Part shown: positions 1 through 64,000 of the stretch, piece by piece
Layout of the letters: each line of letters starts with the position of its first letter
Numbering within the stretch: position 1 is the first letter of the stretch
Source: Fidelibacterota bacterium 408169
Lineage (GTDB): Bacteria > Fidelibacterota > Marinisomatia > Marinisomatales > TCS55
NCBI GenBank assembly: GCA_002256485.1
Contig: NNSG01000001.1
Coordinates: 252,017 to 316,016, forward strand
Direction of reading: 5' to 3'
Length of the DNA: 64,000 nucleotides
The notes under the pieces: model-generated
Seen by the model: only the letters and a program-made list of their open reading frames with translations
Databases searched by the model: none
What the model was told of the DNA's origin: nothing
Position numbers and translations under genes: made by a program

Positions 1-685
1 CTTCACCGATAAGGGTATAATCACAAGCTGTTACAAAAAAAGGAATCTGCGCTTGAGATGCTGTTCCGGCAATTTGAATCGCGCCGATTGAATTCCCCGT
101 TTCTGCCAGAATCAGTGACTCCGCATAAAATTTACCCATATATAAACAGGCTGCCGGTTTTTCCCGAACCATAATACCGTTTACTCCGGCAGCATAGGCA
201 AATTGGTCATCGGTTAAATAATGCACCATATCTTCATGAAACATGTCCGGGCGACCTTCCAACATATAGGATTCACGACACGCTTCCCTCGCCGCTTTCA
301 TCACAATAGATCTGGAAACTGGCACATTTAAACTTGTTTCATATCGGGCTGTCATTTTTGAAACATGACCCAAAACAATCACCCCGGCAACTGTTTCCAC
401 TTGGTCCATATCCATAATCCCGGGAACATACAAAACAGGTTTCCCCATTTCTGTAGAACGTCCTACAGCTTCCTCAACTGCTTTTAGACCGGGGATAGGT
501 CGTAAATAAAAATCCTCGCCCCGTTCCGCCATGCGAATATTATAAATCAGCGTGGCTCCGATTCCCATAATTGCAACAAACATCACCAGTCTGTCTTCAT
601 TGAACATTGGGTGCCCGAGGAACCAAAAAATCAGGAACACAAGGGACAAGCCTCCAATGACCATCCAAAATTGTTTATCTTTCAC
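1..685 (-). CDS. DUF6754-like membrane protein, 3' end cut by window edge
   Basis: About 228 residues are visible and the reading frame is open to base 1, so the C-terminus lies outside. Two hydrophobic segments near the start (about residues 7-24 and 33-48) suggest an N-terminal membrane anchor; the rest looks cytoplasmic and includes the stretch LYVPGIMDMDQVETVAGVI. It resembles DUF6754 proteins, which have no known function. I chose the GTG start at 685 because AAGGAG lies six bases upstream; an ATG at 664 is the alternative. It overlaps the preceding 108-residue gene by 11 bases, so the two are probably translationally coupled. It is the last visible gene of the mutL operon. The family assignment is from memory of the sequence type. 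Confidence 0.65.
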   Translation of the reverse strand, partial: MKDKQFWMVIGGLSLVFLIFWFLGHPMFNEDRLVMFVAIMGIGATLIYNIRMAERGEDFYLRPIPGLKAVEEAVGRSTEMGKPVLYVPGIMDMDQVETVAGVIVLGHVSKMTARYETSLNVPVSRSIVMKAAREACRESYMLEGRPDMFHEDMVHYLTDDQFAYAAGVNGIMVREKPAACLYMGKFYAESLILAETGNSIGAIQIAGTASQAQIPFFVTACDYTLIGE

Positions 686-1001
686 GTGGTTCTCCTTCCA
701 CTAAAGAGTCTTCTTTATCCAGACGTTCAACTTCTGATAATAGAAATTCTATAGAATCCGGTTCTTCAAAAAGTTCTGCGGCGCGATAATAGCCGTCTGC
801 TTGTATAAATGCATTTATAATTGGACCAAAAAATACCATGGCATGACTGCCTAACAACGCCAGTGGTTTTGTCATTTCCAGAAAAAATATTGCCGGTGTT
901 ACAAAGCCGGAACTTTGAATACGTTTTGCCAGTCTTGTAATAAATGCCTTGTCTTGATCAGACATTGTAGATTGAATTTCAGTTTTGATTATGGTATCCA
1001 A
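675..1001 (-). CDS. Small conserved hypothetical protein of the mutL operon
   Basis: 108 residues. The centre (PAIFFLEMTKPLALLGSHAM and following) is hydrophobic and could be a membrane-associated helical hairpin; the C-terminal third is acidic and charged. I know of no function. The longest frame starts with TTG at 1001; an ATG at 965 (MSDQDKAF...) gives a 96-residue product, and neither has a strong ribosome site. It sits between the lipoyl-like/KOW-like protein and the DUF6754-like protein and overlaps the latter by 11 bases, so it is probably a partner of that membrane protein. The 165 bases upstream (1002-1166) hold no gene I can see. Confidence 0.6.
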   Translation of the reverse strand: MDTIIKTEIQSTMSDQDKAFITRLAKRIQSSGFVTPAIFFLEMTKPLALLGSHAMVFFGPIINAFIQADGYYRAAELFEEPDSIEFLLSEVERLDKEDSLVEGEPRER

Positions 1002-1166
1002 AATGAATCTATCCCTAATCTTTTACAGGACTGTCCTGTATGAGTGTATTGAAATTGGAAATTAATATTGTATTAATTATTTGAGTCATAAAATAGTTTT
1101 CAGAATAGAAAATTGTTTACCTTAAAATTCTTCGTGAAAGTTCGTGTCATTCGTGGACAGATAAGT

Positions 1167-2294
1167 TTAATCCGTTTCTACCATTTCCAGATTCGCCCGT
1201 GGAATTTCAACATTTTCACCATCAATTTCGATTACTGCCACTCTAACCATCGTTTCTGACTCCATTTTCTTTAATTCAGATGGTAGATTCACGACTTTTC
1301 CCATTCTGCCAAAATATGGAGCACGAATCACACGTACCAGACTCCCTGCCTGAATTCCCTCAGATGCATCTGCATCTTTATGATCGCCCTTTAGCTGATC
1401 TTTAGTTAACGGGATAACAATTTCCGGTCGAATCACGCCGGCTCGTATTTGAGTTGCACCATTTATGGAAGCGAATTTACCATGATGTTCTTTTAATAAA
1501 TCAAAGGTTTGTGATCCCATACGGATTTTTCCATATCCTTCAGTAACGATCAATGATGTTATCAGATCTTCTGAACCAGTAATGGCAACACCTAATGTAT
1601 ACCCAAGAATATCTTCCAAATCAAAATAATTAAAACCGCCCACTACAATGCCTGCAATGTTTAGCTGAATAGCTTTTTTATATGCTTTTAAACTGATAAA
1701 CGAACCACCCACTATAATTTTCCCTGTTAATTCAGTCGTTAGTAATTCTTCAGTAATCTCATCTTCACGGCTGTCCACGATGACTTCTAACTCGCCTCTA
1801 CTCTCTCCACCAATACCGAAAATTCCCTGGATAAATACACCTTCAGATTCAATAACAACACCTTCTTCAGGAATAACCTCTTTTATGGAACCGCTCATAT
1901 ATGCATCAATTTCAACAGGAATGGGCGCTTCTCGAATGACCACTTGTCCTGTTGTATCAGAAATGACTTCTATTGTACCGTCCACCGGCGCTGTCACATT
2001 GGTTTTAAATAATCCAAACAGACCTTTCGTTTCGGCTATCATTTCGCCCTTTTTTACGGCGGTACCTTCTTTTGCAATCATAGCATCATTCACATCTTCA
2101 GCATCTATATTGAGCTGATTTGCCACATTAACCATTTGCACATTTCCGGGTAAATCAGTTTTTGCAACAATATCATCTGGAGTTACGACCTTTCCCTTTT
2201 CAACAGATACAGTCCCTTTTAATGGAAGGCGTCGTTCTTTATCAATTTTTGTTTCGTGTAATACTTTTAGTCCGGGTGTGTATGCGTGTGCCAT
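1167..2294 (-). CDS. Lipoyl-like/KOW-like protein of the mutL operon, function unknown
   Basis: 375 residues, no signal peptide, probably cytoplasmic. Roughly residues 75-130 read like a biotinyl/lipoyl-type or sandwich-hybrid fold (AVKKGEMIAETKGLFGLFK, then TAPVDGTIEVISDTTGQVV), but I see no canonical lysine-bearing MKM or DKA motif, so it may be unmodified. Near the C-terminus, SLVRVIRAPYFGRMGKVVNL has the pattern of a KOW/SH3-like motif. The glycine-rich middle part (KIIVGGSFISLKAYKKAIQ) matches nothing I recognise. It is co-oriented with mutL, 66 bases below an intervening four-helix-bundle gene. Its neighbours suggest a role with the MutL ATPase and the DUF6754 protein, which is inference only. 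Confidence 0.65.
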   Translation of the reverse strand: MAHAYTPGLKVLHETKIDKERRLPLKGTVSVEKGKVVTPDDIVAKTDLPGNVQMVNVANQLNIDAEDVNDAMIAKEGTAVKKGEMIAETKGLFGLFKTNVTAPVDGTIEVISDTTGQVVIREAPIPVEIDAYMSGSIKEVIPEEGVVIESEGVFIQGIFGIGGESRGELEVIVDSREDEITEELLTTELTGKIIVGGSFISLKAYKKAIQLNIAGIVVGGFNYFDLEDILGYTLGVAITGSEDLITSLIVTEGYGKIRMGSQTFDLLKEHHGKFASINGATQIRAGVIRPEIVIPLTKDQLKGDHKDADASEGIQAGSLVRVIRAPYFGRMGKVVNLPSELKKMESETMVRVAVIEIDGENVEIPRANLEMVETD

Positions 2295-2299
2295 AAATT

Positions 2300-2336
2300 G
2301 GATTAGGAGTTAGGATTAGGATTGGGATTAGGATAT
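2300..2336. repeat. GGATTAG short repeat block, left border of four-helix gene
   Basis: Four imperfect GGATTAGGA-type units run in the plus direction. A matching unit in the opposite direction lies at 2781-2797, on the other side of the four-helix-bundle gene, so the pair forms imperfect inverted repeats around it. Confidence 0.7.
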
Positions 2337-2360
2337 ATATCAGTACTTGAGGTTACAAAT

Positions 2361-2774
2361 CTAGCCTTCATCATTAACTCCAGATAAATACTCTACATTT
2401 TCATCACTCACTTTATTTATTACCTTTTGTGAAAGTTTTGTTAGCATTCTAACAATCGATAATAATAATTCTTTCCCCTCAATTACTTCATTTTCATTCA
2501 ATAATTTCTTAATGACAATAACATCGAGACAAGAGGCACTTTCTAATGCAGATGCCCTGGCAATTTCAAAATAACGTTTTCGATCCTTTGGATATGTTTT
2601 TCCATTTCCTTCTGCTGTATTTAATGGTATAGATATTGAAGCTCTATCCAACTGATCTGCAATATTTTTATTTTTCCAAATTCGATTCCAGAGTGGATTC
2701 AGCCATTCAATGAATTGTAGTGAAAATTGATAAACTTCCAATTTCTCATGATTAAAATAAATTTTCTTTTCCAT
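2361..2774 (-). CDS. Four-helix-bundle protein (23S rRNA intervening-sequence protein family)
   Basis: 137 residues. The pattern LEVYQFSLQFIEWL ... IADQLDRASISIPLNTAEG ... KRYFEIARASALESASCLD is typical of the four-helix-bundle family first seen in intervening sequences of 23S rRNA genes. Family members form helical oligomers, some bind nucleic acid, and the cellular role is unclear. The gene starts 11 bases after the mutL stop codon and ends 66 bases before the next operon gene, so it looks inserted into an otherwise compact operon. Inverted GGATTAG-type repeats flank it (2300-2336 and 2781-2797). A mobile or hitch-hiking cassette is the likely explanation, but no transposase is present. Confidence 0.85.
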   Translation of the reverse strand: MEKKIYFNHEKLEVYQFSLQFIEWLNPLWNRIWKNKNIADQLDRASISIPLNTAEGNGKTYPKDRKRYFEIARASALESASCLDVIVIKKLLNENEVIEGKELLLSIVRMLTKLSQKVINKVSDENVEYLSGVNDEG

Positions 2775-2780
2775 CTTCTT

Positions 2781-2797
2781 TATCCTTATTCTAATCC
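2781..2797. repeat. GGATTAG unit, right border of four-helix gene
   Basis: On the minus strand this reads GGATTAGAATAAGGATA, an imperfect inverted copy of the block at 2300-2336. It encodes the last three residues and stop of MutL (GGA TTA GAA TAA), so the repeat overlaps the end of that gene. Confidence 0.6.
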
Positions 2798-4615
2798 TTG
2801 GCCTTCTAAATCCGGATACTCATCTACGGCATCGGACCATTTAGAAAGATCAGAAATCCGTTGTTTCGGATCAGATGGAATTTCCATAGGTCGCCCGCGT
2901 CCATCAAAAATAATTCCCACAACTCCGCCATAAATTGTGGTTTCAATCAGTTCATTCTTCCCTGCGCCAATATCCATTCCTTTTCCAGGTGTAAGTGTAG
3001 CTTTTACAGGCTCGTATGGAACTTCAATTCTGATAATATCACCGTATTTAATTTCATGTTTTTGAATATCACCGTTTGGCAATTTTAATTCTGCCATCAA
3101 AACGGTTGCGCCCGGCTTAGCATTTCCAACAGGGGCAAGACACGTACCTAAACGGATCAGGCAGTCTTTTTCAAAAACTTCTATAGCTGCATTCCGGGCG
3201 TCTTCTGCCAATTCTTCTTTTTCGATATTCGCCATAACACCAAGCTGGGGCATCATAAAAATTGAATCCACCGCTAATTGAGTAATTCCTTCAGGGAGAA
3301 AACTATCGATTAGCATTCTTGCGGATTGTTCACGTCGTGGAGCATGAGATAAAACGCCTCCAGATCCAACCATTAAATCTAATTCCATCATATCTACTAA
3401 TGATTCGCCGGAATCCGTTTGTTCAAAAGCATCGGATATAGTCCGCTCTTTTTGGACGCCCTTCAGATTTACTGCAAATGACTTATGCTGGATAAAGGAC
3501 AAACGCAATGCTTCCCGTGCAATTGCTTGCTCAATAACCAATTCTTCCAGACTTTGAGGAACTGTAGTTGGTCGAATCATTTTATTCCCTATACGATTCG
3601 TTAATTCCTTTTCATCAATATCAAACGGCACCCAGCGTAATACATTTTTTAAGCCGGATTCAGCAAGCACATTGCAAATAGAGTAGCTCATACCCAGATT
3701 AGCACTAACGGTTCGATTAAATTGTTTTTGGAATACGGAAAAAATATCAGTCGTTGCTCCGCCAATATCAACACCGACGACGGAAATATTTTCCTTTTCA
3801 GCTACCATTTCAATTAAGGCTCCAACAGCACCTGGTGTTGGCATAATGGGAGCATCAGTCCAAGACATGAGCTTTTTATAACCGGGAGCCTGCTGCATAA
3901 CGTGCTCCATAAAAAGATCGTGAATTTTATCCCGGGATGGTTTCAAGTTTTCCATCTCTAATACGGGACGTATATTTTCAGTCAAATCAAGATCGGTAAT
4001 TTCACCAAGTGTTTCTTCGATTTTATCTGCTGCGTTTTTATTTCCGGCATAAATAACCGGTAATTTGTAATTTTGACCTAATCTTGGTTTTGGATTTGCT
4101 GCAGCTAAAATTTCTGCAAGCTCAACCACGTGTTTGGTGGTTCCGCCGTCAATCCCTCCGGAAAGTAAAATCATATCGGGACGTAGCTGGCGAATTCGTG
4201 TAATTTTTTCATGTGGTTTTCGACCATCATTGGATGCCAATACATCCATAACTATAGAACCAGCACCAAGAGCAGCACGTTCAGCAGATTCGCCTGTCAT
4301 GCCTTTCACTACACCAGCAACCATCATCTGCAATCCGCCACCAGCTGAACTTGTGGAAATATAAATATCTACACCTTCCTCATCATTTCGAGGTGTAATT
4401 ATATTATCGCCGTCTAACAATTTACGTCCGGCTAATTCCTCCACTTCCATGACGGCGTTTAAAACACCTTTAGTCACATCTTCAAAAGGTGCTTCTACAG
4501 TCGTAGGTGCTTCACCTCTGACAGAAAGGCGATATTCGCCATCAATTTTTTCTATCAGAATCGCTTTGGTCGTTGTACTACCGCAATCTGTGGCGAGTAT
4601 TGATCTTAATTCCAT
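2786..4615 (-). CDS. MutL-family ASKHA ATPase (glutamate mutase L-like)
   Basis: 609 residues. Two ASKHA phosphate-binding motifs are visible: DCGSTTTK at residues 10-17 and DIGGATTD at 283-290, plus a glycine-rich LLSGGIDGG at about 150-158. This is the layout of the glutamate mutase MutL family, which sits beside adenosylcobalamin-dependent mutases in clostridia and is thought to act as a reactivating or chaperone-like ATPase. No mutase subunit (GlmE/GlmS or MutS/MutE) occurs in this window. The gene begins 33 bases below cdsA. Its stop codon lies inside the repeat that borders the inserted four-helix gene, so its last residues may have been changed by that insertion. The true substrate here is unknown. 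Confidence 0.88.
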   Translation of the reverse strand: MELRSILATDCGSTTTKAILIEKIDGEYRLSVRGEAPTTVEAPFEDVTKGVLNAVMEVEELAGRKLLDGDNIITPRNDEEGVDIYISTSSAGGGLQMMVAGVVKGMTGESAERAALGAGSIVMDVLASNDGRKPHEKITRIRQLRPDMILLSGGIDGGTTKHVVELAEILAAANPKPRLGQNYKLPVIYAGNKNAADKIEETLGEITDLDLTENIRPVLEMENLKPSRDKIHDLFMEHVMQQAPGYKKLMSWTDAPIMPTPGAVGALIEMVAEKENISVVGVDIGGATTDIFSVFQKQFNRTVSANLGMSYSICNVLAESGLKNVLRWVPFDIDEKELTNRIGNKMIRPTTVPQSLEELVIEQAIAREALRLSFIQHKSFAVNLKGVQKERTISDAFEQTDSGESLVDMMELDLMVGSGGVLSHAPRREQSARMLIDSFLPEGITQLAVDSIFMMPQLGVMANIEKEELAEDARNAAIEVFEKDCLIRLGTCLAPVGNAKPGATVLMAELKLPNGDIQKHEIKYGDIIRIEVPYEPVKATLTPGKGMDIGAGKNELIETTIYGGVVGIIFDGRGRPMEIPSDPKQRISDLSKWSDAVDEYPDLEGQGLE

Positions 4616-4648
4616 AGGGATTATTTTATATAATTGTAATTATTTAAA

Positions 4649-5464
4649 CTAAAACAGCAAATAAAAATAGGTTAAAGGAGCAGCGAGAATCAAGGAATCA
4701 AAGCGGTCTAATACTCCGCCATGTCCCAATAGAAATGCACCAGAATCTTTCACACCTGCATCTCGTTTAAATAATGATTCAATAAAATCTCCTAGTTGTC
4801 CAAATACACCGGAAATGATCGAAAAAACGATAACATCTTGAAATGTGAAATCAGTAGACGGTAAATGGAAATACGCCAAAACATTAAAGAAAATTAAAAC
4901 ACTGAAAAATCCCGCTATACTTCCTACCCATGATTTTTTCGGACTTACGCGTGGGAATATCTTTTTCTTCCCCCATTTCATTCCAAAACCAAATGCAGCA
5001 GAATCACAGAGCCAAATGGAAAGAAATACTGCAAAAGTATAATATGATCCATATGTCATATCTATTTGGCGAAGAGCAATTAATGTACCTAATAACAAAG
5101 GGATATATACAATGCCAAAGATAGTATATGCTACGTTTGCGGCCGGGTTTACTTTTTGACTGAATAATTCAAACAGTAATACAAGAATGATAAACGAAAT
5201 TGCCAATTGAATAAAAGCAAGCATATTCAAATAAGGATCTGTATAATAAAACCAAATAAAGAATGCAGACCCAACTACACCCATGGGTAATGATGCATAG
5301 ATTCCTTTGGTACGATATAGGCTGTAAAATTCTTTTAATGCCAATACGATGACAACTGTCATTAAAAGAGAAAAATAAATGTCCCCCAACCATATAATTA
5401 ATAAGATACCGGGAATGCCCAGAGCGTTTACGAGTGTTCTTCCTTTTGGTGAAATATCAGACAT
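4649..5464 (-). CDS. cdsA: Phosphatidate cytidylyltransferase
   Basis: 271 residues, with several membrane segments. It makes CDP-diacylglycerol from CTP and phosphatidate, the branch point to phosphatidylglycerol and phosphatidylethanolamine. The C-terminal CDP-alcohol signature is clear: CDSAAFGFGMKWGKKKIFPR, SPKKSWVGSIAG, then GQLGDFIESLFKRDAGVKDS and GHGGVLDRFDS with its catalytic aspartates. Length is normal. It lies 67 bases below the lipid kinase gene and 33 bases above mutL, so it is the phospholipid member of a longer leftward transcription unit. Confidence 0.95.
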   Translation of the reverse strand: MSDISPKGRTLVNALGIPGILLIIWLGDIYFSLLMTVVIVLALKEFYSLYRTKGIYASLPMGVVGSAFFIWFYYTDPYLNMLAFIQLAISFIILVLLFELFSQKVNPAANVAYTIFGIVYIPLLLGTLIALRQIDMTYGSYYTFAVFLSIWLCDSAAFGFGMKWGKKKIFPRVSPKKSWVGSIAGFFSVLIFFNVLAYFHLPSTDFTFQDVIVFSIISGVFGQLGDFIESLFKRDAGVKDSGAFLLGHGGVLDRFDSLILAAPLTYFYLLF

Positions 5465-5531
5465 TAAACGGTAAAAATAAGGTTGGAAAGATAATGAAAA
5501 TTAAAGGTGCTCTCCAACGAAGAATCAGCTA

Positions 5532-6419
5532 TCAAACCAATACATCTATCGCAGAAGGTAACACTTCCACATCAATGGGTGTGTTGCCAATCATTTCACC
5601 GTCGATATTCAAAACATTTTCTTCTTTTGGAATAACAGAAAACGTTCTTACCTGATGGTATTCCACAATAGGATCAGCAATATGTTTTCCGGAAAAAACT
5701 TTTGGAAACATTTTGAACAGTTTCCATCGGCTGGCTTTGTGTACAACGATTAAATCAATATAGCCGTCATTCAATTGTGCCAATGGAGCCATCTTCATTC
5801 CCTTACCGGTATGAATCGTATTGCATCCCAAAATAAATCCAAAGTCACCAACAGTTCTATTTCCTTCAATTACTAATGTGGCAAGGCGTTCACGAAAAGC
5901 AACGATTTCGATTAAAGATGCCACATTATATCTTTGTTCACCAAACCAACGCATTTTTTCAGCTAGGATATTGATTTCGGTTGGCATTCCCCAACCAACG
6001 ATATTGAACGCATAAAGCGTTTCTCCATTGGCATTCACTTTAGAAATATCAATGGGGCGCTTACGGTTCGTAATAATCCGTTTAACAGCCATAACCGGGT
6101 CAAGGCAATCCAAATCATGCATAAAAGAATTTCCTGTTCCACCAGTTACAAGACCAATAGGTAGTTTTTGGCCATCCATCCTGTTCATCAGTCCATTGAT
6201 GATTTCATGCATAGTTCCGTCTCCACCAATCGCGCAAAAACCATCATAACCATCAAAATCCAGAGTACGAGCCATATTCCTTGCATGTCCAGCATATTCT
6301 GTTTCAAGGATGGTTAATTCAGCATCGGCGCCTTCAAATATAGGCTTAACCTGTTCTAAAATTCCAAGCCCCTTTTTGACACCTCCGTGAGGGTTAACAA
6401 CTAAATAATATTTTGACAT
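5532..6419 (-). CDS. Diacylglycerol/sphingosine-type lipid kinase (YegS/DagK family)
   Basis: 295 residues, cytosolic or peripheral at the membrane. The nucleotide-binding motif GGDGTMHEIINGLM occurs at about residues 63-76 and the substrate-side motif VTGGTGNSFMHDLD at about 94-107. These place it in the DAGK catalytic-domain family, which phosphorylates diacylglycerol or related lipids with ATP. The second beta-sandwich domain is complete (GKGMKMAPLAQLNDGYIDLI). It sits directly upstream of cdsA, which uses phosphatidate, the product of diacylglycerol kinases, so recycling of diacylglycerol into phospholipid is a reasonable inference. The exact lipid substrate cannot be read from sequence. 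Confidence 0.88.
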   Translation of the reverse strand: MSKYYLVVNPHGGVKKGLGILEQVKPIFEGADAELTILETEYAGHARNMARTLDFDGYDGFCAIGGDGTMHEIINGLMNRMDGQKLPIGLVTGGTGNSFMHDLDCLDPVMAVKRIITNRKRPIDISKVNANGETLYAFNIVGWGMPTEINILAEKMRWFGEQRYNVASLIEIVAFRERLATLVIEGNRTVGDFGFILGCNTIHTGKGMKMAPLAQLNDGYIDLIVVHKASRWKLFKMFPKVFSGKHIADPIVEYHQVRTFSVIPKEENVLNIDGEMIGNTPIDVEVLPSAIDVLV

Positions 6420-6461
6420 AATGATCTACTTTTTTAGTTTTTACCAATGTTTTTGGACTGC

Positions 6462-6476
6462 ATTGACACTGTCAAT
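6462..6476. promoter_or_regulatory. 15-bp palindrome and TTGACA upstream of the lipid kinase gene
   Basis: ATTGACACTGTCAAT is a perfect 7-bp palindrome about a single central base, in the 99-base gap upstream of the kinase start at 6419. Each arm contains TTGACA, which could serve as a -35 box, although I see no convincing -10 at the right distance. It may be an operator for a dimeric regulator or only a chance palindrome. Confidence 0.3.
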
Positions 6477-6518
6477 TCATACATTAACACGGTTGATGCA
6501 TACCATACCATTCCACCA

Positions 6519-6974
6519 TTAACCATCTTTATGCTTCATGTATTTATTATCACCAAATTCAATTATCTCAATTTTCACTTTGGTTGTACCCTGAACAAGA
6601 AAATCAAGTTTTTTAGCGGCACCATATGAACAATCCAAAATTCTTCCGGCAACGTACGGACCCCGGTCATTGATACGCAATATGATTGATTTATCATTTT
6701 CCATATTAGTTACACGGGCGATTGTATTCAAAGGAAGAGTTTTGTGTGCAGCCGTTACTCCATACATGTCATAGACTTCGCCATTAGCAGTGAGTTTTCC
6801 ATGGAAATCATCCGCATAAAATGAACTTACGCCATACAAAACTTTCGCATGTTTTCCTTTTGTAGCCAGTGGAATATGGCCTGTTTTTCTTGGAAGATTA
6901 TTTCCGGTTCGATATCGTGGTGAATTTGAGCACGAAATAAATAATAATGATAAAATCAGTACCCAACTAACCAT
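6519..6974 (-). CDS. rlpA: RlpA-family lipoprotein (double-psi beta-barrel)
   Basis: 151 residues. A lipoprotein signal peptide ends at FISCSN, so the mature protein would be lipid-anchored through Cys15. The double-psi beta-barrel is evident from YGVSSFYADDFHGKLTANGE, THKTLPLNT-like AAHKTLPLNTIARVTN and LRINDRGPYVAGRILD, where the final aspartate of the DRGP block belongs to the known catalytic region. RlpA proteins cleave or bind denuded septal glycan. There is no C-terminal SPOR domain, so the protein is a short form. It overlaps pyrD by 8 bases, which suggests translational coupling rather than functional relation. Confidence 0.9.
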   Translation of the reverse strand: MVSWVLILSLLFISCSNSPRYRTGNNLPRKTGHIPLATKGKHAKVLYGVSSFYADDFHGKLTANGEVYDMYGVTAAHKTLPLNTIARVTNMENDKSIILRINDRGPYVAGRILDCSYGAAKKLDFLVQGTTKVKIEIIEFGDNKYMKHKDG

Positions 6975-7887
6975 GTGTTTTTACTCTTCCAATTAAACTA
7001 CTAATTGAATCAATATGTTTTTCATTTAGATAATTATTTAAGTCATGTAGGATTATTTCTGTAATTCCGGGGTTGCGAAAATTTGCAGTGCCAACCTGAA
7101 CCGAACATGAACCCGCCAGAAAATACTCAATAACATCATCACTATTAACAATACCGCCAATTCCGATAATGGGAATATTTACTCTATGATACACTTTATG
7201 CACACAGGCTAAACCAACTGGTTTGATCGCCGGACCGGACAGTCCACCAAATGTAGTATAAATGTTGCTAAATTGTGATGAATGATTAATGCTCATTCCC
7301 ACAACAGTATTGATAGCAGAAACAGCATCTGCGCCTCCATTTTCAGATGAGATGGCAATTGCAGATATATCCGTTACATTGGGGCTCAATTTCATTATCA
7401 GTAACCGATCGGTTAGTTTACGCAATTCACTTGTCAATTTTTCAGTCATATCACAATCCACACCGAATTCCATGCCTCCCTCTTTCACATTGGGACATGA
7501 TATATTTATTTCATAACCAACAATGTTTGATGAAACATCTTCTACTTTTTTCATTACATCAATGTATTCCCTCATGGATGAGCCTGCGATATTCATAATG
7601 ATAGGTGTATCCATGTTTTCATACACTGGAAGCATGTCGCTGATATATTTTTCCACACCAATATTTGCCAAACCAATTGAATTGATCATTCCGGAATGGG
7701 TCTCAACTATTCTGGGCGGCGGATTTCCTTCTCGTGGATTTAATGTAATGGATTTTGTGACAATGGCTCCAAGTTTAGATACATCAACCAACTCCGGGTT
7801 TTCCGTTCCGTAACCAAATGTTCCTGAAGCAACAAAAATCGGGTTTTTAAATATGGTATTACTGATTTTTACAGACAGATCAGCCAA
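6967..7887 (-). CDS. pyrD: Dihydroorotate dehydrogenase, class 1B catalytic subunit
   Basis: 306 residues, a flavin TIM barrel that oxidises dihydroorotate to orotate in pyrimidine synthesis. The FMN and substrate motifs are clear: SGTFGYGTE, TLNPREGNPPPRI, NSIGLANIG and NISCPNVKEGG with the catalytic cysteine. C-terminal phosphate-binding segments are GIGGIVNSDDVIEYF and VGTANF. Class 1B enzymes need the PyrK iron-sulfur flavoprotein, and pyrK overlaps by 8 bases immediately upstream. The quinone-linked class 2 membrane extension is absent. The product should therefore be cytosolic and NAD-linked. Confidence 0.96.
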   Translation of the reverse strand: MADLSVKISNTIFKNPIFVASGTFGYGTENPELVDVSKLGAIVTKSITLNPREGNPPPRIVETHSGMINSIGLANIGVEKYISDMLPVYENMDTPIIMNIAGSSMREYIDVMKKVEDVSSNIVGYEINISCPNVKEGGMEFGVDCDMTEKLTSELRKLTDRLLIMKLSPNVTDISAIAISSENGGADAVSAINTVVGMSINHSSQFSNIYTTFGGLSGPAIKPVGLACVHKVYHRVNIPIIGIGGIVNSDDVIEYFLAGSCSVQVGTANFRNPGITEIILHDLNNYLNEKHIDSISSLIGRVKTHG

Positions 7888-8659
7888 AAGTTACCTCACT
7901 GTTTTTGTATACTGGCCCATCTAAGCAGACCAATGAATACTTTTCATGATAACTATGTTCCTGTACGTGACCATTTTGCCTTTCGATAACACAGCCTTGA
8001 CACAATCCAACACCACAACCCATATAGCTTTCAACCGAAAGTTGAATGCGGATATTTTTATTCGCAGCATGCTTCTGCAAAACATGAAGCATCGGTTCGG
8101 GACCGCACGCATAGATGATAGAATTTTCGTGCAAAACAATTTCATCCATAGCTTTCATAACATTGCCGGCAATTCCCAATGAACCATCGTCTGTGGTTAA
8201 ATAGATATTATTTTTTGGGTCATGTTTCATAAAATGTTCAGATGCTGTTTTGGCACCAATGATCATAAAAGGATTTCTGCATGATTCATACACATTTAAA
8301 ATAGGCGCAAGTCCTACACCACCGCCAATCAAAATCGGTTCAACGTCTTTATTGTCCCACTCAGTAAATACATTTCCCAAAGGACCTAAAATATTTATCG
8401 TATCACCGGAATTTTTCCGGGATAATTGATCTGTTATATCACCGAATATTTTGTATATAATTTCTACATTATTCCCATTTACGGATGCAATGCTCATTGG
8501 GCGGCGGATTGGATGTTCCCAATTATTATTAGGCAAAATATTTATAAATTGCCCCGGTCCCATATATGCTGCTGCAATTTTTGGAGCATTCATGGACATC
8601 CGCCATAAATTCATGGCAATTTCTTTATTTGATGAAATCGTTACATTTTCAATATTCAA
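7880..8659 (-). CDS. pyrK: Dihydroorotate dehydrogenase electron-transfer subunit
   Basis: 259 residues. An N-terminal FAD-binding barrel contains RRPMSIASVNG, and a nucleotide-binding domain contains GGGVGLAPILNVYE. The C-terminal [2Fe-2S] site is visible as CGVGLCQGC followed by a later cysteine at SLVCLDGPVY. PyrK passes electrons from PyrD-bound FMN through FAD and the cluster to NAD+. It overlaps pyrD by 8 bases and lies 17 bases below a TPR lipoprotein gene. Other pyrimidine genes are not in the window. Confidence 0.95.
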   Translation of the reverse strand: MNIENVTISSNKEIAMNLWRMSMNAPKIAAAYMGPGQFINILPNNNWEHPIRRPMSIASVNGNNVEIIYKIFGDITDQLSRKNSGDTINILGPLGNVFTEWDNKDVEPILIGGGVGLAPILNVYESCRNPFMIIGAKTASEHFMKHDPKNNIYLTTDDGSLGIAGNVMKAMDEIVLHENSIIYACGPEPMLHVLQKHAANKNIRIQLSVESYMGCGVGLCQGCVIERQNGHVQEHSYHEKYSLVCLDGPVYKNSEVTFG

Positions 8660-8676
8660 GAGAATCCAATATTGTT

Positions 8677-10521
8677 TTAATGAACTTTTGATTTAATAAC
8701 TTCAGTTTTCTTATTCTCATCGATTTCTTGATTTGAAAGAGAATCTTGTTCTGTTTCAAAAACAGGTTCTTCAGGTAATGTATCCTTTTTCACTTCCATA
8801 ATGGTTTGATTTAATATTGTATACCGACTCAGCGAAGCCTCAGCTTGTTCAGAATCTTTGTAATTATCATTAAGCCAAGAATAATATTTTAATGCACTGT
8901 CCTGTTTAAAAAATGTGTAATCATAATGATAAGCTAAAAAGTATGCAGCTCTGGCAGCCGTTTCACTCTGGCTTTCTTCATGGATTATTTTCCTGTAAAA
9001 TGTTAAGGCGTTTGCGGGATTCACCAGCCATTCCAATTCTCCCTGTCTGAGCATTGCTTGTACAGATTCCGAATCTAAAGGCAAGTCTAATGTTTTTCGT
9101 AAATAATCAGCATATTCCGAAGAAGGTAATTCTTCTAATATTCTCTTGCTGTAAATATCAGCTGATTCCGTATTGCCATTTGAAAAATGGATATAATACA
9201 AAACAAAGAGAGATTTCGGATAAAATTCGGATTCAGGAAATTCATCGACAATTCTATGAAAATGCATCATAGAAGAATCCTGCCGCTTAAAGTGAAAAGC
9301 TTCCAATTCGCCCAAATTATAAAGATGATTTGAAATAGACAACTCCGAAATATATAAATTCTCTTCCTGAACTTTTTTTAGTGAATCATTTTCAAGTGTG
9401 TCCAATGCAGTTTTGATTTGTACATTGCTTTCTTCCAATGAAGAAATTTCAGTTAGAGATTCTTGGTATTCTGTGATTTCCTTGGCCCGTAAATTAGCCG
9501 TAGATGTAAATGTAGATTGCCGAAATTCTCGCGAAACCTGGCCAAAATATTTTTCTGCATTTACAAGATCCCATTGGTCATATAATGAAATTTCTCCATG
9601 GATAAAATATGCTTCTGCGGATGTCTTCGAATTTTTATAATCTTCTTTTATTGATTCAATACGCGTGATAGCTTCTTCAATCTGGTAATCCATTTGATAA
9701 AGTTTGACTAATTCCAACTCAAGATCACCATGAATTGATGAATAAATATTGTCCAGCAGCATTGATTTAATCAAACTTTTCACTTTATCCCAATTACCCA
9801 ATAAACGATGGATCCGGACGATTTGCAGATTTGCTTCTTCCTTTCGCTTTTTGGATGGTGTGTTTTTTACTACTTCTTCATTCGCTGTCAATGCCTGCTC
9901 GTAGTTTTCTGCTCTAAAAGCAAGATCAGCGATTCTAAAATATATTTGACCCCGTTCATTTTTGTTTTTATTCGTTTCTGCAGCTAAAACAAGATGTTCC
10001 AGAGCTTCGCCCGGTTTGTCTGTTTCCAAGTATATTTCAGCAATAGCCAGATGTATTTTAGAAATAAAATCATTATCATTTGATGCATTCAACATAGATT
10101 GTAAAACTTCTAAAGCAGGTTGAGGCTTTCCTAATTTCCACTTACATAATGCCAGCCAAAATTCTGCTTCTTCCATATCGTCACTATATAATTCTGTATA
10201 TTGATTAAATAATAATTCAGCGATACGATATTCTTTGCGATGAAACCTGGCTTTCCCAATAATCAGCCTGGCATCTTGAACATATTTAGAATCAGGATAT
10301 TTATCGATCACATGTTGTGACTTTTCAATAACCTTACCATATGCATCAATTGCTGCCGGGGGAATGGATTCTCCTGCTTTTTCAAGGCGTTGTTTTTCTG
10401 CCTTTTCAAAATACAGCTGAGCATTATAAAACGTGTTGAAATACGCACATGATGAAAATATGAGAAGTGAAATCGTAATGATTAAGCGGGTTATGGGGCA
10501 GATCTGCTGTTTACAGGTCAT
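8677..10521 (-). CDS. Large TPR lipoprotein, function unknown
   Basis: 614 residues. The N-terminus is a lipoprotein signal peptide with a lipobox near IFSSCAYFNTFYNAQLYFEK, so the mature protein starts at Cys26. The rest is a long run of tetratricopeptide-like helices, for example YFRIADLAFRAENYEQALT and YFIHGEISLYDQWDLVNAEK. The first 150 residues resemble BamD-type solenoids; the C-terminus is acidic and low in complexity. Proteins that begin CAYFNTFYNA recur in FCB bacteria and are usually left hypothetical. It may act as a periplasmic scaffold. It stands 17 bases upstream of pyrK and diverges from the PEGA-like gene across 10522-10611. Confidence 0.8.
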   Translation of the reverse strand: MTCKQQICPITRLIITISLLIFSSCAYFNTFYNAQLYFEKAEKQRLEKAGESIPPAAIDAYGKVIEKSQHVIDKYPDSKYVQDARLIIGKARFHRKEYRIAELLFNQYTELYSDDMEEAEFWLALCKWKLGKPQPALEVLQSMLNASNDNDFISKIHLAIAEIYLETDKPGEALEHLVLAAETNKNKNERGQIYFRIADLAFRAENYEQALTANEEVVKNTPSKKRKEEANLQIVRIHRLLGNWDKVKSLIKSMLLDNIYSSIHGDLELELVKLYQMDYQIEEAITRIESIKEDYKNSKTSAEAYFIHGEISLYDQWDLVNAEKYFGQVSREFRQSTFTSTANLRAKEITEYQESLTEISSLEESNVQIKTALDTLENDSLKKVQEENLYISELSISNHLYNLGELEAFHFKRQDSSMMHFHRIVDEFPESEFYPKSLFVLYYIHFSNGNTESADIYSKRILEELPSSEYADYLRKTLDLPLDSESVQAMLRQGELEWLVNPANALTFYRKIIHEESQSETAARAAYFLAYHYDYTFFKQDSALKYYSWLNDNYKDSEQAEASLSRYTILNQTIMEVKKDTLPEEPVFETEQDSLSNQEIDENKKTEVIKSKVH

Positions 10522-10611
10522 TTTTCAAGCGGGAAATTCGCTGTCTTTTTGATTAAATCCAATGAATTAACTTGTTGGACTGATTTAGTTTGCAGAATAA
10601 TTTTCATTACT

Positions 10612-11052
10612 ATGTTTTCTCGGTCTACACTCATTTACGCCATTTTTCTTTCTTCTGTCTCAATCGTATTCTCATCTAATCCAGATACGACTGAAAAGAT
10701 CCAGGAAACAGGTTATATTTTTCCTACATGCGATAATTTAGGGATTGTACTCTTTGTGGATGGTGTGGAAGTAGGGAAATCTCCCTTAGGTCATCCGATT
10801 CCTGTATTAGCCGGATTTCATGAGGTTGGATATGCACCACCGAATATCGTTGATGAATATGTTAAAGCACGATTACATCAGGCCATTAAGCGAGTGTATG
10901 TTCCCATCGGAGATACTGTGAATGTTATTTTGCATTTTGATCATGAATACACTCAGTTCAGAGCGTTGCGTACGGAACATTCGATAACACAGTATATCGG
11001 TATGATGATGACTATATCTGCAGCATATCTTTTTTGGCGCATTTCGGGTTGA
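10612..11052 (+). CDS. Exported PEGA-like small protein
   Basis: 146 residues from the ATG at 10612; the frame is open 63 bases further upstream, but this ATG gives a clean signal peptide (MFSRSTLIYAIFLSSVSIVF). The mature part has a PEGA-like pattern, GIVLFVDGVEVGKSPLG followed by VLAGFHEVGYAPP, a carbohydrate- or surface-associated beta fold. A hydrophobic segment near the C-terminus (TQYIGMMMTISAAYLFWRI) may anchor it in the membrane. It is the first of two rightward genes and is divergent from the TPR lipoprotein gene. The role is unknown. Confidence 0.7.
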   Translation: MFSRSTLIYAIFLSSVSIVFSSNPDTTEKIQETGYIFPTCDNLGIVLFVDGVEVGKSPLGHPIPVLAGFHEVGYAPPNIVDEYVKARLHQAIKRVYVPIGDTVNVILHFDHEYTQFRALRTEHSITQYIGMMMTISAAYLFWRISG

Positions 11053-11094
11053 TTTGAGCTATTATTGTGTAAGAAAATTTTCTTAATTTTTGAT

Positions 11095-11298
11095 ATGGAT
11101 AAATTTACAACTTACGACCCTGCAATCAAATTTCGCGAAGAATATACATGGCCTGAAAAAGGGACAAAAAGAAATTGCCCGAAATGCGAAACATACATGC
11201 AGCTCAATGAAAAGAATGAAACATATTTCGGAAAACCCTGGTGGTGTCCAAAATGCTCGTGGCAGTTTTCCGAGGAAGAGTTAGTAGATCAAGCTTGA
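11095..11298 (+). CDS. Small zinc-ribbon protein
   Basis: 67 residues from the ATG at 11095. Two CPKC knuckles, at NCPKCETYMQ and WWCPKCSWQF, would bind one zinc ion. It probably belongs to the broad class of small cytosolic zinc ribbons of unknown role. A longer frame starts at 11065, but the ATG at 11095 removes an unlikely hydrophobic prefix. Its last 10 bases overlap the end of the convergent DUF1232 gene. Confidence 0.65.
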   Translation: MDKFTTYDPAIKFREEYTWPEKGTKRNCPKCETYMQLNEKNETYFGKPWWCPKCSWQFSEEELVDQA

Positions 11299-11675
11299 AA
11301 AAGATCTGAATTTTCGGACATTATCTGATCCACAACATACCTTACTATCACCAGATCATCTAAATATCCCAGATCGGGAATTTCATCAGGAATTTCATCA
11401 TCTTTATCAACGAAGTAATCTAAAGCATATAAAATTCGACGCTTGAGATTTTCGTCCAAATCATGCAGCGTCATTATAATATTATATAATCTGGACACAT
11501 CATTAATTAATTGGACAACAAAAGCGTTAAGATTTGTTTGGATCAGCGCTTCAAGTTTTTGTGGAATGACAGATAAAACATATTGCTCCCTAGCGAGATC
11601 AAATTCAGCAATTTTCTGTTCAGTTTTTTGAATGTCTTCTTCTGTTAAATTAAATTCTTCAGGTGTAGTTTCCAT
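11289..11675 (-). CDS. DUF1232 (YkvA-like) protein
   Basis: 128 residues. The C-terminal half carries the DUF1232 signature: ILYALDYFVDKDDEIPDEIP and LGYLDDLVIVRYVVD, where aliphatic residues usually form a short membrane-associated hairpin. Here that hairpin is unusually acidic, so a soluble protein is possible. The N-terminal half is helical and charged. Function of the family is unknown. It is convergent with the zinc-ribbon gene (10-base overlap) and divergent from bolA across 42 bases. Confidence 0.75.
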   Translation of the reverse strand: METTPEEFNLTEEDIQKTEQKIAEFDLAREQYVLSVIPQKLEALIQTNLNAFVVQLINDVSRLYNIIMTLHDLDENLKRRILYALDYFVDKDDEIPDEIPDLGYLDDLVIVRYVVDQIMSENSDLFQA

Positions 11676-11717
11676 GTGTAAATTTAACAGTAAGCAGTAA
11701 ACACTTTTGACATTTTA

Positions 11718-12008
11718 ATGACTTTAGAAGAAAAAATAATTCATAAATTGGAAACAGTGATTTCAGTAGAATATGTAGATATTCTGGATGATACCGGTAA
11801 ACATATCCATCACAAAATTTTTACTGGAGGAGCTCATCTATCTATCACTATTGTATCGTCTGATTTTGATGGAAAATCTTTGATAGAAAGACATCGATTA
11901 GTGTATAAAGGATTGAAACCTATGATAAAGAATGAGATTCATGCTTTGAGCTTAAAAACACATACTTTGGATGAATGGAACGAACTGAAAGGAGATCCCA
12001 ATCAATAG
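11718..12008 (+). CDS. BolA family protein
   Basis: 96 residues. The single BolA domain is complete: a GGAHLSITIVSSDFDGKSLI core with the conserved histidine, followed by ERHRLVYKGLKPMIKNEIHA. BolA proteins work with monothiol glutaredoxins in iron-sulfur cluster handling or act as morphogenes. No glutaredoxin is nearby. The TerB-like gene begins 10 bases downstream, so the two are probably co-transcribed. Confidence 0.9.
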   Translation: MTLEEKIIHKLETVISVEYVDILDDTGKHIHHKIFTGGAHLSITIVSSDFDGKSLIERHRLVYKGLKPMIKNEIHALSLKTHTLDEWNELKGDPNQ

Positions 12009-12018
12009 CCCACAAGAA

Positions 12019-12396
12019 ATGACACCATTAGAGGCCGTTACACACTTATTTACGTGTTTACAATTGGCAGATGGAAGAATGGATTTTGAAGAACGAGAGG
12101 CTTGGGCTGATGCTATTAGCGAATTATTTCCAGATCATTCAGAAGGACGAGCTGTAGATTTTATGCAGGATGCATCCAGATCGATCTTATTGATGGATAG
12201 TTTTGGAAGGCGGAACTATGCCATCAACCTGTGTGGTATAATAAATGATCATTTTTCAGAAGAAGATCTGCAGAATAAATTTGGTCCAAAGGTGGCGAAC
12301 CTCGTTGAGGCAGACGGTATGGTCTTTTCATCGGAAAAAGAGATGGTGGAAGATATTGAAAAAGAACTGGGAATTACGATTACGTTGGAGGATTAG
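12019..12396 (+). CDS. TerB-like helical protein
   Basis: 125 residues, all helical. The N-terminus LEAVTHLFTCLQLADGRMDF followed by EEREAWADAI resembles TerB/DjlA N-terminal domains, where acidic residues after helix one bind metal. The similarity is to the fold pattern, not to a specific tellurite-resistance protein. It follows bolA by 10 bases. Its stop overlaps the stop of the convergent thioredoxin-like gene by 4 bases. Confidence 0.55.
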   Translation: MTPLEAVTHLFTCLQLADGRMDFEEREAWADAISELFPDHSEGRAVDFMQDASRSILLMDSFGRRNYAINLCGIINDHFSEEDLQNKFGPKVANLVEADGMVFSSEKEMVEDIEKELGITITLED

Positions 12397-12950
12397 TCTT
12401 CTATTTCATCTTCCGGTTTCCAGTCGAAGTAATTGGGCGTATATGGTATTCTCATAAATATATCAGTGAAATCTTCCTCTAATGAACCAACGGGAGATTC
12501 AATAATTCTGCCAATTTCTTTTCCTTTATTATAAAAGATAATCGTTGGCACATGATGAATATTCTTCCCTTTTTGTTCTCCGCCCGGACTGACCCTATTT
12601 CGATCCACACTAACAATCTTTAAATTCTTATTATTGAATTTAATTTGATCCATAATTTTATACATTCTAGGCACTTCTCTTCGGCTGTCACCGCACCACG
12701 TTCCCATATAACACTCTATTTTTATTTCGTCTTCAATAGTCGATATTAACTCTAATGTTTCTTCATCTATTGCATAATTTTCATATTCTTCCTTAAACCA
12801 TTCCTTGAACTCTTTACGCTTTTCATAGTCACTACGTTGGCTCAATCCAATTAACATTGGGTTATCTTTTTTAGGGTCATTTATTATTTGAGGAGATTGC
12901 GCAGAAACTACGGTTAATAAAATGATGAATAAGTAAATACGTTTTTTCAT
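12393..12950 (-). CDS. Secreted thioredoxin-like protein with CGDS active site
   Basis: 185 residues from the ATG at 12950, which opens a signal peptide (MKKRIYLFIILLTVVSAQ); the frame runs 48 bases further upstream, into the SRAP gene. The thioredoxin fold is shown by IECYMGTWCGDSRREVPRMY and the cis-proline region HHVPTIIFYNKGKEIGRI. The active site is WCGDS, so the second cysteine of CXXC is a serine; this suggests a monothiol or binding role rather than a dithiol oxidoreductase. The start lies 4 bases after the SRAP stop, so the two genes are probably coupled. Periplasmic location is inferred. Confidence 0.75.
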   Translation of the reverse strand: MKKRIYLFIILLTVVSAQSPQIINDPKKDNPMLIGLSQRSDYEKRKEFKEWFKEEYENYAIDEETLELISTIEDEIKIECYMGTWCGDSRREVPRMYKIMDQIKFNNKNLKIVSVDRNRVSPGGEQKGKNIHHVPTIIFYNKGKEIGRIIESPVGSLEEDFTDIFMRIPYTPNYFDWKPEDEIED

Positions 12951-12954
12951 ATGA

Positions 12955-13626
12955 TTAAAATAAGGTTTTCTGATCAATGTGTAAGATTGAAATATCATTA
13001 TTCTTCGGTGAATTTACACGTTTCGAAACTGGATAGGCATTCATCTCTTTTTCGTCATATGGTTTAAGTAAATGAATGACTTCTTCAAGCGGCTCATCAG
13101 AGATCCACACTTTTTCCATTTCTGGGGTGAGCATGACCGGCATTCGGTTATGAATGGGTTTCATTAGATCATTGGGTTCGGTCGTAATAATGGTGAATGT
13201 TCGCACGTCCCTCCCGTCGGGTGCATTCCACGATTCCCACAAACCGGCAAACGTAAAGAGGCTTTCATCGGATAATGTGATACGATAGGGCTGTTTTTCG
13301 CTCCCTGAACGCTGCCATTCGTAAAATCCGTCCGATATGACTAAACAACGCCTTTTTTCCGCTGTATCTCGAAATGAGGGCTTTTCTGCGATGGTCTCGC
13401 CTCGGGCATTGATGAGTTTATTGCCAATACGTTCATCTTTCGCCCAATGAGGTATCAGTCCCCATTTGTGGAATGACGCCTGTTCCGGAGCTTCATTGGT
13501 GATGATGGGCAATATTTGGGAAGGTGCGGCATTGTAGTTCTTGGTGAACATGGCCGGATCGATATGGATCTCGAACCTATCCTCGATCTCATCTTTTTCT
13601 TTACTGATGGAAAAGCGCCCGCACAT
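12955..13626 (-). CDS. SRAP (HMCES/YedK) abasic-site crosslinking protein
   Basis: 223 residues. The catalytic Cys2 follows the initiator Met (MCGRFS). Other family blocks are YNAAPSQILPI, KWGLIPHWAK, NARGETIAEKPSF, SDGFYEWQ and HNRMPVML with the catalytic histidine. SRAP proteins form a thiazolidine crosslink with abasic sites in single-stranded DNA and shield them during replication. Base composition is richer in G+C than the genes to the left, as is the Y-family polymerase operon nearby; both concern damaged DNA, so they may have arrived together. A half copy of a dispersed repeat begins just upstream (13639-13672). Confidence 0.93.
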   Translation of the reverse strand: MCGRFSISKEKDEIEDRFEIHIDPAMFTKNYNAAPSQILPIITNEAPEQASFHKWGLIPHWAKDERIGNKLINARGETIAEKPSFRDTAEKRRCLVISDGFYEWQRSGSEKQPYRITLSDESLFTFAGLWESWNAPDGRDVRTFTIITTEPNDLMKPIHNRMPVMLTPEMEKVWISDEPLEEVIHLLKPYDEKEMNAYPVSKRVNSPKNNDISILHIDQKTLF

Positions 13627-13638
13627 GGTTAGAATTTA

Positions 13639-13672
13639 TGTTATTCTGAAGGAGTGAAACGACTGAAGAATC
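13639..13672. repeat. Half copy of a dispersed repeat
   Basis: The sequence TGTTATTCTGAAGGAGTG, then AAACGACTGAAGAATC, closely matches the left arm of the inverted repeat at 17261-17300. Only one arm is present here. It lies just upstream of the SRAP start codon. Confidence 0.65.
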
Positions 13673-13693
13673 AATATTATATCCCTATCTATA

Positions 13694-13714
13694 TCTTCCC
13701 CACATTGGGGAAGA
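13694..13714. other. Perfect 8-bp hairpin TCTTCCCC/GGGGAAGA
   Basis: An 8-bp perfect stem with a five-base ACATT loop, between the SRAP gene and the DUF559 cassette. No U-tract follows on either strand, so it is more likely part of the repeat complex than a terminator. Confidence 0.5.
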
Positions 13715-13743
13715 CCCAAATTTTTGGAAGAGGAGGATTTTGT

Positions 13744-13786
13744 CCCCTCCTTTTTGTTCAAGGAGGGGATGTGGGGTGGTTAACAG
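13744..13786. repeat. 43-bp hairpin-bearing repeat, left copy
   Basis: Contains a 9-bp stem (CCCCTCCTT/AAGGAGGGG) with loop TTTGTTC, followed by GTGGGGTGGTTAACAG. A second direct copy with 37 of 43 bases identical by eye lies at 14231-14273. The pair brackets the DUF559 gene. The GGGTGGTT motif also recurs inverted, as AACCACCC at 14180-14187. Confidence 0.85.
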
Positions 13787-13794
13787 TATTCAAA

Positions 13795-14172
13795 TTATGA
13801 ATTACTTAATTCTTTACACTTATCAGTAATAATTGTTAATACACCATCCATACTTTCATCTATTTCATTATTATAAAATCGTATTATATGATAACCCAAA
13901 TTATTTAACCTTCCTTCTCGTTCTTTATCTTCTTTTTTTGCTTTTGGTGATAAATGACCCGAACCATCCAACTCAACTATCAATTTTACTTTAGGACAAC
14001 AAAAATCAACTATATCATTTTCAATTCCCTGCTGTCTTCTAAATTTGAATCCATCCAATTGACTGCCTTTTAAATAATTCCAGAGTTTTTGCTCCCATGG
14101 TGTTGGGAAATTTCTTAATAATCTTCTAACTGACTTTTGCTTTTTGGGATTGATGCGGTGTTTTTTCATCAT
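13795..14172 (-). CDS. DUF559 (Vsr-like PD-(D/E)XK) endonuclease-domain protein
   Basis: 125 residues. The nuclease core reads FRRQQGIENDIVDFCCPKVK then LIVELDGSGH, giving the D...ExD pattern of the very-short-patch-repair/type II restriction fold. A basic N-terminus (KKHRINPKKQK) may contact DNA. DUF559 proteins are widespread, usually stand-alone and uncharacterised. The gene lies alone between direct and inverted GC-rich hairpin repeats (13744-13786, 14180-14217, 14231-14273), which suggests a small mobile or homing-type unit. No transposase or partner methylase is visible. Confidence 0.88.
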   Translation of the reverse strand: MMKKHRINPKKQKSVRRLLRNFPTPWEQKLWNYLKGSQLDGFKFRRQQGIENDIVDFCCPKVKLIVELDGSGHLSPKAKKEDKEREGRLNNLGYHIIRFYNNEIDESMDGVLTIITDKCKELSNS

Positions 14173-14179
14173 TTATCTC

Positions 14180-14217
14180 AACCACCCTGAAATCCCTCCT
14201 TACCATAAGGAGGGATT
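14180..14217. repeat. Inverted repeat with 12-bp hairpin, right of DUF559 gene
   Basis: AACCACCC (14180-14187) is the reverse complement of GGGTGGTT in the left copy. It is followed by a perfect 12-bp stem AATCCCTCCTTA/TAAGGAGGGATT with loop CCA. Together with the left copy it forms inverted borders facing the DUF559 gene. Confidence 0.8.
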
Positions 14218-14230
14218 TACGTTTTTTTAT

Positions 14231-14273
14231 CCACTCCTTCTTGTTCAAGGAGGGGTTATGGAGTGGTTATCAG
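14231..14273. repeat. 43-bp hairpin-bearing repeat, right copy
   Basis: Direct copy of 13744-13786 with six mismatches by eye. Its stem is CCACTCCTT/AAGGAGGGG with loop CTTGTTC, and it ends GGAGTGGTTATCAG. A weaker related hairpin (TCCCTCTT...AAAGGGGGA) follows at about 14297-14315. These hairpins lie at the 3' end of umuC and could also stop its transcript. Confidence 0.8.
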
Positions 14274-14325
14274 AATTTTGCGAATCAAAATTTAAGTCCC
14301 TCTTATCAAAGGGGGAATATTTCGT

Positions 14326-15588
14326 TTACACGGTGATGGTCATAAAGTCGGCCCAGCGGGTGGTATAACACGGCGAAAGCCGTTCCTGGCGGAGTGTCCA
14401 TCGGCGGGCAAAACCCTGTTCTGCCACACGCAATACGTCCCGGCCTTCTCTGTCGTTCACCTTATCCATGGCAGTCATGAGGCGCATGTGGCGGTCCTCA
14501 TCCGTGGGATGAAATAAATTGTACTGAACCGTGTTGGCGGGCACCAGTCCGCTGACGATGACTCCGGCCTTTTTATACTGGTACCCTTCCCGGTAAATGG
14601 ACTCCAAACCCCGCAGCGCTGCCTGGACGACGGTCAGGGTACTATTGGACGCCACCGGCAGGCGCGCACACCGGACATTCTTATACTGGGGAAGGTCCGG
14701 GCGAAAGGGATTGGTGTGGAGAAAAACGTTTACGAGATTGGTACAGGAATTCTGTGTACGCAGCTTTTCGGCGCAGCGGGTGGCATACATGGAGACGGCC
14801 TGTTTTAATTCATCCAGTTCTGTGACCATAGTGCCGAAGGAACGGGACGTGCAAATCTCTTTCTTCTTCTGGGGCTGATCCTCTAATGGAATGCATGGCT
14901 CTCCTTTCAATTCTTTCTGGAGTCGCAGTCCCACCACGGTCATATTTTCTTTTATCCAGCCTTCCGGCATGCGCCGCAGGTCCCAGGCCGTATTGATTCC
15001 CCAGGAACGTAAAAAACGGGCATACCTCCGCCCCACGCCCCACAGCTTTTCCACAGGCAGTTTTTTCAGGCAATATTCAATGGTTTCTTCCTTGGTCAAA
15101 ACGCAGACACCGGAATCGTCCGGGAGGCGTTTGGCAATGTGGTTGGCCACCTTGGCCAATGTTTTGGTAGGCGCCACGCCAATGGACACAGGAATACCCG
15201 TCCACTGTTTCACTGTTTTTCGCAAATTGGACCCGAACCGATCCATTCCATCGGCCGTGAGGCCACTGCAATCCAAAAATGCCTCATCAATGGAATATAT
15301 CTCCATGGCGGCGCTGTGGTGGGCCAGGGTGCGCATGACCCGCTGGGACATATCGCCATAGAGTGCAAAATTGGAGGAAAAGACGGCCACGTTGTGCCTG
15401 GCGTAGACATCCTCTTTCTTAAAGGCCGGCTCGCCCATGGCAATGCCCAAGGCCTTGGCCTCGTTGGACCGGGCAATGACACAGCCGTCATTATTGGACA
15501 GGACCACAATGGGCCGCTCCTCCAGCCGGGGATCAAAAACCCGCTCGCAGGAGGCGTAAAAATTATTGCAGTCAACGAGGGCGTACAT
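14326..15588 (-). CDS. umuC: Y-family DNA polymerase V catalytic subunit
   Basis: 420 residues, full length for UmuC. The polymerase motifs are intact: [20 protein letters not shown] with the first catalytic aspartate, [20 protein letters not shown], and [10 protein letters not shown] with the second acidic pair. The HhH and little-finger regions and the C-terminal UmuC domain follow. It carries out translesion synthesis together with processed UmuD. It is G+C-rich compared with the flanking genome and uses many GC-ending codons, a sign of transfer. It follows the CoA-transferase gene by two bases and lies at the end of the umuD-caiB-umuC unit. Confidence 0.96.
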
Positions 15589-15590
15589 GG

Positions 15591-16769
15591 TTATTCTTGA
15601 TATATAATAATATTATTATTGATCAAACTATTTATCTCATCTTTACCAAGTTGTAGTTCATCTTCCAATATAGTCCTTGTATGCTCGCCGAAATGAGGCG
15701 GCCTGGAAATAGGGGAATCTTTATCTGAATAGGCGCCCTGGCGGACGGCCCGAACGTTCTCATCTTCCACCACCATATTCAACGCCGACGGATCAGCAAA
15801 TACATGTTCCAGGTCATTGAGTTCTCCTGCAGGGATCTTTGCATTGTGGAGCTTCTGAAGCAGTTCATCCCTGTCCATGTTTTCCAATGCATCTGCCAAA
15901 AGGACCTTCAACTCATCCCTGTTCTGAACGCGGCCGTGGTTGGTCTCAAATTCCGAATAGACCTCTAAACCAAGGATATCCATAAGTCCGGCGAACTGCA
16001 TGTTATTTCCCACAGCTAAAATGAGATATTGTCCATTCCTGCATTTATACAACGTGCCGTAAGGCACAATATTGGGATGATCGGAACCCAGTGGTTTGGG
16101 CACGTGGCCGGTGTTGAGAAAATTGGAGCCCTGGTTCACCAGCCCGGACAAGGCAGAATCGAAGAGTGAGATGGGAATATAGCAGCCTTCCCCCAATCTC
16201 TCCTTCGACCACAGCGCCATGAGGATGGCCTCCTTCAGCTGGTGCCCGGCCAATACGTCCATAAGCGCCACGGGCATTTTGCACATTTCATCAGTGCCGT
16301 TCATGCTGGTATAGCCCGTTTCCGCCTGGATGATGGCATCGTAACCGGCGCGTGACGAATCATTGCCGTAACCGGTGATATGTCCGTAAATGATATTGGG
16401 GTTATGTTTTTTGACTTCGTTGTAGGCTACACCCAGTTTTTCTGCATCTCCCGGTTTATAGCTGGCGATGACCACGTCCGCCGTTTTCAGTAGATCATAA
16501 AGCACATCTCGGCCCTGCTGTTGAGAAATATCCAGCGCCAGTGACCGTTTACCGAAGTTCACCGAAGCGAAGTAAGCAGAAATATCCGAATCGCCACACT
16601 CCCCAGCTGTGCGCCAGGAACGGGTCACATCGCCGTTGGTCCGGGGATTTTCGATCTTGATGACCGATGCACCGAATTCAGCAAAGAATGCTCCCACAGA
16701 CGGCCCGGCCAAGACCGACGCAAGTTCTATGATCTTTAGTCCGGAGCAAAGGTCGTGGAATTGATTCAT
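15591..16769 (-). CDS. CaiB/BaiF family (class III) CoA-transferase between umuD and umuC
   Basis: 392 residues. The N-terminal Rossmann part has [20 protein letters not shown] and [11 protein letters not shown], and the catalytic aspartate is Asp171 in [15 protein letters not shown]. Class III enzymes move CoA between organic acids such as formate/oxalate, carnitine or bile acids; the substrate cannot be told here. Two things are odd: it starts one base below the umuD stop and ends two bases before the umuC start, so it forms one transcript with SOS polymerase genes. The last residues ([10 protein letters not shown]) are AT-rich and may be a junction. No other acyl-CoA gene is near. Confidence 0.9.
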
Positions 16770-16770
16770 A

Positions 16771-17232
16771 TTACGACGGTTTATGGACCACGTATGTCAC
16801 CACACCCCAGACCTGGAAATCCATGTCATCATCGATCTTGATGGGCGTATAATCGGGATGGTCCGGCATGAGGTAAAGATCATTACCTTTTTTCATAATC
16901 CGCTTCACAGTGAATTCACCGTTGATAATCCCCAGAACGATGCTTTTGTTTCGAGGTTCTTCGGCCCTGTCCACAATGAGAAGATCACCATTTTGTATCC
17001 CGGCTCCTTCCATGGAATTGCCTTTTACCCTGACGTAAAAAGTAGCCGACGGATGCTTGATAAGAAATTCGTTAAGATCGATCGGTAAGTCTGTATAATC
17101 TTCCGCCGGTGATGGAAACCCGGCACTGACCTGGGATTCAATTAAAGGTATTTTAAGTTTGGATTCAGTTTCTGCGGAATAAAATTCCAACTCGCTTGTT
17201 TCTGAAATCTTCTTTAAGCGCATATCAACCAT
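16771..17232 (-). CDS. umuD: UmuD-like S24 self-cleaving protein
   Basis: 153 residues. The autocleavage site is VSAGFPSPAEDY (Ala37-Gly38), the catalytic serine is Ser73 in VKGNSMEGAGI and the lysine is Lys110 in FTVKRIM. This matches UmuD; LexA's DNA-binding helix-turn-helix is absent. RecA-assisted cleavage would yield UmuD', the polymerase V accessory subunit. It heads the tight umuD-CoA-transferase-umuC unit. I do not see a familiar LexA box in the short leader 17233-17260; a repeat element lies directly beyond. Start could also be Met4. Confidence 0.93.
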   Translation of the reverse strand: MVDMRLKKISETSELEFYSAETESKLKIPLIESQVSAGFPSPAEDYTDLPIDLNEFLIKHPSATFYVRVKGNSMEGAGIQNGDLLIVDRAEEPRNKSIVLGIINGEFTVKRIMKKGNDLYLMPDHPDYTPIKIDDDMDFQVWGVVTYVVHKPS

Positions 17233-17260
17233 GTGAGATATTACGCAGAATTTTCCTATG

Positions 17261-17359
17261 TTGTCATTTTGAAGGAGTGCAGCGACTGAAGAGTCTTAAG
17301 TATTAAGTCTTTAATCACGTTTGAGATTCTTCCCGCCTACCGGCGGATCAGAATGACAA
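17261..17359. repeat. Dispersed inverted repeat upstream of umuD
   Basis: Ends are TTGTCATTTTGA (17261-17272) and TCAGAATGACAA (17348-17359), inverted copies differing at one position. The left arm continues AGGAGTGCAGCGACTGAAGA and the right arm contains CCGCCTACCGGCGG, a small hairpin. A half copy is at 13639-13672. Such elements with TGTCATTCTGA ends are, to my knowledge, common in FCB genomes. It separates the umuD leader from the pseudogene. Confidence 0.75.
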
Positions 17360-17364
17360 CAGAG

Positions 17365-17561
17365 TTAACTTTTACTATAAAGCCGTAGTCCACTGAAGGA
17401 CATGAAACCAGTTATTAACATCGCAATGAAACGAACGCTTTGTGGTAATTCGTAACCACCAATAGCTATCGTATTATAGATCCAAGGAATGTTGATAAAT
17501 ACATGAGAAAAACCAGTCCAAACAATGATCCTGCAACCAAGCTGTATGTTTTTGCATTCAT
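17365..17561 (-). pseudogene. Frameshifted small membrane protein
   Basis: One frame begins MNAKTYSLVAGSLFGLVFLM (ATG at 17561) and soon ends; an overlapping frame continues IAIGGYELPQSVRFIAMLIT and ends SGLRLYSKS at 17365. Joined, they give a roughly 65-residue two-helix membrane protein of a type I recall as intact in other bacteria (KTYSLVAGSLFGLV ... IGG..IP..VSW.AL...G....GFRL). A single frameshift around 17480-17520 explains the break. A sequencing error is the alternative. It lies in the accessory region between umuD and the GIY-YIG gene. Confidence 0.65.
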
Positions 17562-17617
17562 GGTGGATTTTACCATGAATTGATAAAATAAAAAACACCG
17601 TAAATGCGAGGTTTTTA

Positions 17618-17630
17618 GCGGAGAGGGAGA
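17618..17630. repeat. Fragment of the tRNA-Ser 3' end (att-like)
   Basis: GCGGAGAGGGAGA is identical to 18262-18274, the 3' acceptor part of the tRNA-Ser gene. The two copies, in the same orientation, bracket the GIY-YIG gene and the 39-bp array. This is what integration or copying at a tRNA 3' end would leave, though 13 bases is short. Confidence 0.45.
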
Positions 17631-17670
17631 CCAAACTTCGCTACGCCTTCGTTTGGCTTGGATTCTCATT

Positions 17671-17922
17671 CTAAAATCTTTGTTGGATGATTCTCTTCTT
17701 TAGGATTGTTTTCCCTGATCCTGTTTTAAAATATTTTTCCAAACGTTTAGCTTTTTGCTCTGTTGTCACGGCTACATAGGCACTTAATTTTAAAGGGAGA
17801 AACGCTTTAGTAGATTGAGTTTTACCATCTGAATGTTCTATAATCCGTCGATTTAAATCATTTGTATAACCGATATAAATAAAACTCTTATTATTATTTT
17901 CCAATGCATATACATACCACAT
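17671..17922 (-). CDS. GIY-YIG nuclease-domain protein
   Basis: 83 residues, a single GIY-YIG domain. The motifs are MWYVYALENNNKSFIYIGYT (the split Y-Y and YIG strands), the catalytic arginine in NLNRRIIEH and the metal-binding glutamate in RLEKYFKTG. It resembles the small stand-alone YhbQ/UvrC-like family, whose targets are mostly unknown. It lies between a tRNA-Ser 3' fragment (17618-17630) and the complete tRNA-Ser gene (18260-18353). Short GIY-YIG genes next to tRNA-Ser ends are, from memory, a recurring arrangement. A homing-type role is a reasonable guess. Confidence 0.9.
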   Translation of the reverse strand: MWYVYALENNNKSFIYIGYTNDLNRRIIEHSDGKTQSTKAFLPLKLSAYVAVTTEQKAKRLEKYFKTGSGKTILKKRIIQQRF

Positions 17923-17947
17923 ATCAACTCCATATTACTGGTTTTAA

Positions 17948-17996
17948 ATATGGTCGGCTAATCAACTGAAGATTGTTCATTAACTAGCCGACATAT
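17948..17996. repeat. Inverted repeat ATATgGTCGGCTA / TAGCCGACATAT
   Basis: Arms GTCGGCTA (17953-17960) and TAGCCGAC (17985-17992) pair perfectly, and ATAT on each side extends the stem past one bulged base. The interior (AATCAACTGAAGATTGTTCA) resembles a decayed unit of the 39-bp array that follows. Confidence 0.6.
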
Positions 17997-18020
17997 TTGT
18001 ACTACTTTCGGTTGCTGTTT

Positions 18021-18255
18021 GTTAGCACGTCAACCATCTATCCCAAAAAGGAATACACAGTTGGCTAGCCAACCGAAGATTCCAGTGTCCGTGGGGCGGT
18101 TGGCACGCCGACCGAAGATCCCAGTGTCCGTGGGGCGGTTGGCACGCCGACCGAAGATCCCAGTGTCCGTGGGGCGGTTGGCACGCCGACCGAAGATCCC
18201 AGTGTCCGTGGGGCGGTTGGCACGCCGACCGAAGATCCCGACTTTGTCGGGACGC
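18021..18255. repeat. 39-bp tandem array next to tRNA-Ser
   Basis: Units start at 18061, 18100, 18139, 18178 and 18217 with an exact 39-bp period; the inner copies are nearly identical (TTGGCACGCCGACCGAAGAT, then CCCAGTGTCCGTGGGGCGG). A decayed unit lies at about 18021 and another at about 17952, so copies are older and more AT-rich further from the tRNA. The last unit breaks off into a hairpin. There are no variable spacers, so it is not a CRISPR. The plus-strand frame through it only repeats a 13-residue peptide and then reads the tRNA, so I do not count it as a gene. This and 17923-18020 are the only gene-free stretch over 300 bases. Confidence 0.88.
18236..18252 (-). terminator. Hairpin just downstream of tRNA-Ser
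   Basis: TCCCGACAAAGTCGGGA on the minus strand: a 7-bp perfect stem with a three-base loop, 7 bases past the tRNA 3' end. No U-tract follows, so it may be a processing or weak termination hairpin. Confidence 0.35.
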
Positions 18256-18259
18256 AGGT

Positions 18260-18353
18260 TGGCGGAGAGGGAGAGATTCGAACTCTCGAACCAGGTTATC
18301 CCCGATTACTCACTTAGCAGGCGAGCGCCTTCAGCCAGCTCGGCCACCTCTCC
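18260..18353 (-). tRNA. tRNA-Ser, anticodon GCU
   Basis: 94 nt class II tRNA. The acceptor arms are GGAGAGG and CCTCTCC, discriminator G, and CCA is encoded. The anticodon arm is CTCGC-CTGCTAA-GTGAG, giving anticodon GCU for AGC/AGU serine codons. A long variable arm and TTCGAAT T-loop are present. The 3' end abuts the tandem array, and 13 bases of it recur at 17618-17630. dprA ends 48 bases upstream. Confidence 0.95.
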
Positions 18354-18401
18354 AAGTTTTGTTAATATGTTTATTTTACGGCGGTGAAATTAGCAATCCG
18401 A

Positions 18402-20504
<2,103 letters not shown>

Positions 20505-20525
20505 ATTTACAAAATGAGTTTAAGG

Positions 20526-21764
20526 TTACATATTACTGATAATTGCTTCAGCAAATTTCGATGTTGATAATTTTGTTGCACCATCCATTTGTCTTTCCAA
20601 ATCATATGTCACTTTCTTTTGACGAATTGTTTTACGTATAGCATCAATAATTAAACTTCCCGCTTCTCGCCAGTTCATGTGGTCTAACATCATCACTGCG
20701 GAGAGGATGAGTGAACCGGGATTTACTTTATCCTGGTTTGTATACTTAGGCGCTGTTCCATGGGTCGCTTCAAATAATGCAGCATCATCGGATATATTCG
20801 CTCCCGGAGCCATTCCTAATCCACCCACTTGAGCTGCACAGGCATCAGATAGATAATCACCATTTAAATTAGACGTCGCGATTACGCTATATTCAGCCGG
20901 CCGAAGTAATATCTGCTGAAACATGGCGTCTGCTATCCTATCCTTAACTATTACCTTATCACGAATCATTCCGGAATGTTCATCCCAAAACATTGCCTCA
21001 GTAATAGTAGAATCAGAAAATTCCTCTTTTACTAATTCATAACCCCAATCACGAAATGCACCTTCAGTATATTTCATGATATTACCTTTATGCACCAACG
21101 TTACATTCTTTCTGTTATTATTTATCGCATATTGAACTGCTTTTCTGACCAATCTTTTAGTACCAAAAGGACTGATTGGTTTTATACCAATCCCTGAATT
21201 ATCTCTTATATCTTTATGATACTCTTCTTTAATCATTTTTATAATTCGATTCGCAATATCTGATCCGCTTTCCCATTCAATACCTGCATACACATCTTCT
21301 GTATTTTCTCTGAAAATAACGACATTAAGGGCACCGGGTTTTGCAACGGGACTGGGTACACCTTCAAAGTGTCTTACAGGCCTAATACATGCAAATAAAT
21401 CCAATATTTGCCTTAAGGATACGTTTAAACTGCGAATGCCGCCACCAACAGGAGTTGTCAATGGACCCTTAATTGCAATGTGATAATTTTTAATCGCTTC
21501 GGGTGTTTCATCGGGAAGCCATTTCCCATAATCATTATAGGACTTTTCTCCGGCAAAAATTTCCATCCAATGGATTTTACGTTTACCATCAAATGCTTTT
21601 TTTACTGCTGCATTAATGACCATTTCTGTTGCGCGCCATATATCCGGGCCAATGCCATCACCTTCAATAAAGGGAATAATAGGATTGTCGGGTATGATGA
21701 GTTGATCATCTTTGATTGTAATCTTTTTACCTTCAGTTGGTATAGTGTAATAATTTTCTGACAT
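20526..21764 (-). CDS. icd: NADP-type isocitrate dehydrogenase
   Basis: 412 residues, normal for the bacterial homodimeric enzyme. Isocitrate and metal motifs are [20 protein letters not shown] (with the regulatory serine region), [33 protein letters not shown] and the NADP-side [19 protein letters not shown]. It converts isocitrate to 2-oxoglutarate in the TCA cycle. The fmdB-like gene upstream ends at the base where it starts (21764), so stop and start overlap. A clear terminator follows. Confidence 0.95.
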
Positions 21765-22021
21765 TAGTTTTGTGCTTTCTTTACTTTTTTAGGCGTTTCT
21801 TTTTTCTTGGTTTCTTTTTTTTCTTTTGGTATTTCTTTGCCATTTTTATAATCGGTTAAATAAAATCCTGACCCCTTGAATATTAAACCTGATCCACCAC
21901 TTACCAATCGTCTGACGACACCCTTACATATTGGGCATGTTTTGCGAGGTGAGTCGGACATGGATTGAAAAAGCTCAAATGTATGTCCACATTTCTTGCA
22001 GATATAATCGTATGTTGGCAT
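21764..22021 (-). CDS. FmdB-family zinc-ribbon regulatory protein
   Basis: 85 residues. The N-terminal half is the typical zinc ribbon [20 protein letters not shown] ... KTCPICKG with four cysteines and [20 protein letters not shown]. The C-terminal 25 residues are lysine-rich and disordered. FmdB-type proteins are annotated as putative regulators; the target is unknown. It lies between coaD and icd. Confidence 0.88.
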
Positions 22022-22078
22022 TTCGTTTGATTAGTTTAGATTGGAATAGACTTAATAAGCCTAATAATTTACAGAAAT

Positions 22079-22558
22079 TCAGCTATTAAATTTCAGTTGT
22101 AATTGCTCCAAAACATAATCAGGAACATAATCAGATATATCACCTTTCAATTTTGCTATATCCTTAATTACAGTCGAATTCAAATGAACATATTTTTCAC
22201 TTGGCATCATAAAAATAGTGGTTATTTCCGACGCTAAATGATAATTCATCATAGCCATTTGGAATTCAAATTCAAAATCGCTCACATGCCTTAATCCTCT
22301 AATAATAGCCACCGCCAAATGATCCTTTGCAAAATCAACTGTCAACATTTTTGTCGATTCAACTTTTACATTAGATAAATGATCTGTTGATTTACGTATC
22401 ATCTCCATACGTTCATCAACGGAAAAGAGCTGATTCTTATCCGGATTATTCGCTACAACAAAAATTAATTCATCAAATAATTTTGATGCGCGCTCTGCGA
22501 TATCCAAGTGACCGTTGGTAATTGGATCAAATGTACCGGGGTAAATTATTTTTTTCAT
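22079..22558 (-). CDS. coaD: Phosphopantetheine adenylyltransferase
   Basis: 159 residues, full length. Motifs: YPGTFDPITNGHLDIAERAS with the T/HxGH nucleotide-binding element, VAIIRGLRHVSDFEFEFQMA, and MPSEKYVHLNSTVIKDIAKL. It adenylates 4'-phosphopantetheine in coenzyme A synthesis. It overlaps rsmD by 4 bases, a common pairing in bacteria. Confidence 0.97.
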   Translation of the reverse strand: MKKIIYPGTFDPITNGHLDIAERASKLFDELIFVVANNPDKNQLFSVDERMEMIRKSTDHLSNVKVESTKMLTVDFAKDHLAVAIIRGLRHVSDFEFEFQMAMMNYHLASEITTIFMMPSEKYVHLNSTVIKDIAKLKGDISDYVPDYVLEQLQLKFNS

Positions 22559-23064
22559 ATTTTCCAGATATTTAGTTGTGTGTCTCCATATTTTCTCACA
22601 TCTTTCACTCCAGGTAATTTGATACCAGTTTTCGTTTCAAGGATAAATGTACCAGATGGTTCAATATGTTCAGGACACAATTTAACCAGTTCCGGCAACT
22701 CTTTACACGCATAAGGTGGATCTGCGAAAATGATGTCATATTTATTATGTGTATTTAGAAAAATCAATACATTTTTCTTTATTAACGAAAATATATTTTT
22801 ATCAAACTTCTCCGCATTCTCATGCAATAACCTAAATGAAGTATAATTATTTTCAACAAATGTTATATCGGCAGCTCCCCTGCTTGCTGCTTCAAAACCA
22901 ATAATTCCGCTGCCGGAATAAAGATCAAGGAATGATAACCCATCCAGTGGTCCGAGGATATCAAAGAGACTTTTTCGGATGCGGGATTGGGTAGGTCGAT
23001 AAGAAGTAGTTGGAATAGTTTTTATCGAGCGGCCCTTATAACGACCTGACAGAATGCGCATCAA
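22555..23064 (-). CDS. rsmD: 16S rRNA (guanine966-N2)-methyltransferase
   Basis: 169 residues. RILSGRYKGRSI at the start, SAM-binding LDLYSGSGIIGFEAASRGA and the catalytic DPPY in IIFADPPYACKELPE. It methylates G966 in the 16S rRNA. It overlaps coaD downstream and the GspL-like gene upstream (both by 4 bases). Confidence 0.96.
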   Translation of the reverse strand: MMRILSGRYKGRSIKTIPTTSYRPTQSRIRKSLFDILGPLDGLSFLDLYSGSGIIGFEAASRGAADITFVENNYTSFRLLHENAEKFDKNIFSLIKKNVLIFLNTHNKYDIIFADPPYACKELPELVKLCPEHIEPSGTFILETKTGIKLPGVKDVRKYGDTQLNIWKI

Positions 23065-24788
23065 TCACCTTTACGCTCAAAAACGGAAATATAGAAAACA
23101 GATTGTGATTCTCCTGATTCAGGATTCGTTTTCACAACAGCTTTTCTTAATGACATATTGTGGTTTTGCTTCAACAAAACAGAAAAAGTAGCTTTCATCT
23201 TTTCTTCACTATTTACTTTAAGAATGTAGGGTGTTTGTTTGAATTTCCCTTTATCAATGAAGTCTAACTTTTCAACGTTAACATCTATATTTGAAAAAGA
23301 TGTCTGAAGTGATTCAGTCGTGTCTATTTCAGTTAAAAGTGTTTCAGATGATTCAGGTAATAGAAAATCATAAAAATGTTTAAAACCATTACAGCATTCT
23401 ATACCTTCCACATTATAATTAATCATGGATCCTAATGGGAGTAAATCAACGCCCAATTCTTCACCATTTACAATTTCCAACTGTAAATCCCTTTCACTCA
23501 CAGAAAGAAATGTAACATTTTTAAATGGAAATTTTTCAAATACATATTTCATACCTTTCATCATGGAAATTGAATTGTGCATTATATCCATAAGCGGTTT
23601 CGGAAAAATTTGAATTTGCTCACTTATGGATTTTACATTCTCTTTTTGGGGTATTATTTTTTGAACAATTACTTCACGTTTTGCCATGGTTTGTGTCTCA
23701 GACTTTTTCAGATATATAGACATTGCCAATGATAAAAGAATTATAATTGTCGTTAATACAACAACAACATTTTGTAAATCAATTTTTTTACTTTTTTTGA
23801 TCTTATTATTTTTTCTTGATTCCTTTTTCTGTATTTTTACTTTGTTTTCTTTTTGAATTGTTTTTTCTTCAATTTGTGGTTTATCTATTTTTTCTATTAA
23901 TCCGGCTACAGAAAATAAATTCATATTAGATCGGTTGAATTTGTCATCAACCATGATACTTTGAATGGCTATCAAATGATAAGGCATTTTGTTCAAATCA
24001 TCTTCATTCTCAACACTAACCTTTTCAAAGGGTTTAATATGCTGGAGTTTATTGTTTGACCAGTGGGCTTGTTTTTTTTCAGATAATCTATCGAGTGTAT
24101 AAACAGGGTTCAAATTTTTCCGTGGTGCCTTTTTATAAACTGTTAATATTTCTTCTAAATCAGATTTAAACCCAAATGATTTAGATACTTTCCACTCTCC
24201 CTTTACCTGCCTGGCACTCCCAGCATAAAGGCCATTTCCTTTAATCACAAATAAATCATATCCATTTCCAACTTCACTGATAACACCGTATGTTCGTTTT
24301 GTAGGACCGGTAAATACCATGGATTCAGTCCCAAGCCAGATGGGTTCAGCACCATATTCACTGATGGAAAGTTTAATGTCAGACATAAGTAATGTAGGTA
24401 GATGAACAACATGTTTAATATTTCCTTGGATGTTTTCAGCAAACGTTAGATAATTTATTGCTTTTTCTCCTAAATGCTGTTCCTTTTGCCATAAGATAAA
24501 TTCCCAAGAATCTTCCGACCCCATATTTGCATCCACTTCTGTAAAATCATGATGAGCCCAATAATCAGGTATAGTTACATATGCATCATGTCCATCCATC
24601 TGAACTTCATTGGCTAATGCTTTAAATGCTTGTTCTAAAATTGCATTAAATAGTGAATCATCTCCACGGGCAGCATCTAAATCTCCTGTAAGGGGAATCA
24701 GTGTTAATTGGGTCAGAAAAAGCTTATCATCTGTCTGTGACCAAATTGAACACAGTAGAGATGATTCGTTAAATGAGAGATAAATCAA
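23061..24788 (-). CDS. GspL/PilM-PilN-like membrane-anchored protein (tentative)
   Basis: 575 residues. About 300 residues of N-terminal domain without clear motifs (MIYLSFNESSLLCSIWS, with later GVISEVGNGYDLFVIKGNG) look like a degenerate actin-like fold. A lysine-rich linker (311-336) and one membrane helix (339-360, VVVVLTTIIILLSLAMSIYL) follow, then about 210 periplasmic residues. The layout is that of GspL, or of PilM fused to PilN, the inner-membrane platform of type II secretion or type IV pili. No catalytic motif proves it. ComEA and another anchored protein lie nearby. Alternatively it is a lineage-specific membrane protein. Confidence 0.45.
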   Translation of the reverse strand: MIYLSFNESSLLCSIWSQTDDKLFLTQLTLIPLTGDLDAARGDDSLFNAILEQAFKALANEVQMDGHDAYVTIPDYWAHHDFTEVDANMGSEDSWEFILWQKEQHLGEKAINYLTFAENIQGNIKHVVHLPTLLMSDIKLSISEYGAEPIWLGTESMVFTGPTKRTYGVISEVGNGYDLFVIKGNGLYAGSARQVKGEWKVSKSFGFKSDLEEILTVYKKAPRKNLNPVYTLDRLSEKKQAHWSNNKLQHIKPFEKVSVENEDDLNKMPYHLIAIQSIMVDDKFNRSNMNLFSVAGLIEKIDKPQIEEKTIQKENKVKIQKKESRKNNKIKKSKKIDLQNVVVVLTTIIILLSLAMSIYLKKSETQTMAKREVIVQKIIPQKENVKSISEQIQIFPKPLMDIMHNSISMMKGMKYVFEKFPFKNVTFLSVSERDLQLEIVNGEELGVDLLPLGSMINYNVEGIECCNGFKHFYDFLLPESSETLLTEIDTTESLQTSFSNIDVNVEKLDFIDKGKFKQTPYILKVNSEEKMKATFSVLLKQNHNMSLRKAVVKTNPESGESQSVFYISVFERKGD

Positions 24789-24939
24789 AACACTATTTAA
24801 AGATTTAAAACGTAATTATGAAATGGATTGAGATTACTTTTTACATATTTACATTTTATAGTCATTAGCAATCCAAATATTTATATAACAGTTTTACAAA
24901 ATTAGAGAGTCGGTAAATTAATACAGATTTTATACATTT

Positions 24940-25695
24940 CTAATCCCAGCTGCGAATTCCGTCGTTAATGTATCCGTGATTGTGTGCTTTAAAAGAAAAA
25001 ATTAAATAGCGGCGTTCTTTATATAGATCAGTAATTGGACTTGCCACACGAACACTATTTTTATCATCTGAAACGTCAATTTTGTAAAGTTCATTGGTCA
25101 ATGGACAGCGAAGCATAGCCACATCAGGTTGGTACGAATCATAATAGTTGGTCAATTCAGATCGTTCTTTTGTTTCTGAAGAAATCTTGGCAACAAAATT
25201 TGGCATTTCTTCATATTCTGCAAACTTTTTATGTTGGATAAAAATAGTATCATTCCTGCCAAGTTCTTCAAGAAACATTACAATTGTAAATGTAGTATCC
25301 ATAATTGTATCTCGTCGAACTTTTGGAAACCCAAAGGTTGTATCATAATCAACATCGAAACCAGTTGGAATGTTCACCATAACATCTTTACCGCTTAAAG
25401 ACAGAACTCTTTCACCCAAATACGTAGAGTCTGCCATAACTGAATCCCTGACTGCATTTATAAGGTTGATTGCCCAAAGTCCATCGACATTGAAGGAATC
25501 AGTCAGAGTACTGTAAAATGATTCCACATCGAAGACGTTTTGTATATAAAACCTGCTCTTATTTTCAGCTTGAGTTTCTTCTTCCCAAATAGCCTTTGGG
25601 ACATATATGGTAATGACCATAAAAATGAATGTGAGAACAATAAACAGTTCTAATAAATCAGAACGAAACTGTCGTTTACTTAATTTTATTTTCAT
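24940..25695 (-). CDS. Membrane-anchored exported protein, unknown function
   Basis: 251 residues. One N-terminal helix (LLELFIVLTFIFMVITIYVP, about 14-33) after a basic start KIKLSKRQFRSD anchors a soluble extracytoplasmic part; the tail contains CPLTNELYKIDVSDDKNSVR, with a single cysteine, and ends SFKAHNHGYINDGIRSWD. I do not recognise a family. It overlaps the comEA-like gene by 20 bases, so the two are likely co-expressed. The 151-base gap to the next gene (24789-24939) is AT-rich with no clear signal. Confidence 0.6.
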   Translation of the reverse strand: MKIKLSKRQFRSDLLELFIVLTFIFMVITIYVPKAIWEEETQAENKSRFYIQNVFDVESFYSTLTDSFNVDGLWAINLINAVRDSVMADSTYLGERVLSLSGKDVMVNIPTGFDVDYDTTFGFPKVRRDTIMDTTFTIVMFLEELGRNDTIFIQHKKFAEYEEMPNFVAKISSETKERSELTNYYDSYQPDVAMLRCPLTNELYKIDVSDDKNSVRVASPITDLYKERRYLIFSFKAHNHGYINDGIRSWD

Positions 25696-26128
25696 ATGAG
25701 TCTATTTTTATAAAAGGTTTCAATTTTTTAAGCGTTTTTACTCCTATCCCCTTGACCTTTAATAGGTCATCAATCGATTTAAAAGATCCATAATCTTCCC
25801 GATATCTTATAATTCTTTCAGCTGTTACAGGGCCTATTTTGGGTAAAGTTAACAAATCAATCTTTGGAGCTGTATTTATATCAATCAATTTTACGGTAAT
25901 CTTATGTTTAATGTCATCCGTTTTTGCTATAATTGCATCATCTTTATTCATATCAGATACTATAATGTCAGCGCTCTTAGATTGAAATTCTGAAATTTCA
26001 TTTTCATTATGCAAGGAATAATCTGGTTTAAAATATGTTTTTCTGATTGTACCAACACCTAATCCGACTGCAACTGATATGATTAAGAATTGAAAGATAA
26101 ACTTCTCTTTTTGTGTAAATACTGTCAT
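25676..26128 (-). CDS. ComEA-like helix-hairpin-helix DNA-binding protein
   Basis: 150 residues. An N-terminal helix (EKFIFQFLIISVAVGLGVGT) anchors it in the membrane, and the C-terminus is the HhH pair of the ComEA family (INTAPKIDLLTLPKIGPVTA, then DLLKVKGIGVKTLKKLKPF). ComEA binds incoming DNA at the membrane in transformation. It overlaps dnaJ by one base and the anchored protein by 20 bases. No ComEC is in the window. A different HhH membrane role cannot be excluded. Confidence 0.8.
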   Translation of the reverse strand: MTVFTQKEKFIFQFLIISVAVGLGVGTIRKTYFKPDYSLHNENEISEFQSKSADIIVSDMNKDDAIIAKTDDIKHKITVKLIDINTAPKIDLLTLPKIGPVTAERIIRYREDYGSFKSIDDLLKVKGIGVKTLKKLKPFIKIDSYENKIK

Positions 26129-27249
26129 TATAGTTTAATTTTCCGAAAAGGCTTTTTAATCTTATCCTCTTGTGATGCTAATTCTTCAAATAATGATTTT
26201 TGTTTTTTATTTAAACCAAATGGCGTTTCAACATGTATTCGTACTAATTGGTCACCGCGAGAGGATCCACGTAAAACTGGGAACCCTTTTTTTCGCATAC
26301 GCAGGATTTGCCCGGATTGAATTCCTGCTGGAATTTTTAAACTAACTTTAGTACCGTCAATTGTTGGTACATCAATTGCAGTTCCCATAGCTGCCATGCT
26401 GTATGAAATAACTGCTTCCAGAAATACATGTTCTCTATCACGTACAAAATGAGGATGATTTTCCTCTTCAAAAAAGACAACAAGATCACCGGCAGGATGG
26501 CGAGATTCTCCCTTATTTCCCTGTCCGTCTAATCGCATATAATTTCCTGATTCTACACCGCCAGGAACTTTTACTTTTACAGCGACACTTTTTCTAACAA
26601 GCCCTTGGCTGCAGCTTTTACAAGGCTTGGTGATGACTTTCCCTGATCCTTTACAAATAGGACATTCTCTTTCCACTACTGATTGAAAAATAAATGACTG
26701 AGACATTTGCCTCACTCGACCAGCGCCACTGCATTGCTGGCACATAGTTGGACTTACACCGGGAGCAGCTCCGCTTCCCTTGCATGAATCACAATGCTCC
26801 AACCGTTTAATTTTTATAGTTTTTTCTATTCCGGTAACAATCTCACTATATTTTAACTCTATCGTTGCTCGCAGATCTTTCCCGCGACGTACTGTTTGGC
26901 CTCCCCTGTCTCCGCCAAAGATGCTTCCAAATATATCTCCTCCAAACACATCTCCAAATTGACTGAATATATCATCCATTGACATATGATGGAATCCACC
27001 ACCACTAAAGCCTTGAGATTGATTTCCCATGCCAACACCCGCATGGCCAAACTGATCATATTGCTGGCGCTTTTGATCGCTGCTCAATATACTGTATGCT
27101 TCTGCAGCTTCTTTGAATCTTGTTTCTGCTTCTTTATCATCTGGATTTTTATCAGGATGATTTTTTAAAGCAACTTTTCGGTAAGCTTTTTTTATTTCGT
27201 CTTTGGAAGAGTTTTTGCTGACTTCCAAAACTTCATATAGATCTTTCAT
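26128..27249 (-). CDS. dnaJ: Chaperone protein DnaJ
   Basis: 373 residues, type I. The J-domain has HPD in LKNHPDKNPDD; a Gly/Phe-rich region follows; four zinc modules are CDSCKGSG, CQQCSGAG, CPICKGSG and CKSCSQGL, the last lacking its second glycine spacing. A C-terminal substrate-binding and dimerisation part completes it. It stimulates DnaK ATPase. It overlaps grpE by 4 bases; dnaK is not in the window. Confidence 0.97.
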   Translation of the reverse strand: MKDLYEVLEVSKNSSKDEIKKAYRKVALKNHPDKNPDDKEAETRFKEAAEAYSILSSDQKRQQYDQFGHAGVGMGNQSQGFSGGGFHHMSMDDIFSQFGDVFGGDIFGSIFGGDRGGQTVRRGKDLRATIELKYSEIVTGIEKTIKIKRLEHCDSCKGSGAAPGVSPTMCQQCSGAGRVRQMSQSFIFQSVVERECPICKGSGKVITKPCKSCSQGLVRKSVAVKVKVPGGVESGNYMRLDGQGNKGESRHPAGDLVVFFEEENHPHFVRDREHVFLEAVISYSMAAMGTAIDVPTIDGTKVSLKIPAGIQSGQILRMRKKGFPVLRGSSRGDQLVRIHVETPFGLNKKQKSLFEELASQEDKIKKPFRKIKL

Positions 27250-27785
27250 ATTTTATTAACCACAACCTTGGCATGTCGAATAATGCGGTCTTTATATTTA
27301 TATCCTTTTTCAAATACATCCAAAATTTCATTTTCCTTTTTATCTTTTTCATTTCTAACCATTAATGCATCATGTAATTCGGAATCGAGAATATCACCCA
27401 CTTCGCAGAAGGATTCTATACCTCGTTCTTCAAATAATTTATAGATTTTTTGCAAGATTAAATTAATTCCCTTTTTTATTGAATCAGAACTTTCCGAGTG
27501 TTCCGGATGCTCTACTGCATCTTTCATGCGATCTAAATCGTCTGCAATGGCAAGCATATTCTTAATAACATCAATACCTTCATAGCGAATTAGATTAATA
27601 AACTCCTGCTCTTTACGCTTGCGAAAATTATCAAATTCTGCTTTTAGACGAATATGCTTATCCTCAAATTCACTTAATTGGAGTGTTAATTCTTCAATAT
27701 TTTTTTCAAGCAGCTGTTCTTTTTTAGACAGTTTTTTCTTTTGTTCAGCTTTTTTCGTTTTCTTTTTTTCCGTTTTAACAGACAC
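27246..27785 (-). CDS. grpE: Nucleotide exchange factor GrpE
   Basis: 179 residues. A lysine-rich start, a long helix (HIRLKAEFDNFRKRKEQEFI) and the C-terminal head (NEILDVFEKGYKYKDRIIRH, then AKVVVNK) identify it. It exchanges ADP for ATP on DnaK. It overlaps both hrcA (11 bases) and dnaJ (4 bases). Confidence 0.96.
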   Translation of the reverse strand: MSVKTEKKKTKKAEQKKKLSKKEQLLEKNIEELTLQLSEFEDKHIRLKAEFDNFRKRKEQEFINLIRYEGIDVIKNMLAIADDLDRMKDAVEHPEHSESSDSIKKGINLILQKIYKLFEERGIESFCEVGDILDSELHDALMVRNEKDKKENEILDVFEKGYKYKDRIIRHAKVVVNKI

Positions 27786-28803
27786 GATTCATTATCTCCG
27801 TAAAATTGTTTAAAATTCTTAAAACATTGGCATAAGGGATACGCGTAGGGCCAATAATTCCTATCTGACCTTGAAACGATGATCCGCCAAAAACATGCGT
27901 TACAATGGAACAATCATTATAAATCGTTTCCATATTTTCATTACCGATGAGCATATAGTTATTTTGTTTGTTTAAATGAGTCTTGAAATATTGAGTCACA
28001 TTTTCATTATCAATTGCTTCAAGTGTTTTTTGCAAATTATTCACTTGTTGATATTCAGGCTGATCTAACAGTTCTCTATTCGAAGACGTAAAAATTAATT
28101 GACTGTCCGGGATGTTGAAATGCTTTTCCGGGTCGTTAAGCAAAATTTGCACTATTTCATGTTCAGACAAAGGTGAATCCTTCATTCGTGCAACAATTGT
28201 TCCTTGAATTTCCTTTAGTGAAAGACCTAATAATTTTTCTTTTAGCAGTGAAGTGATTTTGATGATTTCATTGCTGTTAATAGTCATATTCAAATTCAGT
28301 ACGATGGAACGGACAACACCTGATTTCATTCCCAAAACAACCATGAGACGATCTGATGACAAAGAGACTAATTCAATTTCATTCAATATACTGCGTTCAT
28401 ATTGCAGTATCATGGCCACTCCAAATAAATGACTAATCTTCGATAGCATCGCAGCAGTGGTTTTTAGTAAATCATCAATACTATTAGATGATTCATGCAG
28501 TTTACTCTCAACATTAGTAAAGTTTTCCAATTCGTTCTCAGATTGCTGCATTAAATGATCGACATAATATCGGTATCCAAGATCGGTGGGGATACGCCCT
28601 GATGATGTATAAGTATGCATCAACAAATTCTTTTTTTCCAAATTCGCCATGGTATGTCTCAATGTGGCTGGGCTATAATTAAACGCATGCCTTTCCTTTA
28701 GCACATTTGAGCCAATTGGTACATGTTCCATAATGTAATCCTCTACAACAGCTTTCAGAACTTGCTGCTGCCGGGAGGATATATCTGACTTTTTAAGATA
28801 CAT
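27775..28803 (-). CDS. hrcA: Heat-inducible transcription repressor HrcA
   Basis: 342 residues. Winged helix at the N-terminus (SSRQQQVLKAVVEDYIMEH, then VGSNVL-like PIGSNVLKERHAFNYSPAT), GRIPTDLGYRYYVDHL, and the C-terminal GGSSFQGQIGIIGPTRIPYA. HrcA represses heat-shock genes at CIRCE sites. I see no CIRCE (TTAGCACTC...GAGTGCTAA) in the 60-base gap upstream, so either this unit is not its target or the operator differs. It heads hrcA-grpE-dnaJ. Confidence 0.96.
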   Translation of the reverse strand: MYLKKSDISSRQQQVLKAVVEDYIMEHVPIGSNVLKERHAFNYSPATLRHTMANLEKKNLLMHTYTSSGRIPTDLGYRYYVDHLMQQSENELENFTNVESKLHESSNSIDDLLKTTAAMLSKISHLFGVAMILQYERSILNEIELVSLSSDRLMVVLGMKSGVVRSIVLNLNMTINSNEIIKITSLLKEKLLGLSLKEIQGTIVARMKDSPLSEHEIVQILLNDPEKHFNIPDSQLIFTSSNRELLDQPEYQQVNNLQKTLEAIDNENVTQYFKTHLNKQNNYMLIGNENMETIYNDCSIVTHVFGGSSFQGQIGIIGPTRIPYANVLRILNNFTEIMNRVC

Positions 28804-28863
28804 AATTAGTTTAGAATTTAGACTGTTTCCAATTTTGTAAACAAGATAGATGTCTTGAGAATA

Positions 28864-29730
28864 CTACTTAAGAAACTTCGAGATAGCTCGATTACTACCA
28901 ATCAAACTGATTATAAAGGCAATTAGGAATATCCAACTTAAAAACAACCAATTCACATTAATAGAATATATAGTGAATTGATTTAATAATTCATTTGCAC
29001 CATATACAGCACCATAAAGAAAAAACGATGCAATTATTGCACCAATTATTCCTTGAAAAATACCTTCTAAAATAAAAGGTAATCTTATAAAAGTATTTGT
29101 AGCACCTATCAACCTTAATGCTTTAATAAGATCTTTATTTGAATAAATAGTTAATTTGATCGTGTTTGAAATAATTAATACAGTAACAAATATGATAGCA
29201 AATGCCACTGCAGAAAGGCCTAATAATCCTTTTGCATAAAAAGTTTCTATCTGATTAATTAATCGCCCTTGGTGCCTTATAGAATCAACTCCATCAATGT
29301 TTTCAATATTTTTTATGATGGTCATTATCTTTAATAGACCTTCATGTCGTCGATTTACATTAACTACACAGCTTATAGGTAATGGATTATAATCAAGAAA
29401 TTGAGTGAGATCTTCCCCAATGACCGATTTATATATTTTTAATGTTTCATCCTTGCTTATTAAAGTTGTGGAGTATACTCCAGGTATTTTTTTTATCTGC
29501 TCAACATATTGTTCAGCGGCAACATCTGTAACATCATTTTGAAAAAATACCTCAATCTTATACTTTGTCCTCATGTATTCAATCAATTTGTGTGTGTTCT
29601 GTTCAGCGATAAACAAAACTCCAATTGTGGACAAAGATAAAAATATCGAAAAAACAGCAGCAAAAACTGTTAGTTTATGACGCCAGAGATTTTTGATTCC
29701 TTCAGAAAGTAAAAATAAAATTTTATCCAT
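28864..29730 (-). CDS. ftsX: Cell division ABC transporter permease FtsX
   Basis: 288 residues, four membrane helices with a large extracytoplasmic loop between the first two (YKIEVFFQNDVTDVAAEQYV) and the FtsX-type end ALRLIGATNTFIRLPFILEG. FtsX with FtsE regulates cell-wall hydrolases at division. It overlaps ftsE by one base. Confidence 0.95.
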   Translation of the reverse strand: MDKILFLLSEGIKNLWRHKLTVFAAVFSIFLSLSTIGVLFIAEQNTHKLIEYMRTKYKIEVFFQNDVTDVAAEQYVEQIKKIPGVYSTTLISKDETLKIYKSVIGEDLTQFLDYNPLPISCVVNVNRRHEGLLKIMTIIKNIENIDGVDSIRHQGRLINQIETFYAKGLLGLSAVAFAIIFVTVLIISNTIKLTIYSNKDLIKALRLIGATNTFIRLPFILEGIFQGIIGAIIASFFLYGAVYGANELLNQFTIYSINVNWLFLSWIFLIAFIISLIGSNRAISKFLK

Positions 29731-30383
29731 TACTTTCCTCTAATTATCCCATTATGCATTTCAACAATTCGATGATTTCTACTTTTTATCAAACTATAAT
29801 TATGGGATGCCATAAAAACTGTTGTTCCTTCATTATTGATCTTTTCTAATAACTTAATCAGATCAAAAGAAGTTACTGGATCAAGATTCCCAGTTGGTTC
29901 ATCAGCAAGAATAATATCCGGTTCCTTTATCAATGCTCTGGCTAGGCATGCTCTTTGTTGTTCTCCTCCGGATAGTTCATGGGGAAAATGATCTTCTAAC
30001 CCTGCAAGGTTCACGCCATCCAATGTTTCTTCCACAGCATCAGAAATATCATTTTGATTGTGCCCTATCACATGTAAAGGCAATGCCACATTTTCAAAAA
30101 GATTACGATCTTCCAGAAGATGATAACTTTGTGAAATTAATCCTATTGACCTGCGTAACTTGGGAATTTGCCGTTTTTTAATTGTATCTGAATCAAAATC
30201 TCCAACAGTTACTTTTCCACTTTCAGGAAAAATATCCAAATACATTAAACTTAAAAGAGTTGTTTTTCCAGAACCAGTAGGTCCGATAAGAAATACAAAT
30301 TCACCATCTTCAATTGTAAGATCAATATTCGCTAATTCAAATCCTTTGCGATAGGAATAAGATACATTTTTTAATTGAATCAT
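29730..30383 (-). CDS. ftsE: Cell division ATP-binding protein FtsE
   Basis: 217 residues. Walker A is GPTGSGKTT, signature LSGGEQQRACLARAL, Walker B IILADEPTGNLD, H-loop SHNYSLI. Length and the IPKLRRSIGLISQSYHLL region fit FtsE. Downstream partner is ftsX, with a one-base overlap. It is 47 bases below the antiporter gene. Confidence 0.95.
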   Translation of the reverse strand: MIQLKNVSYSYRKGFELANIDLTIEDGEFVFLIGPTGSGKTTLLSLMYLDIFPESGKVTVGDFDSDTIKKRQIPKLRRSIGLISQSYHLLEDRNLFENVALPLHVIGHNQNDISDAVEETLDGVNLAGLEDHFPHELSGGEQQRACLARALIKEPDIILADEPTGNLDPVTSFDLIKLLEKINNEGTTVFMASHNYSLIKSRNHRIVEMHNGIIRGK

Positions 30384-30430
30384 TGTTTAAATCTAAAAAG
30401 GATTTTATGAAATGACACTACTACCATTAT

Positions 30431-31351
30431 CTAATTGAAAAGTAAAATAATGAATGAAATGTACCCAATCAACAAAATACTGGATGATACTTTTGAAATC
30501 GGTTGCTTAAGGAATGCGATAGGAAAAAGAACAAAGCCAAAAGCCAGCATGAATGGAATCTCAAAATGCATAATTTCTTTGGGTGCATTCAATGGATGTA
30601 AAATACTGACTAACCCAATTACAGAAAGAATATTAAATAAGTTGGAACCAATAATATTACCAACTGATATACCGCTTTCTTTATGATACGCTGCTACAAC
30701 GGATGTGGCTAATTCTGGTAACGATGTACCGAGAGCTACAACAGACATGCCAATTACTACATTGCTTACCCCCAGTAACTCTGCCAATGTTACTGCGCCT
30801 TCTACGAACAATTTAGCACCGAAGTAAAGGAAAACAGAACCCAGTAATACATACATGAAACATTTGGAAATTGAATCTTTACCTATAATATCTTTTTCCA
30901 CACGATGGCGGGGATGAGTAATTGCATACCACGTATATATAATTATTCCCCCGAACAAGATTGCACCTTCGAAACGTTGTATTAATCCGTCAGAAACAAA
31001 GAATGCAAATACTAAAGCAGCTATCATATAAATAATAAGGTCCTTCTGTATTTTTAAATAAACAATCGATAAGGGAAAAATAAATGCACTTAATCCCAGA
31101 ACTAATCCAACATTCGCAATATTTGATCCGACGACATTTCCGATAGCAATGGACGGAGACTCTGTTACTGCAGCCGCCAAGCTTACAACCATTTCAGGTA
31201 ATGATGTTCCAAATGCGATAATTGTTAACCCAATCACCAAAGGAGATAATCCCATCCGAGCCGCGAAATGGCTTCCACCGCGAACAATCCACTCTGCTCC
31301 ATAATAAAGGAAAAGTCCACCTAAAATTAAGAGAGTGATACTTAAAGTCAT
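30431..31351 (-). CDS. Ca2+/cation antiporter (CaCA family, YrbG-like)
   Basis: 306 residues, ten or so membrane helices in two inverted halves. The alpha repeats are GTSLPEMVVSLAAAVTES with GNVVGSNIANVGLVLGLS, and GTSLPELATSVVAAYHKE with GNIIGSNLFNILSVIGL. This is the bacterial K+-independent Na+/Ca2+ exchanger type. It overlaps nadD by 4 bases. Confidence 0.94.
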   Translation of the reverse strand: MTLSITLLILGGLFLYYGAEWIVRGGSHFAARMGLSPLVIGLTIIAFGTSLPEMVVSLAAAVTESPSIAIGNVVGSNIANVGLVLGLSAFIFPLSIVYLKIQKDLIIYMIAALVFAFFVSDGLIQRFEGAILFGGIIIYTWYAITHPRHRVEKDIIGKDSISKCFMYVLLGSVFLYFGAKLFVEGAVTLAELLGVSNVVIGMSVVALGTSLPELATSVVAAYHKESGISVGNIIGSNLFNILSVIGLVSILHPLNAPKEIMHFEIPFMLAFGFVLFPIAFLKQPISKVSSSILLIGYISFIILLFN

Positions 31352-31932
31352 TGAGAGTAGAGGTTATGGGCGTTTATAAATTCCCAAACAGGCTGTGTCA
31401 CCATGTAACGAATGGTTTTATCTTCTGTCCAGCGCTTTCGAATTGTGGTGGATGAAATTTCAAAACGAGGAATATTTGCGAATTGAATTTGCTTTAAAAC
31501 CCAACCAGGGACAGAGCTCGGTCTGAAGCCAGGTCGAATAGCAACCAAGACTTGGCATTCCTGCAGAATTTCATCTGCCTTTTCCCATTTGTGAAGATTC
31601 ATGAGTGAGTCACTACCAATTAAATAATGAATTTCATTTGATTTCAAATCTTCAATTTTCTTGTATTCCATAATTGTATCTATCGTGAAAGATACGCCCC
31701 CTCTTTCCAATTCAATTTCAGATATATCAAAATTTGGATTTCCTGACACAGCCATTTTTAACATGGAAAGACGATGTTCGACTTTAGAATAATTATTTTT
31801 AAATGGCGGATGGTGTGCCAAAACAAATGTGATCTTTTCAAAATGTTCAGCTTCCGCTACTGTCTGGGCAACCAATAAATGGCCAATGTGTGGAGGATCA
31901 AATGTACCGCCGAAAAGGCAAACTTTTTTCAT
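31348..31932 (-). CDS. nadD: Nicotinate-nucleotide adenylyltransferase
   Basis: 194 residues. FGGTFDPPHIGHLLVAQTVA carries the GxFDPxHxGH motif and SSTTIRKRW the ISSTxIR motif. It makes nicotinate adenine dinucleotide in NAD synthesis. It overlaps the antiporter gene by 4 bases and follows bamD by 12. Confidence 0.96.
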   Translation of the reverse strand: MKKVCLFGGTFDPPHIGHLLVAQTVAEAEHFEKITFVLAHHPPFKNNYSKVEHRLSMLKMAVSGNPNFDISEIELERGGVSFTIDTIMEYKKIEDLKSNEIHYLIGSDSLMNLHKWEKADEILQECQVLVAIRPGFRPSSVPGWVLKQIQFANIPRFEISSTTIRKRWTEDKTIRYMVTQPVWEFINAHNLYSQ

Positions 31933-31944
31933 AACATATATAAA

Positions 31945-32688
31945 TTAATTCTTATCTTTTGTGTATATTAGCTTTTCAGCCGCTGTCAACAAGTTTTCAT
32001 CTTTAAATTGTTTCCTGTTATTTTCCAGATAATCTGCAGCTTTCTCTGAATCACCCAATAATGTATGACATTTCACAATCTGAAAATGTGCATCTTCTAC
32101 AATTTGAGTATCATAATATGTTGCAAGTAGATCTTTGTACGTAATAATCGCTGATTCATACTCCTCCATTTTAATATACAATCGGCCTGATTCGTACAAT
32201 TTTGTTGCAAGTTTATTTCGCATACCGGCGATGGTTTCCAAGGCTTCTTCATTGTACTCCGATGTTGGATAATCGTCGAGAAATTCCTGTAATTTACTCA
32301 ATGCTCGCTCTGTTGATGATTGTTCATGAAAATATTTGGGTGATTGTTCAACATAGGATTGGCAAATTCGCCACCTCGCTTCCTGAACAAATTCACTGAA
32401 TCCCATGCGGCGAATCAAGCGGTCATATTCGGCGATTGCCAAAATATATTCTTTATTTAAGAAATAAGATTCACCTAAATAGAACTGTGCATCATCTCCT
32501 AAATCTGTGTGCAATCCTCGAATGGCTACATTGTTAAATTCTTCCTGTGCTCGAAGATATCGCTTCTTTTCGAGGTAGTTCATGGCACGGTCAAATTGTA
32601 CCTGTAGGTCTTCATCTACTTGCTTGGTAGATGAACAGGAAGAGATTAAAAAGGATGTTAAAATTATTAAAAAATATCGTTTATTCAT
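31945..32688 (-). CDS. bamD: Outer-membrane assembly lipoprotein BamD
   Basis: 247 residues. Lipobox in FLISSCSSTK; then five TPR-like repeats, with the BamD features AMNYLEKKRYLRAQEEFNNV, DDAQFYLGESYFLNKEYILA and FLDDYPTSEYNEEALE. It is the essential partner of BamA in outer-membrane protein insertion. It is 4 bases below the DUF5683-like gene and near other outer-membrane genes. Confidence 0.9.
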   Translation of the reverse strand: MNKRYFLIILTSFLISSCSSTKQVDEDLQVQFDRAMNYLEKKRYLRAQEEFNNVAIRGLHTDLGDDAQFYLGESYFLNKEYILAIAEYDRLIRRMGFSEFVQEARWRICQSYVEQSPKYFHEQSSTERALSKLQEFLDDYPTSEYNEEALETIAGMRNKLATKLYESGRLYIKMEEYESAIITYKDLLATYYDTQIVEDAHFQIVKCHTLLGDSEKAADYLENNRKQFKDENLLTAAEKLIYTKDKN

Positions 32689-32692
32689 TTAA

Positions 32693-33616
32693 TCACCATT
32701 TATAAGAAACGGTTAAACCTCCAATTCCATATTTATTGCGGGGATCGTAATATAATCCCACATCTGTTTTTGATTGTTCTGCCCTATTTCTGGCTTTTCG
32801 TTGATTCGTGAGTACGGCTTCAATTCCACTAATTACATGATTAAACATGATAGCAGTCACAGCATAATTTGCCATTGTCAATAATTCATTACTTCTGGCT
32901 CGATCATTATTATAATCATTTTTATTCGGCGTCATGAGAATAATCTCAATGGTGTCTTCCACTGTTTTTTCTTCAACATACCACTCAAGAATATCATCCC
33001 AACCGCCCACAAATTGATCATATTTTCCAATATTTTCATAAAAATGCTGATCCTTTAAAACAAAGACTTCTCCTGTATAAACCCAATCAGAATGATTTAC
33101 CAATGAATCGGATGAAACAAATTCTCCATATAATTCAGCCAAAGTTCCAGTTAAGCGCAAATCAAGTTTATGAGTTCCATCCAATTTAAAGTCTGGATAT
33201 TCCAAAGGGTTTATAATATGGCCTAATGTATTCTCAACCCAACTTTTTAATGACCAATGCGTATCCCCAAATAATTCATATTGTTTACGAATATCTTCTG
33301 CTTGTTTATTCCATTGTATCCAGCCAACAATTGAGGCCACTTCAACTCCTGCAAAAATCGCAGACTTCCAAAGTGGATCACCATTCTTATACTGTCCTAA
33401 TCCGGGCAGAATCAGAGAATACAACATGGGTTTAGCCGGGTAATTAACAAATTCGACTGAATCCGGTTCAACATTCTGTGTCGTGTCCGGTAAAATAAAA
33501 TCCGCTGTATTCAAATTAAACGCAGGCTGAAATCGATCATCAAATAAAAATAGATCCCCTGCTGACAAAACAGTACTGATTAGTATTATTGTAGTTATTA
33601 TTTTATTCATAATCAA
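32693..33616 (-). CDS. DUF5683-like outer-membrane/periplasmic protein
   Basis: 307 residues with a signal peptide (MNKIITTIILISTVLSAGDL; the third codon Met is a likely start). The stretch PAKPMLYSLILPGLGQYKNG DPLW and the following hydrophobic SAIFAGVEVASIVGWI are typical of the DUF5683 family of FCB bacteria. The C-terminus ends in an aromatic beta strand (GIGGLTVSYKW), as outer-membrane proteins do. Function unknown. It overlaps the next upstream gene by 4 bases. Confidence 0.7.
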   Translation of the reverse strand: MIMNKIITTIILISTVLSAGDLFLFDDRFQPAFNLNTADFILPDTTQNVEPDSVEFVNYPAKPMLYSLILPGLGQYKNGDPLWKSAIFAGVEVASIVGWIQWNKQAEDIRKQYELFGDTHWSLKSWVENTLGHIINPLEYPDFKLDGTHKLDLRLTGTLAELYGEFVSSDSLVNHSDWVYTGEVFVLKDQHFYENIGKYDQFVGGWDDILEWYVEEKTVEDTIEIILMTPNKNDYNNDRARSNELLTMANYAVTAIMFNHVISGIEAVLTNQRKARNRAEQSKTDVGLYYDPRNKYGIGGLTVSYKW

Positions 33617-36552
33617 AATCCAAATAAGAGTTTGAAATAATATCTGTCCTCATCACCATAGGTAAACGATTCATCATTAACCGTTTTTTCAAAAACATCC
33701 AGTCCCCGGTGCATTTCAAGCTCTATGGCGGTGGGGAAATTATAAAAGGAAAAGCCATTAATCCTCCATTGAATTCCGGCAGAGCTAATTAATTTTGATG
33801 AATCAAATTTCCCATTCCAAGCATTTCCGTTTTGATATACAAAACCCAAAACACTGTTTTGCATAATAAACCACCCCAATTGAATATGCTTTTGCGTAAA
33901 CAATGGCACTCGAAAAGTTATATCATTTATGAGTTGACGTGTTCCCTCAATGCTGTAAAAAGGATACCCTTTCATGCCAATCATGCCACCGCCGAAGAAA
34001 TTAAAAAAAGGATCCACATTATCATTTGATAACCAGCCAATTTGTGTTTCCAGCGACAAAGTCCATCGATTTGTATACGGAATTGAATAATGGTACGATC
34101 CATTCAGATTGATGCGCCATGTAGTATTATCAGCAAAATCAGCAACCAATGTTCCTGCATCTGAAAGATTCAAACCGGTGATAAAATCGTTCTGTTCATG
34201 CATTGCTGATAGATGTGCAGTGAACCCATTTGCAGGATTAATATTGCTGTCAGCGAGCTTTTTAATGTTATTCAATTCCCATCTGACACCATTGACCCAG
34301 CCGCGATAATAATCATACGCCACGCCACCTAATAGACCTTCAGTTTCAATCGTTTCTTTTATAAACGCTCGATACACCTGCCACGACGATATTAATTCCA
34401 TTTGTGAAATTCCAAATAAAGGAAATCGCATTCCGACGTTGAATTGAATTAAGCGGAATTTCAGATTATCATCCAACTCATAGGATGAATAAAAACTGGT
34501 TTGCTGAATGTTGCGCGTTATATAAAAGACTTCTGCAAACAATGTTGGATAAAAACGCTTGAATTCGAAAATGTAAAATAAATCGACATCTCGTACGGTA
34601 TTAAACGAAGCACCACCAAATACGTTTAGTCGCTCCAGCACTTCTGATGAGTAAAAATAAAATCCGGGTTTGAAAGTCTCATAATCAAACATCAGTCTCG
34701 GTAAAATAAACATGGTTGTAAAATCGTCAGTGTATGTCCTGGAGTCTGTATCATCACGATCAACGATAGGATCTGTATGGTTAGAATTCCTCATGAAATA
34801 ATCTGGACTGTATCCAACACTTTCATCCTCGATAATGTGAGTATCGGATATTAAGGCAATTTTATATTGACCATTTTCATATAATGAATACACAATTTCA
34901 CCATTATTATTCATGTCCGGCATAAATGCACCACCGGTTACATTCGTCACATAATATTCATCGTCAATGCGCAGATTATAGATACCCGACCGGTCATCCG
35001 AATGGATCAATGCACCATTTGAATAATAAACATCACGTTCATCCCAAAGTTCATTTGCGACTATCACATCCATTGTTGAATCTGTCAAAGAATAATAATA
35101 AATATCGCGATAATGATGCTGTGTCTTGTTATATAACAATCGATGATTTTCATTATCATAACTCAATCCGCGCAAAATGGAATGATCATCGAAATCTGTC
35201 AATTGCGTTATCTTGTCCGTTTTTAAACTCAAATGATAAATATTTTGACTGCCGTCATGAGTTGATAAAAATGCCAATGAACTGTCACCGGAAATAAAAA
35301 CTGGGTTATATGCCCGTTGATGTTTGGTAATACGTTTTTCTTTCTTTTTATCAAGGTCATAAATGTAAATATCAAAAAATCGTGAACCGTTTTTATTGGG
35401 GATCGTGGGCTTTTTGGTGTAATAAATATATTTCCCTGATGGATGCCAGGCTGGAGCAAACAATGCTCCCCCATCTAATTTTTCGCTTTCCTGTTTCTCT
35501 ATATCGTATAAAAATAAATCTGTCTGACTGAAGTAGTCATTTTCCTTATTGGAAATATATGCGATCTGTTTGCCATTCGGTGACCATTTTGGATGAAAAT
35601 TAGCCGTTCCTTCATTAGTGATTATTTCTCCTTTTATTTCATTTTCAGTGATTATTTTTGTTCTAGATAGATAATAATTTTCCAACGATTCCTTAAAATC
35701 TTCATAAAGCTTTGTACCATCAATGCCGGTTACTTTTTTAATGGTATTACTGATGGAATATTGAAATGGACGGGAAAGCTCCACCATTATTTTCTTGATG
35801 GATTCGGGACCATACTTTTTAGCCATATAACGGCAAAGAGCAAATCCGGAGTTGTAAGTCGATTCATTGCCAATACCACTTTTTCCGAATGTGTTCATTT
35901 CAGTGAATGTTAGCAAATTATTATTCAATGTTCTGTCCCGGAGGATCATGTCACGATGAGAGTCCCAATGATCCCAATTCGCTCCCTCAAACATATATTG
36001 AGCAGAACCTTCAGCCAGCCACGGAGGAACAACAGTCCCCGGTAATGGATAACTCACCAATTTTTGAGGAAAACCGTATAAAACATCCTGCCTTTTTTCA
36101 TCCTCATAATCCATCCATTGGAAATAAGCTCCCGGAAATTTGAGTCCGGCTTTCATGGCTTTTTGTAAAGAAACGATGTGAGCAAATTCATGGGTGATCA
36201 CATTCTGCAGCCAACGATGACTTCCTCGTAATTCAAAATCTAAAGGTGACGCCCAGATGACGATCTTATTATCGTAGTAATAGGCTGCCCCATTGGAAAT
36301 GTCATCCAAGTCTGTGAAAATGATATCTGTTTTGGTGGGTGGTTCATAATCATACAATCCTGTTATGTGGGGAAAGATCTGTTCAGCAACATATGCCCCT
36401 TCCCTGGCGGTACTTTCTGTTCCTTCATAAAAATGGATCTGAAAGTGCTCCGTTTCAAAGGTCTGCCAGTCAACTTCCGGGTGATTGTATTTGAATTGGC
36501 CCAGTAGAAAACTGAAAGTGAAAAAAAATAAGCTGAACGAGCGTAATATCAT
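33613..36552 (-). CDS. Peptidase / TolB-like propeller / outer-membrane barrel protein
   Basis: 979 residues with a signal peptide. A gluzincin zinc site is clear: HEFAH at residues 121-125, then PPWLAEGSAQYMFEG with the third ligand glutamate. Next comes a TolB/PD40-type propeller (FHPKWSPNGKQIAYISNKEN, APAWHPSGKYIYYTKK). The last third is a BamA/Omp85-like barrel (FNFFGGGMIGMKGYPFYSIE, ending YYFKLLFGF). The fusion would place a peptidase and a binding propeller on the cell surface or in the periplasm. It overlaps the M6-like gene by one base. Substrate unknown. Confidence 0.8.
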   Translation of the reverse strand: MILRSFSLFFFTFSFLLGQFKYNHPEVDWQTFETEHFQIHFYEGTESTAREGAYVAEQIFPHITGLYDYEPPTKTDIIFTDLDDISNGAAYYYDNKIVIWASPLDFELRGSHRWLQNVITHEFAHIVSLQKAMKAGLKFPGAYFQWMDYEDEKRQDVLYGFPQKLVSYPLPGTVVPPWLAEGSAQYMFEGANWDHWDSHRDMILRDRTLNNNLLTFTEMNTFGKSGIGNESTYNSGFALCRYMAKKYGPESIKKIMVELSRPFQYSISNTIKKVTGIDGTKLYEDFKESLENYYLSRTKIITENEIKGEIITNEGTANFHPKWSPNGKQIAYISNKENDYFSQTDLFLYDIEKQESEKLDGGALFAPAWHPSGKYIYYTKKPTIPNKNGSRFFDIYIYDLDKKKEKRITKHQRAYNPVFISGDSSLAFLSTHDGSQNIYHLSLKTDKITQLTDFDDHSILRGLSYDNENHRLLYNKTQHHYRDIYYYSLTDSTMDVIVANELWDERDVYYSNGALIHSDDRSGIYNLRIDDEYYVTNVTGGAFMPDMNNNGEIVYSLYENGQYKIALISDTHIIEDESVGYSPDYFMRNSNHTDPIVDRDDTDSRTYTDDFTTMFILPRLMFDYETFKPGFYFYSSEVLERLNVFGGASFNTVRDVDLFYIFEFKRFYPTLFAEVFYITRNIQQTSFYSSYELDDNLKFRLIQFNVGMRFPLFGISQMELISSWQVYRAFIKETIETEGLLGGVAYDYYRGWVNGVRWELNNIKKLADSNINPANGFTAHLSAMHEQNDFITGLNLSDAGTLVADFADNTTWRINLNGSYHYSIPYTNRWTLSLETQIGWLSNDNVDPFFNFFGGGMIGMKGYPFYSIEGTRQLINDITFRVPLFTQKHIQLGWFIMQNSVLGFVYQNGNAWNGKFDSSKLISSAGIQWRINGFSFYNFPTAIELEMHRGLDVFEKTVNDESFTYGDEDRYYFKLLFGF

Positions 36553-39263
36553 TATTTAATGACACCGATCTTCAGAATCTCTGTTTCACTTTTTGAACCA
36601 TTCTTCGCTGTTACATTAACAAAATATACACCTGATTCAACATCAGCAATATTCCACTGTAATTCCTGGATTGTTCCTTCGGTCACTTCATCCAATGTCA
36701 GTTTCTCCACGAAATATCCGGCAAAGTCATAGATCATAACCTCCACACTTTCTGCGGATTCCACAGCAATTCTTATTTTCACATTCCCATCATAAACCGG
36801 GTTGGGATAAACATATGTTTTGTCTTTATCCATCAATGCTGATTCAGGAGATCGTTTCGGAATATTTAAATGCAACGTACGTGTATTTCCAAAATCGTGA
36901 TGGGTGGATGTCCATTCATTTCCATAATTCTCACTCACTTCATCAAAGAGCCAAATAGCCGATTCTGTGACAATGGCATTACGGCCTTCATATTCACTCA
37001 AACAGACTAATGGACCATAATTCGTTAATCGATATTCAATTTCTCCCTTCCAATTAATGACTATAATTTCATTTTTATTATTTTGAACTACAATCTCCGG
37101 ATGATCATCACCGAACAAATCTTTTATTAATGCTGCTTCACCATTTGAAATTGAATCCAACGGAAAACCGGATACAGAAACATTATTCAAATATTTAACT
37201 GATAATATACCAGAATAGTGATTCGTTGTAATATATTCTACATTCCCATCTACATTTATATCTACAATCGCTCCACCACTTTTAGAATGATGCAAATTTT
37301 CTACAGTTCCGTCATTGTAAATAACAGTGTTTCCCAAAATATATTCTTGAGGAAGTCTTATATACTCATGATTTCCAGATGAATCATTTATAAATAAAAT
37401 CGTATCACCTACCAATGTAGTATCATGATGAAAAAGAAAAAGTGAATCGTTAGAATGCCAATTAAAAAATGATATTATCGTAGAATCATCTTCGAGTTCA
37501 TTAATGACTAAACGATTTACTGATGCGGTTAAATTTTCTACTGAAAAATCATACACATCATTAACAGTCGTATAAAAATTCTTTTTATTATCTAAATCTC
37601 CTTCTTGTGCAAACCATAAACTATCTTTTCCACCAACGATTTCCATAACACCATCACTGTCAAAATCATGGATTAAACCAATATGTAACGATGTATCGGG
37701 AAAACCATCCGCCAGCATGGTATTGGTGATAGAGAATGACATGGTATCATTTGGCAGTCCAATATTGTTGATGCTCAAATAGGTCGTGGCGCCGTCATTG
37801 CTTTTGGTATTGGGATATGAAAATGGCCCAAATTCTAACGGTTGCCCCTCTTGATCGGGATAAAGTGCTTCGTATTCAGGATTGCCCTGAAACCACATAT
37901 CCCCAAAATAGCCGCCTGTGGGGTCCGCAAAGAGAAAAATATTGGGATAGCCGATATCCTGCGCCCCATCGGCTTCTTCCAAGTCTACACCGCGTTTTTC
38001 ACGGTTTCCATTGATGGAATAGTTTGAAATACCAGATTGTACCCGATCTTCATCAATGTGCCATATCAGTAATCCAGACGCCGGGAGACCGATATCATAA
38101 TCAGGAATCGATGTAATCACTCCATTTGAGTCCCTTACAACACCAACAGAATCGAATAAAACTTCAACAAAAGGAGGATATCGTTTCTCACTTCCGCTCT
38201 GCTCATACATGAGAAATCGTGCAGAATCGATGGAAACGTTGCCACGAAACCAATTGGTGCGATTTTCGATAAGAAAATATTCATTATCATTAATGTTAAT
38301 TTGTATCAGGTTATCTTCATCCCGGCTGGCCAATTGTACACCAGTTCCCGGTTTAGCCACAATCGGCTCTTCCCAACCGGCAAATTTTCGTGTCCAGGCA
38401 TCCGGCGGTGCAGGTGACAATCCCCTGCCGTTGTTCGACCCTTGATCCATGAGACCAAAAACACCAATTCCGCTTTGACCGGATTCCGTGTCCCACAGAG
38501 GCGGCAATCCCACGGCAAAACCCATCATGAGAGCAAATGTACCTGTAAGCCCAAATTGATATTCACACGGTGTATCTGAACCGGCGAACATGGATTCTGC
38601 AATATCATAGAGAAGATGATTTTGTGTTTCAGGTAAAATGATACCGTGCTTTACAATGGAATTTCCGATTGTGATAGCCCCATTATTGTAAGTTTGCAGC
38701 ATTTCAGCATCAATGTATGTGGTCGGAATATCCTCGGGAGTCGGGTCCAAAAATGGCAGAGAAAAATCCTGTCCAATACCAGCGTGAATCACAACAATTA
38801 AATCTTCATTTGATGATTCAAATCCATCTTGTGTATAAGCTAATTCAACAGCTTCTTTAAATAATTCAGTCAATCTTTGTTCGTAGATATCGTCTTCACC
38901 ATAAGGATGATAACTATCCATTGTTTTTGAGAGTACATAACTCGACTGATTTTCATCAGGATAAACACGGGAATTATCGAGATCCAATCCAAATTTTCCA
39001 TACGAAACATCTCTGAAATAATGATCAATAGCTTTTAATTGTGAAATAAAATATGATTTGTCATGGGGCAGTGGATCAATTGTGTATTCCGAGCACATAT
39101 CTAATTCAGTTGAATACAGAAAATCGCCATCACCCGTTGTGCCCTCAAGGTTATCAATCTGGAAGGAAATTCGTATAACTTTAACTACAACATCTCCAGT
39201 TATTTCAGCAGATAAAGGAATGTATATCATCCATAAGATGAATAATGATAAAATGCGTTTCAT
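36552..39263 (-). CDS. M6-like metalloprotease homologue without HExxH, with Por-type sorting domain
   Basis: 903 residues, signal peptide at the start. The region YYDTE-like LWDTESGQSGIGVFGLMDQG, then LSPAPPDAWTRKFAGWEEP, is the distal part of the M6 (immune inhibitor A-like) catalytic domain. The place of HExxHxxG is taken by FALMMGFAVG (about 243-252), so zinc ligands are gone and the domain should be inactive. A beta-rich middle follows, then a C-terminal sorting domain (YVYPNPVYDGNVKIRIAVE ... VESGVYFVNVTAKNGSKSE, ending LKIGVIK) used for type IX secretion. It lies 33 bases below the PorV-like gene. Confidence 0.8.
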   Translation of the reverse strand: MKRILSLFILWMIYIPLSAEITGDVVVKVIRISFQIDNLEGTTGDGDFLYSTELDMCSEYTIDPLPHDKSYFISQLKAIDHYFRDVSYGKFGLDLDNSRVYPDENQSSYVLSKTMDSYHPYGEDDIYEQRLTELFKEAVELAYTQDGFESSNEDLIVVIHAGIGQDFSLPFLDPTPEDIPTTYIDAEMLQTYNNGAITIGNSIVKHGIILPETQNHLLYDIAESMFAGSDTPCEYQFGLTGTFALMMGFAVGLPPLWDTESGQSGIGVFGLMDQGSNNGRGLSPAPPDAWTRKFAGWEEPIVAKPGTGVQLASRDEDNLIQININDNEYFLIENRTNWFRGNVSIDSARFLMYEQSGSEKRYPPFVEVLFDSVGVVRDSNGVITSIPDYDIGLPASGLLIWHIDEDRVQSGISNYSINGNREKRGVDLEEADGAQDIGYPNIFLFADPTGGYFGDMWFQGNPEYEALYPDQEGQPLEFGPFSYPNTKSNDGATTYLSINNIGLPNDTMSFSITNTMLADGFPDTSLHIGLIHDFDSDGVMEIVGGKDSLWFAQEGDLDNKKNFYTTVNDVYDFSVENLTASVNRLVINELEDDSTIISFFNWHSNDSLFLFHHDTTLVGDTILFINDSSGNHEYIRLPQEYILGNTVIYNDGTVENLHHSKSGGAIVDINVDGNVEYITTNHYSGILSVKYLNNVSVSGFPLDSISNGEAALIKDLFGDDHPEIVVQNNKNEIIVINWKGEIEYRLTNYGPLVCLSEYEGRNAIVTESAIWLFDEVSENYGNEWTSTHHDFGNTRTLHLNIPKRSPESALMDKDKTYVYPNPVYDGNVKIRIAVESAESVEVMIYDFAGYFVEKLTLDEVTEGTIQELQWNIADVESGVYFVNVTAKNGSKSETEILKIGVIK

Positions 39264-39296
39264 TTTGGAAATAGTGTTAAATAGAAAATATGGAAT

Positions 39297-40655
39297 TTAA
39301 AATTCCATATTCAGAGAAAAACGCATAGTATTGGCGAGTGGGTGATCCGGTTCACCGGATGTATAACCAAAGTCAAAACCATAATTTGCAAAGCGTAAAC
39401 CGACACCAAACGTAGGATTGGTAATCTTCCCGGTTTTGTCGTAGTAATACCCAGCACGAAGGGCAAAATATTTTCCGTACCAATATTCCATTCCAATATT
39501 GTGGACTAGTTTATCCAACTCATTTTTAATTGTGCGTCGCTTGGCACTGCCCACTTCTTTTTGACCAAATTCATTATAGGCTCCCCAATCTGAGTCGCCA
39601 GGTTCGCCTCCAGTGGCGATCATTTCTCCTTCATCGGCATCAATCTCGCCATTGTTGTTATGGTCTACCCAATCGTAGCCGCCGATAATATGATCGTATT
39701 CGTCACTTGATGTTTTTGTCATGTCCATATCTCCACCAATCAGCCAGTCATCCACCCACGACGTAAATATCCCAATATAAATCGGATCAGAATGAGCTGT
39801 TTCTTGCTGCCCATCACTATTGTATTCTGCATTTTTATCAGATTTATGACCTTCATCGTCATATCCGCCTACGTATCCATCACCATCCCAATCCATATCA
39901 GGATATGCGGCAACCAAAAGCTTGTCTACATCATAAACTAAATAGAGTTTATTAAACTCCGAATTGACGATAGCATAGTTTATTCCAAGGGTAAAATTTG
40001 TTGGTTGAGGATCGGCTTGTGCCGGATCGATAAATGACACTTTCGGTCCAATATTCGTGACTGTTAATCCAATTGTAAGATCGGGAGTCAAGAATTCTTT
40101 CCTTAGATAGCCTATGTCAAAACCAAAATCTGTAGAGGTTCCTTTGCCCTTTTCTCCTCCAGCGCCGAAATTAGTCAAATGCTGGTAAGATACTTTTGCA
40201 TTTATTCCCAACGATGATTTCGGAGTAAGCAGTGAACTATATGACAACGTTAAAGCTGTCATATAACTCGTAAATGTACCCAGATAATCCTCGGCAGATT
40301 CACCCATACGAATTTGTTCACCCAGGTTCAGGTAAATAAGATGGCCGCCAAGAGTCCCTAGGTACGGATAATGCTTGCGATAAGCAAAAAACTCATAATA
40401 CATATCATCTGCCAGATTGGGAAGCCAATTAACGTGCATGAGAGCCATTTCTGAACCTTCTAGAAAAGCGAGTCCGGCCGGATTCCAAAAACTGGCGTAA
40501 GCATCATTAGCGACAGCAACTTGCGCTTCACCCATTCCTCCGGCACGTGCCCCCGGGGAAATAAGCAAAAAGATAGCTCCCGCTTCACTTTGACTATGTA
40601 AAGGGTTGGAAAATGTTAAAAAGGTCATGGTTACGATCATGATCAATCGTTTCAT
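39297..40655 (-). CDS. PorV/PorQ-like outer-membrane protein with two EF-hand loops
   Basis: 452 residues. Signal peptide, then the family hallmark AGAIFLLISPGARAGGMGEA and DAYASFWNPAGLAFLEGSEM, a FadL-like barrel and a final aromatic strand (MRFSLNMEF). PorV carries substrates of the type IX system to the cell surface. Unusually, two acidic insertions fit EF-hand loops: 255-266 (DWDGDGYVGGYD) and 331-342 (DHNNNGEIDADE). It directly precedes the sorting-domain gene, a matching pair. A promoter with a 5' hairpin leader lies upstream. Confidence 0.82.
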   Translation of the reverse strand: MKRLIMIVTMTFLTFSNPLHSQSEAGAIFLLISPGARAGGMGEAQVAVANDAYASFWNPAGLAFLEGSEMALMHVNWLPNLADDMYYEFFAYRKHYPYLGTLGGHLIYLNLGEQIRMGESAEDYLGTFTSYMTALTLSYSSLLTPKSSLGINAKVSYQHLTNFGAGGEKGKGTSTDFGFDIGYLRKEFLTPDLTIGLTVTNIGPKVSFIDPAQADPQPTNFTLGINYAIVNSEFNKLYLVYDVDKLLVAAYPDMDWDGDGYVGGYDDEGHKSDKNAEYNSDGQQETAHSDPIYIGIFTSWVDDWLIGGDMDMTKTSSDEYDHIIGGYDWVDHNNNGEIDADEGEMIATGGEPGDSDWGAYNEFGQKEVGSAKRRTIKNELDKLVHNIGMEYWYGKYFALRAGYYYDKTGKITNPTFGVGLRFANYGFDFGYTSGEPDHPLANTMRFSLNMEF

Positions 40656-40675
40656 TGGTATGTTCTCCTATTATC

Positions 40676-40691
40676 GACGGGAAAGCCCGTC
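40676..40691 (-). promoter_or_regulatory. Leader hairpin before the PorV-like gene
   Basis: On the minus strand GACGGGCTTTCCCGTC forms a perfect 6-bp stem with a four-base loop about 20 bases upstream of the start, just before the ribosome site AGGAG. It could stabilise the mRNA or modulate translation. Confidence 0.4.
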
Positions 40692-40753
40692 TCGTTATTC
40701 ATGTTTCATTTATAACGATTTTACTTCGATTTAACTCCTTTTTAACGCCGGCG

Positions 40754-40783
40754 AATATATCCTTTGATTTCGCCTATAGTCAA
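40754..40783 (-). promoter_or_regulatory. Sigma-70-type promoter of the PorV-like gene
   Basis: TTGACT (40783-40778), an 18-base spacer and TATATT (40759-40754) on the minus strand. Transcription would begin near 40747, leaving a leader of about 90 bases with the hairpin at 40676-40691. It is the clearest promoter in the window. Confidence 0.6.
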
Positions 40784-40815
40784 GAAATGAATATTTCGTG
40801 TGATTGTTCCCACAT

Positions 40816-42624
40816 TTAGTTTAATAAACCGAGAGAAATGATGGGAACATAAGTAATGAATAAAACAACGACAAACCGAATGAGAAAAAAAGGCAGTGTT
40901 GCTTTATAGATTGTCGGCATATCTTTATTAAATCGATATGCGGATAAAAAGAGATTAATTCCCACTGGTGGTGTCAAAAACCCTAACTCGAGATTCGCTA
41001 TAAAAATAATACCTAAATGAATGGGGTCGATGCCAAAATGAATACCTAAGGGCATTATAAGAGGTACGATAACAATAATAGCTGAAAAGATGTCCATCAA
41101 ACAACCTACAGCCAAAAGTAATATATTCAGCATAAACAAGAAAATAAATTTTGAAGAAATGGTCGTTTTAACCCAATCAAGTAATAAACTGGGTATTTGC
41201 GCATCCACGAGATAGCTTGTCAATCCCATGGCAACGCCAAGAATAATTAACACACCTCCAATTAATGTGGCACAAGCCAAAACGATGCGCGGAAACTCAC
41301 TCATCTTGAGATCTTTATACACAAATACTTCAATGACAAATGTATAAAAAACCATTAATGCAGCTGTTTCTACCAATGTTGTAAAACCGCCAAAAATACC
41401 AAATAAAACTAAAAACGGTATGAACATCTCCCATTTAGCTTCCCATAAAGCATCACCTATATTTTTCAATTTTAGTGGCTGTGTTTCACGATTTTGACTT
41501 TTTTCCTGGAAAATTGCCCAACTTGCCACAGCCAAAACAAGTATCATACCTGGAATAAACCCGGCAATGAATATATCTTTTACGGAAACACCAGCTGTCA
41601 CTCCAAAAAGAATTGCAGGCAAACTGGGTGGGAATAATAAGCCTAAAGATCCAGCAACCGTAATTAAACCCAATGAAAATAATTCATTGTACCCTTCTTT
41701 TCTTAATAACGGATAAAGCAATCCACCCAATGCTAAAATTGTGACGCCTGAACCACCGGTGAGTGCAGTGAAAAAACCACATAGAAAAACGATAACAATA
41801 GGAGTTCCGCCTGGAATCCAGCCAAATAAAACTCTGAAGACTTTGAACATTCTTTGTGAAGAACCGCTTTCTGCTAAAATATATCCAGCCAGCGTAAATA
41901 AGGGAATTGTAGGTAATGATGGAGAAACAACTATACGATAGGCTTCTGAAGGAATGGCTGCAACAGGTATATATTCGCTCCAAAACATTAATCCGGCAAT
42001 TCCTCCCAAACCCACAAAGATTGGCGCACCATAATAAAGTGAAATAAGAATCGCCGTGCAACCAATGAAGAGGATAAAAGTATTTTCATTAAACGCATCG
42101 GAAAATGTAATAAACATCCACAAGATTGCCATCATCAGCATGGAACTGCGAAGCATTCGATTATCAAAACTCCTGTAGAAAACTTGAATCGCCATTAATG
42201 TAAAACCCACTGGCATAATCATTTGGGCAAACCAACGCGGAATATTTGGAGCAATATCAACTGGATATTGGAATTCAACTTTAAACAAACTCCAACTACC
42301 CCACATCAAGGAGACAATAACGATAAACGATATATTTTTTGCTATCCAACGGCCAAAGTGGAATTCTTCATCTGGTTGAAATAACGGTTTTGTGGTTAGA
42401 GCCAATAATTTATTTTGACGTGTTGCAAGAACAGCTCCGACAAAACCGATCCATAAAGTCATGTGCTGAACCAAGACGGGTGATGCTGGGACTCCCGAAC
42501 CTCCAAATAAACGGGAAACCGTTTCGAATGCGGGAAGAAATGCTAAAAGGAAAAATACAGTTAATGCAAGAATGTCCTCGCCCCATTGGAGACGATGCAC
42601 TATAGGTTTTCTTTCTTCAGCCAT
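40816..42624 (-). CDS. TRAP transporter fused DctQ-DctM permease (TatQM-like)
   Basis: 602 residues with many membrane helices. The N-terminal 170 residues are a DctQ-like small subunit (QHMTLWIGFVGAVLATRQNK); the rest is a DctM large subunit (GLGGIAGLMFWSEYIPVA, FLCGFFTALTGGSGVTILAL, LFPPSLPAILFGVTAGVSVK, FIANLELGFLTPPVGINLFL). Together they drive sodium-dependent uptake of an organic acid or other solute delivered by the binding protein. The order tatT-tatP-tatQM matches the Treponema pallidum Tp0956-Tp0958 system. It overlaps the binding-protein gene by one base. Confidence 0.93.
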   Translation of the reverse strand: MAEERKPIVHRLQWGEDILALTVFFLLAFLPAFETVSRLFGGSGVPASPVLVQHMTLWIGFVGAVLATRQNKLLALTTKPLFQPDEEFHFGRWIAKNISFIVIVSLMWGSWSLFKVEFQYPVDIAPNIPRWFAQMIMPVGFTLMAIQVFYRSFDNRMLRSSMLMMAILWMFITFSDAFNENTFILFIGCTAILISLYYGAPIFVGLGGIAGLMFWSEYIPVAAIPSEAYRIVVSPSLPTIPLFTLAGYILAESGSSQRMFKVFRVLFGWIPGGTPIVIVFLCGFFTALTGGSGVTILALGGLLYPLLRKEGYNELFSLGLITVAGSLGLLFPPSLPAILFGVTAGVSVKDIFIAGFIPGMILVLAVASWAIFQEKSQNRETQPLKLKNIGDALWEAKWEMFIPFLVLFGIFGGFTTLVETAALMVFYTFVIEVFVYKDLKMSEFPRIVLACATLIGGVLIILGVAMGLTSYLVDAQIPSLLLDWVKTTISSKFIFLFMLNILLLAVGCLMDIFSAIIVIVPLIMPLGIHFGIDPIHLGIIFIANLELGFLTPPVGINLFLSAYRFNKDMPTIYKATLPFFLIRFVVVLFITYVPIISLGLLN

Positions 42625-43637
42625 TATTCTATCGTATTATGCAAGTCATCCAAAGAATCTTTTTCAGCCATGAATTCTGTAACCGTATCAAAAATTTCTT
42701 CTGAGACATATTTTCCACGCAATTCTGGATACCATGTCTTTAAATAATTTTTCCAATGGCCCATTTCATCCGGAGTAGGCTGATGGATTGTCAATCCATA
42801 TTCCTGCATGACTTTAATTGCTTCATCATCCTGATGGCGGGTACTTCGCTGGTGCATCAATCCTATGTCTTGAGCAATCAACTTCATTTTTATTTGATGC
42901 TCAGGTGAAATTCGATTCCAAATTCGTTTATCAATAATGACGCCAGCCGTAAGCAACCCCCAATTTATATCAAGCATATAATTTGCAGAGCCAAACCATT
43001 GTTGAGATAATGCATATAACGGAGTTGTGGCAATGGCATTTATAAGTCCCGTTTGAAATCCGGATAGTACATCAATTGATGCCAAAGGAACAGATTGAAA
43101 TCCGGCACTTTCCCATAAATTTTGAGTACGGTAATCACCTGCCCATGTAAAAATCTTCATTCCTTTTAGATCATCGAGATAAACAATAGGGTTTGCTGTA
43201 AACCATTTTGCCCAACCAACATCAGCCCATAATAAAACTTCGAAGCCATTTTCTCTCATTCCTTCTTCTAATTGAGGTGACATTTTTTCTCGAAGCCAAT
43301 CTACATCATCATAATCATCAAAAATCAATGGCAGAACAAATCCGCTCACATCCGGATTTACTTCGGAAAGTCCTTCAGTAGAAATCGCTGCAGCGTGAAT
43401 TTGGCCAATCCTCATTTTTCTTATCATATCCCTTTCATCACCCACAACGCCACCGGGATATATTCGGAGCACAATTTGACCGTCGGTAGCTTCTTTCCAA
43501 CGCTGTCCCATTTCCACAAGCATTCCATGCCAATCAGTCCCTTCCGGAACCAAAGTTGCCATTTTTATTATGGTTTTTTTAGCACTTACCTCACTTAATA
43601 AAAGGACGCAAAAGAGTGTGCGATATAGAGTATTCAT
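42624..43637 (-). CDS. TRAP transporter DctP-type substrate-binding protein (TatP-like)
   Basis: 337 residues, signal peptide at the start (NTLYRTLFCVLLLSEVSA). DctP features: IKMATLVPEGTDWHGMLVEM, GGVVGDERDMIRKMRIGQIH, LDDLKGMKIFTWAG, and the helix ASIDVLSGFQTGLINAIATT. The conserved arginine that usually binds a carboxylate is not where I expect it (MKIFTWAG replaces the usual GxKxRxxG), so the ligand may be non-acidic, as proposed for TatP. It starts one base below tatT. Confidence 0.9.
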   Translation of the reverse strand: MNTLYRTLFCVLLLSEVSAKKTIIKMATLVPEGTDWHGMLVEMGQRWKEATDGQIVLRIYPGGVVGDERDMIRKMRIGQIHAAAISTEGLSEVNPDVSGFVLPLIFDDYDDVDWLREKMSPQLEEGMRENGFEVLLWADVGWAKWFTANPIVYLDDLKGMKIFTWAGDYRTQNLWESAGFQSVPLASIDVLSGFQTGLINAIATTPLYALSQQWFGSANYMLDINWGLLTAGVIIDKRIWNRISPEHQIKMKLIAQDIGLMHQRSTRHQDDEAIKVMQEYGLTIHQPTPDEMGHWKNYLKTWYPELRGKYVSEEIFDTVTEFMAEKDSLDDLHNTIE

Positions 43638-44489
43638 TTAGTAAAACAACTCATTTGTTCGTGAAAGTAACCAGAGTGCTCGTTCACGAGCAATAATATT
43701 TCCCAAAACCAAATTCTTATCCTTTTCTAAATCCATGTTGAGAACTTCTTTTAATAATAGTCCAAATTCATCTTTTTTCTGAAGTGATATGAGTACATTT
43801 TCCGCATAGGAAACTTTTGCTCCAGCATCGAGTCCTTTTGAATAATTCATGGCTTGTTCAAAATGCTGTGTTGCTTTTTCAACATTTTTACCCATTAAAT
43901 CAGTACGCGCCATTGTATAAGAGATTAATGCTGAATGAATAGCGCCATTATTCCATGAGGGATCTATTTTTAATGAAGTATCCAACAAATAGCCGACAAT
44001 TGGGAGTTGAATCACCCATTTTGCTTTGCCCCTGCTAGAACTTATCGCTCCACCCATGGCAGCACCCAGCCAATATAAATACGGCACATCTTCTTCAGTA
44101 AACGTAATATCTTCCATTATCAAACTCTTCATGATGTTCAGTCCAGGATGACGAATTTGAAGAGCCTTTTTTCCATGTGAAATCGCTTTTTCAAAACTTG
44201 ATTGAGCATGGGAATAAAGAATTTTCCCTGCATCATAATCTTCCTCAATCATTCGATCTGCTTTTTCTACCAAAAAAGCATATGTGTATTGAGTTCGTAA
44301 TTTTACAGCTTCCAGAAAAAGTTTATCATCATCCTTAATCAGCTTTTGATCAGCAGAAAGAACTTTACGATAAAATATATCTTCAGCAAAACCAGGATGA
44401 TGTTCCAAATAATAAGCTGTTGTGCAGGATGAAACCCATAAGTTCAATAAGAAAAAGCTCACAAAATGTAATTTGTGTTTGATTAACAT
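43638..44489 (-). CDS. TRAP-associated TPR lipoprotein TatT
   Basis: 283 residues. Lipobox in LWVSSCTTAYYLEH; helical TPR-like repeats follow (ILYSHAQSSFEKAISHGKKA, EKATQHFEQAMNYSKGLDAG). The features PYLYWLGAAMGGAISSSRGK and the length fit the TatT family (Tp0956), periplasmic trimers that bind the TatP substrate-binding protein. The gene is the first of the transporter operon and lies 40 bases below glyA. The match rests on the neighbours and this motif. Confidence 0.85.
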   Translation of the reverse strand: MLIKHKLHFVSFFLLNLWVSSCTTAYYLEHHPGFAEDIFYRKVLSADQKLIKDDDKLFLEAVKLRTQYTYAFLVEKADRMIEEDYDAGKILYSHAQSSFEKAISHGKKALQIRHPGLNIMKSLIMEDITFTEEDVPYLYWLGAAMGGAISSSRGKAKWVIQLPIVGYLLDTSLKIDPSWNNGAIHSALISYTMARTDLMGKNVEKATQHFEQAMNYSKGLDAGAKVSYAENVLISLQKKDEFGLLLKEVLNMDLEKDKNLVLGNIIARERALWLLSRTNELFY

Positions 44490-44529
44490 GATGTTGAATT
44501 TAGAGAATTTGTAAAAAAATATGAGACGA

Positions 44530-45828
44530 TCAATTCAACAGATCATCATAAAGTGGAAATGTGTCACACAGCTCTTTTACTGTTGACTTGACATTTCTGA
44601 TCACAACTTCATTATCCGGGTCTCCAATGACCTGATCAATCAAATCACAAATAGTAAGCATTTGCTTTTCTTTCATCCCTCTTGTTGTAATAGCGGGAGT
44701 TCCAACCCGAATACCACTGGTAATAAACGGGCTTCGTTCATCAAACGGAACCATATTTTTATTTACTGTAATACCTGCTTTTTCAAGCGATTTTTCAGCT
44801 GCTTTTCCCGTAATACTTTTATTCGTCAAATCGATTAAAATAACATGGGTATCTGTTCCACCAGAAACTAATTGATAATCTTTTGATAAAAATGCATCAG
44901 CAAGAGTTTGAGCATTTTTTACAATTTGGCTGGTGTATTCTTTAAAGGACGGCTGTAGTGCTTCACCGAAAGCCACTGCTTTCGCAGCGATAATGTGCAT
45001 CAATGGACCGCCTTGAATTCCGGGCATAACCATGGAATCAATTAATTCAGACATGTTTTTCACACGACCGGACTTTGGAGCGACAATACCAAAAGGATTT
45101 TCACAATCTTTACCCATCATAATCATTCCACCACGCGGACCACGAAGTGTTTTATGAGTTGTCGTTGTCACCACATCACAATAAGGCATGGGTGACGGAT
45201 GTGATCCTGTAGCAACCAATCCGGCCGGATGGGCGATGTCAGCCAACAAAAAAGCACCAATTTCATCAGCAACAGCTTTGAAATCCTCAAATTCAATATG
45301 TCTGGGATAAGCACTGCCACCACAAATGATCAATTTTGGTTTATGTTCTTTTGCTAATTTTCTTACTTGATCAAAATTAACCCGACCAGTTTTCCTATCA
45401 ACTTGATAAGAAACAACATTGAATAGTTTTCCTGAAAAATTCACCGGACTGCCATGGGTTAAATGTCCGCCATGAGCTAAATCTAATCCCATAATTGTAT
45501 CACCGGTTTGAACGAATGTGAGTAATGCAGCCATATTGGCTTGAGATCCTGAGTGCGGCTGTACATTAACATATTCAGCATTGAATAGTTTTTTGGCTCG
45601 ATCTCGCGCTAAATCTTCAGCTTCGTCCACATGTTCACAGCCACCGTAATAACGTTTCCCCGGATAACCTTCAGCATATTTATTGGTCATGACACCTCCT
45701 GCCATTTCCAATACAGGATAACTTACAAAATTTTCTGATGCAATTAATTCAAGTGTCGAAAACTCACGACCCACTTCACGCATCAGGATTTGATATAATT
45801 CAGGGTCGGCGTTTTTGAGATAAGACAA
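44530..45828 (-). CDS. glyA: Serine hydroxymethyltransferase
   Basis: 432 residues. Family blocks: [58 protein letters not shown] and the PLP lysine in [20 protein letters not shown]. It converts serine to glycine while charging tetrahydrofolate. It lies in the middle of a long leftward run; no glycine riboswitch fits in the 21-base gap upstream. Confidence 0.97.
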
Positions 45829-45849
45829 AATTAAGATCCAGTTATTATT

Positions 45850-47115
45850 TTACCACTTTGGATCTTTTTTGAGTTTTTCATCCACCCAATTGTAGCATTC
45901 GCTTCTTGGGGTTACATAGCCTTGATTTTTAATATCATCATCTAGCATAAACCACTGTGCTTTTGAGAATAAGACTTCATTATCTTTCAACCAAGATTTC
46001 GAATTATTATATCGACTAAATCCCAATTCATCAGCTTTTAAAAAATTTCTGTATGCTAGAGTTGAAATAATTCGATCATCTAATGAAATGGATGCACTTC
46101 TACAATCTTGAAATGATTTGTAATATACATTTCCTTTTTTGCCGTGAGATTCGCCTCTATTCTTATCAATGGAAATTGCTTTATCTGCCCAACGTAATGC
46201 CTTATCATATTTTTGGTTTGCTATATTTACATCGCAAATTTTTAATGCAATCTGAACATCTCGTGGATTAAGTAAAAAAAGTTCTTCGTAGGCATCGGAA
46301 GCATCGTCTAATTGATCTGCATTATAATGTGCCTGTCCCAATTTTCGATAAGCTAATTTACTCGTCTTATCAAGACGAATCACTTTTTTTAGTACGTCTA
46401 CTGCTTCAAATTCTTCATCATTACTAAGTAAGCGATCAGCTAAGTCAATTCCGTATGAAATATTATCTGGATTGTTTTTAAAACGTTCTCGATAGATATC
46501 CAATGGATCTTTACCTGTTTTTTCGTAAACAAGTGCAATTTCACTTTGAGCTTTTTCATTTGAAGGGTCTACATCCAAAATTTGTTCTAAATAATCAATT
46601 TGATCATCATAAAAACCCTTTTCACCATACAATTCCGCTAAATCCATTTTAATATCCAAATCATTCGGAGTCAATTCAGTTAATCGATTTAATTCAGAAA
46701 TTTGTAAATCTGTTTTACCTTGTTTTGAATAAGCATACACGAGACGTTTGCGTAATTGTACATTATTTGGTAGTTGCTGTAATCCTTTTACCAAAACGAA
46801 TTCAGAACTATCATATTGACCTAAATATTCATACGAAATTGCATAATATTGATAGACTTCTTCAGGATCATCTCTATCACATCCTAATTCAACTAATTCT
46901 CTGTAAACATTTATTGTGGACTGCCAATCCCTGTTTTTATAATATTCAGCTGCGCTGCTCAATAGCCTGGGACAACGAACTTCACGAAGAGAGTCAAGAT
47001 ACGCTTCGTAGGATGCATCTTCGTCTACCTGTACATCTTCCGGTGGTACACACATAGAAAAAAATAAGGCTGTTACACCTACTATTAATATTTTGTGAAT
47101 ATGAATTGGTTTCAT
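45850..47115 (-). CDS. TPR lipoprotein
   Basis: 421 residues. A lipobox follows the signal peptide (VTALFFSMCVPPEDV, Cys22). About eight TPR repeats are visible, for example DPEEVYQYYAISYEYLGQYD, NEKAQSEIALVYEKTGKDPL and AYRKLGQAHYNADQLDDASD. TPR proteins scaffold complexes; no partner is evident. It is 21 bases above glyA and 11 bases below the outer-membrane protein gene. Confidence 0.8.
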   Translation of the reverse strand: MKPIHIHKILIVGVTALFFSMCVPPEDVQVDEDASYEAYLDSLREVRCPRLLSSAAEYYKNRDWQSTINVYRELVELGCDRDDPEEVYQYYAISYEYLGQYDSSEFVLVKGLQQLPNNVQLRKRLVYAYSKQGKTDLQISELNRLTELTPNDLDIKMDLAELYGEKGFYDDQIDYLEQILDVDPSNEKAQSEIALVYEKTGKDPLDIYRERFKNNPDNISYGIDLADRLLSNDEEFEAVDVLKKVIRLDKTSKLAYRKLGQAHYNADQLDDASDAYEELFLLNPRDVQIALKICDVNIANQKYDKALRWADKAISIDKNRGESHGKKGNVYYKSFQDCRSASISLDDRIISTLAYRNFLKADELGFSRYNNSKSWLKDNEVLFSKAQWFMLDDDIKNQGYVTPRSECYNWVDEKLKKDPKW

Positions 47116-47126
47116 TGTTGATTACC

Positions 47127-48383
47127 TCATTTTGGTCTTCTTTTTACGAACCACACGTCACCTAATTGTATGCCAATTGTAAAATGATTGATTTGTTCAT
47201 CTGAAATTATATCGCTGGTACGGATGCCATATCTATAGGCAAAATCTATCTGATTATTTGCAACACCAAATTTAATACCAATCCCTAAAGAAATTCCCAA
47301 TTCATTCACATAATTATCCATTTCTTCCAAAAAATCTCTACGGTAATAAACACCACCTCTATATTGTATTTTTTGGGTGAATTTGAATGCTGTTTCAGGT
47401 GAAAATTGAGCTATACCCAGTGAAACTTGTTGAGATTTATTTATATATTGAGATAGCAAAGGGAAAATAGTTTTATCTTTATATCCACTATCGTTCCAAC
47501 TATGGGCTTCCAACATCAAATGAAGATCATTCTTCATTAACATGTCAAAACCAAAGCCTATCTCAAACGGCTCTAGAACATTATTATAAATATTAATTTC
47601 AGCAGAAGGAGCGCTGGAAGGTGTAGGGTTATCAGCATTATCATAATATCCATTATTATTGATATCTTCAAATGGCTGAAATGAATAGCGTTTTATCTCC
47701 AATGGATTAATTACACCACTGAACATAAAATATATATTTATTGGTCTATTATTACTATTAAATCTATCCGATGATAAAAATATTTTATAAAGCGAACCGG
47801 AAAATAAATGTCGTTGAAAATAATGATATGTTCGCTGATCAATACTAAACTTTGAATCTTTTCGTAAAGAACCAAATAACATATCCAATTCAACCGCTAT
47901 TCCTTCATGCATTGTTAAGGGAAATCGAATAGCTGTATATAATGATGATATTCCGCCTGAACCGTCAACAGAGCGTTTTGTTAAAAGAGTATCGCCTTCC
48001 ACATAGGATTCAGCTTGATCATCTTCTATTAAAAATTGCTGAGTGAATAGTGGTTTTAGACCAAATCCCCAAGCATACTTATCACCAATCGGAACAGTAA
48101 ATTGCGCACTGGAGATACCAGATAATCCGTTCACCCCAAGATCACTGGAATACTCATCGCCATTGTAATTACCGGATAAATATGCATATTTAAAATTGTT
48201 CCAAGTGACAGGATTGGACAGTGAAACATTATGATTAAAAGAAGGAATAATCCCACGACTGGCTAGAGCCGTAGATGCAGCATTATGATTGAAAGAAATT
48301 AATCCTAAACCAAACGCGTTATGGATTGACTGTCCGTTTAAAACAGTAAATAATGATAATAAAATGAGTCTACGGTGCAACAT
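47127..48383 (-). CDS. FadL/PorV-like outer-membrane protein, unknown function
   Basis: 418 residues from the ATG at 48383, which gives a short signal peptide (MLHRRLILLSLFTVLNGQ); the frame extends 33 bases upstream. The mature protein is rich in alternating beta strands and ends FTIGIQLGDVWFVKRRPK. A PorV-like pattern LGLISFNHNAASTALASRG and NPVTWNNFKYAYLSG occurs near the start. It overlaps the lipoprotein gene upstream by 14 bases. Export as a barrel is inferred. Confidence 0.6.
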   Translation of the reverse strand: MLHRRLILLSLFTVLNGQSIHNAFGLGLISFNHNAASTALASRGIIPSFNHNVSLSNPVTWNNFKYAYLSGNYNGDEYSSDLGVNGLSGISSAQFTVPIGDKYAWGFGLKPLFTQQFLIEDDQAESYVEGDTLLTKRSVDGSGGISSLYTAIRFPLTMHEGIAVELDMLFGSLRKDSKFSIDQRTYHYFQRHLFSGSLYKIFLSSDRFNSNNRPINIYFMFSGVINPLEIKRYSFQPFEDINNNGYYDNADNPTPSSAPSAEINIYNNVLEPFEIGFGFDMLMKNDLHLMLEAHSWNDSGYKDKTIFPLLSQYINKSQQVSLGIAQFSPETAFKFTQKIQYRGGVYYRRDFLEEMDNYVNELGISLGIGIKFGVANNQIDFAYRYGIRTSDIISDEQINHFTIGIQLGDVWFVKRRPK

Positions 48384-49629
48384 ACTGAATAAAAAGTTTT
48401 GGGTATAATGAATCATGATCCGCAGAATAAAAATGAACTTCCGTTCTTAAACTATTATTTATATTACCATAAAGTTTAATACCAAGATTGTCTACATTTT
48501 CAAAGTACTGATTTTGGAGGAAGTTCTTAATGTTGAAAACAACTTTACTGTCTTGAACAGACCCACTGGAAAAAAGTGAAGCATGTACATTGAAATCATC
48601 TTCATCTAATATTTCAAAGTTTGATAAAATAATAGTATCATTCAATGGAGCAGCCCAAATGCTGAATGAAGAAATATTTGTATCCGGAACCATGAATAGT
48701 GTCAACTCTGCTTTATCAAAACTAGTTTGATTCGGTAATTGAAGAGAATCCAAAAAGTCCATCTTAATTAAACTACGTAATCCTTTTCCACGGCTAATAG
48801 TGACATAAGATGTATCTTGTTCAGTTAATTCCGGTGGGACCATTATGCTCAAATCTTGAGAAACAAGGAATGTCCTTGAAAGTGTGTCAATACTAACATC
48901 TCCAGACGTATCAGCTGAATCAGGATAATTAAATTGACGAAAATAGATTTCCAATTTAGGTGTTAAGGAATTTGAATAATCAAATTCCCTGCTGTAAAAA
49001 CTATGTAATTCGTTATTTCCATTTTCTTGGATTACCATAAGCGAATAATTCATTGATGTATCAGCAAACGTCGAATCTAATAAACTAACTGCTGGAAACT
49101 TCACGGTATAATTAGTTGTAATTGAATCCACTTCTATACTTTCTTCAGTTGCAGTAGAAACGAGTTCACCAACTTCAATTTCAGAGTCAGTAAAATTTAA
49201 ATAATGTGACTCTGATTCACTGAAAATGGAATCAATCCCATTCAATGGAAAATAGTACATCGAAAAGGTGGCGGGTGTTTCCAATGTATCTTTAGCTACT
49301 CTAATAGTAAAAAATGCGCTATCGATTTTTACAGTCGTGTCAAGAAACGATGATAATGTCCATGCACTTGACTCAAAGGAATAGAATGATGATTTCAACA
49401 AAACAGCTTTATATACAAAATCATCATCCGTACCTAAATACAATTTAGTTTTGCTACCAATTGTTGGGGGGACTTGGTATGTGACTCCTTCAATATCGTA
49501 AAGTACTTGTGTTTCAAGAATAAGGTCCGTTTCGCTTAAATCAGCTTTAAGCGGATCTTCCATACAACTTGTAAAAAATACACAGACTAGACCGATCCCA
49601 AGGAGTCTAAATTTGATTGCTTGTATCAT
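48370..49629 (-). CDS. Lipoprotein, DNRLRE/DUF4270-like beta protein
   Basis: 419 residues from the ATG at 49629 (lipobox VCVFFTSCMEDPLKAD). The sequence is beta-rich and acidic, with repeated patterns of serine/threonine strands and a tail AEVHFYSADH-like RTEVHFYSADHDSLYPKLFI QYV, resembling the carbohydrate-associated DNRLRE fold. Family assignment is weak. It sits between the GT5-domain gene and the outer-membrane protein gene, with a 14-base overlap with the latter. Confidence 0.55.
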   Translation of the reverse strand: MIQAIKFRLLGIGLVCVFFTSCMEDPLKADLSETDLILETQVLYDIEGVTYQVPPTIGSKTKLYLGTDDDFVYKAVLLKSSFYSFESSAWTLSSFLDTTVKIDSAFFTIRVAKDTLETPATFSMYYFPLNGIDSIFSESESHYLNFTDSEIEVGELVSTATEESIEVDSITTNYTVKFPAVSLLDSTFADTSMNYSLMVIQENGNNELHSFYSREFDYSNSLTPKLEIYFRQFNYPDSADTSGDVSIDTLSRTFLVSQDLSIMVPPELTEQDTSYVTISRGKGLRSLIKMDFLDSLQLPNQTSFDKAELTLFMVPDTNISSFSIWAAPLNDTIILSNFEILDEDDFNVHASLFSSGSVQDSKVVFNIKNFLQNQYFENVDNLGIKLYGNINNSLRTEVHFYSADHDSLYPKLFIQYVAP

Positions 49630-49651
49630 TAAGTGAATTATATACGTCAGA

Positions 49652-50479
49652 TCAACCGTTAAGTTTCTCAAGGACTTTATCCAATTTGTCAGCTACAGGC
49701 TGATAATCCAATATATCCTCTTCAGGAACTTTAACCGTAAATACTTTTTTCTTATTGGCCTTCACTGTAGGAAGCTTTAGCAATTTTTCAGTAATATTAT
49801 TAGATGGAGATTCCAGAGCAATAATCATATCTGCGTTTTCAGTCGCTGCTTCATATGCATTGACTTTTCCATTCTTCATAGCTTTTGGAATTTTCAATCC
49901 AGCTTTTTCAAAGGCTGTCTGTCCGAAATTTGTATATTCATCATCCATATTATGTACCATTAATACTGTTTTAATATTCTCATAAAAATCTTTTTTCGCA
50001 TATTCTTCTTTATACATGGCTGGGACGAATGATGATTGCCATCCGTTGCATAAGAAAATATCAGGTTTCCAGAACAAATGAGGAAGTGTAGCTAAAGTTG
50101 CTTTACAAAATATTGAGAAACGCTGATCATTATCTGTAAGGATTCTACCATTTTTTGATTTATATACAAGATTCGTTTGGGGCTTAAACCATTCGTTATC
50201 TTCTAAAAAATAAACCTGAACACGTGTTTTAGGAATGAAAGCACTTTTAGCAGATAGCACTTTTTCTTCGCCATTATATTCAAAAGGAATATCTCGAAGA
50301 CGAATTACCTCTCTTAATATATATTTACGCTCACTGACATACCCGTATTTTGGAATAATAGTACGAATATCATGACCTTTTACCTGCATTAGCAAAGGTA
50401 CTTTTGTTGAAAATGGAGCCAGGCTTGATGTATTAGCGAACGGAATAATTTCCGTAGTCATGTAGAACAGTTTACTCAT
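49652..50479 (-). CDS. Stand-alone GT5 (glycogen/starch synthase) N-terminal domain
   Basis: 275 residues. It is the catalytic N-terminal Rossmann domain of glycogen synthase: MTTEIIPFANTSSLAPFSTK takes the place of the usual KTGGLADV (its lysine and glycines are missing), followed by HDIRTIIPKYGYV, YFLEDNEWF, DIFLCNGWQSSFVPAMY and TVLMVHNMDDEYTNFGQ. The C-terminal GT-B half with the nucleotide-sugar site is absent, so it cannot be a whole synthase. Similar half-proteins are known in Bacteroidetes. Function uncertain. Confidence 0.8.
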   Translation of the reverse strand: MSKLFYMTTEIIPFANTSSLAPFSTKVPLLMQVKGHDIRTIIPKYGYVSERKYILREVIRLRDIPFEYNGEEKVLSAKSAFIPKTRVQVYFLEDNEWFKPQTNLVYKSKNGRILTDNDQRFSIFCKATLATLPHLFWKPDIFLCNGWQSSFVPAMYKEEYAKKDFYENIKTVLMVHNMDDEYTNFGQTAFEKAGLKIPKAMKNGKVNAYEAATENADMIIALESPSNNITEKLLKLPTVKANKKKVFTVKVPEEDILDYQPVADKLDKVLEKLNG

Positions 50480-50495
50480 ATTTTATCTTTTTAGG

Positions 50496-51311
50496 TTATT
50501 CGATTGTTAATTGTTTCAAGGCTTCTTTGGAATGATCGTAATATTCACTTCCTGGGAAATAGTCCACTAATCGTTGAAATTCTTCACGTGCTTTAACTAG
50601 ATTACCCATACTTTGAAAAGTCAAGCCCAGTTTTAATTGTGCATCATCATCTTTATCTGTTCCTGCAAAGGTAAAGACTTTTTCAAATTCTATAATTGCC
50701 CGTTTATAGTTCTTTTGCGAATAATAACATTCAGCCAGCCAATATTGGCTATTATCTGCTAAATTATTCTGTGGATCACTAATAACAAGTTTTGAAAAGC
50801 CTTTTATGGATTGACTATACATTCCATTTTGAAAATGACTCAAACTTTCGATATACAATCTTTTATAATCTGTGGGGCTGATCTTTGAGCTGGGTGAAGC
50901 GGGAGTTTGATCATTACGAACATTATATAATTCAGTAAAACTATTCGCAAGAGTAATAATTTTATTTTCAATCATGACCAATTGGGCTAAAACTTCAAAA
51001 TTTGTACTATCAGAATATGCTGCTTTATCTTCTAATAATCTTATTTTATTATGAATTGTATTTATTCGATTAATAATCAGGATTGAGACAGAATCTGTTT
51101 GTTCTTTTGCTTCAACAGTCGCTTTGAGTGTTCTTTGTAATTCAGGAAGCAAAATATTCAATTTTGTTTCCAATTCATTTATTCGAGCATTCTGCTGGCT
51201 TACTTTATCACTCAATCTCTTTATTTGCTTTGATTCGGATTGAGCAGATAAACTTATCGTATTCAATAAGATTGCACAGAGGATAATATATTTTCCAAGT
51301 CGTTTTAACAT
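50496..51311 (-). CDS. CpoB/YbgF-like TPR protein
   Basis: 271 residues, signal peptide, a coiled coil (SKQIKRLSDKVSQQNARINE, about 26-75) and C-terminal TPRs (SHFQNGMYSQSIKGFSKLVI, DNSQYWLAECYYSQKNYKRA). This is the layout of CpoB, which ties the Tol-Pal system to cell-wall synthesis. No tol or pal gene is in the window. It is 72 bases below rodA. Confidence 0.8.
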   Translation of the reverse strand: MLKRLGKYIILCAILLNTISLSAQSESKQIKRLSDKVSQQNARINELETKLNILLPELQRTLKATVEAKEQTDSVSILIINRINTIHNKIRLLEDKAAYSDSTNFEVLAQLVMIENKIITLANSFTELYNVRNDQTPASPSSKISPTDYKRLYIESLSHFQNGMYSQSIKGFSKLVISDPQNNLADNSQYWLAECYYSQKNYKRAIIEFEKVFTFAGTDKDDDAQLKLGLTFQSMGNLVKAREEFQRLVDYFPGSEYYDHSKEALKQLTIE

Positions 51312-51383
51312 ATGTAATTTTTATTTTTGCAAAAGGATAGGCGGGGAATTTACTGAGGATTCAGTAAATGATCATTGCACTTT

Positions 51384-52616
51384 TTAATAATCCTTTGGAT
51401 CAATACTCAAATTCATTATAAGTGCTACCATAATAAAGCTGGATAAAAGAAATGATCCCCCATATGAAACAAATGGCAACGGTAACCCCTTTACAGGAAT
51501 CATACCCACAGTCATTGCAAAATTCACAAAAACATGTGCCGTAAATATTGTACCTAATCCAACCAATACCAAACTGGAAAAACGGTCATCAACATTATAC
51601 GCTAAACGCAATGTTCGCATTATAAAAAAGGAAAACAATGTTATTAAAATAAATATTGCAAAAAAACCAAACTCTTCTCCAATGACAGAAATGATGAAAT
51701 CAGATTCTTGAACTGGTAAAAATTTGAGATGAGTTTGTGTTCCTTGCCCCCACCCTTTACCAAATAGTCCACCGGCTCCAATCGCAGTTTTACTTTGGAT
51801 AATTTGATAAGCTGCTCCGAGAGGATCAATTTCAGGATTGAATAATGTTAATATTCGCTTTTGTTGATATTCTCTTAGCATACCCCATAAAATTGGTGAT
51901 AGTAATCCCAAAAAAATATTCCCAAAAAATGTAGAAATGCTAAAAACTAAATTAGGTTTCGCTTTATAAATTATATAAATCATTAATATTGCCCAAATTG
52001 CAAATGAAATCCAATGAAAAGCTGTCAAAATACTAACCATTGGAGCCACTATAAGAAATAAATGAAATGGCCGTGCACCTACCCAATACAACATGGGCAA
52101 TAGGGGGACTAAAATAATGATAGCTGATCCTAAATCGGGTTGATTTAAAACGATTCCTGCTGGAATAATGACCATAATTATAGGTATAATACTTGCTGAA
52201 AAATGGTTCATTTCTAAATTGTGATCTGATAAATAACGGGCTAAGGCAATTACCATGATCCATTTAGCAAATTCTGAAGGTTGAAATCCAAAGGGTAAAC
52301 CAATGTCTATCCAGCGATAAGTAGATGCAATTTCGTTACCAAAAAATGGTAAAAGAATTAAAATAATCATAAAACCGTAAAATCCATATATATATCGATG
52401 AATCGTATGCCTGGGTATAAAAAATACAAATATAAAAGCGACAAGCGCAGGTATAAGAAAAAATAGTTCTTTAAAAAATGATAGTTGAAATAAAGTTCCC
52501 TCTTGTCCTGTGTTAATACTTTTTAACGTAATTAACCCTACACCAGTAAGAAACAGCGCTATCGCTATTAAACTAGTGGGCGATTCCTTGAATTTTTGAA
52601 AAAATAGTTGAATCAT
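51384..52616 (-). CDS. rodA: Rod-shape SEDS glycosyltransferase RodA
   Basis: 410 residues with about ten membrane helices. SEDS blocks: WIDIGLPFGFQPSEFAKWIM, NQPDLGSAIIILVPLLPMLY, and GEEFGFFAIFILITLF with PFVSYGGSFLLSSFIMVALI at the end. RodA polymerises peptidoglycan glycan strands in elongation with PBP2. It overlaps pbp2 by 4 bases. Confidence 0.96.
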   Translation of the reverse strand: MIQLFFQKFKESPTSLIAIALFLTGVGLITLKSINTGQEGTLFQLSFFKELFFLIPALVAFIFVFFIPRHTIHRYIYGFYGFMIILILLPFFGNEIASTYRWIDIGLPFGFQPSEFAKWIMVIALARYLSDHNLEMNHFSASIIPIIMVIIPAGIVLNQPDLGSAIIILVPLLPMLYWVGARPFHLFLIVAPMVSILTAFHWISFAIWAILMIYIIYKAKPNLVFSISTFFGNIFLGLLSPILWGMLREYQQKRILTLFNPEIDPLGAAYQIIQSKTAIGAGGLFGKGWGQGTQTHLKFLPVQESDFIISVIGEEFGFFAIFILITLFSFFIMRTLRLAYNVDDRFSSLVLVGLGTIFTAHVFVNFAMTVGMIPVKGLPLPFVSYGGSFLLSSFIMVALIMNLSIDPKDY

Positions 52617-54388
52617 AATGAGAATGCCAAGTTCATATTTTCATTAGAGGAAAAAAGGAAATCAAATATTCGTCCGGCAATAGGAGCTGCTGTAACTCCA
52701 CCATGTCCACCGTTTTCAACTAATACTACTACAGAAACTTGTTTCTTATCTTTTTCACCAAAACCTATAAACCATGCATGTGGTTCTCCATGCGGATTTT
52801 GAGCAGTACCCGTTTTACCAGCGATATTTAAACCAGGAATTCCAGGGTTGGCTCGATTTCCTGTACCATAAGTAGACGAAACGACATTTAGCATATATTT
52901 TTTAATCCGTTTCCACGTTTGATGTGCATAACGATCTACAGAATGTTTAATTTGTGGTTTATCTTTAACTACGTGCAATGCTGGTGCACTCCCATTCATT
53001 ACAAGACTATTTATAAATTGCATCATTTGTATGGGTGTAACTACCAATTCACCTTGCCCCAATGATAAATTTAATAAATGACCTTTGGACCAACCCCAAC
53101 GACCATATTGTTTATTCATAAAACTTGAATTTGGTACCACACCTTTTGCCTCAGATGCTAAATCAATTTCAGTCCTTTGTCCAAATCCAAATTCATTGCA
53201 TGCATTTGCCCATTCATCAATGGATAAGCGCTGCACAACATGATAGAAATATACATTACATGATTGAGCAATGGCTTGTTCTAAATCCATCTCGCCATGA
53301 CCTTCTTCTTTCCAACAATGAAATTCTCTGTCACCTAGCTCATAAACACCATTACAGTTAATTTTTTCTGAATAATCTATTCTACCCTTTTCCATCAACG
53401 ACATTGCAGTTATCATCTTCAACGTGGATCCCGGAGGATACAATCCATGTGTCATTCTATTTAAAAGAGGTTTATCCGGGTTACTAATAATTTCCTGCCA
53501 TTCATCTACAGTCGTTTCACCAGTAAATAAATCTGGTGAATAATCAGGTTTACTGACCATAGCCAGCATCTCTCCTGTTTCAGGGAGTGAAACAAGTACG
53601 ACTGATCGTTTTCCATCTAATATTTTTTCAATCATTGCTTGAAGAGAAATTAAAAGAGTCGTTTGCAGATCCGTGCCTGGAATAGGATTTTCCTTTTCAT
53701 AATCAGAGGATTGACCTATTTCTCTGCCATAAGCATCAACTTCTACAAAATGAACACCCTTTGTTCCACGTAATCTATTTTCATATACTTTTTCTAATCC
53801 ACGCCAACCAACTAAATCACCATAAATATAATTTTCTTTTTCTTTTATATCTTTAATAATAGCTTGGTCAACTTCTTTGACATAACCTAGTATATGAGAT
53901 GCATTTATTTTCTCTGAGAAAAATCGTTCAGGAAATTGTATATAATTTATACCCGTCAATTCCTGCTTGTGTTCTTCAATCCTACTTAATTGATCGAATG
54001 TTAAATCTTTGGCTATTCTTGCTGGTAAAAAACGTCCTCGGTAATATTTTTTATAATTGGTTTTAAGTATTGTAGTATCAATACCTGTACAATAACTAAC
54101 AATCTGAAAATTCTTTTCTTTATTTATTATTTCACCTGGAATTGCAGTCAAAACATACGTGGGAAAATTATCGACAATAATTTCACCATTTCGGTCTAAT
54201 ATTAATCCTCTTGGTGCATTTAGAGGTATAGCCCGAATACGATTTACTTCAGCTTTCTTTTTGTATGTTTCATGAAAATAAACTTGTATATAAAAGAATC
54301 TTAAGATCAACGAAAACATGAGCATGATAATAACTCCGCTCACAACTACAAACCGTCTTTGAGGTATGAGGTTAGCTGCTTTCAGCAC
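52613..54388 (-). CDS. mrdA: Penicillin-binding protein 2 (elongation transpeptidase)
   Basis: 591 residues. One N-terminal helix, a dimerisation part (RDLVGWRGLEK-like GDLVGWRGLEKVYENRLRGT), and the transpeptidase with STLK in LYPPGSTLKMITAMSLM, SCN in AIAQSCNVYFY and KTGT in IAGKTGTAQNPHGEPHAWF. It crosslinks peptidoglycan with RodA. It overlaps mreD by 17 bases. Confidence 0.96.
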   Translation of the reverse strand: MLKAANLIPQRRFVVVSGVIIMLMFSLILRFFYIQVYFHETYKKKAEVNRIRAIPLNAPRGLILDRNGEIIVDNFPTYVLTAIPGEIINKEKNFQIVSYCTGIDTTILKTNYKKYYRGRFLPARIAKDLTFDQLSRIEEHKQELTGINYIQFPERFFSEKINASHILGYVKEVDQAIIKDIKEKENYIYGDLVGWRGLEKVYENRLRGTKGVHFVEVDAYGREIGQSSDYEKENPIPGTDLQTTLLISLQAMIEKILDGKRSVVLVSLPETGEMLAMVSKPDYSPDLFTGETTVDEWQEIISNPDKPLLNRMTHGLYPPGSTLKMITAMSLMEKGRIDYSEKINCNGVYELGDREFHCWKEEGHGEMDLEQAIAQSCNVYFYHVVQRLSIDEWANACNEFGFGQRTEIDLASEAKGVVPNSSFMNKQYGRWGWSKGHLLNLSLGQGELVVTPIQMMQFINSLVMNGSAPALHVVKDKPQIKHSVDRYAHQTWKRIKKYMLNVVSSTYGTGNRANPGIPGLNIAGKTGTAQNPHGEPHAWFIGFGEKDKKQVSVVVLVENGGHGGVTAAPIAGRIFDFLFSSNENMNLAFSL

Positions 54389-54884
54389 GGGAATAATCCT
54401 TAAATGGAAAAATAAGTTGAAGTATGAGAATAAATCCCATAGTATATCCCATGGTCAATATCCATTTTTCCAAAAATGAAATTAAATCTGTATCATATAA
54501 ATATTGATATCGTACGAAACTATATATAAGAAATTGAAGTAGAATGATTCCCACCCATGTCATATGAAAATAAAATGGAATTAAGCGATTATATTGATCT
54601 TTTAAATAACCAGCTAAATAACCTGTTAATGAGAAAGTTAAAGATGATAATCCGAAATAGGAACCCACACCCGTCAAATCAGTTAATAAACCCAAAATAA
54701 AACCGGCAATTACACCATAAAAGCGACCAAATTTGATTGCAGTATAGAGTATAAATATCGTCATAAAATCCGGTCGAATCATGTTAATTGACAAAAATTC
54801 AGCAAGGTAAAACTGAAGGAAAAACACACATAATAACATGAAAATAAACTTATTTAACCGCATGATCGTTTTTAGTAATAACAA
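54372..54884 (-). CDS. mreD: Rod shape-determining protein MreD
   Basis: 170 residues, five or six membrane helices. Typical MreD pattern: RPDFMTIFILYTAIKFGRFY then GVIAGFILGLLTDLTGVGSY, FGLSSLTFSLTGYLAGYLKD. It overlaps mreC by 35 bases and pbp2 by 17; the start could be the internal ATG ten residues in (MRLNKFIF...). Confidence 0.9.
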   Translation of the reverse strand: MLLLKTIMRLNKFIFMLLCVFFLQFYLAEFLSINMIRPDFMTIFILYTAIKFGRFYGVIAGFILGLLTDLTGVGSYFGLSSLTFSLTGYLAGYLKDQYNRLIPFYFHMTWVGIILLQFLIYSFVRYQYLYDTDLISFLEKWILTMGYTMGFILILQLIFPFKDYSRAESS

Positions 54885-55650
54885 ATATATTTATTAGAGA
54901 ACCAAGGTTTTCTGCAAATCGAACAGAAATAATTTTCTGAAAACTGCCTCTTTCATCACGTGTACCTGTCACTTCACCAACAGGCAAATCTTTTGGAAAT
55001 ATATCACTGAACCCAGACGTTAATACCCTATCACCAATACTAATTTCTGAATTTTTCTGCACTTCTCTAATTTCACATAAATCTCCGTATACCCAGCGCA
55101 AAATCCCCACAGAACCAGACGGCATTATGTGCACACTTAATCTAAAATTCACATCACTAATAATCTGGACAATTGAACTATTCTTTCCAACAACGACTGT
55201 TTTACCAATAACTCCTTTAGGAGTCAAAACAGGATCATTCTGTGAAACACCATGATTTGTTCCAACATCAATAGTAATGGTAGTCATATTCGATGAAATA
55301 CCTTTATTGATTACTTTTGATGGTAATAAAGTAAGTTGGCTTTCGCGCTTATAATTAAGTAGATATTTTAATTGCTCATTTTCTGCTGCTAAATTCAGCA
55401 TAGATTCAATTTGCAATTGTAGTTGAATATTTTTTTCACGCAGAAGTGCTGCTTCACCTTCAACAATTGCCATAGATCGTAGCCAAGCTACAGGTTTATA
55501 CAAAAAGGAAAAGAGATCGTTAGCTTTCCCTCGGAGAATAGTTATATCACGAGAATCATTCGAGAGAATTAATGTAAATGAAATGAGAATTGCGAGAATA
55601 AATACAACGTGATCACGTTGTCGTATTAGAGCGAGGTAAATATTCCTCAT
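54850..55650 (-). CDS. mreC: Rod shape-determining protein MreC
   Basis: 266 residues. One N-terminal helix, a coiled coil (AALLREKNIQLQLQIESMLN), then the two beta domains with TITIDVGTNHGVSQNDPVLT, KGVIGKTVVVGKNSSIVQII and IGDRVLTSGFSDIFPKDLPV. MreC links MreB to PBP2 in the periplasm. The mreB stop is 76 bases upstream. Confidence 0.95.
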   Translation of the reverse strand: MRNIYLALIRQRDHVVFILAILISFTLILSNDSRDITILRGKANDLFSFLYKPVAWLRSMAIVEGEAALLREKNIQLQLQIESMLNLAAENEQLKYLLNYKRESQLTLLPSKVINKGISSNMTTITIDVGTNHGVSQNDPVLTPKGVIGKTVVVGKNSSIVQIISDVNFRLSVHIMPSGSVGILRWVYGDLCEIREVQKNSEISIGDRVLTSGFSDIFPKDLPVGEVTGTRDERGSFQKIISVRFAENLGSLINIFVITKNDHAVK

Positions 55651-55726
55651 TATATCTGGTTAATAATTATTGATATTTGCTGAAAAAATTGTAACCGTTT
55701 AATAGAATACTCAATCAATTACCGCA

Positions 55727-56755
55727 TCAAATCAAAACAGGTTCGTATTTACGAATATCATCTAAAACGATACCGGTTCCTTTTACAACTGAAAGTAAAG
55801 GATCCTCAGCGCGATTGACAGGCACATTTGTTCGTTCACGAATAATCTGGTCAATACCCTTAAGAATACTACCCCCACCAGTCATAATGATTCCTCTATC
55901 TAAAATATCAGATGCTAATTCCGGCGGTGTTCTTTCCAATGCTTTTTTGACAGCTTCAACAATACTGTTGACCGTTTCCTTTAATGCTTGGCGAATTTCA
56001 TCCGATGATACTTCAATTGTTTTTGGTATTCCACTTACTAAATCACGACCTTTAACTGAAATATTTTCAGTTTTCATTCGCATAGCAGAACCGACTGATT
56101 TTTTAATCGCTTCACCTGTTGCCAAACCAATTTCTAATTTATGTTCATTACGAAACCACTGGACAATTGCCTCATCCATCTCATCACCGGCAATACGAAT
56201 GGTTTCCTTTGTAACGACCCCATTCAAGGCAATGACAGCAATTTCAGTTGTACCACCGCCAATATCTACAATTATATTACCGATGGGTTGACTAATATCA
56301 AGACCAATTCCAATTGCAGCTGCAACAGGTTCTTCGATTAAAAATACTTCCCTGGCATTCGCCCTTTCACCTGAATCTTTTACAGCACGACGTTCCACTT
56401 CTGTCACACCGGACGGAACACAAATCACCATACGGGGACGTGCCAAACGATTTATGTTTATTTTGCGAATAAACCCCTGCAGCATACCATCGGTCATATC
56501 AAAGTCTGCTATAACTCCATCTTGCAGCGGACGGATGGTTTCAAGTTCGCGGTGAGTTCTGCCAACCATAGCTTTTGCTTCATTACCAACCGCAACTATT
56601 TTTCCATCATGTACTGATCGGGCAACGATAGAAGGCTCATTGATCATCACACCCTTGCCTTTTATCCAAAGCAATGTATTGGCTGTACCTAAATCAATAG
56701 CGATATCGCCTGAAATCCATGAAAATGAATTGTTAATTGCTGATAGAAAGCCCAT
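55727..56755 (-). CDS. mreB: Actin-like shape protein MreB
   Basis: 342 residues. ASKHA motifs DIAIDLGTANTLLWIKGKGV, IVDIGGGTTEIAVIALNGVV and GIIMTGGGSILKGIDQIIRE. It forms filaments that steer elongation. It heads the mreB-mreC-mreD-pbp2-rodA order. The 79-base gap upstream holds no clear consensus promoter. Confidence 0.97.
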   Translation of the reverse strand: MGFLSAINNSFSWISGDIAIDLGTANTLLWIKGKGVMINEPSIVARSVHDGKIVAVGNEAKAMVGRTHRELETIRPLQDGVIADFDMTDGMLQGFIRKININRLARPRMVICVPSGVTEVERRAVKDSGERANAREVFLIEEPVAAAIGIGLDISQPIGNIIVDIGGGTTEIAVIALNGVVTKETIRIAGDEMDEAIVQWFRNEHKLEIGLATGEAIKKSVGSAMRMKTENISVKGRDLVSGIPKTIEVSSDEIRQALKETVNSIVEAVKKALERTPPELASDILDRGIIMTGGGSILKGIDQIIRERTNVPVNRAEDPLLSVVKGTGIVLDDIRKYEPVLI

Positions 56756-56834
56756 TATTGTTTATCTCGGATTATTGAACTGTTCAAAATGAAGATACAA
56801 AGTTAAATCAAAAATGAACGATTATCATTATGAA

Positions 56835-57608
56835 TTACATCTTTTCAGGAATTGATTGTAATAATTTTCGAGTATACTCATTGATTGGTTTTTGAAATAC
56901 ATCTTTGACTGTACCTGTTTCTAAAATTTTTCCTGATTTCATTACCATGACCCTGTGGGCAAAGGACTCCACAACTTGGAGATCATGTGTAGTAAATAAT
57001 ATTGATAATCCATCTTCATACATCAATTTCATCAGCAAATTGAGCATCTTGGCTTGAACAGACACATCAAGTGCAGAAACAATTTCATCACAAATCAATA
57101 TGTTTGGCTTCACTGCCAACGCTCTGGCTATGCAGACTCGCTGGCGCTGACCGCCGGATAATTCATGCGGATATTTTTCTTTCGTATCTTTAGTTAAATC
57201 AACTTTTTTCAGTAAGTCCAACAATTGTTTTTCACTATCCACTTCCGGGTGGTGGAGTTTGATCACTTCCTTAATTGCAAAACCAATTCGCATTCTAGGA
57301 TTCAATGAACTCAATGCATCTTGGAAAATAATTTGAATTTCCTTGCGCAATGAATTCATTTCATTGGGATTATACACCTGTTCATTGTAAATGTAATTAC
57401 CGTAGAAATTATCAATAAGACCTACAATTGATTTACCCAATGTGGATTTTCCACTGCCACTTTCACCAACGATGGCCAAAATTTCCCCCCGGTGTAATTT
57501 TAGATTAATCGAATAGAGAGCTTGAATTAATTGAGGTTTTTTAAATAATGATCGCTGGCCGGGATAATATACTGAAACATTTTCTAATTCAAGGATTGGA
57601 TTATCCAA
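56835..57608 (-). CDS. Opp/Dpp-type ABC ATPase without a visible transporter
   Basis: 257 residues. Walker A GESGSGKSTLG, signature LSGGQRQRVCIARAL, Walker B ILICDEIVSALDVSVQA (Asp-Glu present, with the residues DEIV in place of DEPT), H-loop THDLQVV. Sequence is OppF/DppF-like. No permease or binding protein is within reach in the window. It follows the nucleotidyltransferase gene by 3 bases. Confidence 0.85.
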   Translation of the reverse strand: MDNPILELENVSVYYPGQRSLFKKPQLIQALYSINLKLHRGEILAIVGESGSGKSTLGKSIVGLIDNFYGNYIYNEQVYNPNEMNSLRKEIQIIFQDALSSLNPRMRIGFAIKEVIKLHHPEVDSEKQLLDLLKKVDLTKDTKEKYPHELSGGQRQRVCIARALAVKPNILICDEIVSALDVSVQAKMLNLLMKLMYEDGLSILFTTHDLQVVESFAHRVMVMKSGKILETGTVKDVFQKPINEYTRKLLQSIPEKM

Positions 57609-57611
57609 ATG

Positions 57612-58676
57612 TCAGTCTATTTCAACTCGGCTTTGATCGCCAAGTATAAATCGGTGTGTGATCGGTTTAGATTGGGACCGTAAAAGTTCAACATCACTCC
57701 CCAAAAGTGACGCTTCAATTCGGCGGGAAATATTACTAATTCTACATTGATGCATTAGAATGGAGTATTCTATTTCACTATTGACAATCTTACATCCGTC
57801 ACCGATTGCTGAATAGGGTCCAACATATGCTCCATCAACTGTAACATTTTCACCAATTATAACCGGGCCACGGATATTTGAATTTATGATTTGAGAGCCT
57901 TTCCCCATTACAACCCTTCCGGAAACAGTAGATTGTTCATCAATATAACCTTTTCGTTCATCATTAATATTATCCAAAACGAGACGATTTGCTTCCAAGA
58001 GATCAGATGGCTTTCCTGTATCTTTCCACCATCCTGTTATTTCAGAATATGAAACACTAAATCCTTTTTCTATTAAATACTGATGAGCATCGGAAATTTC
58101 CAATTCACCGCGGGCGGATGGCTTAATATTATTCACTGCTTCAAAAATATGACTATCGTAAACATAAATTCCAGTAACAGCTAATTTACTTTTAGGTTGA
58201 TCAGGCTTTTCTTCAATTCCTATAATTTTCCCATTTTTAACATCTGCCACACCAAAACGATTTGGATCAGGTACTTTACTTAACACTAAATGACAATTTG
58301 AACTATTGGTTTTATAATCTTCAATAAATTTATTAATTCCACCCACAAGAATATTATCTCCTAGATAAAAAACAAATGGGTCGCTTTTGATGAATGATTC
58401 AGCAATTTTTACTACATGACCTAAACCAAGAGGAGCGGATTGTTCAATATATTTAATTTTTAGTTTGAAGGAATCTCCATTACCAAAAGCGTCAGCAATG
58501 GATGTATCACCCTCGTTTATAATAATTCCAACTTCGTCAATACCTGCGTCATGAGCATATTCCAAAGCATATGCTAACATCAGTTTATTCGCAATTGGAA
58601 TTAGATGTTTATTCTGTGTATGTGTTATTGGACGTAATCGAGTTCCGTGCCCCCCTGCTGTAATTAATGCTTTCAT
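57612..58676 (-). CDS. Glucose-1-phosphate thymidylyltransferase-like, with LbH domain
   Basis: 354 residues from the ATG at 58676, preceded by AAAGGAA. Pyrophosphorylase motif ALITAGGHGTRLRPITHTQN and product-side EEKPDQPKSKLAVTGIYVYD. The C-terminal 110 residues are a left-handed beta-helix (SGRVVMGKGSQIINSNIRGP, VIIGENVTVDGAYVGPYSAI), as in long RmlA forms. It makes an NDP-sugar, probably dTDP-glucose. Confidence 0.88.
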   Translation of the reverse strand: MKALITAGGHGTRLRPITHTQNKHLIPIANKLMLAYALEYAHDAGIDEVGIIINEGDTSIADAFGNGDSFKLKIKYIEQSAPLGLGHVVKIAESFIKSDPFVFYLGDNILVGGINKFIEDYKTNSSNCHLVLSKVPDPNRFGVADVKNGKIIGIEEKPDQPKSKLAVTGIYVYDSHIFEAVNNIKPSARGELEISDAHQYLIEKGFSVSYSEITGWWKDTGKPSDLLEANRLVLDNINDERKGYIDEQSTVSGRVVMGKGSQIINSNIRGPVIIGENVTVDGAYVGPYSAIGDGCKIVNSEIEYSILMHQCRISNISRRIEASLLGSDVELLRSQSKPITHRFILGDQSRVEID

Positions 58677-58729
58677 AAACAATATTCCTTTTTAAACATT
58701 ACATTTTTTCTATATAAGCACGCACCATT

Positions 58730-59236
58730 CTATCTACCAGACATCATTGCAGCTTTGCACAATTTATCTGCAACTGCATTGCCTTCCCTCGGAATGTATT
58801 CCAATGACCATGAATCAAAGTTATCCAATAATTCTGTTGCCTCTGCGTGTAGCGGAATCATATTCTCATGTTTTACCCTGAACTCACCATTTACCTGATT
58901 TACGATTAATTGGCTATCCGAAAAAATGTTAATGCTGAATACATTCATTTCTTTAGCCATACGTAACCCATAGATCAATGCACTGTATTCAGCTTCATTG
59001 TTTGTAGCATCGTCATAATATTCAGAAAAAGAAGCAATTTCATCCCCTTCCTGATAAAATACTCCACCAATACCGGCTGTTTTAGAATGGAGATCAGCTG
59101 CGCCATCAACATAAAGATCGACAGAATTGCCGGATGAAAGTTTTTGATGTAATTCTTCCAACGTTTGGTTAGAACGATTTTCGGCTGAAGCCAGTAAATG
59201 CTTGATAGCGCTTATTTCGTTTTGTTTCAGTTTCAT
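58730..59236 (-). CDS. RNase H-like protein (RNase HI family)
   Basis: 168 residues. A short N-terminal helix then the RNase H fold: LYVDGAADLHSKTAGIGGVF (Asp), ATNNEAEYSALIYGL (Glu), NIFSDSQLIVNQVNGEF (Asp), REGNAVADKLCKAAM (Asp). All four acidic residues are present, so it is probably an active ribonuclease on RNA-DNA hybrids. Alone between rmlA-like and the Fe-S nuclease genes. Confidence 0.88.
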   Translation of the reverse strand: MKLKQNEISAIKHLLASAENRSNQTLEELHQKLSSGNSVDLYVDGAADLHSKTAGIGGVFYQEGDEIASFSEYYDDATNNEAEYSALIYGLRMAKEMNVFSINIFSDSQLIVNQVNGEFRVKHENMIPLHAEATELLDNFDSWSLEYIPREGNAVADKLCKAAMMSGR

Positions 59237-59306
59237 AATAGGGGTGGAAAAATATAACAGTTATATTATGTAAATAAATCGAATCCTTTATTGATTTTGA
59301 TATTCA

Positions 59307-60104
59307 CTATCTAATATAGGGATTAGTTCCTTGTTGCGCCGGACATTCTTCCCAATAATAACACCAATTACAAAGTATCATGGGTTTTGGAGGAAAATCA
59401 GCTCCCTCCTTTTCTTTTAAACGAATTTCATCTATCCGCTTTTGCATTGACGCTGACAACAACTGCAATTGTTCCATCGTTCGCTTTGATCTGATTTCAA
59501 TTCCATAACGCACAAAATGCCAAACGAGTGTAACGTCTTTTACATCATCCCGCTGCTGTTCAAGAGCAATCTGATACAACGCTAATTGACCATCTTTATC
59601 TGCCTGACCTTGGCTTAACGCACGTTTACCAGTCTTATAATCATGAATCTCAAATTTCCCATTCCCATCATGATCCAACCGATCCATAATTCCTTTCATC
59701 CGATATGATTCATTCCCGTCAAACATAAAATCCATTTCCAACTCAATCCCTTCAACACGTTCCGCAAAGGGCTGATTTTTGCGATAAAATCTGGCGATAC
59801 AATCTTCGCCCAATCGAAAATAATCTTCTTTGCGCTCACCTCTTTTCGCGATGGCGATTCGATCATGCCAATTATCATTCCAAACAGATTTATAATAATC
59901 GTGGATGCTATCGATAATAGGGATGCGTCCTGATTGAACTTCCTTATATAAAAATTCCAATGCTTCATGGACTCGTTTACCCATAAAAGCTTCGATGCCT
60001 TCATCAGGTTTACGGATGAAATCAATATAACGGAATTTAAATTGTGCAGGGCATTTTTTATAAGATTCCAGCCCGCTATAGGAAAATCGCTCCAGTACAC
60101 TCAC
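59307..60104 (-). CDS. PD-(D/E)XK nuclease with Fe-S cluster (RecB/Cas4-like)
   Basis: 265 residues. FSYSGLESYKKCPAQFKFRY begins like AddB/Cas4 nucleases, MGKRVHEALEFLY holds the histidine, EIHDYKTGKR holds the Asp-X-Lys core, and the C-terminus MILCNWCYYWEECPAQQG supplies three more cysteines. The four cysteines fit the iron-sulfur staple of this clan. No cas or addA gene is present. It overlaps the GWxTD gene by 4 bases. Confidence 0.88.
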   Translation of the reverse strand: MSVLERFSYSGLESYKKCPAQFKFRYIDFIRKPDEGIEAFMGKRVHEALEFLYKEVQSGRIPIIDSIHDYYKSVWNDNWHDRIAIAKRGERKEDYFRLGEDCIARFYRKNQPFAERVEGIELEMDFMFDGNESYRMKGIMDRLDHDGNGKFEIHDYKTGKRALSQGQADKDGQLALYQIALEQQRDDVKDVTLVWHFVRYGIEIRSKRTMEQLQLLSASMQKRIDEIRLKEKEGADFPPKPMILCNWCYYWEECPAQQGTNPYIR

Positions 60105-61378
60105 CAGGTATGTCCTGTAATATAAGGTGTAGTTAAACGATAATCTCCAAAGCCATTTTCATCATAAAAAGTAAAACTGCGATTAATACGGTAATAATGC
60201 CACGTTTGATTCGCATTGCGGTCACTGCTCATGAAAATTCGTTCTATATCATCCGGCGGTCCAAAAAGAATGTATATCATTCCCATATCTGTCCTCCAGC
60301 CTGGCGAAAATGACGTGAAATGTTCATTGGCGTATCGTACTCTGGAATAATATTGATCCATCAGCTCATTTGTAGCAGTTTCGGGAGTTGGGTCCCTGCC
60401 TTTCCAAAATGTATAAAATAATTCTTCTTTTTCTTTTTTCTTAACTTTGGATAATTTTGATCGTTCATCGCTCGTCAAAATGTAGCGCATTTGGTCCATG
60501 GCTTTTTCCAAATCACTTATTTGAGAAGAAACTCCCGGACGTTTGATTTTTAATTCGATAGTTTGTTTTTCAGATTGTCCATCCTGCTCGAGTTTAACGT
60601 ATAGTTTTGCCCTTAAACCTGATATTTTATCAACAGGTAAATTTAATTGGTGATTGAAATAATTATCTGAATTTGTAAATAAAGTATCAATTGAAGAAAT
60701 GACTTCTCCATCTGACGTCTTTAATTCCAGGTTAAGTAAATAATCTCCAGGATTAACATTACCTGTAATATAGATGGGTACAAAAGATTGAATAAATGTG
60801 ATTTCATTTTGATAGCTGGCCATTAGTTTTTTACTGCCTTGCCATGAGCCTGTATAGTTAACCAGAACTAATGGGGGAAATAAATCTAACCCATTCTTAT
60901 TATATTTGCTCAAATCCACTTTCTCTTCTCGAACACCATAATTACGAGTATCAATATCCAAAACTTCACTTATAATAGTGTACTTCCCGGGTTTCACTAA
61001 AAATTCATGTTCAATAAAGTACCAGTTTGATTTGCTGACTGTCTCTAAATAATCCGATGCTTTCAACGTCTCCTGGATTGATTTATGATCTATTTGCTGA
61101 CCTTCTTCATTTAAAAGTGAAATGCGAGCTTCAAAGCTAGATTCAAATCTGCCATTCTCTTTTACAAACTGTAAAGAAAAACTTGGAATCATTACATGAG
61201 TATTGAGTTTTATTTTTCCTGTTTCGGAAGATGCCTGTGGTGAAATTATAAGATGAAATTGCTCGATGTTTGATACTTTTAAATCTTTTTTACCTCGCAT
61301 ATTTCTTTGGCCGTTTACAACTGTTAATACCATAATAATGAGCAATACTGTTTTAATATTCTTCAATCTTTTGTCCAT
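60101..61378 (-). CDS. GWxTD-domain exported protein
   Basis: 425 residues, signal peptide (TVLLIIMVLTVVNGQRNMRG). The family motif is SPGWRTDMGMIYILFGPPDD near the C-terminus, followed by WHYYRINRSFTFYDENGFGD. A beta-rich N-terminal part precedes it (LVLVNYTGSWQGSKKLMAS). GWxTD proteins are widespread in FCB genomes, function unknown. It overlaps the propeller gene by 16 bases. Confidence 0.9.
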   Translation of the reverse strand: MDKRLKNIKTVLLIIMVLTVVNGQRNMRGKKDLKVSNIEQFHLIISPQASSETGKIKLNTHVMIPSFSLQFVKENGRFESSFEARISLLNEEGQQIDHKSIQETLKASDYLETVSKSNWYFIEHEFLVKPGKYTIISEVLDIDTRNYGVREEKVDLSKYNKNGLDLFPPLVLVNYTGSWQGSKKLMASYQNEITFIQSFVPIYITGNVNPGDYLLNLELKTSDGEVISSIDTLFTNSDNYFNHQLNLPVDKISGLRAKLYVKLEQDGQSEKQTIELKIKRPGVSSQISDLEKAMDQMRYILTSDERSKLSKVKKKEKEELFYTFWKGRDPTPETATNELMDQYYSRVRYANEHFTSFSPGWRTDMGMIYILFGPPDDIERIFMSSDRNANQTWHYYRINRSFTFYDENGFGDYRLTTPYITGHTW

Positions 61379-62994
61379 TTAAATTTAATTAAGCCATTCG
61401 ATGTTCCAAGCCAGAGATGTTTTTTATCCACGTTTATATCGTGTACTTGACCCAGAAAATCATAGTGATAATCACGGATGAATCTATCTTTTAAATCGTA
61501 ACGAATAAAGCCATCATTAGTTGCCAGAAAAATAAATTTTTTAAATCTAGCCATAGCTGTGATTTCTCGGCCGCCAAAAACGGATGCATCAACTAATTCT
61601 TTCCAGGATTTTGACATAAGATCAAAACTCCAAACACCATGATTTGTACTTACCATCATTTGATTTTTATAATGTACTAATGCTTTAAAACCAGTAAGAA
61701 CATCCTCCATTCCTTCCATATCACCCATGGATCCAATTCGTTTAAAGTTCATTACTTTTTCTTCACTTAAATCTACAATGGTCAATTCATAATTTGATGC
61801 AATCCACAATTGATTATTTACGAGTTCAATATCATAGATATATACATGATTAAACGTTTTTTCGAATCCAAGTGGATTCCCACTTTTACTGTGCTGATTT
61901 AATCGAGAAATTCCCGAGGATGATGCAATCCAAACAAATTCACTATCGACTTCCATGTCCGTGATAATTTGTCCGCTGAATCCTCTTGTTTCATCCAATG
62001 TCCGCCAGAAATCAGAATTTTCATCATAAACTAAAATCATTTCTTTCCCGCCGTACCAGATTTCATCCTCTACACGGACTGCACAATAATAAGGTCCAAC
62101 AGTTAAATTGGAATAATCATCGAAACCAGTAATTGCCATTATATTTCTTCTGGAGTCATAATAAGTAAGCCCTAGCGTTCTGTTACCAAATCGACCACCG
62201 ACTCTAAAAGCCTTTTCATTCAAGATGAACTGAACATCATTATTTCCCAGTCCGGCAGTTAATGGGTCTAAAAACTTCAAATGATTATCACCTATAAAAA
62301 TCGTACCGTCTGCCATTCCTAAAACTATATCTCCTTCACGTCCTTCAAATAATACTGTTGCTCTCATATCTCTACCATGGGGATTTACAGCACCATTTCC
62401 AAAGACCAACCAACCGTCTGACAATGAATACTCATTTAATCTATCTATTTCATAATCGGGAAAATTAGAACTGCTGCTCCATTCAATATTGATTTCATCG
62501 GGGTATGTATAAGTTCCTAAAAATATTCCTGAAATATGATCCAATTTTACGTATCCACTGCTGGTATTGACCCAAATATAATTCGACGAAGATCCCATGC
62601 GTACAATGATTGTTCCAAGGGGTAATCCCCAATCCACAATATTATTTATATACCAATTTCCCACCCGTGTATGACTGGAATGAACATTCTCTCCTGCTGC
62701 AATCCACAAGTTTCCTATATGACGATCGAAATGCACAGCAGAAATATAATTACTTTTCAATCCTTGAGCAGTTGTGAGCGGTTCTTCCAAATTATGACCA
62801 ATTCGTTGAATTCGAACCACTCCTCCGCTTTCAGTACCAATATATATATAGGAAAATCCTTCGGTAATAGATGTGATTTCACCCAATTGTCTATACAACA
62901 CCCAATCAAATGGATTATAGCGATTATCCGGTTGGGAGTTTAATTGACAGATTAACGTCAGTAAAATTAACAGGGAATTTCGATACATATTCAC
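61363..62994 (-). CDS. Exported beta-propeller protein (regulator-propeller-like)
   Basis: 543 residues, signal peptide. Repeated blades of the two-component-regulator-propeller type: GNLWIAAGENVHSSHTR, DSEFVWIASSSGISRLN, NNQLWIASNYELTIVDL and DKKHLWLGTSNGLIKFK. There is no kinase or DNA-binding domain. It may bind a surface ligand or act with the GWxTD protein, whose gene it overlaps by 16 bases. Confidence 0.8.
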   Translation of the reverse strand: MNMYRNSLLILLTLICQLNSQPDNRYNPFDWVLYRQLGEITSITEGFSYIYIGTESGGVVRIQRIGHNLEEPLTTAQGLKSNYISAVHFDRHIGNLWIAAGENVHSSHTRVGNWYINNIVDWGLPLGTIIVRMGSSSNYIWVNTSSGYVKLDHISGIFLGTYTYPDEINIEWSSSSNFPDYEIDRLNEYSLSDGWLVFGNGAVNPHGRDMRATVLFEGREGDIVLGMADGTIFIGDNHLKFLDPLTAGLGNNDVQFILNEKAFRVGGRFGNRTLGLTYYDSRRNIMAITGFDDYSNLTVGPYYCAVRVEDEIWYGGKEMILVYDENSDFWRTLDETRGFSGQIITDMEVDSEFVWIASSSGISRLNQHSKSGNPLGFEKTFNHVYIYDIELVNNQLWIASNYELTIVDLSEEKVMNFKRIGSMGDMEGMEDVLTGFKALVHYKNQMMVSTNHGVWSFDLMSKSWKELVDASVFGGREITAMARFKKFIFLATNDGFIRYDLKDRFIRDYHYDFLGQVHDINVDKKHLWLGTSNGLIKFKWTKD

Positions 62995-63033
62995 CCTGAA
63001 ATTGAGTACGGATTTAATTCAGAAAAAGAAAAT

Positions 63034-64000
63034 TCAGGAATGATGGTGATTGAGTATTTCAGTGAGCAAGTCCAAGTTAATAGGAACAACTCCCACTTCT
63101 TCGCACACACGACCTGCTGCTAAATTAGCTAATGTAGCGGCTTCTTCCGGAGTGGCTCCTGCAAGTTCAGCCAATGCAAATGTTGCAATCACTGTATCGC
63201 CTGCACCGGAGACATCGTGAACAGCGCGGGCTTTTGTGGGAATTTTGTATGATGAATCCTCTGTGGTTAATAACATTCCTTCTGCACCGAGAGTAACTAA
63301 AACATAATCAGCATTTAATTTTTCTCGTAGAGTTTTACTTTCCTTTTCAGGATCATTTGAATCCATTGATTGGTAAAATTCTACAGAGTTTGGTTTGAAT
63401 AAATGTACACCTTTAAAAGCGAAAAAATTCTCCTTCTTTGGATCAACATAAACGGGAATATTATTTTCATTTGATAATGAAAGTATAGAAGTAATCATTT
63501 TTTCAGATAACAATCCTTTATTATAATCAGCTAATATAATGGCATCATAATTCTTTATATTTTTTTCAATTGAGGATTGTACTGTATTAACTGCCCCACT
63601 TGAAATTCCATCCAATGATTCGAAATCCGTACGTACAACTTGCTGATTTTGAGCTATGACACGCGTTTTTACTATCGTTGAGTAATTTGGATCTTCCACC
63701 ACTCCTTCAACTTTCATTCCCCGGTCCACCATTATCTTGAGCAATTGTTCACCATGACTGTCTTTACCAATTACACCGGCTAAGGTAACATTTGCTGAGA
63801 GTGTAGCAATATTCCAGCCTACATTGGCTGCTCCTCCGGGATTATTGGTTATTTCTTTGATTGACACAACTGGAACGGGTGCTTCTGGTGAAATACGATT
63901 GGTTTCACCCCACATATAGGAATCCAGCATTAGGTCACCAATAACAAGAATATGTTTTTGACTGAATTGTTCAGCCAATACATGAAATCGTTTGCTATTC
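63034..64000 (-). CDS. D-glycero-beta-D-manno-heptose-7-phosphate kinase, 5' end outside window
   Basis: At least 322 codons, with the frame open to the right edge (…RFHVLAEQFSQ before KHILVIGDLMLDSYMWGETN). PfkB motifs: NNPGGAANVGWNIATLSANV and DVSGAGDTVIATFALAELAG. It is the HldE-N/RfaE1 domain that phosphorylates heptose 7-phosphate for ADP-heptose, the LPS core sugar. It appears as a single-domain form. A TTG at 63978 looks like a start but the upstream codons also fit the family. Confidence 0.88.
   Translation of the reverse strand, partial: NSKRFHVLAEQFSQKHILVIGDLMLDSYMWGETNRISPEAPVPVVSIKEITNNPGGAANVGWNIATLSANVTLAGVIGKDSHGEQLLKIMVDRGMKVEGVVEDPNYSTIVKTRVIAQNQQVVRTDFESLDGISSGAVNTVQSSIEKNIKNYDAIILADYNKGLLSEKMITSILSLSNENNIPVYVDPKKENFFAFKGVHLFKPNSVEFYQSMDSNDPEKESKTLREKLNADYVLVTLGAEGMLLTTEDSSYKIPTKARAVHDVSGAGDTVIATFALAELAGATPEEAATLANLAAGRVCEEVGVVPINLDLLTEILNHHHS

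Follow-up and report, generated by a model that had tools for sequence, protein, structure and literature searches.

The locus: a DUF559 gene between two gene-facing hairpin units

The window (the whole stretch of 64,000 nucleotides analysed here) carries a DUF559 gene between an SRAP gene and a umuC-like DNA polymerase gene (Table 1). The score of its product exceeds the curated cut-off of the PF04480 model, which confirms the DUF559 nuclease gene named in a preliminary description of this DNA. The units at the two ends of the gene share a common design, lie on opposite strands and both point at the gene. When the third segment of the left-hand unit is read antiparallel to the purine arm, 10 of 10 triads are G.G or T.A, with 0 mismatches. 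The hairpin on the right is perfect, as had been described, and its arms are 13 bp long, not 12 bp. The inverted borders AACCACCC/GGGTGGTT reported earlier are also present.

Two 43-bp copies had been described as bracketing the gene. This direct repeat is real and in fact spans 53 nt with 85% identity (13738-13790 and 14225-14277), but its second copy is a decayed neighbour outside the element, whose true ends are the two end units. When folded as single-stranded DNA, the two end hairpins score z = -3.6 and -5.5. At the second 43-bp copy the hairpin pairs are broken and 11 of 200 shuffles folded equally well or better; z was only -1.8, and we therefore consider this copy decayed. In the relative G005, a unit without the gene occupies the matching site and corresponds to this copy. 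Between SRAP and umuC, the window element lies beside a unit that is older.

Other features surround the element. The neighbouring triplex-type unit at 13683-13714 has no DUF559 gene of its own, and related units occur in G001 (L290, L291). G001 also has a perfect CCCCCTT-type unit in the intergenic region matching that of the degenerate palindrome. Elsewhere in the window, an ORF at 18019-18387 encodes short repeated amino-acid units (RRPKIPVSVGRLA) and spans a tandem array in the DNA. The genome is rich in GIY-YIG genes (10 matches; window example 17671-17922), which stand in tandem in relatives.

Table 1. Features of the DUF559 locus (positions in the window)
Feature	Position	Strand	Details
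SRAP gene	12955..13626	-	left anchor of polymorphic site
Putative triplex unit of another type, beside the element	13683..13714	-	TCTTCCCC/GGGGAAGA, third strand AGATAGGG
End unit, 3' side of DUF559 gene	13743..13781	+	Y arm TCCCCTCCTT 13743-13752; loop TTTGTTC; R arm AAGGAGGGGA 13760-13769; spacer TG; putative third strand TGGGGTGGTT 13772-13781
DUF559 gene, 125 aa	13795..14172	-	PF04480, E=2e-31, 108 bits vs cut-off 20.6
End unit, 5' side of DUF559 gene, gene-facing	14180..14218	-	hairpin AAATCCCTCCTTA/TAAGGAGGGATTT 14190-14218; putative third strand AGGGTGGTT 14180-14188 on - strand
Decayed neighbouring unit, second copy of 53-bp direct repeat	14225..14277	+	outside element
Degenerate palindrome TCCCTCTTATCAAAGGGGGA	14297..14316	.
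umuC-like DNA polymerase gene	14326..15588	-	right anchor of polymorphic site

The DUF559 protein resembles Vsr-type nucleases

DUF559 is an abundant family that is annotated as being of unknown function. Across 88 homologues, E27, W31, R46, Q47, D56, E67, D69, G70, H73 and D82 are invariant. These include the candidate EDxHD residues E27, D56, H73 and D82; the profile alignment starts after E27, and its identities over the motif are incomplete. The AlphaFold model of the 125-aa protein has a pLDDT of 94. Its best solved fold matches are a Neisseria DUF559 protein (3hrl) and the catalytic domain of I-Bth0305I (3r3p), with Vsr further down, and a profile search agreed on both 3hrl and 3r3p. For I-Bth0305I the profile E-value is 9e-6 and the fold TM-score, calculated with the AlphaFold model, is 0.69 over the target. 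The model thus predicts a Vsr/EDxHD-like nuclease fold, and we take the protein to be a predicted active nuclease.

Caulobacter VsrA likewise contains a DUF559 domain and is responsible for an SOS response in cells without a cytosine methyltransferase; it has been studied and proposed as a mismatch-repair nuclease tied to a methyltransferase, and not as part of a repeat element (PMC12907096). In Legionella, DUF559 segments are reported among recombination hotspots (PMC12308824).

The third segment of each unit covaries with its purine arm

The units consist of a pyrimidine-rich arm, a loop of 3-7 nt, a purine-rich arm that pairs with the first, a short spacer and, last, a segment rich in G and T(A), the third segment. 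We collected all pyrimidine/purine palindromes near DUF559 genes, whether or not a third segment followed, and obtained 175. A perfect antiparallel third strand was found on at least one side in 67% of them. Under comparison rules, 17% had a perfect parallel third segment and 1% had a perfect repeat of the purine arm, which rules out a parallel third strand or a second copy of the purine arm. When third segments were swapped in from other hairpins, the mean was 8.8% and the maximum 14.8%, counted for asymmetric arms only. Of 122 perfect units, 95 have a 3-nt spacer.

Arm sequences vary by lineage and include CCCCTCCTT, CCCCTCCTC, TCCCCCT, TTTCCCCT, CCCTCTCCC, CCCTCCCCTT and CCTTCCCC, among others. 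The matching third segments, in the same order, are GGGGTGGTT, GGGGTGGTG, TGGGGGT, AAAGGGGT, GGGTGAGGG, GGGTGGGGTA and GGATGGGG. Judged from sequence, these data suggest that the third segment is a purine-motif (reverse-Hoogsteen) antiparallel triplex strand for its own purine arm.

Arms also follow the protein. In G006 and G013, copies with different DUF559 proteins in one genome have different arms, and across loci arm similarity tracks DUF559 protein similarity (Mantel r = 0.195, 0 of 2000 permutations). The repeats therefore belong to the gene and not to the host.

A second palindrome was seen inside some units. At L066 (~3600-3641) a palindrome of ~42 bp (GCCTGCCCC...GGACAGGC) lies inside the hairpin of a DUF559 element, and G006 and G013 hold dozens more matches to it. 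The observation extends to L285, L328 and L330. Hairpin loops in G005 and G033 contain similar GCCTG..CAGGC palindromes, as though these loops were the target of a second repeat family.

Units and DUF559 genes are linked within this genome and across phyla

The pattern CCCTCCTT-N3..25-AAGGAGGG occurs twice in the window, compared to 0 times in 100 shuffles. The whole 2.47-Mb genome has only 7 such sites. Two are in the window and 4 surround the genome's one further DUF559 gene (contig C45; protein 87% identical); the seventh lies about 3.3 kb from this second gene. Since 6 of the 7 hairpin sites lie directly at the two DUF559 loci, the gene is tied to the repeat in this genome. The second DUF559 element (L012) is flanked by two identical direct repeats of ~60 bp (~1573-1632 and 2230-2289), each comprising a complete unit and 16-17 bp of upstream sequence.

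For a broader sample, we used 80 DUF559 loci from species genomes of many phyla, including Proteobacteria, Cyanobacteria, Patescibacteria, Bacteroidota, Planctomycetes, Chloroflexi, Spirochaetes, Nitrospirae and others as judged by record titles. In 67 of the 80, a perfect unit is found no further than 300 bp from the gene, a 31-fold enrichment; 42 of these loci have units on two sides and 25 on one side. At the other 13 genes, no perfect unit was found within 300 bp. Unit counts were 165 in 78 kb near genes versus 71 in 1031 kb away from them, and 236 in the real loci versus 1 when all loci were shuffled. With each of four control rules for the third segment, 2-9 units were counted near genes. 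Inward-facing units numbered 52 upstream and 47 downstream of the gene, and outward-facing units 25 and 27, partly because some palindromes have third strands on both sides.

The association is also specific to the gene family. Within the same phylum, 22 of 30 DUF559 loci had units, whereas 0 of 30 GIY-YIG loci did (p ~1e-8). DUF559 is present in 65 of 175 genomes of the phylum, with a patchy distribution and up to 6 copies. Over these 175 genomes, the commonest unit type was found in 26 of the 65 with DUF559 and in 12 of the 110 without detected DUF559 (p = 1e-5), G005 being one of the 12. By summed counts, 188 of 209 units fall in DUF559-bearing genomes of the phylum. Phage records gave just two distant DUF559 matches.

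Local duplication by chance is ruled out by the genome-wide and cross-phylum linkage. The preliminary description had proposed searching for the repeat near other DUF559 genes and for pairs at other loci; the link holds genome-wide and across phyla, and pairs recur.

Known triplex-forming repeats occur at DUF559 genes

E. coli and many other genomes have been known since 2000 to contain repeats that can form triplexes. Holder et al. described one G/C-rich type in >260 genomes in 2015, with 23 copies, including five inverted pairs, in MG1655 (PMC4666352). They demonstrated triplex formation by TM_ECO in vitro by CD and NMR, whereas DMS footprinting in vivo revealed no triplex at the E. coli units. 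The units were linked to genomic instability; no mobility activity was found near them, and their function was left open (PMC4666352).

The units described here resemble BOX C/PIT/TM_ECO in the order of Y arm, loop, R arm, 3-nt spacer and third strand, and both kinds form inverted pairs, are intergenic and vary between strains. In the unit at 13743-13781 we find the features of the TM/PIT class, namely three consecutive segments that could, by a double fold-back, form G.G:C and T.A:T or A.A:T triads. The window units thus probably belong to the intrastrand-triplex class BOX C/PIT/TM. What differs is that the units described here form the ends of a nuclease-gene element, with arm sequences that vary by lineage. 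The window arms, CCCCTCCTT and ATCCCTCCTT, do not match the consensus of TM_ECO / BOX C proper, CCCTCNCCC N3-6 GGGNGAGGG N3 GGGNGAGGG. Units of the consensus type are present at other DUF559 loci, such as L154 and L093.

In MG1655, ycjD (1351407-1351760) is a DUF559 gene that lies ~170 bp from TM_ECO no. 9 (1351204-1351239), and its 3' end is overlapped by a truncated unit. A long near-perfect inverted repeat, CACCTCATTCTGACA...TGTCAGAATGAGGTG, is located just upstream of ycjD, between ycjD and sapF (L056 ~2760-2802). In [Erwinia] mediterraneensis (L154), the DUF559 gene runs into a tandem array of exact BOX C-type units, with at least 7 tandem copies of ~103 bp at 10342-11130. We found no link between DUF559 and triplex repeats in the open-access literature (titles and combined searches), and no mobility gene for BOX C/PIT/TM is known in the searchable part of that literature.

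Elements vary in presence, completeness and number of hairpins

Gene-less, internally deleted and single-hairpin derivatives of the element exist. At the SRAP-umuC site, three genomes of the same genus lack the gene. G003 has neither gene nor unit, and G001 has no gene and a different unit. G005 has no gene and a solo unit; G004 has a solo unit, with the contig ending inside the hairpin. In G006, an element lies between a ribosomal-protein gene and guaB (the names rpsT and guaB were read from the sequence), and it is absent from the sister genome G013, where the flanks are 87% identical.

Copies are also found at unrelated sites. In G042, two 643-bp copies that are 99.4% identical lie 1.3 Mb apart; their flanks are unrelated, and the identity stops 6-8 bp outside the two hairpins. 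Tandem copies (~104 bp) of the element end and flank adjoin each of these elements (L191 3686-4540, L192). On a Synechocystis plasmid, the gene and its hairpins interrupt a DUF1156 methyltransferase gene whose homologues carry no such interruption. A base-exact empty site sought in those homologues was not obtained because they are only ~73% identical there.

Derivatives take several forms. In G033, several copies have the gene cut down to an internal fragment while the ends are intact. A many-copy MITE-like repeat with ends ATTGTATTTTCCA / TTGAAAAATACAAT occurs in G033 and G059 (L327-L330, L323-L326); some of its copies hold an internally deleted DUF559 element between hairpin arms and others do not. 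Three states of the paired BOX C units are seen at hrpB-mrcB in E. coli (two hairpins, one or none), and alx-sstT has two-hairpin and one-hairpin states. A long variant at alx-sstT (L233) proved to be unrelated sequence. Presence or absence of ycjD was rejected as a clean empty site because the three inspected strains without ycjD have an efflux-pump locus there.

These comparisons yielded neither a target-site duplication nor a base-exact empty site; the clean ones were between species at 80-88% identity. Each presence/absence case can be read as either gain or loss, and recombination or slippage alone could be the source of the single-hairpin states.

Discussion

These data suggest, with a probability of roughly two in three, that the window element belongs to a family of small, widespread mobile elements in which a DUF559 nuclease gene lies between two inward-facing triplex hairpins. 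It has been described as a REP/RAYT-style unit in which a nuclease replaces the transposase. That description fits in part: the unit is short and looks mobile, its sole gene encodes a PD-(D/E)XK-type nuclease, its ends are cognate palindromes, and gene-less copies exist. As in REP/RAYT (TnpA_REP), REPINs and BIMEs, one small protein of DNA-cleaving type is found with cognate palindromes around its gene, and gene-less copies are dispersed, in inverted pairs and in tandem arrays. However, the palindromes here are putative intrastrand-triplex units with a covarying third strand and not REPs, and no GTAG/GGAC-type tetranucleotide was found at the palindrome foot of the window units or of other units inspected. 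REP/RAYT has an HUH-tyrosine (Y1) transposase, whereas the protein here is DUF559 by Pfam with a predicted Vsr/I-Bth0305I fold. A nuclease without HUH/tyrosine chemistry would take the place of the transposase.

The EDxHD homing endonuclease I-Bth0305I, whose catalytic domain is Vsr-like, is similar in profile and fold and is likewise a selfish nuclease gene that is present or absent at a site. The DUF559 element differs in lying outside any intron, intein or conserved target gene, being intergenic between SRAP and umuC here and at variable sites elsewhere; its protein lacks extra DNA-binding modules, and structured repeats stand at its flanks. IS200/IS605 elements are also short, with structured subterminal ends and no classical inverted-repeat termini. 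They encode the HUH transposase TnpA, which the DUF559 element lacks, and the DUF559 end units are inverted and face the gene. Because both the HUH transposase and the intron or target-gene location are missing, we assign the element to neither REP/RAYT nor homing systems. Our best reading is a nuclease-driven mobile element that works like either of them.

We propose that the nuclease would recognise its cognate unit once one strand folds, for example on the lagging strand or in an extruded cruciform, and would cleave there. The hairpin units would thus be its substrate. The broken site could then be repaired by copying the element from another copy, in a homing-like manner. Such copying would spread the gene into existing units and build arrays, and the reverse event would collapse two hairpins to one. 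An EDxHD/Vsr-type nuclease alone cannot rejoin DNA, and host repair must therefore be assumed. We favour a homing-like cycle because it fits insertion next to or into existing units (the window site, the G042 arrays and C45), and because the fold similarity to a homing endonuclease and the states with one hairpin agree with it as well.

Subterminal structured ends, inverted end units and arrays would also be expected of single-strand transposition as in IS200/IS605 and REP/RAYT, in which an excised strand or circle held by two folded ends leaves the lagging strand and DUF559 cuts and joins together with host ligases. Units with third strands on both sides resemble joined ends, and E. coli pairs are reduced to one hairpin, as this mechanism would allow. 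However, the predicted Vsr/EDxHD fold is not that of the DNA-joining HUH-tyrosine enzymes of these systems (PMC6006769), and a conserved target tetranucleotide was not seen; we regard this route as unlikely. Alternatively, another enzyme could move the hairpin units in trans, with DUF559 a passenger, such as a gene for defence or addiction, that frequently ends up among them. Some genomes have units and no DUF559, units lie inside an unrelated MITE in G033, and DUF559-like nucleases are found in restriction contexts. A passenger is hard to reconcile with an association that recurs in many phyla with lineage-specific arms, that holds for DUF559 and not GIY-YIG, and in which arms track the protein and different DUF559 proteins in one genome have different arms. 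We consider it improbable.

The fold similarity to Vsr and the proposal for Caulobacter VsrA (PMC12907096) could instead point to a Vsr-like repair nuclease that processes hairpin structures, with gene and target adjacent for regulatory reasons and no mobility involved. A patchy multi-copy distribution, presence/absence and gene insertion are not expected of a housekeeping repair gene, and this explanation seems very unlikely to us. Least credible is a reading of the hairpins as ordinary terminators of transcription that flank a foreign gene, even with the T-run that follows the right-hand hairpin. Third strands are not a terminator feature, and the covariation between arm and third strand, together with the nearly constant 3-nt spacer, led us to reject terminators and attenuators. 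Earlier work, as cited by Holder et al., also found no terminator activity for E. coli units of the triplex class (PMC4666352).

Extending the nuclease-driven element to the known repeats, we lean slightly towards the view that the BOX C/PIT/TM repeats represent the termini, solo remnants and deletion derivatives of bacteria-wide mobile elements whose sole gene encodes a Vsr-fold DUF559 nuclease recognising its folded three-stranded cognate end. To our knowledge, triplex-forming repeats have no known origin or enzyme. If true, the link between these repeats and DUF559 would provide a source for the repeats and a job for the protein, and would describe a mobile element whose ends are apparently read as triplex DNA. 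The question is directly testable in E. coli K-12, which has one DUF559 gene, ycjD, and 23 such repeats.
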